From contig NZ_BCQV01000034.1 of the NCBI RefSeq assembly GCF_001552255.1, positions 1 to 52,483 of the forward strand: a stretch of DNA of 52,483 nucleotides, given 5' to 3'. Positions 1-52,483 of the stretch are shown one piece after another. This DNA comes from Alicyclobacillus shizuokensis NBRC 103103 (lineage in GTDB: Bacteria > Bacillota > Bacilli > Alicyclobacillales > Alicyclobacillaceae). Numbering within the stretch: the stretch's first letter is position 1; the number at the start of each line of letters is the position of its first letter. The position numbers and the translations under genes were made by a program. The notes under the pieces were generated by a model. The model worked only from the letters and a program-made list of their open reading frames with translations. It did not search any database and had not been told where the DNA came from.

Positions 1-6
1 GGGGTA

Positions 7-1518
7 TTGTTGAAAATTCTGTTTGCCTGCTATTTTGAACTCCCTCACTACGGGGGACTGAGCCGCTATGTCTATACATTGAAGGAGGAACTTGAGGAAC
101 ATGGACATCATGTTGACATATTAGCCCATCATCCTGGTATGAATAAAATTTACAAGTTCAATTACATCCAGAATGATTTTGGATGGGATTTAACGGGTGC
201 CGAGATCGACAAAACCGTGAACCATCATTCCGAACGCCTCTCGATCAAGGACGTCATTGATCATCAAGTATTCCGGTACTACGAAAATGAATTGCCGTAT
301 GTCGACCCGCGAATTCGTTGGAGGGAGATTGAACGTTATACTTTTGAAGTGGCGGCAGCTCTCCTCAATTTGAATGGTTATGATTTAATCCATACTCACG
401 ATATCCTGTCTACACGTGCCTTATGGAGAGTAAAGCCGAAAGACATCCCCCTTGTCGCAACGATACACGGGATTCTGGCTACCGAATATATCAATTCTGG
501 CGAAATCACGGACAAAGATAGTATCAATTGGAAATACGCTGTAACAGAAGAGTATTATGGACACCTATCGACGGATGCGACGATTGTTCCAACCAATTGG
601 CAGAAAATCCAGTTGAGTACTCATTACGGAATTCCAGCCGAGAAGATCAACGTGATTCCTTATGGAATGAATTTGGCTCCTTTCTTAAAACAGTTAAAGC
701 ATGAACCATACCCGCACTTGAAAGAGGAGCAAAAAAATCCCGGCAAAATTGTGATTGCTTGCCCCGCTCGACTTGTGCCGGAAAAAGATCACAAAACGCT
801 GATCGACGCATTAAGAATACTGAAGGACAAACGAAACGACTTCGTCTGTTGGTTCATAGGAGATGGAAATTTGAGATATGAATTGGAACTGCAAGCAAAG
901 CGGCTGGGCGTGCATGAGAACATTGTATTTTTCGGAGCAAGGTGGGATGTGCCGGCTTTGCTGAAACTATCAAATATAATCGTACTTGCGTCCAAACAGG
1001 ATATGCATCCGTACACGCTTATGGAAGCACAAATCGCGGGTAAGCCTTGTGTGGCCTCAGACGCCGGCGGCATACCTGAAGTCGTAAGACACAGAGAGAC
1101 CGGTTTGATCTTCGAAACGGGAAACAGTGTTCAACTGGCGGAGAGTATATCGGAGTTAATGGATAATCCGGGACTCCGGCTCAAATTGGCAGCCAAGGCG
1201 GCTGACAGGGGCAAGGTGCAATATTCCTCAGAAACGCTATTTGAAAAGACGATGCACATATACTACCAGACAATCGAAAAGAAAAGATTAACACCTCACT
1301 ATTTTACTGAAGAATCAGATATGATAGGTAAGTATGGATTGGTAAAGACCAGGTCAGGGCTCGATGACGCGGCTTCGAGTTTATTTAAATTTGAGTTGGA
1401 TTACTCGAAATTCGATGACCAGAAATGGAGCACTATTTTACGGAGTGTGCCGATTGACTATTCGATTCCTGATGCAGCTTATGTCCAGGCTTTAGCCAAA
1501 TGGAAAAATGGATTCTGA
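7..1518 (+). CDS. Family 4 glycosyltransferase (GT-B fold)
   Basis: Predicted cytoplasmic glycosyltransferase that moves a sugar from a nucleotide-sugar to a growing glycan. The N-terminus carries the GT4 glycine-rich acceptor loop (PHYGGLSRYVYTL, residues about 14-26). The C-terminal donor domain has ACPARLVPEKDH and the GT4 E-x7-E-type region PYTLMEAQIAGKPCVASDAGGIPEV (as PYTLMEAQIAGKP then SDAGGIPEV). About 60 extra residues follow the usual end near residue 440, with no motif I recognise. The TTG start at 7 is only the first in-frame start in the window: the frame stays open to base 1, so the gene may begin upstream. It is clearly AT-richer than the genes after 4 kb. With the hydrolase at 2711 it suggests a surface-glycan or glycoprotein locus; acceptor and sugar are unknown. 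Confidence 0.85.
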   Translation: MLKILFACYFELPHYGGLSRYVYTLKEELEEHGHHVDILAHHPGMNKIYKFNYIQNDFGWDLTGAEIDKTVNHHSERLSIKDVIDHQVFRYYENELPYVDPRIRWREIERYTFEVAAALLNLNGYDLIHTHDILSTRALWRVKPKDIPLVATIHGILATEYINSGEITDKDSINWKYAVTEEYYGHLSTDATIVPTNWQKIQLSTHYGIPAEKINVIPYGMNLAPFLKQLKHEPYPHLKEEQKNPGKIVIACPARLVPEKDHKTLIDALRILKDKRNDFVCWFIGDGNLRYELELQAKRLGVHENIVFFGARWDVPALLKLSNIIVLASKQDMHPYTLMEAQIAGKPCVASDAGGIPEVVRHRETGLIFETGNSVQLAESISELMDNPGLRLKLAAKAADRGKVQYSSETLFEKTMHIYYQTIEKKRLTPHYFTEESDMIGKYGLVKTRSGLDDAASSLFKFELDYSKFDDQKWSTILRSVPIDYSIPDAAYVQALAKWKNGF

Positions 1519-1921
1519 CATCAGGTGTGGGCCTGGACTTTCGCCTTCCCCTTGACGCGCTGGCTGCTTCAGGATCTCCACGTATCGGGCTCTAGCCACT
1601 ACTGGGCCTGTAACACTTATATAGGGAGATATTATCTACGTTCGAATCGAGTACAGATTCCTGTATCTGATCACCTCCATCGACGGCCCGTTGTCAAATC
1701 GGCGATTTACGGTGCCGGATGGGTTCCCGAAGTTCTCGCTGTTCCCGAGGGGCAATATGACTTCCCCTCAACGGGAGACGGTGAAGGTATCGCATAACCC
1801 ATTCGGCATCTTTGACCTCCGTCTTTCGTCCGTGCACCTACTTGACAGGCTGGGCGTAAGCGAAAGGATGCATCACCAACAAATCGGCACCGGCCGCATC
1901 GAGTGGTGGGTTGCCCGTTAG
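1519..1921. other. Non-coding or decayed stretch upstream of the IS66 fossil
   Basis: About 400 bases between the glycosyltransferase stop and the first recognisable IS66 residues. Short open frames exist on both strands, but none shows a family motif or a convincing ribosome-binding site. It may hold the decayed 5' part of the IS66 transposase gene; I could not align it. Confidence 0.4.
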
Positions 1922-2364
1922 ATGAACGATTCGAATTTCTTCGGCAGTCGCCTATGCAATGAACAGTTCCTCCGGCGGCGTGATTTGCATGCGGATGGGA
2001 CGACGATGCAAGTGCTTCAGGAGCCCGAACAGGCAGCACAGACGAAGGCGCATGCGTGGCTGCATTCGACTGGACGGGATGGGCAGTCCATCGTTGCTTA
2101 CGATTCCGAAGAGACGCGGTTCACGGAACATCCGCAGCAATTCCCGGAGAATCTTGCGGTTGTGGGGGCCTTTTGGCAAGGCTTTCAACGCAAGGGGAGC
2201 AAATTCTGCCCAAGAGAGTCCTTGGACAGAACATTGTGGAAGCCGCGAAGGAGAATGGACCCCAATCGCTGGTGTACTTGCATGACCTGTTTGACAGTTC
2301 TCAAACGTCGACCTTGGGGTCTCAGCGGAACTCAATGCCGTGGATCCCCGGTCAACCATCCTGA
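1922..2364 (+). mobile_element. Decayed IS66-family transposase (TnpC) remnant
   Basis: Two separate frames carry pieces of an IS66 transposase. In the first, LHADGTTMQVLQEP followed by AQTKAHAWLHSTGRDG matches the conserved LHADET-xQVL-EPGR...AQTKSYMWLYRTG core (bases about 1985-2080), with the catalytic-region HADET changed to HADGT. In another frame, VEAAKENGPQSLVYLHDLF and then MPWIPG (about 2236-2355) match the C-terminal end VETAKENGL-P-YL-YLFE...LPW. The parts are joined by at least one frameshift and the middle is missing or scrambled, so the element is dead. No terminal inverted repeats or TnpA/TnpB genes are visible. It marks past mobile-element activity in the AT-rich island. Confidence 0.7.
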
Positions 2365-2710
2365 CGGAGGATGTCCGTCTCGATCCGAAAATTGGCCATA
2401 ACAATTCCCTTGCCGATGGGATGCAAGGTGGTGGCATTCACCGTTCACGGTGTAGCGTGTCTAGCCAAGTAGGCATCTGTCCTCTCCAATGGGTAATGTG
2501 GGACAGCGGTTTGCATGAGGATCCGCAAATTTCTTGGGCTTCGTTTCCCGCTCGGTTCCTTAAAGACACATGTCCAACAAGTTAACAATTGGTTACAAGA
2601 CCACAGTCTTCGTCCAAGCACTTCTCATTGTACACTCGTACTTTGATTGTGACACGACAAGAGGAGTGATGAACGAAGGCAGCGCGATTCAGACCCAAAC
2701 ATGACGGCTG
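2365..2710. other. Intergenic region with no recognised gene
   Basis: About 345 bases after the IS66 fossil. I see no tRNA, no strong hairpin with a T tract, and no open frame with a family motif. It may contain the promoter of the hydrolase gene that follows, but no convincing -35/-10 pair stands out. Confidence 0.4.
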
Positions 2711-3631
2711 ATGCGCAGATGGCAGATGAAAGAACAATCCATTCAAATAAAAATGAGAAGGGAAAGAAACATTGTGGACAACGGGATCGACCAATACCAA
2801 AAAATAACTGTTGATTATGATCTATTGAGCACTCTTGACTTGCCCATCGCTATCCCTTTTGTGCTCACCGTAAATTGGAATGGGGTGAAATTCGAGTTCT
2901 TAATAAAAATCAATGTGAACTCCCCCAACTTACTTGTATTTAGTTCCGGTGCCATGGTAACCAAGGTGAATCTTCCATATTTCCAGAGACATTCCTGGAT
3001 TTATGATTTCGAGGATTCGATGATCTACTATAATGATCCGACTCTGTATTTAGGGGATATTCCTTTGGGGTGGGGCCAAGGAACTTGGGACAGATTTTAT
3101 CTGAAAGATATTGCAACGATTTTGACAAAACTCATAGGAAAAATAGGGGTTAACCAGCAGAACGTGCTATTCTACGGGTCTTCTGGTGGCGGATTCATGT
3201 CTCTAATATTGGCTGGATACATCAGAGACTCGACGGCTCTTGTGAATTGTCCTCAAACCTGTTTGACAAAATGGCTTGAAATACCTGTTCAAAATGTCTT
3301 TAACCTCTCTTATCCGAGTCTGTCTATCCAGGAGGTCCTGAAGGTATTTCCGGAGCGCATAAATGTTATAAAATTTTATAATCACATAAAGTATGTTCCT
3401 AAAATTTACTATTTACAGAACGCTGCGTGCGAGTATGATATGACAAACCATGTTATTCCCTTTCTTTCCGATCTGCAGTTCATGGAAGACGGGTGTGTTG
3501 TAAATAAAGTCATCGTGGACTTGTATTATGACAAGCAGCCAGGGCCTGCGATCCTTCCGGCACTCGGGGGACACGGAGCACTTGGGAAATACGAGACCAT
3601 AAATTACATTAATCAAGTGAAGGCGAAATGA
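2711..3631 (+). CDS. Alpha/beta-hydrolase-like protein resembling accessory Sec Asp2 / glycan acyl-hydrolase
   Basis: A protein of up to 306 residues with a nucleophile elbow (VLFYGSSGGGFMSLILAGY, around residues 158-176), the G-x-S-x-G pattern of serine hydrolases. A following VNCPQT segment, and the layout of a beta-rich N-terminal half plus a hydrolase half, recall Asp2-type proteins of accessory Sec loci, where the hydrolase domain O-acetylates glycans on adhesins. A late His in GGHGALGKY could complete the triad. The start is uncertain: ATG 2711, ATG 2726 and ATG 2753 are in frame without a decisive ribosome-binding site. AT-rich like the first gene of the window. Role inferred: deacylation or acylation of a surface glycan or glycoprotein. 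No accessory Sec translocase genes are in view, so the Asp2 link is only a similarity. Confidence 0.6.
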   Translation: MRRWQMKEQSIQIKMRRERNIVDNGIDQYQKITVDYDLLSTLDLPIAIPFVLTVNWNGVKFEFLIKINVNSPNLLVFSSGAMVTKVNLPYFQRHSWIYDFEDSMIYYNDPTLYLGDIPLGWGQGTWDRFYLKDIATILTKLIGKIGVNQQNVLFYGSSGGGFMSLILAGYIRDSTALVNCPQTCLTKWLEIPVQNVFNLSYPSLSIQEVLKVFPERINVIKFYNHIKYVPKIYYLQNAACEYDMTNHVIPFLSDLQFMEDGCVVNKVIVDLYYDKQPGPAILPALGGHGALGKYETINYINQVKAK

Positions 3632-3730
3632 TGAATTCCGACGCACGGGCCTGGTTATTCACAGCCGTGTTGAAAATCACGCGTATAGCTGAGAAACCTT
3701 CAATTCGAAGTCAGTTCCCCGTTATCACGA

Positions 3731-3758
3731 AAACGAAAAACTGCGCCATCTCGCGCAG
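3731..3758 (-). terminator. Rho-independent terminator of tRNA-Leu
   Basis: Read on the minus strand, a 6-bp stem CTGCGC / GCGCAG with loop GAGATG is followed by TTTTTCGTTTT. It sits about 10 bases after the CCA end of tRNA-Leu. Confidence 0.8.
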
Positions 3759-3767
3759 CCTTAGCTT

Positions 3768-3854
3768 TGGTGCGGTCGAGAGGACTTGAACCTCCACGAG
3801 CTTGCGCCCACAAGAACCTGAATCTTGCGCGTCTGCCAATTCCGCCACGACCGC
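3768..3854 (-). tRNA. tRNA-Leu (anticodon CAG)
   Basis: An 87-nt cloverleaf with acceptor GCGGTCG / CGACCGC, anticodon stem CAAGA / TCTTG around loop TTCAGGT, the long variable arm expected of class II tRNA-Leu, T-loop TTCAAGT, and an encoded CCA (TGG at 3768-3770 on the plus strand). The anticodon CAG decodes the G-ending leucine codon CUG. It lies exactly between the AT-rich island on its left and the GC-rich backbone on its right. Confidence 0.95.
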
Positions 3855-4032
3855 ATGAACTGAGTTGTGCTTGGCCATCGATTGGCTCAACTGGTCACAG
3901 GAAGCATTATATCAGGCCTTTACTCCGGATGCAAGCTCTATTGGACAAAAACGCAGGGCGGCAAAAGGACAAGCATCTAGGCGCCCAGGCCGCATCGAGG
4001 CGGCGATGATAAAGTGAAGATGAGAGTATCGA

Positions 4033-4481
4033 TTGACGCCGCGTGTGGTCATCGTCACGCCGACACGGGACCTGGGGCTGCAGTCCCTGATTGACTTCGG
4101 TATGGTCCTGGCTGAGCTGGCGGCAGCCAGCCCGAAGCGGGTGGCGTTTATCGCCAGCGGCGACCAAGCGCATACGTACGATGGGGACGGGCCGTACGGG
4201 TACGACCCGGCTGCGGCGGAATTCGATGCGACCATCGCTCGGTTGGTGAGAGAGGGGCGCCTGGAGGGCCTGCTCGATATCCCGAAGTTTTTGGTGGATG
4301 CGGCAAAGCGGGACAGCCCTTGGCAGTTGGCCATCCTGTTGGCATCCACCAACGGCTTCCGTTGCGCGGGCAGCTGGTGTCGTATCAGGTACCCACGTAT
4401 TACGGCATGATGTGCGCAGCTTACCATCCTGTCGCGGGATCAGGCTTGCTGCTCGGCTGCGGCGACCGTGTGCAGCAGTAA
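4033..4481 (+). pseudogene. Truncated, frameshifted LigB/MEMO-type extradiol dioxygenase-like gene
   Basis: The readable part matches the C-terminal half of the class III extradiol dioxygenase B-subunit-like family: VVIVTPTRDLGLQSLIDFG, then RVAFIASGDQAHTYD and GPYGYDPAAAEFD. Near 4345-4355 the frame must shift for the ending VSYQVPTYYGMMCAAYHPV to be read; that frame stops at 4479-4481, inside the 3' end of convergent folD. Intact members are about 250-270 residues and start with a metal-binding N-terminal half (usually PHPP) that is absent here. Both ends of the coding sequence are therefore damaged and I regard it as dead. Unless the assembly has an error at 4345-4355, no functional product is expected. 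Confidence 0.75.
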
Positions 4482-5294
4482 AGTGGCGATGGTGACGGGC
4501 CCCACACCACCCGGGACCGGCGTGATGGCCCCGGCGACCTCGACACAGGAGGCAAAGTCGGCGTCCCCCACATTGCCTTCATTATAGCCGGCGTCGATGA
4601 CGATGGCGCCTGGCTTCAGCCAGTCACCCTGCAGGAAACGCGGTCGTCCGACTGCGGCAATGACCACGTCGGCCTGCCGGACGATAGCCGGGATATCCTG
4701 GCTTCGTGAGTGGCAGATGGTGACGGTGCAGTCGCGGTTGAGCAACATAGCTGCGATAGGTTTGCCCAGTATGGCGCTGCGGCCCAATACAACGGCGTGC
4801 CGGCCTGTCAACGGAACTTGATAGAAGTCCAGAATGTGGAGGATGGCCTGCGGAGTGCAGGCGCGATGCGCCGGTCGGCCAAAGGCGGCGAGGCCGAAGC
4901 CGGCGCTTGTTACTCCGTCGACATCTTTATCCAATCGAATGGCGTCGAAGGCCACGCGCTCATCGATGCTGTCGGGCACCGGATGCTGCAGCAGGATGCC
5001 GTGAATCTGGGGATCCGCATTCAGACGCTGGATGGTGTCGACGAGGGATTGACTGCTTGTGTTGGACGGCAGGTGGATGGGCACGGAGCGCAGCCCCAGC
5101 CGCCTGCAGGCGTTGCTCTTCATGCGTACATAGGTCGCCGAAGCTGGGTCATCGCCGACCAGAACAGTGGCCAGACACGGGGTGACACCGCGAGCGGTCA
5201 GGGCCGTCACGCGTTGTCGGATTTGGGCGTGAATCTGTTCCACGACCGGTTTTCCATAGAGTATGGTTGCTTCTGGCATGGACATCGACTCCAT
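4440..5294 (-). CDS. folD: Bifunctional methylenetetrahydrofolate dehydrogenase / methenyltetrahydrofolate cyclohydrolase
   Basis: Cytosolic one-carbon enzyme that interconverts 5,10-methylene-THF, methenyl-THF and 10-formyl-THF with NADP. The 284 residues match the usual FolD length. Visible signatures are the catalytic YVRMKSNAC (Tyr and Lys of Y-x3-K), the substrate segment GILLQHPVPD, the conserved DKDVDGVTS, the dinucleotide loop GRSAILGKP and the C-terminal TPVPGGVGPVTIATLL. The His in QHPVP, where Leu is common, and the Val in GPVTI, where Met is common, are mild variants. Transcribed alone; its 3' end runs into the LigB-like pseudogene from the opposite strand. Confidence 0.95.
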   Translation of the reverse strand: MESMSMPEATILYGKPVVEQIHAQIRQRVTALTARGVTPCLATVLVGDDPASATYVRMKSNACRRLGLRSVPIHLPSNTSSQSLVDTIQRLNADPQIHGILLQHPVPDSIDERVAFDAIRLDKDVDGVTSAGFGLAAFGRPAHRACTPQAILHILDFYQVPLTGRHAVVLGRSAILGKPIAAMLLNRDCTVTICHSRSQDIPAIVRQADVVIAAVGRPRFLQGDWLKPGAIVIDAGYNEGNVGDADFASCVEVAGAITPVPGGVGPVTIATLLLHTVAAAEQQA

Positions 5295-5361
5295 TTCTGC
5301 TGGTGCAGGGACGTTACCCAGCTATCGTACCGAATCACGGGCGGGATCGCCAGGCGCACGG

Positions 5362-5391
5362 TTGACATCGTTTTCATCGGTTCGCTACCAT
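5362..5391 (+). promoter_or_regulatory. Putative sigma-A promoter for the fabG-hadAB-like operon
   Basis: TTGACA (5362-5367), an 18-base spacer, then TACCAT (5386-5391). The -35 is perfect and the -10 matches 4 of 6. It lies in the 179-bp divergent region between folD and the SDR gene. Confidence 0.45.
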
Positions 5392-5420
5392 GAAATCGTG
5401 GCGTTCGATTTGGAATATTG

Positions 5421-5446
5421 TTTCATATATGTAGTTTCATTTATGT
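5421..5446. repeat. Imperfect 12-bp direct repeat upstream of the SDR gene
   Basis: TTTCATATATGT (5421-5432) and TTTCATTTATGT (5435-5446), 14 bp apart start to start. It lies between the putative promoter and the ribosome-binding site, so it could bind a regulator of the operon. Nothing further supports that. Confidence 0.4.
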
Positions 5447-5473
5447 CATAGAGTCCAGGATGAGGGGGAGAGT

Positions 5474-6241
5474 GTGTTGGGGCGTCTACAGGACAGGGTG
5501 GCGGTGGTGACCGGCGCGGCCCGTGGTATCGGCGCGGCCACCGCGAAGCGCCTGGCGGCGGACGGTGCGAAGGTGGCGGTGTTGGACCTGCGCAAAGAAG
5601 CCTGCCAAGACACGGTGAACGCTATTTCAGCTGCCGGCGGCCATGCGCTGGCGGTTGGGTGCGATGTCCGCGACGCACAGCAGGTGGAAGCCGCGATGCA
5701 GCAGGTAGTGGCTCGTTGGGGCCGGCTCGACATTCTCGTCAACAACGCCGGTATCATCCGCGACAACCTGTTGTTTCGGATGAGCGAGGACGATTGGGAT
5801 ATGGTCATGAACGTCCATCTCAAAGGCGCGTTCCTGTGCAGCCGCGCCGCGCAGCGCTACATGGTTGAGCAGCGCTACGGTAAGATTGTCAACACGAGCA
5901 GCACCTCGGCCCTCGGCAATCGGGGACAGGCCAACTATGCGACCGCCAAAGCGGGCCTGCAGGGGTTTACACGCACCTTGGCGATCGAACTGGGGCCGTT
6001 CAACATCAATGTCAACGCCGTGGCGCCGGGGTTCATTGTGACTGATATGACGCGCGCAGCGGCGGAACGCGTCGGCATGAGCTTTGAGGAGTTTGAGCGG
6101 GCTGCCATCGAGCGGATTCCGCTGCGCCGTGCGGGGAAGCCGGAGGATGTGGCGAATGTGGTGGCGTTTTTGGTCAGCGATGAGGCGAGCTACGTCTCGG
6201 GCCAGGTGATCTACATCAACGGCGCGCGCCCGCAGGGATGA
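5474..6241 (+). CDS. FabG-type short-chain dehydrogenase (3-oxoacyl-ACP/CoA reductase)
   Basis: A 255-residue classical SDR. The NAD(P) motif TGAARGIG is at residues 13-20, NNAG at 90-93, and the active site is Ser142/143, Tyr155, Lys159 (NYATAKAG). The ending VSGQVIYINGARPQG is FabG-like. GTG start at 5474 behind GAGGGGGA. The stop overlaps the next frame, and the two downstream genes form a MaoC-type dehydratase pair, so a role in reducing 3-oxoacyl thioesters to (R)-3-hydroxyacyl substrates is likely. It is probably not the housekeeping fabG, because acpP and fabD are not alongside. Carrier (ACP or CoA) unknown. Confidence 0.85.
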   Translation: MLGRLQDRVAVVTGAARGIGAATAKRLAADGAKVAVLDLRKEACQDTVNAISAAGGHALAVGCDVRDAQQVEAAMQQVVARWGRLDILVNNAGIIRDNLLFRMSEDDWDMVMNVHLKGAFLCSRAAQRYMVEQRYGKIVNTSSTSALGNRGQANYATAKAGLQGFTRTLAIELGPFNINVNAVAPGFIVTDMTRAAAERVGMSFEEFERAAIERIPLRRAGKPEDVANVVAFLVSDEASYVSGQVIYINGARPQG

Positions 6242-6273
6242 GCGTGTACCGTGGGGACGAGGAGGAGATGGAC

Positions 6274-6723
6274 ATGGGGGCCGACAGGCTGCGCCCGTTT
6301 CTTGGGAAATCATCGGATCCGGTAAGAAACGAGGTGGAGAAACGGGCCATACGCAAGTTTGCGCGGGCCATCGGATCGAACAATCCTCTTTATCTGGACG
6401 AGGAGTACGCTCAGCGCAGCCGCTACGGCCGCTTATTGGCGCCGCCGACGTTCAGTCGCACTTTCGACTACGGATCGATACCCGGGCTTGATTTTCCCCG
6501 TGACGGGTTGTTGCACGGTGAACAGGCGTACGAGTATTTCCGGCCGATTCTGGCTGGGGATACGGTCTATTGCTCCATGGAACTGACCGATGTCGTCGAA
6601 AAGCAGGGCCGTTCGGGAGCGATGACGTTGGTCGTGTTTACCTATCGGGTCTTGAGCGAGGGTGGAGAACTGTTGGAGCGTTCCCGTTCCACCCTGATTC
6701 GCAGGGGACAGGGGGAGGAATGA
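6274..6723 (+). CDS. HadA-like MaoC-fold dehydratase subunit (non-catalytic)
   Basis: A small hot-dog protein of the MaoC N-terminal (FAS1-like) type. VEKRAIRKFARAIGSNNPLY and LLAPPTFSRTF are typical of the HadA half of heterodimeric (R)-3-hydroxyacyl dehydratases. The position where the catalytic half has D-x4-H reads SNNPLYLDE, with no His, so this subunit probably only shapes the substrate tunnel. I chose ATG 6274 because GGAGGAG lies 6 bases upstream; an earlier in-frame ATG at 6238 overlaps the SDR stop but lacks spacing. The product is 149 residues. The stop overlaps the start of the partner subunit, implying coupled translation and a stable pair. Confidence 0.8.
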   Translation: MGADRLRPFLGKSSDPVRNEVEKRAIRKFARAIGSNNPLYLDEEYAQRSRYGRLLAPPTFSRTFDYGSIPGLDFPRDGLLHGEQAYEYFRPILAGDTVYCSMELTDVVEKQGRSGAMTLVVFTYRVLSEGGELLERSRSTLIRRGQGEE

Positions 6724-7142
6724 TGGGGACCAGGTTTGCGCGTGGTGAGACGATAGGGCCCGTGAGCATGCCGCCGGTGACGCGGATTCAACTTGTCCAA
6801 TACGCGGACGCTTCCGGCGATTTCAATCCGATTCACACCGTCGACCAGTTCGCCCAGGCAGTGGGCCTGGGCGGTGTCATTGCCCACGGGATGCTGACCA
6901 TGGCCTTTGTCGGGGAAATGCTCACGCAGGTTATCGGCGAAGCCGGCGACTTGCTCCAGTTTTCGGTGCGCTTTACGGATATGGTGCGTCCCGGGGATGT
7001 GGTGACGTGCCAGGGACGGATTGAACGCGTGGAGATCCGCGACGCATGGGAGATTGCGGAGTGCGACGTGTCCGCCGCCGTAGCCTCCGACCGTACGGTG
7101 GTGCAGGGGAAGGCGGTGTTCCGCGTTCCGCATGCCACCTAG
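6723..7142 (+). CDS. HadB-like MaoC-fold dehydratase subunit (catalytic)
   Basis: A 139-residue hot-dog protein with the MaoC hydratase signature YADASGDFNPIHT followed by GGVIAHGMLTMAF. The Asp and His of D-x4-H are present, so this is the active subunit. It should hydrate or dehydrate (R)-3-hydroxyacyl thioesters together with the preceding HadA-like subunit, on substrates supplied by the FabG-type SDR upstream. The ATG at 6723 overlaps the previous stop, with GGAGG four bases upstream; ATG 6720 is an equally readable start. The arrangement is like mycobacterial HadA-HadB, where the dehydratase acts in long-chain elongation. Here the substrate chain is unknown. Confidence 0.82.
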   Translation: MGTRFARGETIGPVSMPPVTRIQLVQYADASGDFNPIHTVDQFAQAVGLGGVIAHGMLTMAFVGEMLTQVIGEAGDLLQFSVRFTDMVRPGDVVTCQGRIERVEIRDAWEIAECDVSAAVASDRTVVQGKAVFRVPHAT

Positions 7143-7251
7143 GCGTGCCGGGGTGGGCACTGGGGCAGCCTAGTTGGTAACGGGGAGCCCTTTGGGCGCC
7201 GGTGTCCCTGGGACCGTGTCGTCAACAGCGTCTGTCCGCTGCCGGGAAATT

Positions 7252-7260
7252 TGGTATACT
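7252..7260 (+). promoter_or_regulatory. Extended -10 element for dapF
   Basis: TGG followed by TATACT (7255-7260), an extended -10 of the TGn-TATAAT type, 33 bases before the dapF start codon. I see no good -35 at 16-18 bases upstream, which fits an extended -10 promoter. Confidence 0.4.
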
Positions 7261-7293
7261 CGGATAGGAAGCGTAGGCAGGGGGGCAGCGAGG

Positions 7294-8214
7294 ATGCGTT
7301 TTACCAAGATGCATGCGTTGGGCAACAATTACATCTACATAGACGAGTTTCAGGAGTCGATGGCGGCTGTCGATCTGCCTGCGTTAGCGCGTGCGGTGAG
7401 TGATGTACGGCGCGGCATCGGGTCGGACGGCCTGATTCTCATCGGCCCGTCCGAGCGTGCGACGGTGCGGATGCGGATGTGGAACGCGGACGGATCGGAG
7501 TCCGAGACGTGCGGCAACGGCTTGCGATGCGTGGCCAAATATGCGTATGAGCACGGGTACACCGAAGCCGAGGAGTTCCCGATAGAAGTGAAGACGGGCG
7601 TGGTGATGGCCCGCGTCTGGGTCCGCGGAGGACGGGTGGAGCGCGTGACGATAGACATGGGACGGCCGAGGTTTGGGGCTGAGGCGGTGGGCTTTCGCGG
7701 TGAGGTGGAGGCTGCGGAACCGTCCCGCGCGTCGGTTTCGACGCCGGTCGGTACGTTCAGCGGGACGTTGGTGTCGATGGGCAACCCGCACTTTGTCATC
7801 CGTTCTGCGCAGGCGGCGGCAGTGCCACTGGCGGAGGTGGGACCCCACATCGAGGGCCACCCAGACTTTGCCCACCGGGTCAATGTGGAATTTGTCACCC
7901 CGCGGAGCGACAGGGAACTAGACTTTCGGGTTTGGGAGCGCGGTTCCGGCATCACCCTGGCGTGCGGCACCGGGGCCTGCGCAAGTGTCGCCGCCGGGGT
8001 GCGTGAAGGCTGGTTGTGTCCTCGCGTCGTAGTGCACCTGGAGGGTGGCGATTTAGATATCCAGGTGGACGATGAGGGCCGGGTGTGGATGACCGGCGAG
8101 GCGGTCGAGGTGATGTCGGGGGACTTTGTTTGGCCGAGGCGCGAGGACGCCGGGCCGGCAGTGTCGGCGGCCGGCTCAACGGTTGTGGCCGGCGCGCAGG
8201 GGGAGCAGGACTAA
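7294..8214 (+). CDS. dapF: Diaminopimelate epimerase
   Basis: Converts LL- to meso-diaminopimelate for lysine and peptidoglycan. Both catalytic cysteines are visible: Cys73 in ETCGNGLRC and Cys224 in LACGTGACAS. The N-terminus MRFTKMHALGNNYIYID is characteristic. ATG 7294 is preferred over an upstream in-frame start at 7174 because family members begin with this segment. The product is 306 residues, about 25 longer than usual owing to an Ala/Gly-rich tail after FVWPR. The 3' end overlaps the convergent membrane-protein gene by about 40 bases. Confidence 0.95.
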   Translation: MRFTKMHALGNNYIYIDEFQESMAAVDLPALARAVSDVRRGIGSDGLILIGPSERATVRMRMWNADGSESETCGNGLRCVAKYAYEHGYTEAEEFPIEVKTGVVMARVWVRGGRVERVTIDMGRPRFGAEAVGFRGEVEAAEPSRASVSTPVGTFSGTLVSMGNPHFVIRSAQAAAVPLAEVGPHIEGHPDFAHRVNVEFVTPRSDRELDFRVWERGSGITLACGTGACASVAAGVREGWLCPRVVVHLEGGDLDIQVDDEGRVWMTGEAVEVMSGDFVWPRREDAGPAVSAAGSTVVAGAQGEQD

Positions 8215-8862
8215 GAAGCTGATGACCGAGATTGTGATGGCGATGGCGGCGGCGCCGACGGCGAGTATGAAAAGCGTCAACACCGCCGCCGTCAACCAGA
8301 GCCCAATCCCTCCCAGGCGTCCCAGGCGTTTGCGCCGGCGCCGCACGAAGATGGCGTTGTGCCCTTCCCCCAGCAGCCACAGGGCCAGCGCAGACACGGC
8401 CGCGAGCCACGCCTGGCCCAGCCACGGATGCCATGCTGCGCCCACCCATCCGATGGCAAACAAAACCGTCAGGGGGAGGAGCGCAGTCTCAAGATTCAGA
8501 AGTTTCAATCGGATGCCGGCGGTTCGGCACACGTTGACGGCCACGACGTGGTGGATGAGCGTATACAGACGCAGGCCACCGTACGCGATGGGGATGCACA
8601 GCAGGGCAGCCAAGAAAACACCGAGGTTGGCGAGGGCTGGGGGCATTGGGCGTCCACTGACCAGCCTGGCGGCTTGGGTGGGCCAGTCTGGATGGACAAT
8701 CCAACTGGCGAGGGCGGTGACCCCGACGGACCAGGCGGTGGCCCAGCGGCAGCGGAGGACAGCGGTCGCCAGTGGCTGCGACAGGTGGTCGAGCACAGAG
8801 CGGGGCCGGCTCAGTAAGCGGATGAGGTCCTTCCAATAGGCCAAGCAAGCATCTCCCAGCAC
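8176..8862 (-). CDS. Polytopic membrane protein, Yip1-like
   Basis: A 228-residue hydrophobic protein with about five membrane segments (around residues 40-58, 80-100, 128-148, 150-165, 185-220). The opening WKDLIRLLSRPRSVLD resembles the cytoplasmic lead-in of Yip1-domain bacterial proteins. GTG start at 8862 with AAAGGAGGAG seven bases upstream. Function unknown. It converges on dapF, and the MBL-fold gene lies upstream on the same strand after a 244-base gap. Confidence 0.65.
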   Translation of the reverse strand: MLGDACLAYWKDLIRLLSRPRSVLDHLSQPLATAVLRCRWATAWSVGVTALASWIVHPDWPTQAARLVSGRPMPPALANLGVFLAALLCIPIAYGGLRLYTLIHHVVAVNVCRTAGIRLKLLNLETALLPLTVLFAIGWVGAAWHPWLGQAWLAAVSALALWLLGEGHNAIFVRRRRKRLGRLGGIGLWLTAAVLTLFILAVGAAAIAITISVISFLVLLPLRAGHNR

Positions 8863-9106
8863 CGGGCTTCTCCTCCTTTCATCCCGCTCGGTCCACCCGC
8901 TGTCTCTCCGTGCAGCATAGCATGGAGCGAGGTGACAGCGGGATTACCCGATTCATCGGCTGTCGCGGCCTGAAGATTGTGTCACACAGCAACCTTTCCC
9001 GCCGTCTGGTTTGCAAAGAACCTGCTCATACCGTGGGATACCCACTCCGTGGTTCAGTTGGCAGACGCCTTCAGGAGGGAGATGGGACCCGGCTCCAGCC
9101 CTTCGG
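8863..9106 (-). other. 244-base intergenic region with hairpin potential
   Basis: Lies between the MBL-fold gene and the membrane-protein gene, both on the minus strand. Short stems are visible, for example GTGGG-ATA-CCCAC and CCGAT-TC-ATCGG. There is no T-tract terminator, tRNA or long open frame. It may be a long leader of the membrane-protein gene or an unassigned small RNA. Confidence 0.3.
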
Positions 9107-9967
9107 TTAGGGTTCCGTACTATACAGGAAGCGCCCCTCCTGCCACACGGCCCGCACTTTGCCCGCATCCAGAAGCCGTTGCACGTGCGCCAGCAGTGTT
9201 CGTCGCGCGACCCTTTCCACGCCGGCAGGCAGCGAATCGCCGTAGATCCGTTGCCGCAGTTCTCGAATACCGAGCGGCCTTTGGGAGACCAAAGAGAGAA
9301 TCTCCGCCTCGCGCCGAAGCCGCCGTTCTTTCGTCTGCAGGGCGGCTGCACGCGCGTCCAGCGTCGGACCGTGTCCGGGGCCCGCGACGGAGCAGCCGCT
9401 CTGCGCGATGGCTGTGAGCGCGGTCAGGTAGTCGTCCATGTGCCCGTCCGGCGGTCCAATCCATACCGTCCCCGCGCCGGACAGGTGGTCTCCGACCAAG
9501 ATCACTCCATCCGCCGGGACTTCGACATGCAGGTGGCCGTGTGTGTGACCGGGCTGATGGCGGATGATGACAGACAGTTCCGCGAGTTGGAGCTGCGCCG
9601 GCGTAGGCTGAAGCAACTCCGGGGGCACGCCGAGCGCTTGTCGGGCGGGCGGATGGTCCAATGGGTGGAGGTGGATGGGAACTTGCCACTGGGCCGCCAG
9701 CCGGGGCAAACCCGCGGTGTGATCCACATGGTGGTGGGTGGCGATGATCTGCAGGCGTTGGACGCCCAGGTTGCGCAGGAATTGTGTCAGCCACGACAGG
9801 TGACGCTCCTCGGTTGTGCCCAGGTCCACCAGTAGGCAGTCGTCGCCGGTCGCGATTACGTACGTGTTGGTATGATCAAGGGGCGGCAGGGTGGGAGTCG
9901 GAAATGGCACTTGCCAGACGTGCTCCGATACACGCACCGGGACCGGATTGGATTCTTGAACGGGCAA
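9107..9967 (-). CDS. MBL-fold metallo-hydrolase with C-terminal winged-helix-like domain
   Basis: The metallo-beta-lactamase signature ATHHHVDHTAGL (H-x-H-x-D-H) is near residues 76-87. The other metal ligands lie in HQPGHTHGHLHV, LVGDHLSG and AGPGHGP. After about residue 200 the sequence becomes helical and basic (KERRLRREAEIL...RRTLLAHVQRLLDAGKVRAV), as in LACTB2-like hydrolases that end in a winged-helix domain. TTG start at 9967 with GAGGAGGGAG upstream. It probably hydrolyses a thioester or phosphodiester; substrate not predictable. 286 residues, apparently intact. Confidence 0.85.
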   Translation of the reverse strand: MPVQESNPVPVRVSEHVWQVPFPTPTLPPLDHTNTYVIATGDDCLLVDLGTTEERHLSWLTQFLRNLGVQRLQIIATHHHVDHTAGLPRLAAQWQVPIHLHPLDHPPARQALGVPPELLQPTPAQLQLAELSVIIRHQPGHTHGHLHVEVPADGVILVGDHLSGAGTVWIGPPDGHMDDYLTALTAIAQSGCSVAGPGHGPTLDARAAALQTKERRLRREAEILSLVSQRPLGIRELRQRIYGDSLPAGVERVARRTLLAHVQRLLDAGKVRAVWQEGRFLYSTEP

Positions 9968-10150
9968 CGGACTCCCTCCTCACCAGAAGTACGAGCGTAT
10001 CTCAATCTATACCGTAAACGCTTCCGGCGCTCGAAGCAACTCCCAGGCGCATAGCCATGCACGTGCAAACTGAGGTAAAGTAGCGTGGTGGCTGAAGCGC
10101 CCGCAAACGGGCCGACAGTAGGTTGGAGAGCAGGATGGAGGGATGGCGCG

Positions 10151-10948
10151 ATGGCATCGCTACTCACCCGCCCTTGGCGGGCTGCGCTGATTGATTTGGA
10201 CGGCACGGTGTACCGCGGGGACGAGGTGATTGAGGGAGCGGCGGCGTTCGTTGAGCGCCTGCGGGAACGCCGGATTCAGCCCGTTTTCTTGACCAACAAC
10301 TCTGTCCGCACGCCGCAGCAAACAGCGGACAAGCTCAACCGCATGGGCATCGCGGCAAGACCAGAAGAGGTGGTGACCTCCAGCGAAGCGAGCGCCGATT
10401 ATGTGCTGCGCCGGGTTGGCCACGGCCGCGTCGGTTATCTGGGGGAGGCCGGGGTTGCGGAGGCGTTGGCGGCCGTCGGGCTGACCGGGGTATGCCTACG
10501 CGGGTGGCAGGAAGGCGCCTTGCCCGAAGTGGATGGGCTGGTGCTCGGGCTTGATCGGCGGGCGGGATACCTGGACTATGCCGCGTTCTCCCTGCTCGCC
10601 ATGGAACTGGGCTGGTTTGTTCTCACCAATCCCGATGTGCGACTGCCGGTGGGCAGCCGGTTCTATCCCGGCAACGGGGCCGTTGGGCGCATGATTGCCG
10701 AGGCCAGTGGTGTGGACGCCGTCATTATCGGCAAACCTTCTCCCGAATTCATTGATTACGCGTTGTCCCGCTACGGTGTCGCCCGCTCCGATGCGTTCAT
10801 CATTGGCGACAACCTACGCACCGATATCGAGGCCGGGCGAGTGTCCGGATTGACCACGGTGTGGGTGCAAAGCGGCGTCCAGTACGGGGGCGAGCAAGCT
10901 GCTCCGCCACCCGATTACGTGTTTTCTTCGGTCGCCGACGTCCGGTAA
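10151..10948 (+). CDS. HAD-IIA family phosphatase (NagD / phosphoglycolate phosphatase-like)
   Basis: A 265-residue Cof-unlike, NagD-type HAD hydrolase. Motif I is LIDLDGTVYRG (nucleophile Asp and D+2 Asp), motif II lies in PVFLTNNS, motif III is the Lys of IGKPSPEF, and motif IV is IGDNLRTDIEAG. The C2-type cap lies between motifs II and III. The start at ATG 10151 follows GGAGGGA eight bases upstream; an upstream GTG at 10085 is in frame but gives an unusual leader. Probable dephosphorylation of a sugar- or glycolate-type phosphate. Monocistronic. Confidence 0.85.
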   Translation: MASLLTRPWRAALIDLDGTVYRGDEVIEGAAAFVERLRERRIQPVFLTNNSVRTPQQTADKLNRMGIAARPEEVVTSSEASADYVLRRVGHGRVGYLGEAGVAEALAAVGLTGVCLRGWQEGALPEVDGLVLGLDRRAGYLDYAAFSLLAMELGWFVLTNPDVRLPVGSRFYPGNGAVGRMIAEASGVDAVIIGKPSPEFIDYALSRYGVARSDAFIIGDNLRTDIEAGRVSGLTTVWVQSGVQYGGEQAAPPPDYVFSSVADVR

Positions 10949-11036
10949 CGGGGTGAGCCGGTCGCGGGGCCAAGGCGGGGGTGGCACTGGGCAAACCGCT
11001 CCTGGCGCGGCTTGACAGGGGTTTTGGACAAACAGG

Positions 11037-11065
11037 TTGCCTGCCGTATATATAGTGGGTATAAT
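11037..11065 (+). promoter_or_regulatory. Sigma-A promoter of nrdR-nrdJ
   Basis: TTGCCT (11037-11042), 17-base spacer, perfect TATAAT (11060-11065). A second TTGACA at 11071 has no partner -10 and may be fortuitous. Confidence 0.72.
11043..11058 (+). promoter_or_regulatory. Putative NrdR box 1
   Basis: GCCGTATATATAGTGG has the core T-ATATAT-A-GTG of the NrdR box (ACAC-w-ATATAT-w-GTGT). It lies in the promoter spacer, where binding would block RNA polymerase. Confidence 0.5.
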
Positions 11066-11085
11066 CGGTATTGACAACTCATCAT

Positions 11086-11101
11086 CCACTAGATATGGAG
11101 T
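11086..11101 (+). promoter_or_regulatory. Putative NrdR box 2
   Basis: CCACTAGATATGGAGT is a weaker NrdR-box-like site (CCAC-T-AGATAT). It starts 43 bases after box 1, about four helical turns, so two NrdR oligomers would face the same side of the DNA. Confidence 0.35.
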
Positions 11102-11152
11102 CTCGCTTCGGCGATTCGGTGGACCGCCCTGGCGCCGACGGGAGGGAGAGAG

Positions 11153-11653
11153 ATGCGATGTCCCTACTGCGGTTGCGATAATTCGCGTGTAATTGAGTCG
11201 CGGGCCGGTGAGGACGGGTGCACCATTCGCCGCCGCCGCGAGTGCACCAATCCGGCCTGTGCCCGTCGCTTCACCACCTATGAGCGGGTCGAGCAGCGTC
11301 CGTTGATGGTGATCAAGAAGGATGCAAAGCGTGAAGAATTCTCAGCGGACAAGCTCTACCGCGGTTTGATGAAGGCGTGCGAAAAGCGCCCGATTCCGGC
11401 GGATGCGGTGGAAGACGTGGTGCACCGCATCGAGCGCGGTCTGCGTCTGGAGTACGAACGCGAGGTCCCCTCCTCGGTCATCGGGGAACGCGTGATGGAG
11501 GAACTGCGGCAGCTGGACGGCGTCGCCTATGTCCGTTTTGCCAGCGTGTACCGGCAGTTTCGGGACGTGGAAACGCTGGCCCAGGAAGTGTTGGGTCTGT
11601 TGAGCGACAGGTCACTGCAAGGCGGACGCACCGATGGCTCTGAGGGGCCGTAA
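11153..11653 (+). CDS. nrdR: Transcriptional repressor NrdR
   Basis: ATP/dATP-sensing repressor of ribonucleotide reductase genes. The zinc ribbon uses Cys3, Cys6, Cys31 and Cys36 (MRCPYCGCDN...ECTNPACARRF), followed by an ATP-cone from about residue 48 (VIKKDAKREEFSADKLYRGL). It runs to 166 residues, a little longer than the usual 150-155. ATG 11153 follows GGAGGGAGAG. It precedes nrdJ by about 30 bases, so regulator and target share an operon, and box-like sites in the promoter suggest autoregulation. Confidence 0.97.
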   Translation: MRCPYCGCDNSRVIESRAGEDGCTIRRRRECTNPACARRFTTYERVEQRPLMVIKKDAKREEFSADKLYRGLMKACEKRPIPADAVEDVVHRIERGLRLEYEREVPSSVIGERVMEELRQLDGVAYVRFASVYRQFRDVETLAQEVLGLLSDRSLQGGRTDGSEGP

Positions 11654-11684
11654 CTTGAAAAAATACATACCGGGGGTTGAACGA

Positions 11685-14600
11685 ATGAGCCACACTCTCG
11701 AACAAAGCATGCTTCCGTTTACTGCCGAGGATGCCCTGAGCCCCACAGGGGAACGGATTGTGGCAGACAGGTACCTGCTCAAGGATGTGACCAAGAAATC
11801 CTTGGGTCTTGGAGCGCTTGTGGTCGCGGTACTGGACAAAAAGCGCGCCTATCACGAATTGGCGCGCGTGGTCCATGTGAATGAGGCCGATCGCTCGGTC
11901 ACGGTGGAGCTGAAGGACGGGGTGCGCGAGGTGCTGCCGTTCCATCAGGTGGACGTGCTGTTGGAGACCGCTCCCCGGCAGATGTGGCGACGAGTGGCCC
12001 GGGGCGCCGCGGAGGTGACCAAGGATCCTGCCTATTGGGAGGAAAAGTTTTATCAGCTGCAGAGCCGCTGGCGGTACGTTCCGGGCGGGCGTGTGAACGC
12101 GTCACTGGGGTCCGGCATGCAGACAACCAGCTACAACTGCTTTGTGATTCCCAGCGTCGGGCCAACTCTGCGCGATTACGCGGAATCGTTCGGTCAAACC
12201 CTGGAAATTCAGGCGCGTAGCGGTGGCGTCGGTATGAACCTGTCGCGCATACCGCCTCAGGGGAGCCTGGTGCCGGTGTCCTCGGAGCCGCGCAACAAAT
12301 ATCTCAATCTGGTTCTAGACGTATGGCACGCGGACCTGCCGGAGTTTCTTGAGGCGTCCTACCCGCACAGCACCAAGGTCGTGCGCGTCAACCGCAGCTT
12401 CCTGCGTGCTGTGGAAGAGGACGCGAAGTGGCAGTTTGTCTTTCCGGACACCAGTGTCGACGGGTATGACGATCTGTGGAACGGGCGCATTGAGGATTGG
12501 CTGGCGGAAGGCCGCCCGGTGATTCGTTCCGAGCCAGTGTCAGCCAAGGACCTGTACGAAAAGATCTTGGCCAGCGGCGCCCTGGTGTTATCGGACATCA
12601 TCGGCGCCGTGCTCTATCCCGGCGACCAACGCAGCACCATTGCGGAGACCCTCGCCGACATGTGGGAACGGATGCAGGAGGGGAAGACGGTTTCCATTAT
12701 CTTGTCCTCGTTGCGCCCCCGTTACAGTTATGTGCGCGGTGTCAACGGGAGGAGCTCCGGGGCCTATTCGTGGGGCCAGTTGTACGACAAGGGCAATCAG
12801 GTGTTTGGCGACGGGTTTGGCCCGGTGGGCGTCGGGGAGATCATGAGCGTCGGCTGCCAGCTGACCCTGCAGGGCGGGTCCCGCCGCGGGGCGTTGATGT
12901 TGATCCTGGCCGACCGCCATGCTGACATCCTCAAGTTCATTCGCTGCAAGCAGGTGGACGGCGTCATCACGGGGGCCAACATCTCGGTCGGTGTATCGGA
13001 GCGCTTCATGGCCGCCAAGGAGGCGGATGAGCCGTGGCCGATTGGTTTCGTGCGGGAACAGGACGTCAACGACTTTGACGGGGATTTTGACCGGTGGGAG
13101 CAGAACGGCCGCGAGTTTGTTGTGCACGATACCCTCACCGCCCGCCAGCTGTGGGATGAGTTGGTGACCTCGGCCTGGAAGTCGGCGGAGCCGGGCGTGG
13201 TCTTTCTGGGCCGCGCGAATAAAATGTCCAATTCTTGGTATTATAATCCATTGGTTGCCACCAACCCCTGCGGGGAACAGCCGCTGCCGGCTTACGGCAT
13301 CTGCAACCTGGGAGCCGTGGTGTTGAGCAAGTTCGCCGCCGGATTCGCGGATTCAGGGGAACGGGTGGAGTTTCAGGATCCGGTCAAGGAGGAAGCCGTT
13401 CGGCAGGCCCTTTTGCGGCACTTTGACCGCGAACGAGCGGAGTTTTTCCTCCATCACATCCGTTGGGAGGAATTGGAGGATGTGGTCCGGTCCGGCCTGC
13501 GGTTCCAGGACGCTGTCATCGACGCGACGTACTACCCGTTTGCCGAGAACCGTCGCAACCAGATGAGCGAACGGCGCGTGGGCCTTGGCATTATGGGGCT
13601 GCACGATCTGCTGCTGTATTGCGGTGTGCGCTACGGATCGGAAGAGTCGGTGCGGCTGATTGACGTGGTGCTGGGCTTCATGGCGGAGTGGTGTTATCTG
13701 GAGTCGGTGGAGTTGGCCAAGGAGAACGGGCCGTTTGAACGGTTTGACGCCGAGAAATTCCTGCAGTCCGGGTACATGCGGCAAATGGCGGCGGAGCGTC
13801 CGCATGTGGCCGAGGCAGTGCGGCGGCACGGGGTGCGGAACGTGACAACCATGACCATTGCGCCTACCGGCACCACGGGCACCATGGTCGGCTGTTCGAC
13901 TGGGTGCGAACCGTATTATGCTTGGTCCTACTTCCGCAACTCGCGGCTCGGAATGTTCGAGGAGAACGCCGCCATCGTGCAGGAGTACTTCGCGACCCAT
14001 CCGCAGGCCCAAGAACTGCCCGACTACTTCGTGACGGCCATGGACCTGACGCCTGAGGAGCATGTGCGGGTACAGGCCGCGCTGCAAAAGTGGATTGACA
14101 GTTCCATCTCCAAAACCTGCAATGCGCCCAACTCCTACACCGTCGAGGATACCAAGCGGCTGTACGACCTGGCCTACGAACTCGGCTGCAAGGGTGTGAC
14201 CATTTATCGCGACGGTTCCCGCTCGGAGCAGGTGCTGTCGTTGAAGACCGACGAATCTGCCAAAGCCTCAGTAGGGGGCGAGGGAGCAGAGGCGGCGCCC
14301 GCGTCGGTGGGCGGCGACGGGCAGGGCGCAAAGCCAGCTGCGCCCGCACCGGCAACGGTTGGCTACGTCAAACGCCGCCGTCCTGATGTGCTGTACGGCG
14401 CCACCTATAAAAAGGAGACGCCGCTCGGCAAAGCGTACATCACCATCAACGACGATCCGGACGAACACGTGGCGCTGGAGATTTTCGTGAATATCGGCAA
14501 GGCGGGCAGCGATGTGTATGCCGCCAATGAAGCGCTGGGCCGCGCCATCACCTTGTACCTGCGCGACTCCAACAACCCCAACAAAGAGGCCGAATTGGTC

Positions 14601-14900
14601 AAGCATTTTTCGGGGATTGGCGGATATAATTCCGTCGGGTTTGGCGACCGCCGCATCACGTCCGTGCCGGATGCGATTGCCAAGGCGTTGATTGAACACG
14701 CGGAGACGTTCCCGATGCGTCGCCGTGGATTTGCCGAATGGGCGTCGGGACAGGAAACGGCCACGTCCGAGGGAGCCGCTGCCTTGCCGCTGCGCTCGTA
14801 CAGTGTAGCCAAGGACCTGTGTCCAAACTGTCACCAGCTGTCGTTGGTCCGCACTGGCGGCTGCTACGAGTGTGAGGCGTGCGGATACAGTAAGTGCTGA
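11685..14900 (+). CDS. nrdJ: Vitamin B12-dependent (class II) ribonucleoside-diphosphate reductase
   Basis: Adenosylcobalamin-dependent enzyme that makes deoxyribonucleotides with or without oxygen. Large reductase motifs are visible: NCFVIPSVG, the radical-loop TNPCGEQPLPAYGICNLG (catalytic N-x-C-x-E), RNQMSERRVGLGIMGLHDLL, TIAPTGTTGTM and TGCEPYYAW. The C-terminus has the zinc ribbon CPNC...CYECEACGYSKC typical of long NrdJ. ATG 11685 (1071 residues) is favoured, with GGGGG nine bases upstream; a longer version from ATG 11634 would overlap nrdR. A Gly/Ala/Pro-rich linker (about 865-900) separates the barrel from the tail domains. B12 dependence implies corrinoid uptake or synthesis elsewhere. 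Confidence 0.96.
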   Translation: MSHTLEQSMLPFTAEDALSPTGERIVADRYLLKDVTKKSLGLGALVVAVLDKKRAYHELARVVHVNEADRSVTVELKDGVREVLPFHQVDVLLETAPRQMWRRVARGAAEVTKDPAYWEEKFYQLQSRWRYVPGGRVNASLGSGMQTTSYNCFVIPSVGPTLRDYAESFGQTLEIQARSGGVGMNLSRIPPQGSLVPVSSEPRNKYLNLVLDVWHADLPEFLEASYPHSTKVVRVNRSFLRAVEEDAKWQFVFPDTSVDGYDDLWNGRIEDWLAEGRPVIRSEPVSAKDLYEKILASGALVLSDIIGAVLYPGDQRSTIAETLADMWERMQEGKTVSIILSSLRPRYSYVRGVNGRSSGAYSWGQLYDKGNQVFGDGFGPVGVGEIMSVGCQLTLQGGSRRGALMLILADRHADILKFIRCKQVDGVITGANISVGVSERFMAAKEADEPWPIGFVREQDVNDFDGDFDRWEQNGREFVVHDTLTARQLWDELVTSAWKSAEPGVVFLGRANKMSNSWYYNPLVATNPCGEQPLPAYGICNLGAVVLSKFAAGFADSGERVEFQDPVKEEAVRQALLRHFDRERAEFFLHHIRWEELEDVVRSGLRFQDAVIDATYYPFAENRRNQMSERRVGLGIMGLHDLLLYCGVRYGSEESVRLIDVVLGFMAEWCYLESVELAKENGPFERFDAEKFLQSGYMRQMAAERPHVAEAVRRHGVRNVTTMTIAPTGTTGTMVGCSTGCEPYYAWSYFRNSRLGMFEENAAIVQEYFATHPQAQELPDYFVTAMDLTPEEHVRVQAALQKWIDSSISKTCNAPNSYTVEDTKRLYDLAYELGCKGVTIYRDGSRSEQVLSLKTDESAKASVGGEGAEAAPASVGGDGQGAKPAAPAPATVGYVKRRRPDVLYGATYKKETPLGKAYITINDDPDEHVALEIFVNIGKAGSDVYAANEALGRAITLYLRDSNNPNKEAELVKHFSGIGGYNSVGFGDRRITSVPDAIAKALIEHAETFPMRRRGFAEWASGQETATSEGAAALPLRSYSVAKDLCPNCHQLSLVRTGGCYECEACGYSKC

Positions 14901-14946
14901 CGCCTGCGGCGGAGTCGAGGAGTCGCATGAATGTGGCAACATCATC

Positions 14947-14975
14947 TTGACACTGGCCGTAAGGCCATTCATACT
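14947..14975 (+). promoter_or_regulatory. Putative promoter of yceI with a palindrome in the spacer
   Basis: TTGACA (14947-14952), 17-base spacer, CATACT (14970-14975). The spacer holds the inverted repeat TGGCC-GTAA-GGCCA, a good place for an operator. Confidence 0.5.
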
Positions 14976-15052
14976 ATAGGGCGAGACAGCTTTACATAGT
15001 TAAGCTGATAACGCTCTGTAAGTTAAATCCGGTGGACTGGGAGGGAGCGTAC

Positions 15053-15586
15053 ATGGCGTTGGATCGATGGACGGTGGATGTGGACCACAGCAGCATCGAT
15101 TTTTCCGTTCGTCACATGATGGTTTCAAAGGTGAAAGGGACCTTTCAACGGTTTTCGGCGGAGATTCAAGCAGACCCCGACGACCTGACCACGGCCAGCG
15201 TTCGCTTCGAGATTGACGTGAACAGCGTGGACACCCGCAATCAGGACCGCGATAAGCACTTGGTGTCGGCTGACTTCTTTGATGCTGAAAACCATCCGAA
15301 GATCACCTTCCAGTCGACGCGCATCGTCAAGAAGAGTGAGGGCGAATACGAAGTGACGGGCGATCTGACGATTCGCGGTGTCACCCGTCCGGAGACGTTC
15401 CTGGTCACCTACGAAGGTCAGGGGAAGGACCCCTGGGGCAACATCAAGGTGGGCTTCAGTGGACATGGAACCATCAACCGTGAAGAGTATGGTCTAAAGT
15501 GGAATGCTGCGCTGGAGACGGGCGGCGTCTTGGTCGGCAACGATGTGCAGGTTTCCATTGAATTGGAAGCGTCCAAACAGGCCTGA
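15053..15586 (+). CDS. YceI-family lipocalin-like protein
   Basis: A 177-residue protein of the YceI family, a beta-barrel that binds polyisoprenoid or other amphiphilic lipids. Visible family features are WTVDVDHSSIDFSVRHMMVSKV at the start (as WTVDVDHSSIDFSVRHM), VDTRNQDRDKHLVSADFFD in the middle and the ending LVGNDVQVSIELEA. There is no signal peptide, so it should be cytoplasmic, as in many Bacillota. ATG 15053 follows GGGAGGGA. Transcribed alone between its own promoter and terminator. Ligand unknown. Confidence 0.9.
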   Translation: MALDRWTVDVDHSSIDFSVRHMMVSKVKGTFQRFSAEIQADPDDLTTASVRFEIDVNSVDTRNQDRDKHLVSADFFDAENHPKITFQSTRIVKKSEGEYEVTGDLTIRGVTRPETFLVTYEGQGKDPWGNIKVGFSGHGTINREEYGLKWNAALETGGVLVGNDVQVSIELEASKQA

Positions 15587-15680
15587 GGGTTTCGGCTTCA
15601 CAGCCGAAGGACCACGTCGCGCCTGATGTCGCAGGCCGTCGATCAATCACCTGTCTGACGGTCCGACGGGTTGACTACCA

Positions 15681-15711
15681 GGGGGGCAGATGAACTGCTC
15701 CCTTTTTTTTT
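15681..15711 (+). terminator. Rho-independent terminator after yceI
   Basis: An 8-bp stem (GGGGGCAG / CTGCTCCC, one G-T pair) with loop ATGAA, then nine T residues. An earlier hairpin near 15590 (TTCGGCT/AGCCGAA) lacks a T tract. Confidence 0.85.
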
Positions 15712-15773
15712 GCTGGGGCTGGGTCAGAGGAGGGGAGCCGGCGCTGCGTCCGCCTCGTGAACCGAGGATGGTG

Positions 15774-15779
15774 TATAAT
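15774..15779 (+). promoter_or_regulatory. Putative -10 of the fabF-like gene
   Basis: A perfect TATAAT, 90 bases before the start codon. No clear -35 at the right distance. Confidence 0.35.
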
Positions 15780-15868
15780 GAGGATGTTGTGCGCTGTTTG
15801 GTCAGGCGAGGCACGACACTTCAGAGACGTTGATCATGACGGTTCGTCATTGTAAGGGGAGTTATACG

Positions 15869-17128
15869 TTGACATCATCGGCTAGGATAGTGGTAACGGG
15901 ACTGGGGGCTGTCACGCCGCATGGAGTGGGAGTTGAACCCTTTTGGAACGGAATCATCCAGAATCGCTCCGCAGTGCGCACCACAAAGGACCCGGTGCTT
16001 GCGCCCTGGGCACCTGTGGTGGCCGACGTACCGGATTTCGAGCCATCTGACTTTCTCTCCCGGAAGACGGTCCGGGATACAGCTCGGTTCAGTCAGATGG
16101 CGTTGGTGGCGGCCATGGAGGCGGTGCGTGACGCAGGTTTGACTGCCGATGAGGGCTGGAATCCCGGGACGAGTCCGGACAGGACCGGGGTTTTCATGGG
16201 TACGAGCTTTGGTTCCATTCGCAACATGGACGATGCCGCTACGGAGCTGGCGAGGGACGCACTGGCACGCGTGGAGCCGCGGTTGGTTTCCAAGTCCATC
16301 CCGAACGCGGCCGGCAGCTCGGTAGCGATTCATTTCAATATTCAAGGGCCTGTGCTCACCTACACAACGGCCTGCGCCTCCTCGGCCAATTCGATTGGCG
16401 AGGCGGCCAGTTGGATTCAAAGCGGCCGCGTGGATGTGGCCTTGGCGGGAGGCAGCGATTGTCTCTTTGCCTCCACACTGCTCGCGGGCCTGCGCGCTTC
16501 GGGGGCGCTGGTGAGCCACGGCCCGGACGACCATTCGCGTTGGTCGCGCCCGTTCGACATCGACCGCTCGGGCATGGTGATGGGAGAAGGCGCGGCCATC
16601 TTGGTCTTGGAGCCTTTGGAGCGGGCGTTGGCGCGTGGGGCGCACATCTACGCGGAGTTGGTCGGGTACGGCACATCGAACGATGCCTTCCACCAGATTG
16701 CCCCGCATCCGGAAGGAATCGGGGCGATGGCGGCGATGCGGATGGCCCTGGCGCAGGCGGGGGTGCAACCGGCAGACATTGATTACATCAATGCCCATGC
16801 CACTTCCACCAAGGCGGGGGATACGGCCGAGATTAAGGCGCTGTCGGCACTGTTCGGCGAAGCACTCGACCATATCGCGGTCAGCTCCATCAAAGGTTCC
16901 ATTGGCCACCTGCTGGGAGCGGCGGGAGGCGTGGAGAGTTTGGCCTGCGTGAAGGCCTTGGAAACGGGATGGCTGCCGCCGAACCTGCACTGTGACCATC
17001 CCGAGCCCGGGACACCCAAGTGTCTGGTTCAGGAGGCGCGCCCGCAGGCTATCCGCTACGCGCTGAGCAATTCGTTTGGGTTCGGTGGTCAGAATGGCGT
17101 TTTGTTATGGAAACGGTACGAGGAATAA
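15869..17128 (+). CDS. Beta-ketoacyl-ACP synthase II-type (FabF-like)
   Basis: Condensing enzyme of fatty-acid elongation. The full Cys-His-His triad is present: Cys169 in TTACASSAN, His310 in NAHATST and His347 in KGSIGHLLGAAGG, with Lys342. The ending SNSFGFGGQNGVL is standard. TTG start at 15869, with AAGGGGAG seven bases upstream, gives MTSSARIVVTGLGAVTPHG; a TTG at 15830 would add an unlikely leader. 419 residues. It stands alone, away from fabH/acpP/fabD, and converges on the IpdAB-like operon. It may be a second KAS II with special chain preference rather than the housekeeping one; that is inference. Confidence 0.9.
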   Translation: MTSSARIVVTGLGAVTPHGVGVEPFWNGIIQNRSAVRTTKDPVLAPWAPVVADVPDFEPSDFLSRKTVRDTARFSQMALVAAMEAVRDAGLTADEGWNPGTSPDRTGVFMGTSFGSIRNMDDAATELARDALARVEPRLVSKSIPNAAGSSVAIHFNIQGPVLTYTTACASSANSIGEAASWIQSGRVDVALAGGSDCLFASTLLAGLRASGALVSHGPDDHSRWSRPFDIDRSGMVMGEGAAILVLEPLERALARGAHIYAELVGYGTSNDAFHQIAPHPEGIGAMAAMRMALAQAGVQPADIDYINAHATSTKAGDTAEIKALSALFGEALDHIAVSSIKGSIGHLLGAAGGVESLACVKALETGWLPPNLHCDHPEPGTPKCLVQEARPQAIRYALSNSFGFGGQNGVLLWKRYEE

Positions 17129-17143
17129 AGGTGAGAGCGAGAA

Positions 17144-17170
17144 GCGGGGCAGGGCATACGCCTGCCCCGC
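17144..17170. terminator. Hairpin between convergent fabF-like and BadH-like genes
   Basis: A perfect 10-bp stem GCGGGGCAGG / CCTGCCCCGC with a 7-base loop. There is no T tract on either side, so it may stop transcription weakly or protect 3' ends. Confidence 0.5.
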
Positions 17171-17200
17171 TGGCTTGATCTGGCCGATTGCGGTTCAACT

Positions 17201-17947
17201 TCACACCATGGTCAATCCGCCGGAGACGGAGAGCACCTGTCCCGTGATCTGAGAGGCTGCACCGCTGGCCAAGAACACGATAGCTTCCGCCACGTCCCGT
17301 GGCTCGGCAATCTTCCGCAGGGGAATGCGGCGTATCATCTTGTCAATCAGCTTCTGTGCGTCTTCATCTTCGCTGTTGACCGCCAGGATGCGCGTGCGCG
17401 TGGGACCAGGGGAGACGCAGTTGACTCGAACGCGGTATCGCGCTGTCTCTTGGGCAATGGATTTGGAAAACGCCACCACACCGCCTTTGCTGGCCGCGTA
17501 TACCGCTTCGCCCGCCATGCCAACGCGCCCGGCATCGGACACCACGTTCACGATGCTACCAGATTCGGCTGCCACCATATCGCCCAATACCGCCCGCGTT
17601 GTGTAGATGACACCCCACAGGTTGGTATCGACAACGCGTCTCCAGTAGTCGGCGTCCTCGTCAAGGAACCGGGACGTCAGGGTGTAGCCGGCGTTGTTCA
17701 CCAAAATGTCGACGGTGCCGAACCCCGCCGCCAGTTGCTGATAGGCTGTCTTGACCTGCTCTTCACTGCCGACATCGACGGTCTGTCCGAAGACCCGTCC
17801 ACCGAGGGCCGAGACCGCCTTCTGCACGCTGTCCGCGTGCAAGGCCCAGATGGCGACTTCGTATCCCCGTTCCAGGAACAACTCGGCGGCCGCAAAGCCG
17901 ATGCCCTGGGCTCCTCCGGTGATGAGAACCCGTTTCTTCCTTGCCAT
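17201..17947 (-). CDS. BadH-like SDR (2-hydroxycyclohexanecarboxyl-CoA dehydrogenase-type)
   Basis: A 248-residue SDR with ITGGAQGIG at 9-17, NNAG at 84-87, Ser137, Tyr150 and Lys154. The stretch SDAGRVGMAGEAVYAASKGG and the ending ITGQVLSVSGGLTMV are very close to what I recall of BadH, the NAD-dependent 2-hydroxycyclohexane-1-carboxyl-CoA dehydrogenase of Rhodopseudomonas benzoate degradation. Predicted product: a cyclic beta-keto acyl-CoA. ATG 17947 overlaps the stop of the IpdB-like gene (TGATG), so translation is coupled. Last gene of the operon. Many SDRs are annotated loosely, so the substrate ring is a hypothesis; the operon context supports it. Confidence 0.75.
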   Translation of the reverse strand: MARKKRVLITGGAQGIGFAAAELFLERGYEVAIWALHADSVQKAVSALGGRVFGQTVDVGSEEQVKTAYQQLAAGFGTVDILVNNAGYTLTSRFLDEDADYWRRVVDTNLWGVIYTTRAVLGDMVAAESGSIVNVVSDAGRVGMAGEAVYAASKGGVVAFSKSIAQETARYRVRVNCVSPGPTRTRILAVNSEDEDAQKLIDKMIRRIPLRKIAEPRDVAEAIVFLASGAASQITGQVLSVSGGLTMV

Positions 17948-18807
17948 CAGCCGAGTTTCCCCAATCGCGGCCAGGCGGCATGCAGTGCCTGGCGCTCCCT
18001 TTCGTAGATGCTGACAAACCGCTCGGCGGCTTCGGGCCCAGAGAGAAGCTCCAGCTTGCGGACCTCGAGCGGATCGGCATCGCGGATAATTTGCACGTCT
18101 TCCTCAGTCGGGGGTTCTGTCACCGGTATGGAGCTGGGAGCATGGATCTCAAAACCGCTCTTCTCCTGCACTTCCTCCAACGTGACCCCGGGATGCAGGG
18201 AGCGGACGGCCATCGTGCCGTCGGGACCGGTGAAGTCGAACACGCCCAGGTCGGTTACCAGGACGCTCGGGGCGCCATGCTCTCCCAGCGTAGCATCCCG
18301 ATCCGGTCCCGTGCCGGCGCCGCTGCGAAAATCGACCTGTTCCACGACCGTGCGCCGGCTGTGCGTCAGCACGTAGTAAAAGATCTGCGACAGGTGGCTC
18401 GTATCCTCCGGGATACCGCGCGAACCGACCATTGCCACCTTGGGCTGGTGCCAGTCGCCGATCACGCTGATGTTCGTGTTCCCGTGCCGGTCAATCTGTG
18501 CCGGATTGATCCAGATGCGAAAACGGTCGGTGAAGATGGCGTCGAAAATCTCCTCCATGGTCAAGGGGATGCCGCGCTGTGCGTCGGTGAGAAACTGACC
18601 CAAACTGAGCGTGGGCATCGGCGTGACCTCCATCCCTGATTCCGGCGTGGCCAAAACGGCCAGGTCGGGCGCGTAGCGCGCCTTGGCCAACAGTGCGGAC
18701 AATGCCCCGAAGGCCGTGACCGAACTGACCATGACTTCGCCGCTGAATTGGCGTGCCATGGTGGTGATGAGGAACTCGTCCAATGCGTACCTCTCATCCA
18801 GTGGCAT
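17947..18807 (-). CDS. IpdB-like CoA-transferase-fold subunit (ring-cleaving hydrolase beta subunit)
   Basis: A 286-residue beta subunit of the CoA-transferase superfamily that resembles IpdB of Mycobacterium more than acetate/3-oxoacid CoA-transferases. Shared stretches as I recall them: IDRHGNTNISVIG, VGSRGIPEDTSH, VTDLGVFDFTGPDGTM and RSLHPGVTLEEVQ. IpdAB hydrolyses a C-C bond in the last ring of cholesterol (COCHEA-CoA) instead of moving CoA. Class I CoA-transferases carry a catalytic Glu in this subunit; I see no S-E-N-G-type motif here. ATG 18807 with AAAGGAG seven bases upstream. Works with the IpdA-like subunit 36 bases upstream. Confidence 0.75.
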   Translation of the reverse strand: MPLDERYALDEFLITTMARQFSGEVMVSSVTAFGALSALLAKARYAPDLAVLATPESGMEVTPMPTLSLGQFLTDAQRGIPLTMEEIFDAIFTDRFRIWINPAQIDRHGNTNISVIGDWHQPKVAMVGSRGIPEDTSHLSQIFYYVLTHSRRTVVEQVDFRSGAGTGPDRDATLGEHGAPSVLVTDLGVFDFTGPDGTMAVRSLHPGVTLEEVQEKSGFEIHAPSSIPVTEPPTEEDVQIIRDADPLEVRKLELLSGPEAAERFVSIYERERQALHAAWPRLGKLG

Positions 18808-18843
18808 CGTGATTCTCCTTTCCGGGAGGGTGTGCCCTTGATC

Positions 18844-19707
18844 TCAAACCTTCAAGCGGGCGAGCAGTGCCTCGACGCCGCCCTGCCGTTCAAGGTAGCG
18901 GGATTGATCCGTGTAGATGTATTGATCCGCATACGCGCGCCACGCATCGTCGTTGGCCGAGTACCTCAGGTAGTCCTGCAGGTGGCGCAGGTCCGCTCGG
19001 TAGTCGGGTGCGCAGCCGGTGGGATGCGCGCCCCACGGGAGCTCGACGACGCCGGTGGTATGCACGCGCAGGATCTGGACGTCGCGCCCGTAACGCTGCA
19101 GCTCGTCGGAGGAGATGATGCGCTCGCACGACATATACGTCCGGCGCGCCGCCTTCGCGCAAAGCACATCCACGTGGCCATCGCCAAGGATCACGCCGTT
19201 GCCTTTGGCGTCCGCGTAATTCACATGGATGAGAGCGACGTCCGGCTTGAGGGCGGGCACCGCGACCAACTCCTCGCCGTGGAACGGGTCTTTGAAGCGC
19301 CGGAAGGAGGTGTTGACCGACAGCACGTCGGTAGCCAGCCCCGCGTGGGTGGGGAGGAAGGGAACCCGCTTGATGGTGGCATCCAGCCCGGCCATCACGG
19401 TGTATTCGGTCCACTCCTCGAAACGGAGCGCCTGTTGTTGACGGGCGCGGCGAAAGTGGGGGGCGAGCCCCAAAACCTCAAAGCCGACGAACGCGTAAAT
19501 GACTTCGGATACAGATCCCGTGCCAATCAGCAGGTCCACATCCGGCCCGCCGACATCGACGATAAGGCGCAGGTCTTTCACGGAGCTGCGCGCGAGTGCT
19601 CGTATCAAGGCCATCGGCTTGCGGGAGAGTGACGAGCCGCCGATGGCCACGGTGGAGCCATTCGGAATGTCGGCCACCACCTGGTCAACGGTCATCCGCT
19701 TGTCCAA
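18844..19707 (-). CDS. IpdA-like CoA-transferase-fold subunit (ring-cleaving hydrolase alpha subunit)
   Basis: The alpha subunit pairs with the IpdB-like protein. IpdA-like features: a start of the form MDKRMTVDQVV, a glycine-rich IAIGGSSLSRKPMAL-like loop (GGSSLSRKPMAL), VGGPDVDLL, RTYMSCERIISSDEL and the ending WGAHPTGCAPDY. Glu101 in EEWTEYTVMAGL falls where IpdA keeps a Glu thought to act in hydrolysis. I chose TTG 19707 because an almost perfect Shine-Dalgarno (AAGGAAGGTGATC) lies just upstream and the N-terminus then lines up with IpdA; a GTG at 19728 is in frame but lies in front of that site. 287 residues. Preceded by a hairpin at 19741-19778. Confidence 0.75.
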   Translation of the reverse strand: MDKRMTVDQVVADIPNGSTVAIGGSSLSRKPMALIRALARSSVKDLRLIVDVGGPDVDLLIGTGSVSEVIYAFVGFEVLGLAPHFRRARQQQALRFEEWTEYTVMAGLDATIKRVPFLPTHAGLATDVLSVNTSFRRFKDPFHGEELVAVPALKPDVALIHVNYADAKGNGVILGDGHVDVLCAKAARRTYMSCERIISSDELQRYGRDVQILRVHTTGVVELPWGAHPTGCAPDYRADLRHLQDYLRYSANDDAWRAYADQYIYTDQSRYLERQGGVEALLARLKV

Positions 19708-19740
19708 TCTGATCACCTTCCTTGGCACACTGAAATGCCG

Positions 19741-19778
19741 GCTGTTGCAGGGACGTGACAGGTCTGGCCTGCAACAGC
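19741..19778. repeat. 11-bp perfect inverted repeat inside the IpdAB-like operon
   Basis: GCTGTTGCAGG (19741-19751) and CCTGCAACAGC (19768-19778) with a 16-base loop. It lies in the largest gap of the operon, between the FabL-like SDR and the IpdA-like gene. In RNA it makes a stable hairpin without a T tract: a processing or differential-expression site, or an operator. Confidence 0.6.
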
Positions 19779-19799
19779 CATAGGCCGTCGAGCAGCCGG

Positions 19800-20597
19800 T
19801 TACGGGCGCAAGTCTTTGGTGGTCTCAAACGGCCCCGAGGTATGGGTCAGTCCACCGTCTACTCGTATCACCTGACCGGTGATGAATCGGGACAGGTCGC
19901 TGGCCAAAAAGACGGCGACGTCGGCCACGTCCTTAGGTGTGGCCAACCGGCCGAGCGGGGTGTGTCGACTGACCTCGCGCTCAAACTGCGCGTACGAATC
20001 GCCCATGTAGTAGCGGGCGGAATCGGTTGCCACCACGCCTGGAGCCAACGCGTTGCAGGTGATGCCGCGCGGCCCCAGTTCATAGGACAGGTAGCGAGTC
20101 AGGGTCTCCACGGCCGCCTTGGCCGAGCCGATGGATCCGTACAGCGGCAGGGTGAAGTCGGTACCGTGCCCGGTCACGGTGATGATGCGGCCGTCCCGAC
20201 CCTGCATGAGCGGTACCGCCAGTTGGACGGAGGTTACGAGCGCGTTGATCAACAGACGATAGGTCCGGTCGATGTGGTGCGGCTTCATCTGCAGCACCGG
20301 CTTGAACGCGGTGGCGGCGGCGTTGGCCATGAAGATGTCGAGCCGGCCGTAGGTTTCGCCGACCACCTGAAACATCCGCTCGATATCCTCGCTGGATTCC
20401 AAATCGGCCTGGACCGCTACGCTGCGCCGGCCCAGGGATTGAATCTCTCGCACAACCTCCTGTGCCAGGTCGGCCTGTCGATTGTAATGCACCACCACGT
20501 CCGCACCCGCCTGCGCCATAGCGACAGCAGAGGCGCGGCCAATGCCGCGTGAACTCCCAGTGATCAGGGCAATCTTTCCAGCCAGCAGGTCGTTCAT
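19800..20597 (-). CDS. FabL-like SDR (enoyl reductase-type active site)
   Basis: A 265-residue SDR: ITGSSRGIG at 12-20, NAAATAFKPVLQM near 92-104, and Tyr153 followed by Lys160 (PLYGSIGSAKAA), a Y-x6-K spacing. That spacing and the NAA-x-x-x-KPVLQM region are those of FabL/FabI enoyl-ACP reductases rather than FabG (Y-x3-K). The usual SDR Ser is replaced (VTGHG). It may therefore reduce a C=C bond of an enoyl thioester, perhaps of a cyclic substrate. The ATG at 20597 overlaps the stop of the upstream SDR (ATGA). FabL itself works on ACP; the context here favours CoA, as inference. Confidence 0.72.
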   Translation of the reverse strand: MNDLLAGKIALITGSSRGIGRASAVAMAQAGADVVVHYNRQADLAQEVVREIQSLGRRSVAVQADLESSEDIERMFQVVGETYGRLDIFMANAAATAFKPVLQMKPHHIDRTYRLLINALVTSVQLAVPLMQGRDGRIITVTGHGTDFTLPLYGSIGSAKAAVETLTRYLSYELGPRGITCNALAPGVVATDSARYYMGDSYAQFEREVSRHTPLGRLATPKDVADVAVFLASDLSRFITGQVIRVDGGLTHTSGPFETTKDLRP

Positions 20598-21385
20598 GAG
20601 GTCAAACCCTTTCCAAGCCATTCTCCACCGTCAATCACGAACACCTCGCCGTTGACAAAATCCGCGTAGGGAGAGAGCAGATAGGTGGCAGCGTTGGCGA
20701 TTTCGGACGGATCGGCAAAGCGGCCAACTGGGATCTTGGCTTTCAGACGCGCTTCGTCGGCCGGATCGGCCCACAATGGGCGTGCGCCTTCGGTGTCGGT
20801 CGGACCCGGGCAAACGGCGTTCACACGGATGCCGTAGTGCGCCCACTCGACAGCCAGGGTGCGCGTCATGGCGACCACTCCCGCCTTGGCTGCCACCGAG
20901 TGCACGGTCCGCGGGCCCCCTGTCCACGCGTAGCTGGCGACGATGGAGAGGATGCGGCCGCCGTTTTTCGACTCGATCATCTTGAGACCGGCCGCCCGCG
21001 TGCAGTAAAAGGTGCCATTGAGCACGGACCCCACAACGGCGTTCCAGCCGTTGACGGAGAGCTTCTCGCTGTCCACGATGAAGTTCCCGGCCGCGGAGTT
21101 GACGAGCATGTCCAGCCGGCCGGTTTTCTCCACCGCTGTGTTCATCAAGTGTTCGACCTGCTCCGGATCGCGGACGTCGGTCGGTACGGCGAACGCTTCG
21201 CCCCCGGCGCTCTGGATTTCCGCCACGGCCTTCTCCAGGTGTTCGGGATTGCGACTGGCCAGGGCCACGCGCGCTCCCAGGTTCGAAAGATATTTGGCGA
21301 TGGCGAAACCGATGCCCGTGCCGCCGCCGGTGATGACGGCGGTCTGGCCACGGAACGTGTCATTGGGCAACATGGGTTTGTGCAT
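20594..21385 (-). CDS. 2,4-dienoyl-CoA reductase-like SDR
   Basis: A 263-residue SDR of the DECR type: ITGGGTGIGFAIA at 18-30, NSAAGNFIVDSEKLS at 96-110, LNGTFYCTRA, and VHSVAAKAGVVAMTRTLA (Lys167), where the classical Tyr is missing as in peroxisomal and mitochondrial dienoyl-CoA reductases. PGPTDTEGA and the NGEVFVIDGGEWL ending agree. It should reduce a conjugated dienoyl-CoA with NADPH. ATG 21385 with GGGGA about seven bases upstream is a better start than upstream in-frame codons, which would give a basic, unrelated leader. It overlaps the next gene by 4 bases and follows the crotonase by 43. Confidence 0.8.
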   Translation of the reverse strand: MHKPMLPNDTFRGQTAVITGGGTGIGFAIAKYLSNLGARVALASRNPEHLEKAVAEIQSAGGEAFAVPTDVRDPEQVEHLMNTAVEKTGRLDMLVNSAAGNFIVDSEKLSVNGWNAVVGSVLNGTFYCTRAAGLKMIESKNGGRILSIVASYAWTGGPRTVHSVAAKAGVVAMTRTLAVEWAHYGIRVNAVCPGPTDTEGARPLWADPADEARLKAKIPVGRFADPSEIANAATYLLSPYADFVNGEVFVIDGGEWLGKGLTS

Positions 21386-21428
21386 ATGAGTTTCCCCTTT
21401 CCGATGTGTTCTCCCGCTGGGTGACGCT

Positions 21429-22223
21429 TCATTGACCTGTGAAGTGGGGTTCACGTTTTTCCAGAAACGCCCTGACCGCCTCTTGGTGATCTTGTGTCTT
21501 CGCGAGCCGGTCTTGGGCTTCCCGTTCAAATACCACGGTTTCTTCCAAGGAATGGGCCACTGCCAGGTCGTACAGGCGGCGGATTTCCGCGTACGCCCGA
21601 GTCGGACCAGCCGCTAGCTCGGCGAGCAGGGTGCGCGCCTCTTCCCACGCCTCATCCAGAGAGGCGTTGACTTTGGCCGCGAGCCCCAGGGCAACGGCTT
21701 CCTCAGGCGTCAGGGCGCTGCCGCGCAGCGTGAGGGACAGCGCACGGGCGTGGCCGATGGCACGGGCGAGCAGGAAGGTGACCGCCGTGTCGGGGGCGAG
21801 CCCCACTTTCACGAACACCGGCGAAAGATTCGATTTGCTGTGCAGGATGCGAAAGTCTGCGGCCAACACCAACGCCAGGCCGCCGCCGACAGCCGCGCCG
21901 TTGACCAGAGCCACAGTGGGTTGAGGTAACGAGCGCAGGCGCCGAACAATCGGTATGTACCCCTCCTCGACGACGCGCCCCAACTCGGGACCGTTGGTCT
22001 CGTAATAATCGGCCAGTTCCCGCACATCCTGGCCGACGCAAAAGGCGCGTCCGGCTCCCGTTATGAGCACAGCCCGAATATTCGGGTCTTTGGCCACCCG
22101 GTCCAACGCGTGCAGCAACTCGCGGCGCATGGTTTGCGTCAGCGCGTTCAGAGCGTCTGGACGGTTCAGGGTCACGGTGGCGACAGCGCCATCGACCTGA
22201 TATTGAATTTCCTGATAATCCAT
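21429..22223 (-). CDS. PaaG-like crotonase-fold isomerase
   Basis: A 264-residue crotonase-fold protein with the oxyanion loop RAFCVGQDV and GAAVGGGLALVLAADFR. The two glutamates that enoyl-CoA hydratases need are absent: the sites read GGGLALV and PVFVKVG. An Asp is present at 145 (GLAPDTAVTF), the position of the catalytic Asp in PaaG-type isomerases. So double-bond or ring isomerisation is more likely than hydration. ATG 22223 with GGGGAGG six bases upstream; first gene of the six-gene operon. It closely resembles neither EchA20 nor BadI. Substrate inferred: a cyclic or conjugated enoyl-CoA. Confidence 0.78.
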   Translation of the reverse strand: MDYQEIQYQVDGAVATVTLNRPDALNALTQTMRRELLHALDRVAKDPNIRAVLITGAGRAFCVGQDVRELADYYETNGPELGRVVEEGYIPIVRRLRSLPQPTVALVNGAAVGGGLALVLAADFRILHSKSNLSPVFVKVGLAPDTAVTFLLARAIGHARALSLTLRGSALTPEEAVALGLAAKVNASLDEAWEEARTLLAELAAGPTRAYAEIRRLYDLAVAHSLEETVVFEREAQDRLAKTQDHQEAVRAFLEKREPHFTGQ

Positions 22224-22317
22224 TCGCAACCTCCCCAACATGACAGACGTCCAACCAACAGCTTGTCCCCATGCCGAGCGAACGTGTTCGAGGGGCTCGG
22301 GGAACCATTCCTATTTT

Positions 22318-22323
22318 ATTATA
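22318..22323 (-). promoter_or_regulatory. Putative -10 for the IpdAB-like operon
   Basis: TATAAT on the minus strand (22323 to 22318) in an AT-rich patch 95 bases before the crotonase start. The best -35-like hexamer (TTGTCC, 22343-22338) is only 14 bases away, so a regulated promoter or a different -35 is likely. An imperfect palindrome CGAAC-GT-GTTCG follows at 22279-22290. Confidence 0.35.
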
Positions 22324-22438
22324 AAAGCCGAGCCCATGGACAACCCGAGCGTCGGGGAGCGACCAGCGCTTTGGACCGTGTGTTCGCCGAGGATGGACCG
22401 GCTGATGTCTCAGCCGAATCCGCGGCCGGGCCGCTGGG

Positions 22439-23188
22439 TCAGGTGTGGTAGGCGGGCTCCCCGAGCAGCTCGGGAATCGTGGAAAACGTATAACCTTCTC
22501 GACGCAGCACTTGAACGATATGAGGCAAGGCGTCCACTGTGTCCTGTAAGCTTTCTCCCCGTCCGCCGGCTGAGTGCATAAGAACGATGGCTTCGGGTGC
22601 AATATGCGACAACACGTTGCTGGCCACCTGGGCGCTGGTTAACCCCGACCAATCGAGACTGTCGACGTTCCAGAGCAGCAGTTTCATGTCTAGTTGCTGA
22701 ATCACGTCGATCACGGTGCGATTGATGGCCCCATAGGGAGGGCGCAGAAATCGCGGGTTAAGGTTGACTGTGCGCATGATGGTCTCGTTGGTTGTGGTGA
22801 TTTCGCTGCGAATGCGCTCTCTGGGCAGCTTGGTCAGGTTAGGGTGATGATAGCTGTGGTTGGCCACCACGTGTCCCTCGCGGACGATTCGTTGCAGGAC
22901 ATCGGGGGAGGCTTCCACTCGCTGCCCGACACAACAGAACGTCGCCTTCACCTTCAAGTCGGACAACACAGACAAGATGCGTGGCGTCCATTCGTTGTCG
23001 GGTCCGTCATCAAAGGTCAGGGCCACTGTCCGGCGCTGGTTGGGACCGTGCAGAATGACCAGATTGGGGTATCGGCTGTGCCAGTCAATGTGCTGCGACC
23101 TCGGAGGGCGTTCGCTTGAACTCTCTGCGCCGTGTCTATGCGGTGCGGGTTGCTGACGGTTCCATACCCATCCGTCGACTGTGAACAA
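22439..23188 (-). CDS. Polysaccharide deacetylase (NodB homology domain)
   Basis: Carbohydrate esterase family 4 enzyme that removes N-acetyl groups from peptidoglycan or another glycan with a metal ion. Motif 1 is TFDDGPD, motif 2 is NHSYHHPNL (metal His pair), motif 3 is RPPYG, and the ending has IVLMHSAG with the catalytic His. I propose TTG 23188, five bases after a run of nine G that acts as ribosome-binding site (249 residues). The frame is open upstream to 23362 without a better start. There is no clear signal peptide from this start, which is odd for a CE4 protein and leaves the start uncertain. Divergent from argJ. Confidence 0.85.
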   Translation of the reverse strand: MFTVDGWVWNRQQPAPHRHGAESSSERPPRSQHIDWHSRYPNLVILHGPNQRRTVALTFDDGPDNEWTPRILSVLSDLKVKATFCCVGQRVEASPDVLQRIVREGHVVANHSYHHPNLTKLPRERIRSEITTTNETIMRTVNLNPRFLRPPYGAINRTVIDVIQQLDMKLLLWNVDSLDWSGLTSAQVASNVLSHIAPEAIVLMHSAGGRGESLQDTVDALPHIVQVLRREGYTFSTIPELLGEPAYHT

Positions 23189-23193
23189 TTGCA

Positions 23194-23202
23194 CCCCCCC
23201 CC
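23194..23202 (-). repeat. Nine-base G tract at the start of the deacetylase gene
   Basis: AAAAGGGGGGGGGTGCAATTG on the minus strand, one base over the strict limit if written whole, so given here as A4-G9-TGCAA before TTG 23188. The tract is either the Shine-Dalgarno itself or, if translation starts upstream, lies inside the coding frame. Slipped-strand changes would alter expression. Confidence 0.5.
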
Positions 23203-23376
23203 TTTTATCGTCTTTAAGATACGGGCGATGATCTGGTGAGGTTCCACACTTTTTTATCCGAACTACAATTTTTCTCTCGACCGGTAATGGTCTGAGGTAG
23301 TAACCTATACACGTGTGTGCGACGCAGGTCGTAGTGGACGCCGAATCATAGTTCTGAAACATCTCGGGAATGGTGG

Positions 23377-24609
23377 GTGCACAAACACATGGAATGGATA
23401 CATGGCGGCGTGACGGCGCCGCAGGGGTTCTTGGCCGCGGCTGCGCGGGCGGGAGTCAAGGCTTCGGGAGCAGATGACCTGGCTGTGGTCTTGAGCGAGG
23501 CAGACGCGAGCGCAGCAGGCGTGTTTACGACTAACGTTGTGCAAGCCGCTCCCGTTCATTGGTCCCGCTCCATCGTCCACAGGCGTGGCCGCGCGCGTGC
23601 TGTGCTGCTGAACAGCGGTAACGCGAACGCCTGCACGGGACGGCAAGGCGATGCCGACGTCCGGGCGATGGCGGCAACAGCGGCCCGTCTCCTGTCCATA
23701 CAGCCTGAGGACGTATTGGTGGCCTCGACCGGCGTGATTGGCGTGCCCCTGCCCATGGATTTAGTGTTGGATGGAATGGGCCGTTTGGGTGCTGCCTTGG
23801 CGCGGGGACCGGCCGCAGATGCCCGGGCGGCGGACGCTATTCGTACGACAGACACCGTGATGAAGCAGGCGGCCATCCGTTTTCCGCTGCGGGGCAGGGT
23901 TGTGACTATCGGGGGGATGGCCAAGGGGTCGGGGATGATTCACCCCAACATGGCCACGATGTTGGCTGTTCTTACCACGGATGCAGAGGTGGCGCCCGAT
24001 GTGCTGCAGACAGCCCTGGCGGACGGGGTCGATGCTTCCTTCAACATGCTCTCCATCGACGGCGACACCAGCACCAATGACAGTGTGTTTGTCCTGGCCA
24101 ACGGCGCATCCGGGGTGGAAATTGCTCGAGAATCGGATGCCTATGCGCAATTTTCGCGAGCGTTGACAGCGGTCATGGTATCGTTGGCGAAGCAGATTGC
24201 CCGCGATGGGGAGGGAGCCACCAAGCTGCTGGAGGTCAAGGTTGTCGGCGCCCAGGATACTGAGGCGGCGCGCCGTTTGGCCAAATCGGTGGTGTCCTCG
24301 AATCTGGTGAAGTCCGCGATGTTCGGTCGCGACGCCAACTGGGGACGGGTGCTGGCGGCTCTCGGCTACAGCGGGGTGCAATTCGACCCGCAGCGGGTGC
24401 GTGTGGATTTTGTGAGCCCATATGGCCAGATTCTGTTGTTGGAGAACGGAGAACCGGTGTCCTTCTCGGAAACGGAGGCCAGACGGGTGTTGAGCGCCGA
24501 CGAGGTGCAGGTGTGCGTGGCCCTGAACGCGGGAGACGGCATGGCTGTCGCCTGGGGGTGCGATTTGACCTATGACTACGTACGCATCAACGCCGATTAT
24601 CGCACGTGA
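23377..24609 (+). CDS. argJ: Bifunctional glutamate N-acetyltransferase / ornithine acetyltransferase
   Basis: Arginine-pathway enzyme that recycles the acetyl group from N-acetylornithine to glutamate; some also use acetyl-CoA. Made as a precursor that cuts itself before Thr194 in the conserved KGSGMIHPNMATML. Other family features: LLNSGNANACTG, STGVIGVPLPM and the ending YDYVRINADYRT. 410 residues from GTG 23377; ATG 23389 is a possible alternative start. It stands alone, without argC/argB/argD, so the rest of the pathway is elsewhere. Intact. Confidence 0.95.
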   Translation: MHKHMEWIHGGVTAPQGFLAAAARAGVKASGADDLAVVLSEADASAAGVFTTNVVQAAPVHWSRSIVHRRGRARAVLLNSGNANACTGRQGDADVRAMAATAARLLSIQPEDVLVASTGVIGVPLPMDLVLDGMGRLGAALARGPAADARAADAIRTTDTVMKQAAIRFPLRGRVVTIGGMAKGSGMIHPNMATMLAVLTTDAEVAPDVLQTALADGVDASFNMLSIDGDTSTNDSVFVLANGASGVEIARESDAYAQFSRALTAVMVSLAKQIARDGEGATKLLEVKVVGAQDTEAARRLAKSVVSSNLVKSAMFGRDANWGRVLAALGYSGVQFDPQRVRVDFVSPYGQILLLENGEPVSFSETEARRVLSADEVQVCVALNAGDGMAVAWGCDLTYDYVRINADYRT

Positions 24610-24627
24610 TCGGCCCGGTCTTGAGGT

Positions 24628-24657
24628 TTGACGGCAACCAATAAGGCAGAATATAAT
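24628..24657 (+). promoter_or_regulatory. Promoter of corA
   Basis: TTGACG (24628-24633), 18-base spacer, perfect TATAAT (24652-24657), 35 bases before the start codon. Confidence 0.6.
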
Positions 24658-24691
24658 GTCGAAATGGCAGCAATGCGAGGAGGCGAGGTCC

Positions 24692-25663
24692 ATGATCAAG
24701 ACTTATTTTTACAACCATCAAGATCAACGAATGTATCATGATGTGGACCTTTCGCGCCTGCAGGATTTGCTCGCCGATGAAAACAGCCTGTTATGGATAG
24801 ACCTCTACAACTGCACCCTGGACGAACTGAAGTGGGTGGCCGCCAAGTTTGATTTCCATCCCCTGGCCATTGAGGACTGTCTGCACGATTCGCCGCGGTC
24901 CAAGGTGGATCGGTATGATGAATATTATTTTTTTACGTTTCATGCCCTAAAGTACGATGAAGAGAGTGAACGCGAGGTTACCACGGAAGAACTCAATGTA
25001 TTCTTGGCGAAAAACTACATCGTCACCGTGCATCGGCATCCTGTTCAGCCTATCGGCCGGATTGCCGCTCAGTCGCTGCGGGATTCGTTCCACATGAACA
25101 AAGGACCGGATTTTCTGCTGTACTCGATTGTCGACGGCATAACCGATGAGTACTTTCCAATCATGGAGCGGATCTCCGCTCGTATCGACGAGTTGGAAGA
25201 TGAGATGTATGAGCACCCGGCCATGGAGATCACCGAGGAGTTTCTGTCTCTAAAACGAACCATTGTGCTGATTCGTCGGGTGGTGCAGCCCAAGAAGCGA
25301 ATCTTTCAAAACGTGGGTTCGGCGTACTCGTTCGCGGTGAAGGAAGAAAACATTCCTTACTATATGGACCTCACGGACCATCTCGAACGGATCTCAGACT
25401 CCATCGAGGTATTTGGCGACTTGGTTTCAGGCGCGTTGGACACGTATTCGTCTTTGGTTTCGGCAAAAACCAACGAGACGATGCGGGTGTTAACGGTCAT
25501 TACCACGGTGACCGCTACCCTGACGCTGATCACGGGCTACTTCGGCATGAACGTACCGATTCCGTTTCAAAGGCGCTGGCTGTCAACCGTAATCGTGACA
25601 GCCGGGCTCCTGGTCATTATCTGGATCATGATTCGCGCGTTCCGGCGGCGGAAGTGGATCTAG
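24692..25663 (+). CDS. corA: CorA-family magnesium/cobalt channel
   Basis: Pentameric divalent-cation channel of the cytoplasmic membrane. The long acidic cytosolic domain is followed by two C-terminal membrane segments, with the selectivity motif GYFGMN at the end of the first (near residues 286-291) and a basic tail RRRKWI. ATG 24692, with GAGGAGG nine bases upstream, is preferred over ATG 24656. 323 residues, normal length. Monocistronic, with its own promoter. Confidence 0.93.
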   Translation: MIKTYFYNHQDQRMYHDVDLSRLQDLLADENSLLWIDLYNCTLDELKWVAAKFDFHPLAIEDCLHDSPRSKVDRYDEYYFFTFHALKYDEESEREVTTEELNVFLAKNYIVTVHRHPVQPIGRIAAQSLRDSFHMNKGPDFLLYSIVDGITDEYFPIMERISARIDELEDEMYEHPAMEITEEFLSLKRTIVLIRRVVQPKKRIFQNVGSAYSFAVKEENIPYYMDLTDHLERISDSIEVFGDLVSGALDTYSSLVSAKTNETMRVLTVITTVTATLTLITGYFGMNVPIPFQRRWLSTVIVTAGLLVIIWIMIRAFRRRKWI

Positions 25664-25851
25664 CTCGTGTTCACTTTGAGGGTATCACGTTTTCGCTGAC
25701 TGCCATACTTGAAATAGTCGCTCCCGGCTCCTGGTGTCTGGAGTCGGTCTTTTTTGTGGGTTCTGTCGCTGCAGGGACGTAGCAGAGTTGCTTCCGGGAT
25801 TGTTTGGTTGCTAAAATATATGGCGAGAAAGTGTGGGAGTGGTGAACACAA

Positions 25852-26346
25852 ATGGATGCGGGGGCACACTGGATTCGCCAGTTCGAAGACATCATGTCTC
25901 GGTTTCAGCAGATAGCGCATGTACAGTCGCAGGTGAAAAAGTTCGGTTTGACGACCAGCGAAATGTTCATCTTGCGCTATCTGGACGCGTGTGGCCGAGC
26001 CAAGGCTTCGGATTTGGCCCGTGTCGTCGGGTTGAGCCCAGGCGCTATCACCCAGGTATGCGACGAGTTGGTGAAGTCGGGCTTTGTCGACAGGACGCGG
26101 TCTGAGGAAGATCGACGCGTGGTATACATCGCCATAACAAACCAAGGCAAGCAGAAGCTCGAACATATCCGATCCGTTCGCATTCAAAAGTGGCGCAGTA
26201 TCTTGGAGCAACTGGGGCCCGATGACGCGGCAACGCTGCTCCGCATCCTGCAACGTGTGGTCGATTTGATAGGAGATGCCGTGAAGGAGCATGAGCTGGA
26301 ACAAGATAGTGTACGCTCGGAGACGCCGGATCATCCATGCACGTGA
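25852..26346 (+). CDS. MarR-family transcriptional regulator
   Basis: A 164-residue winged-helix protein. The recognition region KASDLARVVGLSPGAITQVCDELVKSG and the wing DRTRSEEDRRVVYIAIT (D-x-R-S-x-x-D-R-R) are the MarR hallmarks. ATG 25852. The C-terminal 20 residues after the dimer helix are polar and may be disordered. A small Trp/Tyr-rich protein follows 120 bases downstream in the same direction. Ligand and targets unknown. Confidence 0.9.
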   Translation: MDAGAHWIRQFEDIMSRFQQIAHVQSQVKKFGLTTSEMFILRYLDACGRAKASDLARVVGLSPGAITQVCDELVKSGFVDRTRSEEDRRVVYIAITNQGKQKLEHIRSVRIQKWRSILEQLGPDDAATLLRILQRVVDLIGDAVKEHELEQDSVRSETPDHPCT

Positions 26347-26466
26347 TGTGCGCCGGATATGTTTTGGCCGGAGTGCATGGGTTCGGGTAACCCGATGGCC
26401 GTTTCCCGACATAGACTATAGGGAGACTGACCCATCGCTCGTCGCGATGGACGGGGGGCGCGGGGA

Positions 26467-26778
26467 ATGTGTGAGGTTCATCCGGGCTGGGGCGCCGGGC
26501 CCACGCCGGAACCCAATGAATGGGCACCTACCTGGAGTTATCCGTACTGGTACGGGCAGCCCGTGGAGCTGATGCCTTGGTGGCTACGCGCCCACGCTTA
26601 TGAACCCCATCGCCGGGGCGGGACAGCCGCCCGGTGGGCGCGAGCCGAGTCCCTCGCCAAGGCTCAGGCCGCCGCTGCCTATCCTGTGGGGGGGCCTTGG
26701 TATCCGCTTCCGGTGGTTCACCCACAATGGCTGGACCCATGGGGCATGCAGGTGTATCACGGGGTCTGGTGGCCGTGA
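26467..26778 (+). CDS. Small Trp/Tyr/Pro-rich protein of unknown function
   Basis: 103 residues with an unusual composition: many Trp, Tyr and Pro (WSYPYWYG, LMPWWLRAHAY, GGPWYPLPVVHPQW, and the end YHGVWWP). There is one Cys at position 2, and no signal peptide or membrane segment. ATG 26467 follows a G-rich stretch (GCGGGG). I recognise no family. Such composition is seen in spore-coat and surface proteins, so a coat role in a spore former is possible. It may equally be a spurious frame in GC-rich DNA; moderate confidence that it is real. Confidence 0.45.
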   Translation: MCEVHPGWGAGPTPEPNEWAPTWSYPYWYGQPVELMPWWLRAHAYEPHRRGGTAARWARAESLAKAQAAAAYPVGGPWYPLPVVHPQWLDPWGMQVYHGVWWP

Positions 26779-26875
26779 GGATGCAGGCCCTGACCGCGAC
26801 ATTGCGACTGGTGTGGCGTGCCAAGAAAGCGGTGGTGGCACAGCTTGGAGAGTACGGTCTCCTTCGTGGTTCTTA

Positions 26876-28252
26876 TCACGGGCTTGGTTGCAACAACCAG
26901 CTTGCCACGTAGCCAATGGCCCCTTCGGGCAGTTGAATCTTGTCCCATCCGTTGAACTCCTCGAGTTTCCAGACCATTTCTCCGGCTGTGGCTGACGCCA
27001 CCACCGCATAGTTGGTTCCCGGTCCCGAACGAACATTGATAGTCTGTCCGGTGACCACCATTTTGACCGCCCCTGGAGACGGAGGGGCTCCTCCCGTCGC
27101 GTTTGTGCTGTCGCCGGAAACAGCGGAATTTGCGCTAGTCGAGGTTGTGTTGTCATTTTGCTGCTGTGTGTCGGCGGTTGTTGTGGCTGAGCGAATGCGG
27201 GCTTTTGCGCCCATCCCGTCCGCTGGGCTCCAATGCTCTGTGATGTACGGGTCTTGCACCGGGTTCGCGACATGTGTTCCGTCGTCCAGCAGGTGCTTGG
27301 CGGCATAGCGAGCTTCCGCCGGATTGACAATCCAATAGCTAGCGTCATGGGGGATGTTGGGATCCGGGTTGTGGAACGACCCCGGCAAGGTTTCGGTGAC
27401 TATCGGGTACTGCTTGAAACTTGTCGCCTGGGTGGCCAGGTGTATCACTTGGGCCAAGCTCATGTCGGTGTCAATGGTCCCCCAAAACTCCCGAATCAAC
27501 TGCGGCAGACGCACGATATTGGCCGGATCCATGAGCTTATGGGAGAGTGCCTTCAAGAACTCTTGCTGTCGCTGAGTGCGCCCGATGTCGCCGAGTCGGT
27601 CGTGGCGGAAACGGACAAAACCCAGGGCTTGGGCGCCGCTGAGGGTTTGAACCCCAGGTTGGAGATTGATGACACCGTATTCTTTGTCGCCCGTACGGTA
27701 GTACATGCGCTCCGGGACATCAATTCGGATGCCGCCCAACGTGTCGATGATTTTCACCAGACCACCGAAGTGGGTGAGCGCATAATTGTCAATATGAACG
27801 TCTAACAGTTCACTGACCATTCGTTCCGTCAGGGCGGGTCCACCGAGCGAAAGAGCTTCGTTGATCTTGCCTTGCATGCCGTCGGGAAAGGTGATCTTCG
27901 TATCCCGCGGGATGGAGAGCATTTCAATTCGATGATGAGCTCGGTCGATGCTGCATAAAATCAACACGTCGGTGTTGCCATCCACCTCACCCGGGCGCGT
28001 ATCGGAACCGATGAGCAAGATGTTGGTTCTATCCGGATCTGCAGGAATTTTCGGTTGTTCCGCCACGTCCGTGTATTTCGAAGCGCTCGGGGCGGGAACA
28101 GTTTTTAACGGCCGGTGCAGCGCGTAATACGCCCCGCCGGCCACACCGACGCAGGCCGCCGCAGTGACGAGGACGATTGCGCGTTTCCACCGACCGGTCC
28201 CGCCCCGGCCGGTGGAATGGGGGGAATTGTGCCGCCGTGGACGGCCTGCCAT
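26876..28252 (-). CDS. LytR-CpsA-Psr (LCP) family protein with C-terminal SH3 domain
   Basis: Membrane-anchored ligase that attaches teichoic acid or capsule-type polymers to peptidoglycan. A basic N-terminus and a membrane helix (about 24-46, AIVLVTAAACVGVAGGAYYA) precede the LCP domain: NILLIGSDTRPGE, SIPRDTKI, INEALSLGG, GGIRIDVPE and the Arg pair of FVRFRHDRLGDIGRTQRQQ. After a Thr/Asn/Ser-rich linker (about 360-395), a bacterial SH3 domain follows (GQTINVRSGPGTNYAVV to the end), likely binding the wall. 458 residues; ATG 28252 with GGGAGAG upstream. Confidence 0.92.
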   Translation of the reverse strand: MAGRPRRHNSPHSTGRGGTGRWKRAIVLVTAAACVGVAGGAYYALHRPLKTVPAPSASKYTDVAEQPKIPADPDRTNILLIGSDTRPGEVDGNTDVLILCSIDRAHHRIEMLSIPRDTKITFPDGMQGKINEALSLGGPALTERMVSELLDVHIDNYALTHFGGLVKIIDTLGGIRIDVPERMYYRTGDKEYGVINLQPGVQTLSGAQALGFVRFRHDRLGDIGRTQRQQEFLKALSHKLMDPANIVRLPQLIREFWGTIDTDMSLAQVIHLATQATSFKQYPIVTETLPGSFHNPDPNIPHDASYWIVNPAEARYAAKHLLDDGTHVANPVQDPYITEHWSPADGMGAKARIRSATTTADTQQQNDNTTSTSANSAVSGDSTNATGGAPPSPGAVKMVVTGQTINVRSGPGTNYAVVASATAGEMVWKLEEFNGWDKIQLPEGAIGYVASWLLQPSP

Positions 28253-28338
28253 AATTCAGTCACTCTCCCAACATGACCAAAGTCGAGTATTGTCGAAACC
28301 GTATCCAATCCATATGATACACGACATAAAAAATTGAG

Positions 28339-28351
28339 TATTATGATAATA
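28339..28351. promoter_or_regulatory. AT-rich palindrome upstream of the LCP gene
   Basis: TATTATGATAATA, a 13-base palindrome around a central G, 87 bases before the LCP start in an AT-rich patch. It may be an operator or part of a promoter. Confidence 0.3.
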
Positions 28352-28409
28352 TGTCCTCAAATACGAACCCCATGATGCAGCAATGACGTCGGTGCGCTAC
28401 CTAGAACTG

Positions 28410-28434
28410 GTCCGACGGTCCAATACCGTCGGAC
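28410..28434 (-). terminator. Hairpin downstream of the zinc-ribbon gene
   Basis: A perfect 10-bp stem GTCCGACGGT / ACCGTCGGAC with loop CCAAT, 17 bases after the zinc-ribbon stop. There is no T tract, so terminator function is uncertain. Confidence 0.4.
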
Positions 28435-28450
28435 ATTGCTTCGGTTCCTG

Positions 28451-28654
28451 TCAATCGTGGTGTCCTTTCCAAGGCTCGTCCAGGACCTGATTACAGTTCG
28501 CGCAGACGTATCGATACGTCACATTGGTGGTCCGTCCCTCGACAGGTGAGGATGATTGAATGACGACGCTGGCGTCGAGTTGAACAATTTTCTCTTCCCG
28601 GAACCATGTGTGGTTGCAGTTCGGACAAGTGTGCACATGTCCGTGATGGGCCAT
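28451..28654 (-). CDS. Small zinc-ribbon protein
   Basis: 67 residues with two Cys-x2-Cys knuckles, TCPNCNHTW near the start and VCANCNQVLDE near the end, spaced like a single treble-clef zinc ribbon. ATG 28654 with GAGGTGA six bases upstream; the His-rich start HHGHVHT is notable. No DNA-binding or enzymatic motif beyond the ribbon. Function unknown; lies between the LCP gene and a divergent small membrane-protein gene. Confidence 0.7.
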   Translation of the reverse strand: MAHHGHVHTCPNCNHTWFREEKIVQLDASVVIQSSSPVEGRTTNVTYRYVCANCNQVLDEPWKGHHD

Positions 28655-28768
28655 TCTCACTCACCTCGCCCATGATTATATAGAAGGAACTGGCATTCAT
28701 GCAAACCAGTGTGGATGTGGAGAGCGCGCCGCCAGTCGACAGACCGCTTGGCCTCGCCCTATCCGTGT

Positions 28769-28774
28769 TATAAT
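28769..28774 (+). promoter_or_regulatory. Putative -10 before the small membrane protein and enoyl-CoA hydratase
   Basis: A perfect TATAAT at 28769-28774. TTGGCC at 28748 is only 15 bases upstream, so the -35 is doubtful. Confidence 0.4.
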
Positions 28775-28830
28775 GTGGGCAATGCTAGGGTACGGTTACT
28801 CGGATGGGTCACTGTGTGGGGAGGATGCTC

Positions 28831-29058
28831 TTGAATCCTTTTTTGCCCGATTGGATGTTTGCTGCCTTCGCCATTGGTGGCTGGGAGCTGTGTCGAACGT
28901 TGGGGCGAATGTTTCACATGATGGCGTTGATGACCCGTATCGGGGCTGCCATTGTCGGGGTGTGCGCGATGGTACTAGCTATTCGCTATGCGGTGCGGCT
29001 GCTGCGCAGAATCCGACACCCGGAGCAGCCGGACCCCGACGAATGGAAGCGGTATTGA
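28831..29058 (+). CDS. Small membrane protein
   Basis: 75 residues. A first amphipathic part (MNPFLPDWMFAAFAIGGWEL) is followed by a clear membrane helix (RIGAAIVGVCAMVLAIRYAV) and a basic then acidic tail. TTG 28831 lies six bases after GGGGAGG, the best ribosome-binding site; ATG 28804 and ATG 28825 are also in frame. No family recognised. Probably co-transcribed with the enoyl-CoA hydratase 77 bases downstream. Confidence 0.55.
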   Translation: MNPFLPDWMFAAFAIGGWELCRTLGRMFHMMALMTRIGAAIVGVCAMVLAIRYAVRLLRRIRHPEQPDPDEWKRY

Positions 29059-29135
29059 GCGGTCGGTACCTTCGTCTTTTTTGGCGCTTTGGGGAGAGAT
29101 GCGCGCGGCATACAGATCAGGGAGGGGAGATCAGA

Positions 29136-29912
29136 GTGGCTCGGGTACATATGGAAACGAGAGACGGTGTGGCGGTGTTGACGCTGGATAACCCGCCGCT
29201 CAACGTGCTGAGCACGGAGATGAGCGACAAAATCCGTGCGGCGGTAGCGCAGGTTGCGGTGGCAGAAGATGTGTTTGCCGTGGTCGTGACGGGGCAGGGT
29301 GAGCGGGCCTTCATGGCTGGCGCGGACATTAAAGAGTTTCCGCGGTATATGGAGCAGGGCATCGCCGAGGCCATGGCGCTGCAGTTCGACGACACGATGA
29401 ATCAGCTCTCTCGGTTGGGCAAGCCCACCGTGGCCGCGCTCAACGGTGTCACCCTCGGGGGCGGGTTGGAACTGGCCTTGGCGTGCGATTTTCGCATTGC
29501 CGAGCAACATGTCGAGCTGGGGTTCCCGGAGGTCAAGCTGGGGGTATTCCCCGGCGCAGGCGGGACGCAGCGCCTGCCCAGACTTATCGGGCCGTCACGG
29601 GCCAAGGAATTGATCTTGACGGGTCAGGCGATTGGTGCCGATACAGCCCTGCAAATAGGATTGGTCAATCAGGTTGTCCCGCGTGGCCAGGCCTGCGCTC
29701 GGGCGGTGGAGTTTTTGCAGGTGTTTCGGGAACGGAGTCAGGCCTCCCTGCGGCTGGCCAAGATGGCGATTGACCAAGGATTGGATGGTAGCCTGGAGAC
29801 CGGTTTGCGTCTGGAGGCCAAATTGTTTGGCCAAGTCTTTGAAACAGAGGATGCCCGGGAAGGGATCACGGCCTTTATCGAAAAGCGAAAACCGGCTTTT
29901 CGTCACCGATAG
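29136..29912 (+). CDS. Enoyl-CoA hydratase (crotonase)
   Basis: A 258-residue hydratase of beta-oxidation. The oxyanion loop is AFMAGADIKEF, and both catalytic glutamates are present, in GGGLELALACDF and GFPEVKLG, followed by FPGAGGTQRLPRL. This makes true hydratase activity likely, unlike the crotonase at 21429. GTG 29136 follows GGGAGGGGAGA; ATG 29151 is an alternative. The ending FIEKRKPAFRHR is standard. No other beta-oxidation genes adjoin. Confidence 0.9.
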   Translation: MARVHMETRDGVAVLTLDNPPLNVLSTEMSDKIRAAVAQVAVAEDVFAVVVTGQGERAFMAGADIKEFPRYMEQGIAEAMALQFDDTMNQLSRLGKPTVAALNGVTLGGGLELALACDFRIAEQHVELGFPEVKLGVFPGAGGTQRLPRLIGPSRAKELILTGQAIGADTALQIGLVNQVVPRGQACARAVEFLQVFRERSQASLRLAKMAIDQGLDGSLETGLRLEAKLFGQVFETEDAREGITAFIEKRKPAFRHR

Positions 29913-29966
29913 GCCGACGACAGGGCTGTGTGGACACATCGCCTCGCACGGCAGGGGAGTGAGAAT

Positions 29967-30248
29967 ATGGGCAGTCCCGCCGCATTTGCGCTGGGTGCTT
30001 GGTTTCTGCTCGGGTTACTGGCAATCGTGAGCTCGTTTGGAGTCGGTGCATTCCTCAACATGGTTTTGCGCCGCTGGTGGGTGTCCTTGTTCCTATATGG
30101 GTTGGTAACGGTGTATGTGCTGCTGAGAACGGGGGGGCGCATGGCAGCAACCGAATGGGGATTGTTTGCCGTGGGCTGGCTGGGCAGCCTGCTCGCTGCC
30201 TGGCTCGTACACGGGCTGAAAAAGCGCGGCTACCCACTTTTTTCCTAA
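29967..30248 (+). CDS. YuiB-family membrane protein
   Basis: 93 residues with three predicted membrane segments: AFALGAWFLLGLLAIVSSFG, WWVSLFLYGLVTVYVLL and WGLFAVGWLGSLLAAWLVHG. The pattern FGVGAFLNMVLR...LKKRGYPLF matches what I remember of Bacillus YuiB. ATG 29967 with AGGGGAGTGAG upstream. Function of the family is unknown. Convergent with ppa across a shared terminator. Confidence 0.7.
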   Translation: MGSPAAFALGAWFLLGLLAIVSSFGVGAFLNMVLRRWWVSLFLYGLVTVYVLLRTGGRMAATEWGLFAVGWLGSLLAAWLVHGLKKRGYPLFS

Positions 30249-30290
30249 TGCCCCCTGCATCTGTAGGCATGAGCGTATCCCACCTGGGCC

Positions 30291-30345
30291 ATGCTGTGAA
30301 AAAAAAAAAGACGAGCTGTCTCGCGTCGTCCTTTTTTCAGCATTC
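30291..30345. terminator. Bidirectional terminator between yuiB-like gene and ppa
   Basis: A run of 11 A, then GACGA, an 11-base loop, TCGTC, then CTTTTTTC; the outer flanks ATGCTG and AGCAT extend the symmetry. It gives a stem followed by a T tract on both strands. Confidence 0.8.
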
Positions 30346-30421
30346 GGTGCGGGACCCACCCCGTTTGAGGTTGGGTCCACAAGCAGCCGGGTCCAGACAT
30401 GTCCGAACGAGTCTTTGGCTG

Positions 30422-30913
30422 TTACTTTCCGTAGCGGGCCAACGCTTCTTGGAGAATGCGTTGCGCGTCGTCCGTACCCTTCCACCCCTCGATGTGGGTC
30501 TCCTTGCCCTCCAGGTCCTTGTACACTTGGAAGAAGTGGGCGATTTCTTTCAGGATGTGCGGAGGGATGTCTTCCAAGCTTTGCACCTGCGCGAAGCGCG
30601 GGTCCTGTGTGGCGACGCCGATGAGCTTTTCGTCCGGGCCCTTGTCATCCGCCATCAGCAGCACACCTACCACGCGCGTCTCAATCACGCAGCCTGGGAA
30701 GGTGGGATTGCTGACCAAGACGAGGGCATCGAGCGGATCGCCATCTTCGGCCAGGGTGTTTTGTATGTATCCGTAATCAGCCGGATAATGCATTGGGGAG
30801 TACAGAACGCGGTCAAGCCGGAAAACGCCGGCCTTTTTGTCGAATTCATACTTGTTTTGGCTGCCTCTGGGAATCTCGATCAGAACATCGACTTGAAAAG
30901 TTTCGTTGGCCAT
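30422..30913 (-). CDS. ppa: Inorganic pyrophosphatase (class I)
   Basis: Soluble Mg-dependent enzyme that hydrolyses pyrophosphate to phosphate. 163 residues. Motifs: VLIEIPRGSQNKYEFDK, YPADYGYI and the metal-binding EDGDPLDALVL, then DDKGPDEKLIGV and HFFQVYKDLEGK. ATG 30913 with AAGGGAGGT upstream. Many Bacillales use the manganese family II enzyme; a class I enzyme is a minor lineage clue. Divergent from the cation antiporter, with which it shares a palindromic promoter. Confidence 0.96.
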   Translation of the reverse strand: MANETFQVDVLIEIPRGSQNKYEFDKKAGVFRLDRVLYSPMHYPADYGYIQNTLAEDGDPLDALVLVSNPTFPGCVIETRVVGVLLMADDKGPDEKLIGVATQDPRFAQVQSLEDIPPHILKEIAHFFQVYKDLEGKETHIEGWKGTDDAQRILQEALARYGK

Positions 30914-30970
30914 CAGGTTTACCTCCCTTGCCGGGGGCGTGCACAAGCGGCGCCCGCCGATTCTCTTTAC

Positions 30971-30990
30971 CAATCCATTATAATGGATTG
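30971..30990. promoter_or_regulatory. Perfect 20-bp palindrome over divergent -10 elements of ppa and cax
   Basis: CAATCCATTATAATGGATTG is a perfect 20-bp inverted repeat. Its centre gives TATAAT on both strands (plus 30979-30984, minus 30982-30977). For ppa, TTTCCA 17 bases upstream may be the -35; no good -35 is seen for the antiporter. A dimeric regulator here would control both genes. Confidence 0.6.
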
Positions 30991-31083
30991 TATGCGAGGT
31001 GGAAACTGAAGCGGGACGAGTGTGCGAGATCGGCGGGCGCCCGGAGCGTCTGTGCATCCACGTAATCAGGGGGTTGCGGAAAA

Positions 31084-32145
31084 TTGAACAAATGGATCTG
31101 GCCAGTCACGGCCGTCCTCGTCGGGGCGAGTGCCGTTGTGCATTATGTGCACGCGGCCGCCATCTGGGTTTTCCTGCTTTCGTGTTTGAGCATCATTCCC
31201 TTGGCCGGCATCATGGGCAGGTCAACCGAGTCCATCGCCGCCCATGCCGGTCCACGCCTGGGCGGGCTGTTGTCGGCCACGTTTGGGAACGCGGTGGAAC
31301 TTATCATCGGTGTAATGGCCATTAAGGACGGGCTGGTGGATTTGGTCAAAGCGTCCATCACGGGGTCCATCCTGGGCAACTTGTTGTTCGTATTGGGTGT
31401 CAGCTTCTTTGTCGGCGGTATTCGCCACCCGATTCAGCGGTTTAACATTCGGGCGGCCCGCAGCAACTCCTCGATGTTGGTGGCGAGCATCGGCGTGGCG
31501 TACATCGTACCGGCGATTTTTGCCACGGGCACCCGCGGCTCGCATATCCTTTTGTCGAGCGTCGTCGCCGCCACATTGTTCGTACTGTACATAGGTGGGC
31601 TGTACTTCTCGCTGATCACGCACCGGGACCTATTTGAGTCCATCAACACGGTTGCGGCCAATTCAGAGGAGGACGAGCCGTGGCGGCTGTGGCCGGCCGT
31701 GTTGATCTTGTTCCTGACTACCATTTTGGTCAGCTTTGAGAGCGAGTGGCTGGTGGACACCGTGAAAGAGGTCGGCCATACGTTTGGCTGGAGCGAACTG
31801 TTCCTCGGTGTCATTGTCGTGGCGATTGTCGGCAACGCCGCCGAGCACGCCTCGGCCGTACTCATGGCGTGGAAAAACCGGATGGACCTCTCGCTCGAGA
31901 TTGCGGTGGGCAGCAGTCTGCAGGTAGCCATGTTTGTGGCGCCGGTCCTGTTTGCTGCCAGCCTTCTTCTGGGTCATCCCATGTACTTGGTGTTCAGTTG
32001 GCCGGAGTTGGCCTGTCTGGGAGCCGGAGCGCTCCTCATTGCTATTCTCATGATGGACGGGGAATCGAACTGGCTGGAAGGGGCGTTGGCGTTGTCTGCG
32101 TACGTCATCATGGCGGTCGGGTTCTACTCGTTGCCAAGCCCCTGA
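31084..32145 (+). CDS. Calcium/proton antiporter (CaxA/ChaA-type)
   Basis: Cation/H+ exchanger of the cytoplasmic membrane, 353 residues with about 11 hydrophobic segments. The two alpha repeats carry the signature acid residues: GNAVELIIGVMAI in the first half and GNAAEHASAVLMA in the second. A short acidic loop (NSEEDEPW) separates the halves. TTG start at 31084 after GGGGG. Expected to export Ca2+. Confidence 0.92.
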   Translation: MNKWIWPVTAVLVGASAVVHYVHAAAIWVFLLSCLSIIPLAGIMGRSTESIAAHAGPRLGGLLSATFGNAVELIIGVMAIKDGLVDLVKASITGSILGNLLFVLGVSFFVGGIRHPIQRFNIRAARSNSSMLVASIGVAYIVPAIFATGTRGSHILLSSVVAATLFVLYIGGLYFSLITHRDLFESINTVAANSEEDEPWRLWPAVLILFLTTILVSFESEWLVDTVKEVGHTFGWSELFLGVIVVAIVGNAAEHASAVLMAWKNRMDLSLEIAVGSSLQVAMFVAPVLFAASLLLGHPMYLVFSWPELACLGAGALLIAILMMDGESNWLEGALALSAYVIMAVGFYSLPSP

Positions 32146-32209
32146 AGGGCGGCCCGTGCACGTGGGCCCGACCGTTGAGGCCGGTACGGGGGCGCGTGCC
32201 GGGCCTAGC

Positions 32210-33445
32210 TCAGCTCATCTGCTTCGGCAGGTACCCATGTTCATGCAACGATTTCAGTATCGCCTCGATGTGCGTCTGGTCCCGCGTCTCCAGGTCGATG
32301 TCAACCTCTGTCTGGCCGAGCGCGATGCGCGTACCGACACGGTGGTGATGAATGCTCAGCACGTTGGCCCCTAGACCGGCAAACACGTCCAACAGGCTGC
32401 GCAGCGCGCCAGGCTTGTCTGCGAGCGTCACGGACAGCCGCACAAACCGGCCGGACTCGACCAGTCCATGTTCTATGATGCGCGAGAGCATAGTCACGTC
32501 CACGTTTCCCCCCGACACAATGACCACGGTATCTCCCATGTCCGTCGGCAGCTTGCTGTAGGCGACGGCGGCCACCGCGGCCGCGGCGGCGCCCTCTGCC
32601 ACGACCTTGGAGCGCTCCAGGAGTAACACCATGCAGCGGGCAATCTGTTCCTCTTCGACGGTGATCACGTCATCCAACAACCGAGCGACCAGCCTGTAGG
32701 GAAGGCGCCCGGGTTCCGCGACTGCGATCCCGTCCGCAATCGTGGGCGCCACCTGTACCGTCGTGCGCCTGCCGGCGTCCAGGGATGCCCGAAAGGCCGG
32801 TGCGGAGGCCGCCTCAACCCCGATGACACGGATATCGGGTCGCAACGACTTGACCGCCACCGCGATGCCGGCCGCAAGTCCGCCGCCTCCAATCGGAACC
32901 ACGATAGCGGAAGCGCTGGGAACCTGCTCGAGCACCTCCAGCGCAATCGTCCCCTGGCCGGCTATCACGGCCGCATCGTCAAAGGCGTGAACGAATGTGG
33001 CGCCCCGCAGGGACTGCAATTCGCAGGCGCGGACGTACGCCTCGTCGTAGGTGGCTCCCGCCAATACCACCTCCGCGCCGTAGCGGCGGGTGGCGGCCAC
33101 CTTGGCTAGGCTGGCTGATTCGGGCATGACGATGGTGCAAGGGACGTTGTGTGCTCGAGCGGCATACGCCACTCCTTGCGCGTGGTTCCCGGCCGAGGCC
33201 GCAATAACGCCGCGGCGACGCTGTTCACCAGCTAGCAGGGCAATCTTGTTGTAGGCGCCGCGCAGCTTGAATGATCCGGTTGTTTGCAGATTTTCCAGCT
33301 TGAGAAAGACGCGGTTGCCGCACATCTCCGAGAAGGTCTGCGAGAGGTCGACTGGGGTCGTTTGGATGACGCCGGACAGCCGCCTTCGCGCGGCTTGAAT
33401 CTGGGCGAGATCAGGCGCTTGGTGATTCTGTGGTGTGGTCTGCAA
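32210..33445 (-). CDS. ilvA: Threonine ammonia-lyase with C-terminal ACT domain
   Basis: PLP enzyme that converts threonine to 2-oxobutanoate, the first step to isoleucine. The PLP lysine is Lys60 in TGSFKLRGAYNK; SAGNHAQGVAY and the phosphate loop VPIGGGGLAAG are present. 411 residues, with one ACT domain at the end (about 335-411, RLSVTLADKPGALRSLLDVF). This is the single-ACT form common in Bacillota, between biodegradative TdcB and two-ACT IlvA. TTG start at 33445 behind AAAAGGGG. Divergent from hisC. Confidence 0.92.
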   Translation of the reverse strand: MQTTPQNHQAPDLAQIQAARRRLSGVIQTTPVDLSQTFSEMCGNRVFLKLENLQTTGSFKLRGAYNKIALLAGEQRRRGVIAASAGNHAQGVAYAARAHNVPCTIVMPESASLAKVAATRRYGAEVVLAGATYDEAYVRACELQSLRGATFVHAFDDAAVIAGQGTIALEVLEQVPSASAIVVPIGGGGLAAGIAVAVKSLRPDIRVIGVEAASAPAFRASLDAGRRTTVQVAPTIADGIAVAEPGRLPYRLVARLLDDVITVEEEQIARCMVLLLERSKVVAEGAAAAAVAAVAYSKLPTDMGDTVVIVSGGNVDVTMLSRIIEHGLVESGRFVRLSVTLADKPGALRSLLDVFAGLGANVLSIHHHRVGTRIALGQTEVDIDLETRDQTHIEAILKSLHEHGYLPKQMS

Positions 33446-33501
33446 GGTGACAGCCCCTTTTTTCCCACCGCTTGCCCGGCTGTCGGCTGGGCATGCGCAG
33501 A

Positions 33502-33531
33502 TTGTCGTCGTTTTTCCAGGTGTGATAGAAT
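33502..33531 (+). promoter_or_regulatory. Putative promoter of hisC
   Basis: TTGTCG (33502-33507), 18-base spacer, TAGAAT (33526-33531), in the 149-bp region divergent from ilvA. Confidence 0.4.
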
Positions 33532-33594
33532 CGAATATTATTGTAGCAGAGGAATCGGCGGCGCGACAGGCCGCCGAGGCGAGGGGGCGGCAGG

Positions 33595-34710
33595 ATGTTG
33601 CAGGTGGCAGAGCGTGTCCGACCCGGGCTGGATAAGATCCAGCCGTATGTGCCGGGATTGACGGATGATGATATCAAACGGATGTTCGGTGTGCAGCGCG
33701 TCGTCAAACTGAACGCGAATGAGAATGCCCTGGGACCGTCGCCGAAAGCCCTGCAGGCGATTGCAGCGGAGATCAGTAGCCTGCATTTGTACCCGGACGG
33801 AGGCAGCGGCTTTCTGCGCCAGGCTATCGCCCAGTTCCATGGCGTGGGAGAAGAGCATGTGTTGGCTGGAAACGGATCGGACGATATTATTAAACTTTTG
33901 GCTGAGACGTTTTTGGAACCTGGGGATGAGGTGGTGGTGCCGACACCTTCCTTCTCCCAGTACGGGTTTGGAGCGGCGATCATGGGGGCGCGGCAAGTGA
34001 CCGTCTCCCTGAAAAGGGATTTCACGTACGATGTGGAGGCACTGCGAGCCGCCGTCGGGCCCCATACGAAAATCGTGTATGTCTGTTCTCCCAATAACCC
34101 AACGGGCACCCTGTTCACGGCGGAGCAAGCCGAGTGGCTGCTGGACTCCCTGCCTGAGCACGTGCTGTTGGTGTTCGACCTGGCGTACAACGATTACTCT
34201 GAGAACCCCGCCCGCGTGCGCGAGACGCCGCGGCTGTTGGTGGATCCGCGGGTGATCATCCTGCACACATTTTCGAAGCTGTATGGTCTGGCCGGCCTGC
34301 GCATCGGCTATGGGTTGGCGCATCCGGATGTGTGGCGTTTTGTCCATCGCGTAAGGGAGCCGTTCAATGTCAATCGCATGGCTCAGCGTGCGGCCGCGGC
34401 CGCGCTTGCGGATGAGGAACACCGACAGAAGTCGCGCGAGCATGCGGCCCGCTGTCGGGAATTCTTTCGTTTCGCGGCGGCTGACTTGGGGTTGGAGATG
34501 GTGCCGAGTGAGGCCAATTTCGTCTTCATTCGCACCGGCGACGGCATGGCCACGGTGCGGGCGCTGATGGCGCACGGGGTTTTGGTGCGGGCAGGCTTCT
34601 CCGGGGCGGAGGAGTACATTCGGGTGACGTTTGGCAAGGAAGAGGACAATCGGGCCTTCCATCACGCCATGCAGGCTGTACTGGCGGAATCGCGGAAGAC
34701 GGCGCCCTAA
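33595..34710 (+). CDS. hisC: Histidinol-phosphate aminotransferase
   Basis: Class I/II PLP aminotransferase of histidine synthesis, 371 residues. Features: VKLNANENALGPSPKAL, LAGNGSDDIIKLL, CSPNNPTGT, the Asp/Tyr of FDLAYNDY and the PLP Lys228 in HTFSKLYGLAGLRIGYG, with Arg in ANFVFI...YIRVTFG. It stands alone, outside a his operon. In several Bacillales the same enzyme also serves aromatic amino acids, so HisC/aromatic aminotransferase overlap is possible. Confidence 0.92.
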   Translation: MLQVAERVRPGLDKIQPYVPGLTDDDIKRMFGVQRVVKLNANENALGPSPKALQAIAAEISSLHLYPDGGSGFLRQAIAQFHGVGEEHVLAGNGSDDIIKLLAETFLEPGDEVVVPTPSFSQYGFGAAIMGARQVTVSLKRDFTYDVEALRAAVGPHTKIVYVCSPNNPTGTLFTAEQAEWLLDSLPEHVLLVFDLAYNDYSENPARVRETPRLLVDPRVIILHTFSKLYGLAGLRIGYGLAHPDVWRFVHRVREPFNVNRMAQRAAAAALADEEHRQKSREHAARCREFFRFAAADLGLEMVPSEANFVFIRTGDGMATVRALMAHGVLVRAGFSGAEEYIRVTFGKEEDNRAFHHAMQAVLAESRKTAP

Positions 34711-34748
34711 TCCGTCTCATTGGGTGGCCCGCCACCGTTCGGACGGCG

Positions 34749-34781
34749 CCAAGAACCGCTGGCTTTGCCAGCGGTTCTTGG
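34749..34781. terminator. Strong hairpin between convergent hisC and lgt
   Basis: A perfect 14-bp stem (CCAAGAACCGCTGG / CCAGCGGTTCTTGG) with loop CTTTG. No T tract, but its strength and place between convergent ends suggest shared termination. Confidence 0.6.
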
Positions 34782-34820
34782 TTCCTGCGGTGGAGCAGCG
34801 CTCCGGCCCTGAGTGGTCGC

Positions 34821-35618
34821 CTACGCGTCCTGCTCCACAGCCACCCGACGTCGGTCGCGGATGTACAGGTAGATGGCCAAGCCGACGCCGATGATGACCA
34901 GCGGCGCAGCCGTCCACTGAGCCGCATCCCAGTGAAACAGGAAACGAGGAGAATCCCCTCTCAACATTTCGAGGAAGAAACGCACCGCATTGTAGCCCAC
35001 CAAATAATAGGCAAACAGCCAGCCCTGCGGCCAGCGTCTCTGCTTCATAATGAGCATCAGCGCAAACAAAATGATATCCGCCTGCCCCTCCCAAACCTCG
35101 GCGGGCCAAAGAGGCTGGTTGCCGTACGTCTGGTGGGCCAGAGTGGAGGAAGGATAAAGCAGTCCGAACCCGCGGTGGGTCGGATCGCCAAAGGCGTCGC
35201 CGTTCATCAGGTTGGCGTCGCGGCCAATGCTTTGCCCAAGCAATAGCGCCGGCGCAAAGATATCGGCCAGTACCCAGAAGTTAAGACGGTGTCGCCATAT
35301 GTACCAAGCCCCGGCGACGAGTGCGCCGACAAATCCACCTTGAATCGACAAGCCTCCGTGCCAAATCGCGATGATCTCGCCGGGATGCTGCGCATAATAG
35401 CCCCAGTCGAAAAAAAAGACCTGCCAAAAGCGGGACCCAATCAATCCGGCGATCAACAGCAGCGGGGCCAGATTCCAGATGTGAGGGGTGTACTCTTTAC
35501 GCCCGTCCGCATGCGCAAAATACAGGGCAGCCCCCAGACCCAACAAAAACGCTGCCGCGAAGATGGTGCTGTACGCGCGTACCGGAAAATTGCCAATCCA
35601 GAACCAGTATTGATGCAA
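34821..35618 (-). CDS. lgt: Phosphatidylglycerol-prolipoprotein diacylglyceryl transferase
   Basis: Membrane enzyme that adds diacylglycerol to the lipobox Cys of prelipoproteins. 265 residues with about seven membrane segments. The Lgt signature GQSIGRDANLMNGDAFG (near 125-141) and HGGLSIQGGFVGAL (catalytic His region) are present; the signature reads N-G-D where N-x-E is common. TTG 35618 is the first start giving the conserved IGNFPVRAYS opening; a GGAG lies 13 bases upstream, so the start is not firm. Confidence 0.93.
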   Translation of the reverse strand: MHQYWFWIGNFPVRAYSTIFAAAFLLGLGAALYFAHADGRKEYTPHIWNLAPLLLIAGLIGSRFWQVFFFDWGYYAQHPGEIIAIWHGGLSIQGGFVGALVAGAWYIWRHRLNFWVLADIFAPALLLGQSIGRDANLMNGDAFGDPTHRGFGLLYPSSTLAHQTYGNQPLWPAEVWEGQADIILFALMLIMKQRRWPQGWLFAYYLVGYNAVRFFLEMLRGDSPRFLFHWDAAQWTAAPLVIIGVGLAIYLYIRDRRRVAVEQDA

Positions 35619-35766
35619 ACTCCATCACGTCTCCTTGCGCGTCGAGACGGACGGCCCCAGTCAACAAGGGGCGGTCCATCTGCGGCTGGCCTGTCCAGCG
35701 TCCCCATTATAACACACCCCAGAATCGACAGGCTTCGCGCCGGTTTCACGCAAGGTCTGCAGGGTC

Positions 35767-36105
35767 TCAGTTTTCGCCCTCGATGGTGCCTTCGGGAGCG
35801 TTGGCCGGTGGTTCCTTGCGGGCGACCTTGCGATCACTGCTGACCGGATTTTGGTCTCGTAAATGGGATACACTCTGCTGGCCGGGGCGCCAAGGCGTCG
35901 ACTTGCCGAGCCGTTCCGGGTGGGTGGCGGCCAGGTACGCGCCGTCGGGGAACTCTTCCAACTGCAGGTCGTTTCTCCAGGCTTCCACCACATCCGTATC
36001 CGCCGCTTCGACTGGGCCCGGGTTGTAGGCCCCCGATGGGGACACTGTTTGGGAACGATTTGGATTGCGCTCAAATTGGTCCTCGTGGGTCCTGGAAGTG
36101 GACAT
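35767..36105 (-). CDS. Small hydrophilic protein of unknown function
   Basis: 112 residues, polar and acidic in the middle (DTDVVEAWRNDLQLEEF), with a DGAYLAATHPERLG segment and a disordered charged tail. There is no Cys, signal peptide or membrane segment. ATG 36105, with GAGGTGATA just upstream, supports real translation. The middle vaguely recalls DUF3905 proteins of Bacillales, too weakly to name. Convergence with lgt is absent: both are on the minus strand, lgt 150 bases downstream. Confidence 0.5.
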   Translation of the reverse strand: MSTSRTHEDQFERNPNRSQTVSPSGAYNPGPVEAADTDVVEAWRNDLQLEEFPDGAYLAATHPERLGKSTPWRPGQQSVSHLRDQNPVSSDRKVARKEPPANAPEGTIEGEN

Positions 36106-36209
36106 CTGTATCACCTCGTGGTTATAGTTTCATGGAGGCGGTCGGCCTATCCACCCGCGGCGCAGAATCCGCGGCTAGCGGGGAGTCTTTCAAGTGAGGA
36201 AGGATGTTC

Positions 36210-37685
36210 ATGTCAGAGACTGTGCGGGTGCGGTTTGCGCCCAGCCCAACCGGGGCTCTACATATTGGAGGAGCCCGTACCGCGTACTTTAACTGGTTAT
36301 TTGCACGGCAGAACCAAGGGGTGTTTGTACTACGCATCGATGACACCGACAGGGCGCGCTCCACCGAGGCTTCGTACCGGCAGATTCTCGACAGTTTTCG
36401 CTGGCTGGGCATTGATTGGGACGAGGGTCCTGACACGGGGGGACCCTACGGTCCCTATCGGCAGTCCGAGCGGCTGGCCATCTACCGCCAGCACCTGGAG
36501 CGCTTGCTGGCTGCAGACCAAGTCTATCCATGTTTTTGCACACAGGAACAATTGGCCAAGGACCGAGAACAGATGCAGAAACAGGGATTGGCACCGCGCT
36601 ACACGGGGAGGTGCCGCGACTTGTCTCCAGAGGAGAGGCAGCGACGGTTGGCAGCGGGCGATCCGCATGTCTACCGCCTACGTACTCCCTCTGCGGGAGA
36701 AACGGTGGTGCACGACCTCATCCGGGGCGATGTCGTGTTTGCCAACAGCGAACTGGACGACTTCATCGTGTGGAAGGCCGACGATACTCCCACGTACCAC
36801 TTCGCCAGTTGTGTCGACGACAGCGAGATGCATATTACCCACATCATTCGGGCAGAGGAGCATCTCTCCAACACGCCGAGGCATATCGCGTTGTTTCGTG
36901 CGTTGGCGGCGCCGGTGCCCGTGTTCGCACATGTGCCAATGATTCTGGCCCCGGACAGAAGCAAGTTGAGCAAACGGCATGGCGCCACCAGTGTGGAAGA
37001 ATACCGTGCACAAGGCATTCTTCCGGAAGCGCTGGTGAACTATCTGCTGCTGCTCGGATTTGCCCCCGGTGACGACGTGGAGGTCCTGGACCGAGAGGAA
37101 GCACTGCGCCGTTTTGATTTGACGCGGGTGACCAAGCACGCGGCCGTGTATGACGTGAAGAAACTGGAGTGGATAAACGCTCAGTACGTGCGTCGATTGT
37201 CGCCCGATGAGGTGTTGCACAGGGTATGGCCGGAACTCATGCAACGCGACTGGGTTCGTCCCGACATGAACGAGCAGGCGTTGGCCTGGCTGCGCACGGT
37301 CATCCAGGCTGTGCAAGCGCGCGCCCGCAGTCTGCCCGACCTGGTCGACAGTATGGCGTACTTTTTCACGGCGGATTATGACTACGACGAAAAAGGCGCC
37401 AAAAAACACTTTGCGCACAGCGAGACGGCGACGCGGCTTGAGTCGGCGGCGGCTGTGTTGCAGGATGTCAGGCCGTTCACCGTCGTCAACGTCGAGTCGT
37501 GCTATCGCCGCTTGATAGCGGAGTGGGGCATCAAAGGCGGCCAGCTGATTCATCCCACTCGCCTCGCGATCACCGGTCTGACGGTGGGACCCGGCTTGTT
37601 TGACGTGATGGCACTCCTGGGTGCTTCCGAGTGCCAGCGACGCATGCGCAGGGCGGCCGACTGGATCCGATCGCATCAACCTTAA
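36210..37685 (+). CDS. gltX: Glutamate--tRNA ligase
   Basis: Class I aminoacyl-tRNA synthetase, 491 residues. HIGH motif in PSPTGALHIGGARTAYFNW (near 11-29), KMSKS motif in DRSKLSKRHG (near 248-257), IDDTDRARST, and a helical anticodon-binding C-terminal domain. ATG 36210 lies six bases after GAGGAAGG. In Bacillota lacking GlnRS the enzyme charges both tRNA-Glu and tRNA-Gln; tRNA-Gln and tRNA-Glu genes lie just downstream, in a separate transcription unit. Confidence 0.96.
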   Translation: MSETVRVRFAPSPTGALHIGGARTAYFNWLFARQNQGVFVLRIDDTDRARSTEASYRQILDSFRWLGIDWDEGPDTGGPYGPYRQSERLAIYRQHLERLLAADQVYPCFCTQEQLAKDREQMQKQGLAPRYTGRCRDLSPEERQRRLAAGDPHVYRLRTPSAGETVVHDLIRGDVVFANSELDDFIVWKADDTPTYHFASCVDDSEMHITHIIRAEEHLSNTPRHIALFRALAAPVPVFAHVPMILAPDRSKLSKRHGATSVEEYRAQGILPEALVNYLLLLGFAPGDDVEVLDREEALRRFDLTRVTKHAAVYDVKKLEWINAQYVRRLSPDEVLHRVWPELMQRDWVRPDMNEQALAWLRTVIQAVQARARSLPDLVDSMAYFFTADYDYDEKGAKKHFAHSETATRLESAAAVLQDVRPFTVVNVESCYRRLIAEWGIKGGQLIHPTRLAITGLTVGPGLFDVMALLGASECQRRMRRAADWIRSHQP

Positions 37686-37796
37686 CGACGGTATTCGGGT
37701 TGCGCAGGCGGCGTGCGCCGGGGCATGCCATATCGGGCGCCCCCGGCCCCGCGGCCGCGGCGGCCGAGCGCAGAGGCACTCAATCGAAACACGGTA

Positions 37797-37825
37797 TTGA
37801 CAAGCGCTTTGTAGCCCAGTATACT
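37797..37825 (+). promoter_or_regulatory. Strong promoter of the tRNA operon
   Basis: Perfect TTGACA (37797-37802), 17-base spacer, TATACT (37820-37825), 51 bases before tRNA-Gln. Confidence 0.8.
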
Positions 37826-37876
37826 AGCAAACGTCGGCGGTCGACCTCCGAAAGGAAGAGCGCCGCAAGGCATGCG

Positions 37877-37950
37877 GTGCCGGATGGTGTAATGGTAGCA
37901 CGACTGACTCTGGATCAGTTAGTCTAGGTTCGAGTCCTAGTCCGGCAGCC
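37877..37950 (+). tRNA. tRNA-Gln (anticodon CTG)
   Basis: A 74-nt cloverleaf: acceptor TGCCGGA / TCCGGCA, anticodon stem ACTGA / TCAGT around loop CTCTGGA, T-arm CTAGGTTCGAGTCCTAG, encoded CCA. The anticodon CTG reads only CAG. Confidence 0.95.
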
Positions 37951-37951
37951 A

Positions 37952-38027
37952 TGGCCCTATCGTCTAATGGTTAGGACGCCGCCCTCTCACGGCGGTAATC
38001 GGGGTTCGAATCCCCGTAGGGTCACCA
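37952..38027 (+). tRNA. tRNA-Glu (anticodon CTC)
   Basis: A 76-nt cloverleaf: acceptor GGCCCTA / TAGGGTC, anticodon stem CCGCC / GGCGG around loop CTCTCAC, T-arm CGGGGTTCGAATCCCCG, encoded CCA. One base after tRNA-Gln. The anticodon CTC reads only GAG. Confidence 0.95.
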
Positions 38028-38030
38028 TGG

Positions 38031-38106
38031 GGGTCATTAGCTCAATTGGTAGAGCATCCGACTCTTAATCGGCAGGTTGAAGGTTCGAGTCCTTCATGAC
38101 CCACCA
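38031..38106 (+). tRNA. tRNA-Lys (anticodon CTT)
   Basis: A 76-nt cloverleaf: acceptor GGGTCAT / ATGACCC, anticodon stem CCGA / TCGG around CTCTTAA, T-arm GAAGGTTCGAGTCCTTC, encoded CCA. The anticodon CTT reads only AAG. Confidence 0.95.
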
Positions 38107-38126
38107 TACTTTCTTTGTCCAAGGCA

Positions 38127-38157
38127 ACCCCGTGGCTGTTATGGCTGCGGGGTATTT
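38127..38157 (+). terminator. Rho-independent terminator of the tRNA operon
   Basis: Stem ACCCCG / CGGGGT with an inner pairing of the loop, followed by ATTTTCG. 20 bases after tRNA-Lys. Confidence 0.65.
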
Positions 38158-38219
38158 TCGTCTCCGTATCGATCCGGATGCGGTATGATGAAAGCAGACG
38201 TGCGGAGGGGGGCGAGACG

Positions 38220-39731
38220 ATGGACGCCAGGCTGAACGCGTGCCGCCGGCAGATTGAACAGTGGCTGGAGGATTACGGGGAGTCGGTGTTCACGGCGTGC
38301 ACGGAGAAGTGCGAGGATGCGGCGGCAGCCCGCGATTGTTTTGTTCATGTGTTCCTGGCAGCCTTCCGCGCGCTTTACCATAAACGGGACCACAGGGTGC
38401 AGGATGCGCCTCAGGAATGGTTAATGTCTCAGGTGTCCTCATGGAGGCCTGAAGTGCAGAGATTGGCGTTCGTGCCGGCTTATTGGGAAGGACATTCTTC
38501 CTATGAGAACTTACGGTGTCAAACCCAGAAGCTGCTCAAGGCGCAAGCGGTGGCCGAGTGGGCGCGACAACGACAGCAGGGACCGCGCTGGACACGCTAT
38601 GCCCTGGTTCTCACCGGCGTGTTTGGGGTTTTGGCGGTGGCGGCCGCCGAGTTTGGAAACATCTGGCTGCATCCGGCGCATGCCGCTCTGGATCGTAACA
38701 GCAAATCTCCGGCATTGCCGCCGGTGCTGTCCAACCTACCCACCGCGACGAAAGCTCAGTTTGCCTTGGGGAGGACCAGCGTCTCCCTCGACCATGCGGC
38801 TGCCAACGGCAATGCGTTGTTTCTGCCTCGCCTGCAGACCACGGACACCAAGGGCACTCGTGAGATTGACGTTTACGGGTATCGCTACCGCGACAGCGGA
38901 CGTGCCCTCGACAGCGCCCAAGACATGTTCGGTCGCATTCGGCTTCATTCACCGGGGGCGAAAAGTTTGACCGAGTCGGCCTGGTTGGTGGCCTCGTGGT
39001 CGTTTCAACCGGCCGATGAACGATGGGCCATCGCCACAGTCGAGTGGCAGCCGCGGGATGCACAGACCGCGGATGGGGGTGTGCTGCAGGTATACGCACT
39101 GAATCTCAGCACAGGTCAGTCCGCGCTGGTCAAGACATTGGCTCTGGGCGGCAGCGGGGCCGACAGCTACACCGTCGCAGCCGGTCATGGACGTGTGGTG
39201 ATGGAAGGCGAGGTTGGGAACAACGTGGCCACGGCCAACGGCGCAGGGGCTGCGGTCGCCCTGCCCATCCAGGTGTACAACTTGGAGGGGACGTATCCAG
39301 GGCACGCTCTGGTTCTGTGGAAGGAGTTGCGGGCGCCTGGGATGCCGCTGGCCCATCCGGTTGTCACCCAGACGGGAGTCATCAGCGAGGCGGTGGATGC
39401 CACCTCGTCCGGCAACTCGGCGTGGTATTTTCTGAATTGGAATGGCCAGGTGTCAGACCTCGCGGGCCCTCCGTCCGATGGTCAACCTCATTGGGCGCTG
39501 CAGGGCGAGGATGGACGCATGTGGTGGGTCGAGACGACGCCGGACGCGCGTCAGGGCCAGGGGCGGCAGCAGGTTTTGATGGGCTCCATGAACCAGAAAT
39601 CGAGCGTGGATCAATCGCCCGCGCTCACCCTCGACGGCTCAGTCTACGGGCTGGCCGTGAGCAACGGAAACTTAATTTGGCTGCAGGACGTCGGCAACGT
39701 CCCGCAGTTGGTGGTGGCTGAGGTCAAATGA
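38220..39731 (+). CDS. Membrane protein: sigma-region-2-like N-terminus, one TM helix, large extracytoplasmic domain
   Basis: 503 residues in three parts. Residues about 8-70 (IEQWLEDYGESVFTACTEKC, then RDCFVHVFLAAFRALYHKRD) read like region 2 of an ECF sigma factor (LY-x-RYG...DAEDLVQEVFLRAWRAL). No region 4 follows. A single membrane helix lies at about 125-147 (YALVLTGVFGVLAVAAAEFG). The remaining 350 residues are Ala/Thr/Gly-rich, with repeated W and blade-like strands (ADERWAIATVEWQP, SAWYFLNWNGQ, HWALQGEDGRMWWVE), suggesting a beta-propeller-like sensor outside the membrane. ATG 38220 with GGAGGGGGGCGAG upstream. Its stop overlaps the uvrC start (ATGA). No known family recognised. Confidence 0.6.
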   Translation: MDARLNACRRQIEQWLEDYGESVFTACTEKCEDAAAARDCFVHVFLAAFRALYHKRDHRVQDAPQEWLMSQVSSWRPEVQRLAFVPAYWEGHSSYENLRCQTQKLLKAQAVAEWARQRQQGPRWTRYALVLTGVFGVLAVAAAEFGNIWLHPAHAALDRNSKSPALPPVLSNLPTATKAQFALGRTSVSLDHAAANGNALFLPRLQTTDTKGTREIDVYGYRYRDSGRALDSAQDMFGRIRLHSPGAKSLTESAWLVASWSFQPADERWAIATVEWQPRDAQTADGGVLQVYALNLSTGQSALVKTLALGGSGADSYTVAAGHGRVVMEGEVGNNVATANGAGAAVALPIQVYNLEGTYPGHALVLWKELRAPGMPLAHPVVTQTGVISEAVDATSSGNSAWYFLNWNGQVSDLAGPPSDGQPHWALQGEDGRMWWVETTPDARQGQGRQQVLMGSMNQKSSVDQSPALTLDGSVYGLAVSNGNLIWLQDVGNVPQLVVAEVK

Positions 39732-41524
39732 ACAATCAAATTCGCGACAAATTGCAGTTGTTGCCAGACAAGCCCGGCGTTTACCTCATGAAGGACAGCG
39801 CTGGTCGGGTGATTTACGTCGGCAAGGCGAAGGTGTTGAAAAACCGGGTGCGTTCGTACTTCACCGGCTCTCATGACCGGAAGACGCAGCACATGGTGTC
39901 CAACATCGCCGATTTCGAGTACATTGTTACCGACAATGTGGTCGAGGCGCTGGTGCTTGAGTGCAACCTGATCAAACAGCACTCGCCGCAGTACAACATC
40001 ATGCTGCGGGATGACAAAGCCTATCCATACATCAAGATCACCAACGAAGAGCATCCACGGCTGGAGATCGTCCGACGGGTGAAAAAGGACAAGGCGAAAT
40101 ACTTTGGTCCCTATCCCAATGCGACATCGGCGTCCGAGACGCGCCGCCTGTTGGACAGATTGTACCCGCTTCGCAAATGCAAGCGACTGAAACCGAAAGT
40201 GTGTCTGTATTACCACATCGGTCAGTGCTTGGGACCGTGCGAGTTTCCCGTCGAGACGGCTCAATACGACCAATTGGTCCGCGAGATCACGCGTTTCTTG
40301 AACGGAGGTCACAAAGCGGTTCAGGAGGAATTGCGGGAGCGGATGGAGCGTGAGGCGGAGCAATTAAATTTTGAGCGGGCGGCCGAGTTGAGGGACCTGA
40401 TTGCCCATATTGAGCGGGTCATGGAACCGCAAAAAGTGTCCGTCTTGGACGACGCGGACAGGGATGTGTTTGGATACTACGCGGATAAAGGGTTGCTCTG
40501 CGTACAGGTGTTTTATGTGCGATCCGGGAAACTGATTGAACGCTCAGTCAACATCCTCAAACATTACGGTGTTCCGGCCGATGATTTCATGTCCTTTGTG
40601 GAACAGTTTTATTATGAGCAGGCGGATGTTCCTAAGGAAGTCCTGCTGCCCCAGGGCACGAACAGCGACGTTTTGAGCGAGTGGTTGGGCGCCCGCTGTT
40701 TGCACCCAAAGCGCGGGCAAAAGCGCCAGCTTGTGGACTTGGCTTGCGAAAATGCCCGCCTGGCCTTGTTGGAGCGGCTGAAGCTGCTTGAAAAAGACAT
40801 GGATCGGACGCTGGGGGCGGTCATCTCGTTGGGCGAGCAACTGGGAATCCCGGAGCCGCGGCGCATCGAGGCCTTTGACAACTCCAACTTGCAGGGTGCG
40901 GATGCGGTGGCGGCGATGGTTGTGTTTCTCGACGGCAAACCGGCACGCAGCGAGTACCGTAAATACAAGATCCGATCCGTACGAGGTCCGGACGATTACG
41001 AATCGATGCGGGAGGTTATTCGCCGGCGCTACTCCCGGGTGCTCAAGGAGAAGCTACCGCTGCCCGACCTGATTGTGATTGATGGGGGCAAAGGGCAGTT
41101 GCATGCGGCCCTCGACGTCTTGGAGAACGAACTGGATCTGGAGCTACCGGTGGTCGGCCTGGCGAAGGACGACAGACATCGCACGCACCAGCTGTTCTTC
41201 CGCGACGAAGATGAACCCATTCCGATGGACCGGCATTCCAGCGCCTTCTATCTGTTGGAACGGGTTCAGGACGAAGTGCACCGGTTTGCCATCACGTTTC
41301 ACCGCCAACGGCGCCAAAAGACCGGGCTCGCTTCGCGCTTGGATGAGATCCCCGGGATTGGACCGGAGCGCCGCCGCCGTTTACTGCAGCACTTTGGCTC
41401 CTTGAAAGCCATCCAGGAAGCGGACCTGGCCGCGCTGCGGGAAGTCGGCATTGGAGAAAAATTAGCGAAGAAGATTCAGGCGCACCTCGCCAATGCGGGC
41501 AGCGCAAAGGATGGCGTTTCTTGA
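39728..41524 (+). CDS. uvrC: Excinuclease ABC subunit C
   Basis: Makes both incisions in nucleotide-excision repair. GIY-YIG nuclease domain at the start (KPGVYLMKDSAGRVIYVGKA), UVR motif near 210-230 (EAEQLNFERAAELRDLI), RNase H-like endonuclease domain (FDNSNLQGADAVAAMVVF, DLIVIDGGKGQL) and a C-terminal double helix-hairpin-helix (IPGIGPERRRRLLQHFGS). 598 residues, full length. Translationally coupled to the membrane fusion gene upstream. The sdhCAB promoter begins in its stop codon. Confidence 0.97.
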   Translation: MNNQIRDKLQLLPDKPGVYLMKDSAGRVIYVGKAKVLKNRVRSYFTGSHDRKTQHMVSNIADFEYIVTDNVVEALVLECNLIKQHSPQYNIMLRDDKAYPYIKITNEEHPRLEIVRRVKKDKAKYFGPYPNATSASETRRLLDRLYPLRKCKRLKPKVCLYYHIGQCLGPCEFPVETAQYDQLVREITRFLNGGHKAVQEELRERMEREAEQLNFERAAELRDLIAHIERVMEPQKVSVLDDADRDVFGYYADKGLLCVQVFYVRSGKLIERSVNILKHYGVPADDFMSFVEQFYYEQADVPKEVLLPQGTNSDVLSEWLGARCLHPKRGQKRQLVDLACENARLALLERLKLLEKDMDRTLGAVISLGEQLGIPEPRRIEAFDNSNLQGADAVAAMVVFLDGKPARSEYRKYKIRSVRGPDDYESMREVIRRRYSRVLKEKLPLPDLIVIDGGKGQLHAALDVLENELDLELPVVGLAKDDRHRTHQLFFRDEDEPIPMDRHSSAFYLLERVQDEVHRFAITFHRQRRQKTGLASRLDEIPGIGPERRRRLLQHFGSLKAIQEADLAALREVGIGEKLAKKIQAHLANAGSAKDGVS

Positions 41525-41549
41525 CGCTGTCTGTTGCAACCAGTACAAT
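41521..41549 (+). promoter_or_regulatory. Promoter of sdhCAB
   Basis: TTGACG (41521-41526, overlapping the uvrC stop), 17-base spacer, TACAAT (41544-41549). It leaves an untranslated leader of about 130 bases. Confidence 0.6.
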
Positions 41550-41686
41550 TTGCTGTAGACCCGTCGCCAATCGGCCAGGCAGTCGTGCTACGACTGCCCT
41601 TACATATGTATGGCTTTGTTCCGGTGGCGACACACGGGCCCGCGATCGGCGCCGTCGGGGACCGGCAATTGAAGGGAGGCACAGGC

Positions 41687-42310
41687 GTGGCTACTACCAA
41701 CGCCCACACAGAATTCATTCTGCGTCGATTACATACGCTGGCAGGTGTGATTCCAGTCGGACTGTTCTTATTGGAGCACCTGTTTACGAACTCAATGGCT
41801 ACTTCGGGGCCGGAGACGTTCAACAGTGCGGTGTACACGATTCAGCACATTCCGTTCCTGCATTTCATTGAGTTCATTTTTATCTTTCTGCCGCTGGTGT
41901 ACCACGGTGTGTTTGGCCTGTACGTGGCGTTCACGTCCGGCTACAACGCCGGTCAGTACTCCTGGGGGCGCAACGTGATGTTCGTCCTGCAGCGGGTTAG
42001 TGGTGTCATCACGTTTGTCTTCATTATCTTCCACCTGTGGACAACCCGGTTTTCCGGTAAAGCGCCAACCTTTCAGATGGTGCACGACCTGTTGGTCAAC
42101 AATCCAGCGTACTTCTGGTTCATGATCATCGGGGTCGTGGCGGCGACGTTCCACTTCTCCAATGGTTTGTGGTCGTTCTGCATCCACTGGGGAATCACGG
42201 TCGGACAGCGGGCGCAGCGGGTGTCGGCCTACGTGTTCTTTGTCGTTTTCATCGTGCTGGCTGCGGTTGGCGTTGATGCCTTGATTGCGTTCACGACACA
42301 AACCGCGTAG
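41687..42310 (+). CDS. sdhC: Succinate dehydrogenase cytochrome b558 subunit
   Basis: Membrane anchor of complex II, which holds two hemes b and passes electrons to menaquinone. 207 residues, five membrane helices as in Bacillus SdhC. Candidate heme-ligand histidines lie in RRLHTLAG, LEHLFTN, PLVYHGVFG, IIFHLWTTRF and ATFHFSNGLWSFCIHWG. GTG 41687 lies seven bases after GGGAGG; an upstream in-frame start at 41534 would add an atypical leader. Confidence 0.95.
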   Translation: MATTNAHTEFILRRLHTLAGVIPVGLFLLEHLFTNSMATSGPETFNSAVYTIQHIPFLHFIEFIFIFLPLVYHGVFGLYVAFTSGYNAGQYSWGRNVMFVLQRVSGVITFVFIIFHLWTTRFSGKAPTFQMVHDLLVNNPAYFWFMIIGVVAATFHFSNGLWSFCIHWGITVGQRAQRVSAYVFFVVFIVLAAVGVDALIAFTTQTA

Positions 42311-42330
42311 GCTGGAGGAGGTAAAACGTT

Positions 42331-44088
42331 ATGAGTGATCAGCGGATCATCGTGGTCGGCGGCGGTTTGGCCGGCCTGATGGCGACGATAAAATGCGCCG
42401 AAGCCGGGATGCCGGTGGACCTATTCTCCCTCGTCCCGGTCAAACGCTCCCACTCCGTATGTGCGCAGGGGGGTATCAACGGAGCCGTCAACACCAAAGG
42501 CGAAGGCGACAGCCCGTGGGAGCACTTTGACGACACGATTTACGGCGGCGATTTCCTGGCCAATCAGACCCAGGTCTTGGGAATGTGCGAAGCGGCGCCG
42601 GGCATCATCCATTTAATGGATCGCATGGGCGTCATGTTCAATCGCACCCCCGAGGGTCTACTGGATTTTCGTCGATTTGGTGGAACCAAGCATCACCGCA
42701 CTGCCTTTGCCGGAGCTTCCACGGGCCAACAGCTGTTGTATGCGTTGGACGAACAGGTGCGCCGGCATGAGGTTGCTGGTCTCGTGCGAAAGTACGAAGG
42801 ATGGGAATTCCTATGCGCAGTACTGGACGATGCGGGTGTGTGCCGGGGCATCATTGCGCAGGACCTGCGGTCGATGGAGATCCATGCCTTTCGTGCGGAT
42901 GCGGTCATTATGGCCACCGGGGGCTTGGGCATGGTGTTCGGCAAGAGCACCAACTCGATGATCAACACCGGTACCGCTTTGTCAGCCTTGTATCAGCAAG
43001 GGGTGTACTACGCCAACCCAGAGATGATTCAGGTGCATCCGACGGCCATCCCCGGGGACGACAAGCTGCGCTTAATGTCCGAGTCGGCCCGCGGTGAGGG
43101 CGGACGGGTATGGACCTACAAGGACGGAAAACCCTGGTATTTCCTGGAAGAGTGGTACCCTGAGTATGGAAATTTGGTGCCGCGCGACGTGGCCACTCGC
43201 GCCATTTTCAAGGTCTGTGTCGACATGGGGCTTGGTGTCGACGGAAAAAATCAAGTGTATTTGGATCTCTCCCATATCCCGGCAGACGTACTGAATGTGA
43301 AGCTGGGCAACATCCTGGAGATCTACGAGAAATTCGTCGGTGACGACCCGAGGAAGGTTCCGATGCGGATCTTCCCTGCGATGCACTATAGCATGGGCGG
43401 TATGTGGGTCGATATCAATCAGCAGACCAACATTCCCGGGTTGTTCGCCTGCGGCGAGTGCGAGTACCAGTATCACGGGGCCAATCGTTTGGGCGCCAAT
43501 TCGTTGCTGTCCTGCATCTACGGTGGCATGGTGGCAGGTCCCAATGCGGTCAACTATGCACGCAATCTCACCAAATCCAGCGCTGATCTGGATGCTTCCT
43601 TATTTGAGCGGTATCGCCAGCAGCAGCAGGATAAGTTTGAGGGCCTGCTGAAGATGGAAGGAGACGAAAACCCTTATCAACTGCACAGGGAATTGGGCCA
43701 GTTGATGACGGACAATGTGACGGTTGTTCGCTACAATGACCGGCTCAAGAGGACGGATGAAAAGATTCAGGAACTGATGGAACGCTATAAGCGGATTGGC
43801 ATGGCCGACACGTCGCGGTGGGAAAACCAGATGGCTCCGTTCACGCGCCAACTGTGGAACATGTTTGAGTTGGCCCGTGCCATCACCCTTGGAGCACTCA
43901 ACCGGAACGAGAGCCGCGGCGCTCATTACAAGCCGGAGTTTCCGGAACGCGACGACGAGAACTGGCTCAAGACCACGAAGGCCAAGTGGACGCCGGATGG
44001 CCCAAAATTTGAATATGAGGATGTCGATGTGTCTCTCATCAAACCGAGGCTGCGCAACTATGCCGTGAAGAAGGAGGAGACCACCTGA
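42331..44088 (+). CDS. sdhA: Succinate dehydrogenase flavoprotein subunit
   Basis: Oxidises succinate to fumarate with covalent FAD. 585 residues. FAD loop VVGGGLAGLMATIKCAEAG, the SVCAQGGINGAVNTK segment of the flavin-binding region, the active-site stretch MIQVHPTAIPGDDKLRLMSE with ESARGEGGRVW, and HYSMGGMWVD near the end. The subunit is of the Bacillus/epsilonproteobacterial SdhE-independent length. The stop overlaps the sdhB start. Confidence 0.96.
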   Translation: MSDQRIIVVGGGLAGLMATIKCAEAGMPVDLFSLVPVKRSHSVCAQGGINGAVNTKGEGDSPWEHFDDTIYGGDFLANQTQVLGMCEAAPGIIHLMDRMGVMFNRTPEGLLDFRRFGGTKHHRTAFAGASTGQQLLYALDEQVRRHEVAGLVRKYEGWEFLCAVLDDAGVCRGIIAQDLRSMEIHAFRADAVIMATGGLGMVFGKSTNSMINTGTALSALYQQGVYYANPEMIQVHPTAIPGDDKLRLMSESARGEGGRVWTYKDGKPWYFLEEWYPEYGNLVPRDVATRAIFKVCVDMGLGVDGKNQVYLDLSHIPADVLNVKLGNILEIYEKFVGDDPRKVPMRIFPAMHYSMGGMWVDINQQTNIPGLFACGECEYQYHGANRLGANSLLSCIYGGMVAGPNAVNYARNLTKSSADLDASLFERYRQQQQDKFEGLLKMEGDENPYQLHRELGQLMTDNVTVVRYNDRLKRTDEKIQELMERYKRIGMADTSRWENQMAPFTRQLWNMFELARAITLGALNRNESRGAHYKPEFPERDDENWLKTTKAKWTPDGPKFEYEDVDVSLIKPRLRNYAVKKEETT

Positions 44089-44873
44089 TGAGTGGGAGCG
44101 CGACGGCAGAACGGCAGACGGCTGCGACTACAAAGACGGTGCACTTGATCATTGAACGGCAGGACGGGCCCGACTCTCCGAGTTACACAGAGGAGTTTGA
44201 AGTACCGTACCAGCCTGGAATGAATGTCATTGCTTGTTTGATGGAGATCCAGCGCAACCCGGTGAATAAGGCGGGTAAGCGTGTGGCTCCGGTAACTTGG
44301 GAAATGAATTGCCTAGAGGAGATTTGCGGCGCCTGTTCGATGGTGATCAACGGTAAGCCGCGGCAGGCGTGCACGGCCTTGGTCGATAAGTTGGAGCAGC
44401 CCATTCGCTTGAAGCCGATGCGCACGTTTCCTGTGGTGCGGGACCTGGTGGTAGATCGCAGCCGCATGTTTGAGGCGCTGAAAAAGGTGAAAGCTTGGAT
44501 TCCGATTGACGGGACCTACGATCTCGGGCCAGGACCTCGGATGAACGAGCGGGATCGGCAGTGGGCTTATGAGTTGTCTCGTTGTTTTACCTGCGGCTGC
44601 TGCGTGGAGGCCTGCCCGAATGTGAATGAGCGCACCTCGTTCATGGGGGCCTTTGCGATTTCGCAGGCGCGCCTGTTCAACGCACATCCAACTGGGGCCA
44701 TGCACCGGGCGGACCGGCTGGAAGCGTTGATGGAGGAAGGCGGCATTCACGAATGCGGGAACGCGCAGAACTGCGTGCAGGTCTGCCCGAAGGGCATCCC
44801 CTTGACCACGTCGATTGCCGCCATGAATCGCCAGGTCACCTATCACGCCATCGGGGCTTGGTTGAAGAAATAA
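44088..44873 (+). CDS. sdhB: Succinate dehydrogenase iron-sulfur subunit
   Basis: Carries electrons from SdhA to the heme subunit through three clusters. The [2Fe-2S] site is CLEEICGACSMVINGK with a later Cys in RQAC; the [4Fe-4S] and [3Fe-4S] ligands lie in CFTCGCCVEACP and CGNAQNCVQVCP. 261 residues. ATG 44088 overlaps the sdhA stop. Followed by a terminator, which ends the operon. Confidence 0.96.
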   Translation: MSGSATAERQTAATTKTVHLIIERQDGPDSPSYTEEFEVPYQPGMNVIACLMEIQRNPVNKAGKRVAPVTWEMNCLEEICGACSMVINGKPRQACTALVDKLEQPIRLKPMRTFPVVRDLVVDRSRMFEALKKVKAWIPIDGTYDLGPGPRMNERDRQWAYELSRCFTCGCCVEACPNVNERTSFMGAFAISQARLFNAHPTGAMHRADRLEALMEEGGIHECGNAQNCVQVCPKGIPLTTSIAAMNRQVTYHAIGAWLKK

Positions 44874-44891
44874 CCCCTTTTTGGAGCTTGG

Positions 44892-44914
44892 ACGCCCGCT
44901 CGCGGGCGTTTTTT
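44892..44914 (+). terminator. Rho-independent terminator of sdhCAB
   Basis: A 7-bp stem ACGCCCG / CGGGCGT with loop CTCG, followed by six T. Confidence 0.9.
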
Positions 44915-44966
44915 CATGAGGTTGCTGCCGCCTTCACTAGGCCATACTGAAGCTGGAGGTGGCGGC

Positions 44967-45524
44967 ATGAGACGTTCTTCCGAAGCTCCGGTCATTGTGG
45001 CCTTGGTGGCATTGATGCTGACAGCCACGCTGGGACTATTCAACTCACTGCGAACTGGGGACGAGTTTGCGCATCTGGCCACACTCGGACGATCCGTCCA
45101 GCAGTGGTTGTCGTCCCATCGTGTCGGCAACGTCCTGCGGCAGCACTTCTCGGTTGTGGGCGGTCCGGCAGCGGCTCCGGCGAGCACGTCCTCGGTGCAA
45201 ACGCAGCCGGAGGAGATGGAGGGCATGTCGGGGATTGCGCAACGACTCATGCACTCGCTGCGTCCGGAAGATTGGAAACGGTTGGGTGAGGCGCTGACCA
45301 CGCCCGATGAGCACAAGGCGGCACAGATCTTTTCGCAGGTCCTGAGCAGCCGCCTGACGCCCCAGGACGCCGCATGGCTGAGGCGTCATTTCCACGGGCG
45401 GACTGCATTCGATGCGGAGGATGTGCGTCTCCTTCGGGCCGCCTTTTCAGAGATGAAGCAGGAGTTGACTCCGGACGAACAGCGGATGCTGCTGGCTCAA
45501 TTGAGATCGTGGTTGTCGAATTAG
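44967..45524 (+). CDS. Single-pass membrane protein of unknown function
   Basis: 185 residues: short basic start, one membrane helix at about 8-25 (PVIVALVALMLTATLGLF), then an extracytoplasmic helical domain ending in three related amphipathic segments with D-W/L-x-R-L patterns (LRPEDWKRLGEAL, LTPQDAAWLRRHF, LTPDEQRMLLAQL). Those three read like an internal repeat. ATG 44967 with GGAGGT upstream. No family recognised. It occupies the place where Bacillus subtilis has ysmA, without resembling an acyl-CoA thioesterase. Confidence 0.65.
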   Translation: MRRSSEAPVIVALVALMLTATLGLFNSLRTGDEFAHLATLGRSVQQWLSSHRVGNVLRQHFSVVGGPAAAPASTSSVQTQPEEMEGMSGIAQRLMHSLRPEDWKRLGEALTTPDEHKAAQIFSQVLSSRLTPQDAAWLRRHFHGRTAFDAEDVRLLRAAFSEMKQELTPDEQRMLLAQLRSWLSN

Positions 45525-45670
45525 AGTAGGGCTTGGCGCCAATTGCGGCTGTTTGACTGTCATCTCGGCGGATGGCGTGATAGACTAGCCATGGACCTGG
45601 ATAAGCCGGGAGGCGGCATGTCAGGTTCTGGAATACATACGTGAATGGTTGTGGAGGAGGAGAACCAGCG

Positions 45671-46282
45671 GTGTCAAAGAGGAGCCAGCAACTGGTCCAA
45701 TACCTGGTTGACATCTCAACGAACCTGCAGGATGCAGCGAATCTGTTTGGCGAGGGACTCAAAGACCTGTCCCATCCCGAGTTCCTGGCTGCCAACGTAA
45801 AGCGCCTGGAGGAAAAAGGGGATGACTTGACGAGTGAATTGTTGTCCCTGATCAATGCAACCTACATTACCCCTCTGGACCGTGAAGACTATCTTGAGCT
45901 GGCGCTGCGCATGGACGACATTGTGGACGGATTGGAGGCCTGCACGGTTCGTTTTGATTTGTATCAAATCACGCAGCCGACTCCTGTGATGTTTGAGTTT
46001 GCCCAAAACATCGCGGACAGCGTAGATGAAATCGCGGCGGCGATGTCCAAACTGCAGGCCCGCAAGTTGTTGGAACTGCGGGAGCATACACAGCGGCTCA
46101 ACCACTTGGAGAAGACAGGCGATGCCCTCCTGCGCACCTCTTTGCGGTCGTTGTTCAGCGAATCGACCGACGCCATTCAGTTGATCAAACTGAAGGAAAT
46201 TTATGAAATCCTCGAGAGTATAACCGACAAGTGCGAGGACGTTGGCGATGTGCTGGATTCCGTGATCGTGAAAAACGCGTAG
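45671..46282 (+). CDS. DUF47-family phosphate-transport accessory protein (PhoU-like fold)
   Basis: A 203-residue all-helical protein of the DUF47/YkaA family, found next to Pit transporters and folded like PhoU. Typical segments: VKRLEEKGDDLTSELL, ITPLDREDYLELALRMDDIVDGLE and ITDKCEDVGDVLDSVIVK. GTG 45671 after GGAGGAGGAGAA is a better start than ATG/GTG codons further up. Eleven bases separate it from the pit gene, so the two form an operon. Probable role: modulating phosphate entry. Confidence 0.9.
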   Translation: MSKRSQQLVQYLVDISTNLQDAANLFGEGLKDLSHPEFLAANVKRLEEKGDDLTSELLSLINATYITPLDREDYLELALRMDDIVDGLEACTVRFDLYQITQPTPVMFEFAQNIADSVDEIAAAMSKLQARKLLELREHTQRLNHLEKTGDALLRTSLRSLFSESTDAIQLIKLKEIYEILESITDKCEDVGDVLDSVIVKNA

Positions 46283-46293
46283 GAAGGTGCGAG

Positions 46294-47277
46294 ATGTCCG
46301 GCATCATATTACTTATCGTCGTGCTCGCTGTCGTATTCGATTACAGCAACGGGTTCCACGATACGGCGAATGCGATTGCGACAACGGTTTCCACGCGAGC
46401 CCTGTCTCCGCGCCGGGCCGTGGTCCTGGCGGGAGCGATGAATTTTATCGGCGCCTTGGTGTTCACCGGCGTCGCCAAGACGATTGGCGGGAACATTGCC
46501 GATCCGTTCACCCTTCAGCATGGTATGGTGATTGTCTTGGCGGCCTTGATCGCGGCCATTGCGTGGAACCTCTTGACTTGGTACTTCGGCATCCCCAGCT
46601 CGTCGTCGCACGCCCTGATTGGCGGTTTGAGCGGGGCGGTGGTCGGCGCGGCCGGATTTCGCGCGCTGCATTGGGCGGGGTTTCTCAGCGTCATCGAGGC
46701 ACTGGTTTTGTCTCCGATTGCTGCGATGATAGTTGGGTACATCCTGATGACCCTATTGAAATGGTTGTTCGGAAGCACGTCCCCGCACAAGGCCAATCGT
46801 GTCTTTCGTACCCTGCAGATCTTTTCGGCGGCCTTTCAGGCGTTCAGCCACGGCACCAACGACGCTCAGAAGACGATGGGGATCATCACGTTTGCGCTGG
46901 TTGCCGGGGGCTTTCAAAGTGAACTGGAAGTACCGCTATGGGTCAAGGTGCTGAGCGCTTTCGCCATGGCTGCCGGGACGGCTTCGGGGGGATGGCGCAT
47001 CATCAAGACGGTCGGATCGAAAATCATTAAGCTGGAACCCATCAACGGCTTTGCCTCGGATTTGACTTCGGCCACGGTCATCCTCACAGCCACCTTGTGC
47101 AAACAACCGGTGAGCACAACCCATGTGATCTCTTCGGCCATCATGGGGACCGGGGCTGCCAAACGATTTCGCCAGGTCAATTGGGGTATGGCGATCCGGA
47201 TTGTCATCGCCTGGTTCATCACCATTCCTGCGACCGGTATACTGGCCGCGCTGTTGGCGCGAATCTTTGTGCTGTAG
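46294..47277 (+). CDS. pit: Low-affinity inorganic phosphate transporter (PiT family)
   Basis: Metal-phosphate/H+ symporter of the membrane, 327 residues with about ten hydrophobic segments. Both PiT signature repeats are present: FDYSNGFHDTANAIATTV near the start and FSHGTNDAQKTMG in the middle; SSSHALIGGLSGA and QPVSTTHVISSAIMG are further conserved stretches. ATG 46294 with GGAAGGTG upstream. Pairs with the DUF47 protein. Confidence 0.94.
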   Translation: MSGIILLIVVLAVVFDYSNGFHDTANAIATTVSTRALSPRRAVVLAGAMNFIGALVFTGVAKTIGGNIADPFTLQHGMVIVLAALIAAIAWNLLTWYFGIPSSSSHALIGGLSGAVVGAAGFRALHWAGFLSVIEALVLSPIAAMIVGYILMTLLKWLFGSTSPHKANRVFRTLQIFSAAFQAFSHGTNDAQKTMGIITFALVAGGFQSELEVPLWVKVLSAFAMAAGTASGGWRIIKTVGSKIIKLEPINGFASDLTSATVILTATLCKQPVSTTHVISSAIMGTGAAKRFRQVNWGMAIRIVIAWFITIPATGILAALLARIFVL

Positions 47278-47346
47278 AAGACCGCGGCGGGAGATTCGGT
47301 CAGCAGAGGATTGCTAGGCACCGTCAGGAGTATCTCTGGAAACCAA

Positions 47347-47371
47347 AAAAGGCGCCGCGTGGGCGCCTTTT
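47347..47371. terminator. Bidirectional terminator between pit and the DUF1292 gene
   Basis: AAAA then GGCGCC, loop GCGTG, GGCGCC, then TTTT. Six-base GC stem with A and T tracts, usable in both directions. Confidence 0.8.
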
Positions 47372-47375
47372 CGCT

Positions 47376-47657
47376 TTACCCGGCCGTGGAACCGGCAGCG
47401 AGAGCCGCTTCGATTGCGCTCCATTCAGACTCATCGGTAATATTAGACAGCGACGGGTTGCCCGCAGCGTCGTAGACGACCTTCAGCAGAGCCAGTTGAT
47501 CCGCGTCCTCCGCACTTTGCAGGAGCACATATTGACGCTCCTGGACAGCGAACGATTCGCCCACGTAAAAGGGATGAGCCTGCCCGTTCTCGTCTTGCAG
47601 ATACAGGACAGACAACTCCTGACAAGAACAATGGTCGTGACCGCAGCTGCATGCCAT
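47376..47657 (-). CDS. DUF1292-family small protein (YrzB-like)
   Basis: 93 residues. A Cys/His-rich start (MACSCGHDHCSC) that could bind a metal is followed by the DUF1292 pattern: LQDENGQAHPFYVGESF, then YVLLQSAEDADQLALLKV. ATG 47657 with AAGGTGA upstream. The family is common in Bacillota and uncharacterised; yrzB in Bacillus sits elsewhere. The metal-ligand-like N-terminus is not part of the usual domain. Confidence 0.75.
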   Translation of the reverse strand: MACSCGHDHCSCQELSVLYLQDENGQAHPFYVGESFAVQERQYVLLQSAEDADQLALLKVVYDAAGNPSLSNITDESEWSAIEAALAAGSTAG

Positions 47658-47710
47658 CGTGACTTCACCTTCCCTGATATCATCATACCAAAGCACGGAG
47701 GCCGGATCAC

Positions 47711-47732
47711 GATCCCAGCAAGATCCCAGCAA
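47711..47732. repeat. Two tandem copies of an 11-bp sequence
   Basis: GATCCCAGCAA occurs twice in a row (47711-47721, 47722-47732), about 55 bases upstream of the DUF1292 start. No function suggested. Confidence 0.6.
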
Positions 47733-47746
47733 GTCACGACCTCAGC

Positions 47747-47777
47747 GAGAAACCTCTACCACCCAGCGGCGTAGAGG
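47747..47777 (-). terminator. Probable terminator of gerE
   Basis: Read on the minus strand: CCTCTAC, an 11-base loop, GTAGAGG, then TTTCTC. Short T tract, so moderate confidence. Confidence 0.5.
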
Positions 47778-47789
47778 CGATGCGCTTGC

Positions 47790-48017
47790 TCAGATGGTGA
47801 TTTCGCCCAGGCGCACAAGTTCAACGACAGCTTGCGAACGGCCTTTGACATTCAGCTTCTTCATGACATTAGAGATGTGATTTCGGACCGTCTTTTCGCT
47901 GACGAATAACTGTGCGGCGATTTCCTTAGTGGTTTTGTCCTGAACAAGGAGCTCAAACACTTCCCGCTCGCGGTTGGTCAGAAGCGACTTGGTGCGCATA
48001 TCTTGGTCGCCGGACAT
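47790..48017 (-). CDS. gerE: Spore-development transcription factor GerE
   Basis: A 75-residue LuxR-type helix-turn-helix protein consisting of little more than the DNA-binding domain. LLTNREREVFELLVQDKTT, then KEIAAQLFVSEKTVRNHISN, then KKLNVKGRSQAVVELVRLG are almost those of B. subtilis GerE, the last mother-cell regulator, which turns coat genes on and off in the sigma-K regulon. ATG 48017 with GGGAG two bases before it and a GGAGGG further up. A sigma-K-type promoter lies upstream. Proof that the organism is, or descends from, an endospore former. Confidence 0.95.
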   Translation of the reverse strand: MSGDQDMRTKSLLTNREREVFELLVQDKTTKEIAAQLFVSEKTVRNHISNVMKKLNVKGRSQAVVELVRLGEITI

Positions 48018-48070
48018 ATCTCCCTATCCCTCCTTGTCGGTCGGTCTACAAGTACGGGATACAGTCACGG

Positions 48071-48098
48071 TATAGTATGTCGGGGTGAGATCGCGCGT
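48071..48098 (-). promoter_or_regulatory. Sigma-K-type promoter of gerE
   Basis: On the minus strand AC (48098-48097), a 17-base spacer, then CATACTATA (48079-48071), which fits the sigma-K consensus AC-N16/17-CATANNNTA. It lies 54 bases before the gerE start. Confidence 0.55.
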
Positions 48099-48268
48099 GC
48101 GAGCGCGTGAAAACATGGGCAACCGGCGCAAAATCGGTTGGCTTCGTCTGACTTCGTCGCATCCTACAAGGGCGCATCGACAGAGATACAGCTCGTTGAC
48201 GCCCGCCGGAGCGAGTGTTAAAATGCATGCGAGCATGGGACATTTGTCCCTCGAATGAGGTGTAGAAC

Positions 48269-48706
48269 GTGAACCCATCCCTGCCGGATTGCGTCGTCGA
48301 AATCGAACAGAGACTGCGTCAGATATCCGCACTTGTTCGGCGACGTGGACGAGCCTTATTGGAACGGTATGGGATAACACCTCCACAATTTGATGCCCTC
48401 CTCATTTTGGATAAGGAAGGCGAGCTTACCATTGGCGAGATGAGCACTCGCTTGGGACTGGCATACAGCACGACGACCGACCTGGTTGACCGCTTGGAGC
48501 GCGCCGGATTTGTGGTTCGCCAGCGGGACCGGGTGGATCGACGCGTGGTACGAGTGTGTATGCAATCCTCAGGAGCTCAATTGATTGAGGATGTTCTGGA
48601 TGCACGCCGGGCGTATCTAGCGCGCATTTTGGAGCCCTTGGGTCCAGAGGAAAAGCGAGAGGTCCTGCGTGTGCTCGACCTGCTTTATACCCATATGGCA
48701 CACTGA
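48269..48706 (+). CDS. MarR-family regulator (YsmB-like by position)
   Basis: 145 residues, winged helix: LTIGEMSTRLGLAYSTTTDLVDRLERAGFV and the wing RQRDRVDRRVVRVCM. Lies between gerE and the glutamate racemase gene, where B. subtilis has the MarR-type gene ysmB. GTG 48269 after GAGGTGTAGAAC. Targets unknown. Confidence 0.88.
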   Translation: MNPSLPDCVVEIEQRLRQISALVRRRGRALLERYGITPPQFDALLILDKEGELTIGEMSTRLGLAYSTTTDLVDRLERAGFVVRQRDRVDRRVVRVCMQSSGAQLIEDVLDARRAYLARILEPLGPEEKREVLRVLDLLYTHMAH

Positions 48707-48806
48707 GGGCAGCCATCCCGCAAGGTGCGGGCAGACGGGCTTCATTCCTGCGGTCGGCTGAATACGTTATATGCTGTCAGCATCCAGGTGGGAGAGATGA
48801 GAGGAC

Positions 48807-49637
48807 GTGCACGTTGAACAGCCAATCGCAGTATTTGATTCAGGAATTGGCGGACTGACAGTCGTTTCGGAGATCATGTCCGTCCTTCCGGACGAAGCCA
48901 TTCTGTATTTCGGTGATACGGCTCGGTGTCCTTATGGAGATAGGGATCCGGACGAGGTGCTTGAGTTCAGCCTTCAAATAGCGGATTTCTTGTTGTCTCA
49001 ACAGGTCAAACTGCTGGTGGTTGCCTGTAACACGGCGACGGCCGTGGCATTGCCCGAGCTTCAGCAGCGTTCGCCGATCCCGGTGTTGGGCGTGATTCAA
49101 CCCGGTGCGCGGGCGGCGGTGAACAGCGCCACGCCGCGCCGGCGTCGGATTGGTGTCATCGGCACGGCTGTCACCATAGCCAGCGGCGCATACGCTGATG
49201 CGGTCCACGTCTTGGATTCGTCCATCGACGTGGTGAGCCTGGCTTGTCCACAGTTCGTCCCGCTGGTGGAATCCGGGCGTTGGGACGGAGCCGATGTGGA
49301 GCAGGTAGTACGCGAGTCGTTGCTGCCCCTGTTGCTGTACGATATCGATGCCTTAATCCTCGGCTGTACGCACTATCCGTTGTTGTCGTCTCCGATTGCT
49401 CGGGTCGTAGGACCTGAGGTGCAGCTGATCTCTTCGGCGGCAGAGACGGCGCGCGAGGTTCGTGGAGTGTTGGCGCGGCAGCGCCTGTTGCGACCTTCGG
49501 GTGACCCTCCCATTCATCAATTCTACACCACCGGAGATGAACAAAAGATGGAAGTGGCGGTGCAGGACTGGTTGGGTCTGCCAGCGGATCGGGCGCGGGT
49601 GCGGTGTGTCGATCCGATGGTCCTGCACGCTCGTTAG
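48807..49637 (+). CDS. murI: Glutamate racemase
   Basis: Makes D-glutamate for peptidoglycan. 276 residues. The two catalytic cysteines are in VVACNTATAVALP and LGCTHYPLL; the N-terminus IAVFDSGIGGLTVVSEI and FGDTARCPYG are conserved. GTG start at 48807. Called racE in B. subtilis, in the same gene order. 90 bases separate it from rdgB, so the two may share a transcript. Confidence 0.96.
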   Translation: MHVEQPIAVFDSGIGGLTVVSEIMSVLPDEAILYFGDTARCPYGDRDPDEVLEFSLQIADFLLSQQVKLLVVACNTATAVALPELQQRSPIPVLGVIQPGARAAVNSATPRRRRIGVIGTAVTIASGAYADAVHVLDSSIDVVSLACPQFVPLVESGRWDGADVEQVVRESLLPLLLYDIDALILGCTHYPLLSSPIARVVGPEVQLISSAAETAREVRGVLARQRLLRPSGDPPIHQFYTTGDEQKMEVAVQDWLGLPADRARVRCVDPMVLHAR

Positions 49638-49727
49638 GTGGACGCGGGGGAGTCTGCGGTTGTCAGAACCGCTGGCGTCAAGGGCGGCAATCGGTACCAT
49701 CGGTGGGCTGTGATGCGGGGGATTGTG

Positions 49728-50327
49728 ATGGAAACTGTGTTCGTGGCCACAAAAAATGCGCACAAGGTCGCTGAATTTGAGCGTTTGCTGGCGCCCCTGG
49801 GCGCGTCCGTGTGCGGACTGCCGGACGGGCTGGATCCAGCCCCGGAGACGGGGACGCAGCTTGTGAGCAATGCGGTGGAAAAGGCGGCCTACTATGCCCC
49901 GTACTGCCGCGGGTGGGTGCTTGCCGACGATTCTGGGCTGTGTGTCGACGCCCTCGATGGTAGGCCGGGCGTCATGTCCGCCCGCTATGCCGGCGTTCAT
50001 GGCGACGACGCGGCCAACAATGCGAAGCTGTTGCGGGAACTTGCGGAAATCCCGGATGCGCAGCGGACAGCGGAGTTCGTGTGTGCCCTCGCGCTTTGGC
50101 ACCATGAGTTGTGCGTGGGCCTGACTGCGGTGGGGCGCGTTCGAGGCATCATCCTGAGGGAACCCCATGGGGCCAACGGGTTCGGGTATGACCCGCTGTT
50201 TTGGGTGCCCGAACTCGGACGCACCTTCGCCGATATGACAGTCGAGGAGAAGAATCAGTACTCTCATCGCAGGCGGGCGGTCGACAGGTTGCTGGAGCTG
50301 GCGGCGCACATCCCTATGGTTTCTTGA
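49728..50327 (+). CDS. rdgB: XTP/dITP diphosphatase (RdgB/HAM1)
   Basis: House-cleaning nucleotidase that removes deaminated purine nucleotides (XTP, dITP, ITP). 199 residues. VFVATKNAHKVAEFERLL, the metal site LADDSGLCVDALDGRPGVMSARYAG (as LADDSGLCVDAL and GRPGVMSARYAG), GFGYDPLFW and YSHRRRAVDRLLE are all present. ATG 49728 with GGGGGA six bases upstream fits the family start; an earlier in-frame start overlaps murI. Homologue of ysnA. Confidence 0.95.
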   Translation: METVFVATKNAHKVAEFERLLAPLGASVCGLPDGLDPAPETGTQLVSNAVEKAAYYAPYCRGWVLADDSGLCVDALDGRPGVMSARYAGVHGDDAANNAKLLRELAEIPDAQRTAEFVCALALWHHELCVGLTAVGRVRGIILREPHGANGFGYDPLFWVPELGRTFADMTVEEKNQYSHRRRAVDRLLELAAHIPMVS

Positions 50328-50389
50328 TCTGTGCCCCTGCTTGCAGTAAACTTGTTGCGTGTCATCAAAGGTTATCTAGCCTGCACCCC

Positions 50390-50462
50390 GAGGGTGCAGT
50401 TCCATAGCAGAACTCCAGCCTTCCCACCTGGGAGCGTGGGTTCGAGCCCATCACCCGCTTCA
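50390..50462 (+). pseudogene. Decayed tRNA-Gly (TCC-like)
   Basis: A 73-nt tRNA-Gly relic. T-arm GTGGGTTCGAG with acceptor end CACCCGC is clear, and an anticodon TCC can be read in loop CTTCCCA. Faults: an A-G mismatch in the acceptor, C instead of U at position 8, AG instead of GG in the D loop, a C-C mismatch closing the anticodon stem, C at 37, one base lost in the T loop, and TCA in place of CCA. The 5' strand can also pair into a different hairpin (CTGCACC / GGTGCAG, 50381-50399). Confidence 0.7.
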
Positions 50463-50465
50463 CGT

Positions 50466-50542
50466 GTCTCAGTAGCTCAGCTGGATAGAGCAACAGCCTT
50501 CTAAGCTGTGGGTCGGGGGTTCGAATCCCTCCTGAGACGCCA
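50466..50542 (+). tRNA. tRNA-Arg (anticodon TCT)
   Basis: A 77-nt cloverleaf: acceptor GTCTCAG / CTGAGAC, anticodon stem ACAGC / GCTGT around CTTCTAA, T-arm GGGGGTTCGAATCCCTC, encoded CCA. Three bases after the tRNA-Gly relic and about 100 bases before the integrase fragment, so a likely integration site. Confidence 0.95.
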
Positions 50543-50555
50543 GTACAAACTCCCC

Positions 50556-50588
50556 AAATCCCTTGTCCCGCAAGGGATTTTTCTTTTT
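50556..50588 (+). terminator. Rho-independent terminator of tRNA-Arg
   Basis: A perfect 10-bp stem AAATCCCTTG / CAAGGGATTT with loop TCCCG, then TTCTTTTT. Confidence 0.9.
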
Positions 50589-50621
50589 CCTAAAAATGAG
50601 TGTCAGGCTGATTGAGTATCC

Positions 50622-50644
50622 TTGGGAACAGATTGGGAACGAAA
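50622..50644 (+). repeat. 23-bp repeat, copy 1 (TTGGGAAC doublet)
   Basis: Two TTGGGAAC units 11 bases apart, ending GAAA, directly at the 3' end of the integrase fragment. 20 of 23 bases match copy 2 at 52388; the three differences are in the linker between units. Possible integrase arm-binding site or att-end repeat. Confidence 0.65.
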
Positions 50645-50902
50645 TCACGAGCTTTGGGAACGGCCGAACGGATTTAGCTTTTTAAGCCGGTCCGCTGTCT
50701 TTCGGCTCATCAACTCCGACTCATGGGTATAAAAATCCGCGGTTGTCGATAGCCGGGTATGCCGTAGGCGGATGGCCTTCAAATCCGCCCCATCCTCGCG
50801 TAAAAGCATGGCGGTGGTGTATCTAAGGTGATACAGCCGGATGTGGGGAAGGTCATGCTGGGTGGCCGCCATGGTCATTGGCGGAGGTGTGGCCAATGAC
50901 AC
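50645..50902 (-). pseudogene. C-terminal fragment of a tyrosine recombinase (phage-type integrase)
   Basis: 85 residues matching the catalytic end of tyrosine recombinases: YHLRYTTAMLLREDGADLKAI holds the H-x-x-R-like HLR box, and LRHTRLSTTADFYTHESE holds the second His, T-T and the active Tyr. The family normally runs to 300-400 residues; the core-binding domain, the first Arg and the Lys are missing upstream. The first conserved Gly-His is Arg-His. It points away from the alcohol dehydrogenase and ends next to tRNA-Arg, the usual place for an integrase. Non-functional. Confidence 0.75.
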
Positions 50903-51152
50903 CGGACTTGCGATATCCTGTCGAGGTCTCGATCGACAAAACTTTACCCACAGGTTACATCGAAAGGTCGAGAGGAGAATAGGGAATTCCCAGCAGAATA
51001 GCTCGTCTTATTACTTGGAAAAAGATGTAACACCCATGGCCTTGTGATGACTTGCCCTTGAATGTTAAAATATAAAAGTCCTAAGAATAAGGATGTTGAA
51101 AAATTAAATTCTGGTTTTTCCAATATTTCTATAACTAAAAGGAGGGGTCGGT
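50903..51152. other. AT-rich intergenic region before the alcohol dehydrogenase
   Basis: 250 bases. The right half is markedly AT-rich (from about 51060) and probably holds the promoter of the dehydrogenase gene. TATAAA at 51071 and TTGCCC at 51052 are only 13 bases apart, so I do not call them. No gene seen. Confidence 0.35.
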
Positions 51153-52190
51153 TTGAAGGCGCTTGTGTATCGTGGTCCCGGAAAGAAGGAATGGACGGAC
51201 AAACCAATGCCAACCATTCAATCGCCCACCGATGCGATTGTTAGAATCACGAAGACCACCATATGCGGTACGGACCTGCACATCTTGAAAGGTGATGTGC
51301 CTGCGGTCGTCGAGGGCCGGACGCTTGGCCATGAAGGCGTCGGCATTATTGAGGAAGTCGGATCTGGCGTTCATAACTTCAAGGCTGGAGACAGGGTTGT
51401 GATTTCCTGCGTTACGTCCTGCGCCAAGTGTGATAACTGTAGGAAAGGCATGTACTCGCATTGTGAAGACGGCGGATGGATTCTTGGCCATCTCATCGAT
51501 GGAACACAGGCTGAGTATGTCCGCATTCCATATGCCGACACCAGTCTGTATCCGATACCGGACGGCGCCGATGAAGAGGCGCTCGTGATGCTAAGTGATA
51601 TCCTGCCCACTGGTTTTGAGGTAGGTGTCCTGAAGGGGAAAGTCCAGCCGGGAGATACTGTGGCACTTGTCGGCACCGGGCCTGTCGGGTTGGCGGCACT
51701 CCTTACGGCTCAGTTCTATTCTCCCGCTGAAATCATCGCGATTGACCTGGATGACAATCGACTGGAGGTTGCGCGGAAGTTTGGTGCCACGAAGACCATT
51801 AACAGTTCCAGCGACAACGCTGTGCAAGCTGTTTTGGACCTGACGAACGGCAGGGGTGTGGACGTTGCAATTGAAGCGGTCGGGGTACCAGCCACGTTCG
51901 AGCTCTGCCAGGAGGTTGTGGCTGCGGGCGGCCGCATTGCCAACGTGGGCGTGCACGGAAAGAGTGTGGATCTCCACCTCGAGAAACTGTGGATTCACAA
52001 TATCACTTTAACCACTGGACTCGTGGATACCAATTCGACACCGATGCTGCTGAAAACCGTAGCTGCCGGAAAGATTGAGCCCAAGCTGCTTATCACCCAC
52101 CGTTTTCCACTCTCTGATATCATAAAGGCATACGATGTCTTCGGAAACGCCGCGAAAGAGAATGCACTGAAGGTCATTCTGTATCAATGA
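51153..52190 (+). CDS. Zinc-dependent alcohol dehydrogenase
   Basis: A 345-residue medium-chain dehydrogenase. Catalytic zinc ligands are Cys38 (TICGTD) and His60-Glu61 (LGHEGVG) with a later Asp/Cys; the structural zinc lobe has four Cys in CVTSCAKCDNCRKGMYSHC. The cofactor loop is GTGPVGLAAL, with Asp after IIAID, favouring NAD. The core GCTGT-like region and GWILGHLIDGTQAEYVRIP resemble Bacillota isopropanol/propanol dehydrogenases. TTG 51153 follows AAAGGAGG. It sits between the two 23-bp repeats, so it may be cargo of the lost element, or a resident gene beside it. Confidence 0.9.
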   Translation: MKALVYRGPGKKEWTDKPMPTIQSPTDAIVRITKTTICGTDLHILKGDVPAVVEGRTLGHEGVGIIEEVGSGVHNFKAGDRVVISCVTSCAKCDNCRKGMYSHCEDGGWILGHLIDGTQAEYVRIPYADTSLYPIPDGADEEALVMLSDILPTGFEVGVLKGKVQPGDTVALVGTGPVGLAALLTAQFYSPAEIIAIDLDDNRLEVARKFGATKTINSSSDNAVQAVLDLTNGRGVDVAIEAVGVPATFELCQEVVAAGGRIANVGVHGKSVDLHLEKLWIHNITLTTGLVDTNSTPMLLKTVAAGKIEPKLLITHRFPLSDIIKAYDVFGNAAKENALKVILYQ

Positions 52191-52232
52191 GATCTTAGTC
52201 GTGGTGAGTTGTGGCACAGTAGATGCCATGCA

Positions 52233-52265
52233 GATCCCCTTCAAACATCATGAAGGGGGTCTTTT
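52233..52265 (+). terminator. Rho-independent terminator of the alcohol dehydrogenase gene
   Basis: An 11-bp stem GATCCCCTTCA / TGAAGGGGGTC (one T-G pair), loop AACATCA, then TTTT. Confidence 0.8.
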
Positions 52266-52387
52266 CAATCTTAGTGGGGTTCGATTCCTAAGCTTTACGA
52301 AGGTGATATATTGGTTCATGGTCACGCACTGTACCATCAGTGCATACCCTGCGGTGACTTCGTTCATACAATCGGGACGATAATGAA

Positions 52388-52410
52388 TTGGGAACGAGTT
52401 GGGAACGAAA
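52388..52410 (+). repeat. 23-bp repeat, copy 2 (TTGGGAAC doublet)
   Basis: Same orientation and spacing as the copy at 50622. The rest of the window after it (to 52483) shows no gene I can recognise. Confidence 0.65.
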
Positions 52411-52483
52411 CGCAGTACGGGGCAGGGAACGCTTATCCTATAGAGTCCACAAAGAAACCCGTGAAAACCTGCCTGACCACCCT

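Follow-up and report, generated by a model that had tools for sequence, protein, structure and literature searches.

A conserved six-gene cassette of Alicyclobacillus and Sulfobacillus that probably builds the seven-membered ring of omega-cycloheptyl fatty acids

The window analysed here, a 52,483-nucleotide stretch of contig NZ_BCQV01000034.1 from Alicyclobacillus shizuokensis NBRC 103103, contains an operon of six intact ORFs on the minus strand (22223–17201). These encode a PaaG-like crotonase of 264 aa (21429..22223), a DECR-like SDR (20594..21385), a FabL-like SDR (19800..20597), an IpdA-like alpha subunit of the CoA-transferase fold with a GTG start (18844..19728), an IpdB-like beta subunit with an ESG motif at Glu56 (17947..18807) and a BadH-like SDR (17201..17947). 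The DECR-like and FabL-like frames overlap by 4 bases and the IpdB-like and BadH-like frames by 1 base, the remaining gaps being 43, 71 and 36 bases. A promoter scan stayed at shuffle level (1 found versus a shuffle mean of 1.3) and a terminator scan came slightly above it (7 versus a mean of 4.5, sd 2.1). Convergent with the operon lies a plus-strand gene for a FabF-type ketosynthase (15830..17128; fabF, 433 bits against a cut-off of 494), which also adjoins the cassette in L010–L013 and L062, while L026, L030 and L031 have a 42–43% ketosynthase upstream of it on the same strand; a functional link between the two is possible. Farther away on the plus strand, Pfam and NCBIfam matches identify FabG, HadA-like (FAS1_DH) and HadB-like (MaoC) genes (5474..7142), the latter two a possible dehydratase partner. 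HadA/HadB homologues come after the cassette in L015–L020, L035 and L038, with FabG as well in L017 and L035. HadAB was rejected as a cassette-specific marker, HadA being generic and present in 53 of 61 relatives.

The six gene identities and the operon structure given in a preliminary description of this DNA were borne out, and profile searches returned the nearest families as labelled there, but every NCBIfam match among the best 25 per protein fell under its curated cut-off, and the IpdB-like protein had no NCBIfam match. Because of this, the labels, as judged from sequence, are correct as nearest relatives and not as functions. The crotonase reached 225 bits against the PaaG family TIGR02280 (cut-off 345) and had 2ej5 as its best PDB match; its Asp145 is conserved in 23/23 homologues (>160 bits) and position 117 lacks Glu, which we take to be isomerase-type residues. 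It is probably a ring double-bond isomerase, and is only 25–26% identical to the crotonases adjoining IpdAB in L039 and L040. That it is the sole PaaG of the genome was rejected, a better candidate (276 bits, likewise under the cut-off) lying near a PaaK-like ligase. For the DECR-like SDR, which is probably a dienoyl-CoA reductase with ring C=C bonds as its target, the best family was PRK07677/NF005811 (2,4-dienoyl-CoA reductase; 289 bits, cut-off 318), and N99, G103-N-F and S166/K170, presumably the active-site pattern of dienoyl-CoA reductases, are conserved in 24/24 homologues (>300 bits). The FabL-like SDR, a probable enoyl reductase, scored 238 bits against FabL (cut-off 328) and keeps Y161-x6-K168, which we regard as FabI/FabL-type spacing, in 17/17 homologues (>200 bits). 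The BadH-like SDR, a probable cyclic beta-ketoacyl-CoA reductase, has Y150-x3-K154 in 27/27 homologues (>200 bits); it matches BadH of the BadH/BadI cyclohexanecarboxylate pathway best, but with 232 bits against a cut-off of 431 (TIGR03206), and BadI is absent from the listed matches of all six proteins. The three SDRs have, in all, three different conserved active-site patterns. The profile matches revealed no acyl-CoA dehydrogenase, thiolase or oxygenase among the six genes, and the cassette enzymes look reductive, comprising SDRs of the dienoyl-CoA-, enoyl- and ketoreductase types and a PaaG-type isomerase.

The IpdA-like and IpdB-like proteins, whose closest solved chains are IpdA (6co6) and IpdB respectively, scored 160 and 111 bits against solved IpdAB versus 103 and 70 bits against glutaconate CoA-transferase (GctAB, 1poi), a member of the same fold family. 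In a concatenated tree, 37 clade rows grouped with 99/99 support and were sister to seven canonical IpdAB rows (100/100, although long branches make this join unsure), with the glutaconate CoA-transferase rows falling outside both. E108 of the alpha subunit, conserved in the window and in 37/37 clade loci checked, aligns with a residue that is Glu in 6co6 and Ala in 6coj, and we take it to be the equivalent of IpdA Glu105 and to share its role. The beta subunit has E56-S-G in the window, in 29/29 clade loci (L010–L038) and in 8/8 further ones (L068–L075), whereas canonical IpdB rows have TDG at this column, a contrast that depends on the alignments compared below. In RHA1 IpdB, Gly57 replaces the catalytic Glu of CoA-transferases, according to PMC5380842. 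An AlphaFold model of the IpdB-like protein, with a mean pLDDT of 54, was too poor for use.

The pair may be a CoA-transferase, or it may catalyse a Knoevenagel ring closure and so run IpdAB chemistry in reverse. We see a plain acyl-CoA:carboxylate CoA-transferase of the glutaconate type, activating for example a ring acid, as a serious though not a favoured prospect, and one that would fit within the biosynthetic route proposed below. One MAFFT run, phmmer and hhalign all place the beta-subunit ESG opposite that of GctB, but it lies behind a two-residue insertion and came one column off in a larger MAFFT run, so that the correspondence is one of sequence only. Moreover, the pair is nearer to IpdAB overall and conserves the IpdA-type Glu108, for which GctA has Gln, although Glu stands at this position in the GCT-like row L085 too. 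The genome, finally, encodes a PaaK-like ligase and phenylacetate therefore needs no transferase, which weakens the idea that the pair is required for phenylacetate activation. The preliminary description had named, as speaking against its own reading, a pair that clusters with glutaconate or 3-oxoacid CoA-transferases and keeps the catalytic Glu: a Glu is there, in an ESG that most of the alignments match to that of CoA-transferases, but the clustering is with IpdAB.

Known since the 1980s, omega-cycloheptyl fatty acids are a membrane-lipid signature of certain acidophilic and thermophilic Alicyclobacillus and Sulfobacillus. The cassette recurs in both genera and in uncultured Bacillota, in keeping with the Bacillota/Alicyclobacillus setting first suggested for it, and a neighbourhood survey found all six genes in one run at 11 of the 29 clade loci outside the window and five at 9 more, so that their grouping is not due to chance. 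Among the clade genomes are uncultured lineages. All six genes occur in A. kakegawensis and A. herbarius (L010, L011), reported to have omega-cycloheptane fatty acids (PMC5023266). S. harzensis DSM 109850 (L020), whose main fatty acid is given as 11-cycloheptanoyl-undecanoate (PMC8489842), has the cassette without an adjoining FabL-like SDR, a gene that is missing alongside Sulfobacillus-type cassettes, and S. acidophilus DSM 10332 (G096, L059; identified by a plasmid contig 100% identical to CP003180.1) has the same five genes. These two are the only Sulfobacillus type strains compared in PMC8489842 to be credited there with that acid, which is a lesser component in S. acidophilus. A. acidocaldarius (G026) and A. 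acidoterrestris (G036), described as having omega-cyclohexane fatty acids (PMC5023266), gave no match to the IpdB-like protein. Across these six named genomes, the four carriers are makers and the two omega-cyclohexyl species lack the IpdB-like gene (Fisher p 0.067), in a panel that represents two lineages and whose makers came to notice through their cassette matches; the listed makers A. cycloheptanicus, A. shizuokensis and A. tengchongensis lie outside it. The full set of six is also present, in two places (L021/L061), in a MAG labelled S. benefaciens, whereas the type strain of that species is recorded in PMC8489842 as having no omega-cycloheptyl fatty acid, the species of the MAG being given by its label only. 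On the Sulfobacillus side of the sample, G094, G103, G107 and G119 have a BadH-like SDR and no clade IpdA. Two Yellowstone Alicyclobacillus isolates are described with 11-cycloheptylundecanoate beside the cyclohexyl acid (PMC10562698).

As marker gene for a phenylacetate route we used PaaA, which is present in 28 of the 31 genomes with loci L010–L040 (28/29 clade genomes, 0/2 Myxococcales). In a phylum-wide sample, which overlaps with that set, PaaA occurred in 11 of 398 genomes and in three of the four that are clade-positive (Fisher p 6e-5, or 0.0017 minus the window's genome). Among relatives, it was found in 25/55 cassette-free and 6/6 cassette-bearing genomes (p 0.024, or 0.052 minus the window's own). 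The sole clade genome of the 29 without PaaA is that of L034 (1.5 Mb); G434, equal to it in size and rated 97% complete, also has the IpdA-like gene and no PaaA and is probably the same as or close to it, and G338, of the same genus as G434, has PaaA and no IpdA-like match. On other contigs, the window's genome carries PaaA, PaaC, PaaD, the PaaK-like ligase and the better PaaG candidate.

Since the phenotyped named carriers, bar one MAG, are omega-cycloheptyl makers, synthesis of a ring starter is favoured over ring opening, and we consider it fairly probable, on sequence and distribution, that the cassette makes cycloheptanecarboxyl-CoA, a fatty-acid starter, from the seven-ring product that a partial breakdown of phenylacetate yields. 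Points on the other side are the small six-genome panel, the six genes of the MAG labelled S. benefaciens, the Yellowstone isolates, the BadH-like SDRs found apart from a clade IpdA, the frequency of PaaA in cassette-free relatives and its absence from the L034 genome and G434, the Sulfobacillus-type cassettes with no FabL-like SDR alongside and the generic nature of HadA. On this view the preliminary description would be right in placing the operon on an alicyclic CoA-thioester and in its guess that omega-alicyclic fatty acids come into play. According to the review PMC7497051, a seven-ring CoA ester from a side branch of phenylacetate breakdown (PaaZ/Knoevenagel) is the most likely precursor of omega-cycloheptyl fatty acids. 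That branch would supply the precursor proposed here, and PaaA co-occurs with the cassette; it differs in that its closure is held to be spontaneous and its products are tropones, not saturated rings (PMC7497051). In the proposed route, phenylacetate would be converted by PaaK and PaaABC(D)E/PaaG to oxepin-CoA, hydrolysis of which would give a beta-keto-acyl-CoA semialdehyde and ring closure of the latter 2-hydroxycyclohepta-1,4,6-triene-1-carboxyl-CoA. The DECR-like and FabL-like SDRs would then reduce the ring C=C bonds, with the PaaG-like isomerase shifting the double bonds, and the BadH-like SDR would reduce the 2-oxo group. Removal of water by a dehydratase, HadAB-like or other, and a final enoyl reduction would yield cycloheptanecarboxyl-CoA, the primer of fatty acid synthesis. 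Within this scheme the most likely task of the pair is ring closure or CoA transfer. That it is a dedicated ring-closing enzyme, performing an intramolecular aldol/Knoevenagel condensation of the semialdehyde to the seven-membered ring by IpdAB retro-aldol chemistry run backwards, is a tentative suggestion that we hold to be rather unlikely.

The direction proposed originally was the opposite one, catabolism, with an IpdAB-type hydrolase of the operon opening a cyclic beta-keto-CoA derived from cyclohexane or cycloheptane carboxylates or steroid remnants. IpdAB hydrolyses COCHEA-CoA in the breakdown of steroid rings C and D (Crowe 2017, PMC5380842), and the likeness comprises the sister relationship (100/100), the best match among solved structures, the conserved Glu105 equivalent and the presence of SDR and crotonase neighbours in both systems. 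The BadH-like SDR of the cassette also fits a catabolic reading. In the mycobacterial KstR2 set, the SDRs Rv3548c and Rv3549c, described as of unknown role, adjoin echA20-ipdA-ipdB (PMC5380842), so that SDRs and a crotonase beside IpdAB are compatible with catabolism, and in control locus L081 the gene after the ipdB-like one is labelled paaG_1. Nonetheless, the beta subunit has ESG and not the Gly of IpdB, the hosts are Bacillota carrying PaaA, two of the SDRs have patterns of the C=C-reductase type, acyl-CoA dehydrogenase and thiolase are absent from the six genes, the crotonase is nearest to PaaG and distant from those of L039/L040, and the carriers match omega-cycloheptyl makers. Ring opening is thus improbable, and the direction and chemistry first proposed are probably wrong. 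Steroid ipd loci carry an extradiol dioxygenase, an IpdC-type flavoprotein, more crotonases, acyl-CoA dehydrogenases and a thiolase; the genes of the IpdAB operon (IpdC, EchA20, FadE, thiolase) are not among the six of the cassette and are annotated in L080 and L081. Control ipd loci differ from the cassette in gene set and in beta-subunit motif, and a steroid breakdown operon is disfavoured on these grounds.

Recycling, in which cycloheptanecarboxyl-CoA from old omega-cycloheptyl fatty acids is re-activated or degraded, would share the taxonomic match, and an ESG-type CoA-transferase could re-activate free cycloheptane carboxylate; we judge it quite improbable, as breakdown of a saturated ring needs an acyl-CoA dehydrogenase, the cassette has reductase-type SDRs and the PaaA association is left unexplained. 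Equally hard to credit is another end product of the seven-ring precursor, tropone-like or a cycloheptane compound, with fatty acids made by other genes: tropone natural products come from the same precursor (PMC7497051) and the clade includes uncultured lineages without fatty acid data, but the cassette looks reductive, has no oxygenase among its six genes and is carried by phenotyped named lipid producers.

We conclude that the six genes probably build the seven-membered ring that caps membrane fatty acids. Among the open-access titles and abstract starts listed, none describes these genes; a phenylacetate origin of omega-cycloheptyl acids had been proposed before, without genes in the literature searched, and a cassette of matching distribution makes this origin directly testable. 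If the proposal is true, seven-ring starters could be made in other hosts, and a relative of the mycobacterial cholesterol-ring hydrolase would work in a biosynthetic route. Should the ring-closing reading of the pair also hold, no gene set for omega-cycloheptyl lipids would precede this cassette, and a CoA-transferase fold would have switched from opening rings to making them.

The six genes of the cassette are intact on the minus strand, running from 22223 to 17201 with overlaps of 4 and 1 bases and gaps of 43, 71 and 36 bases, which confirms the compact operon of the preliminary description. Family scans bore out the resemblances proposed there (a PaaG-like crotonase, a DECR-like SDR, a FabL-like SDR, two CoA-transferase-fold subunits and a BadH-like SDR), but only at NCBIfam scores below the curated cut-off among the best 25 matches per protein. 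Among named genomes, A. kakegawensis (97%) and A. herbarius (95%) hold the nearest relatives of the IpdA-like gene, which fits the assignment of the 3.6-Mb source genome to Alicyclobacillus.

Recurrence was followed through the clade formed by the IpdAB-like pair and its close relatives, at 29 loci (L010–L038) in the named genome collection. The full six-gene run occurs at 11 of these and a five-gene Sulfobacillus type, without the FabL-like SDR, at nine; three have the order ketosynthase-SDR2-IpdA-IpdB-SDR3, one is interrupted by a contig end, and five have the IpdAB pair alone, one of these being a MAG with the remaining four genes grouped elsewhere. Downstream of the Sulfobacillus-type cassettes (L014–L020, L035, L038) are a metallo-beta-lactamase-fold gene (9/9), a second DECR-like SDR (8/9) and HadA/HadB-like genes (8/9), with a TauE-like transporter in L018; a relative of the metallo-beta-lactamase-fold gene is found in the window at 9107–9967, minus strand. 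A HadA-like gene has stops inside the match at G002:C7:177824-178288 and G001:C3:129405-129848, in genomes taken as A. kakegawensis and A. herbarius respectively, and the window copy is without such stops. Motif and tree both place the two Myxococcales loci, L039 and L040, with canonical Ipd. IpdB at 77–100% identity was present in six of 61 genomes (the window's own and 60 relatives), two more matches being short and at 36%. Among 26 genomes near S. harzensis, eight have a clade IpdA (65–75%), four distant matches only (≤31%) and 14 none, and four (G094, G103, G107, G119) lack a clade IpdA but have the BadH-like SDR. In the phylum sample the clade occurs in 4/398 genomes, leaving out G414, whose 45% match has an internal stop.

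This distribution can be set beside that of ω-cycloheptyl fatty acids. A review table (PMC5023266) assigns ω-cycloheptane to A. cycloheptanicus, A. herbarius, A. kakegawensis, A. shizuokensis and A. tengchongensis, and ω-cyclohexane to A. acidocaldarius, A. acidoterrestris and further species; in the type-strain comparison of PMC8489842, 11-cycloheptanoyl-undecanoate is the main fatty acid of S. harzensis and is shared only by S. acidophilus. All six genes are present in A. kakegawensis and A. herbarius, and five in S. harzensis and S. acidophilus DSM 10332, whereas the genus of A. acidocaldarius and A. acidoterrestris gave no match to the IpdB-like gene, used as cassette marker, in any of 11 sampled genomes, which include those two species. 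This gene likewise had no match in A. curvatus, A. sp. SO9 and A. mengziensis, which are without a fatty acid record in the sources used. Four carriers and two non-carriers gave a Fisher p of 0.067, in a small table whose makers were reached starting from cassette matches. As counter-cases, a MAG labelled S. benefaciens has all six genes split over two places, and according to PMC8489842 the type strain of that species lacks the cycloheptyl fatty acid; both ring types are reported in two Yellowstone isolates (PMC10562698). In the MAG, the crotonase and three SDRs lie at L061:7497-10683 and the IpdAB pair at L021:10010-11744, with a copper-type P-ATPase gene downstream of the pair.

According to a review (PMC7497051), a seven-ring CoA ester, a side product of the phenylacetate pathway, is very probably the precursor of these fatty acids. 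The marker PaaA was found in 28/29 genomes with clade loci, the exception being a 1.5-Mb genome type, and in 0/2 Myxococcales; in the phylum sample, which overlaps this set, it occurs in 11/398 genomes and in three of the four clade genomes. Inside the family the link is weak (6/6 cassette carriers vs 25/55 others), since PaaA is common there regardless. The window's genome has PaaA, PaaC and PaaD, with a PaaK-like ligase and a PaaG candidate each below its cut-off; its only MaoC domain above cut-off was that of the HadB-like gene inside the window, so an oxepin-CoA hydrolase was not identified. The clade genomes G071, G066, G065, G068, G069, G075, G084 and G456 have two PaaA genes above the family cut-off, one of which might be dedicated to lipid synthesis. 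At L095:7285-14725 (G000:C4), PaaK-like and PaaG-like genes lie directly upstream of 2-oxoacid dehydrogenase complex genes (E1 alpha, E2), a complex that might supply phenylacetyl-CoA.

Residues of the other four enzymes are kept across all cassette homologues above the score limit: Ser/Lys replacing Tyr/Lys in the DECR-like SDR (24/24), Tyr-x6-Lys in the FabL-like (17/17), Tyr-x3-Lys in the BadH-like (27/27), and Asp145 in the crotonase (23/23), whose position 117 is without Glu. We take these to suggest a dienoyl reductase, an enoyl reductase, a ketoreductase and a double-bond isomerase respectively. With neither acyl-CoA dehydrogenase nor thiolase found within the six genes, the set reads as reductive in character; some caution comes from the mycobacterial KstR2 set, where two SDRs of undefined role likewise adjoin echA20-ipdAB (PMC5380842).

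Compared with solved structures, the IpdAB-like pair of the window matched IpdAB best (160/111 bits, alpha/beta), ahead of glutaconate CoA-transferase (103/70) and the AibAB family (90/56). A concatenated tree (53 rows) joined 37 clade rows as sister to seven canonical Ipd rows (100/100), with glutaconate CoA-transferase-like and Aib rows outside, long branches leaving the exact joining point of this grouping uncertain. Of the two refuting features named in the preliminary description, clustering with glutaconate CoA-transferases was not seen, and a glutamate aligned with their catalytic one is present in the beta subunit. The alpha subunit keeps Glu108, which aligns with a position occupied by Glu in the solved IpdA chain 6co6 and by Ala in 6coj, and the beta subunit has E56-S-G at 29/29 clade loci and the window, and at 8/8 additional loci. 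This motif, preceded by a two-residue insertion, aligned onto the ESG of the transferase beta subunit GctB by phmmer, hhalign and one MAFFT alignment, and fell one column off in a larger MAFFT alignment. Because Gly57 of true IpdB occupies the GctB Glu54 position (Crowe et al., PMC5380842), the pair appears to be an IpdAB relative that is, by the defining residue, not an IpdAB. Residues alone give a ring-closing enzyme and an ESG-type CoA-transferase roughly equal likelihood. Catabolic opening of a cyclic beta-keto-CoA by an IpdAB-type hydrolase, as first proposed, is not favoured, given beta ESG in place of Gly57 and the reductive enzyme set.

We regard the operon as a strong candidate for the missing ω-cycloheptyl genes, of which the titles and abstract openings listed by open-access literature searches gave no description. 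The cassette probably serves starter-unit synthesis: a seven-membered ring would be formed, its C=C bonds reduced one after another, the keto group reduced, and dehydration and a final reduction would give cycloheptanecarboxyl-CoA. IpdAB chemistry has been called retro-aldol hydrolysis (Crowe et al., PMC5380842), and the precursor ring would arise by its reverse, aldol addition with loss of water, an aldehyde replacing the ketone. By this analogy the IpdAB-like pair may be the ring-closing enzyme, a role that, if true, would account for the presence of the IpdAB family in the cassette.
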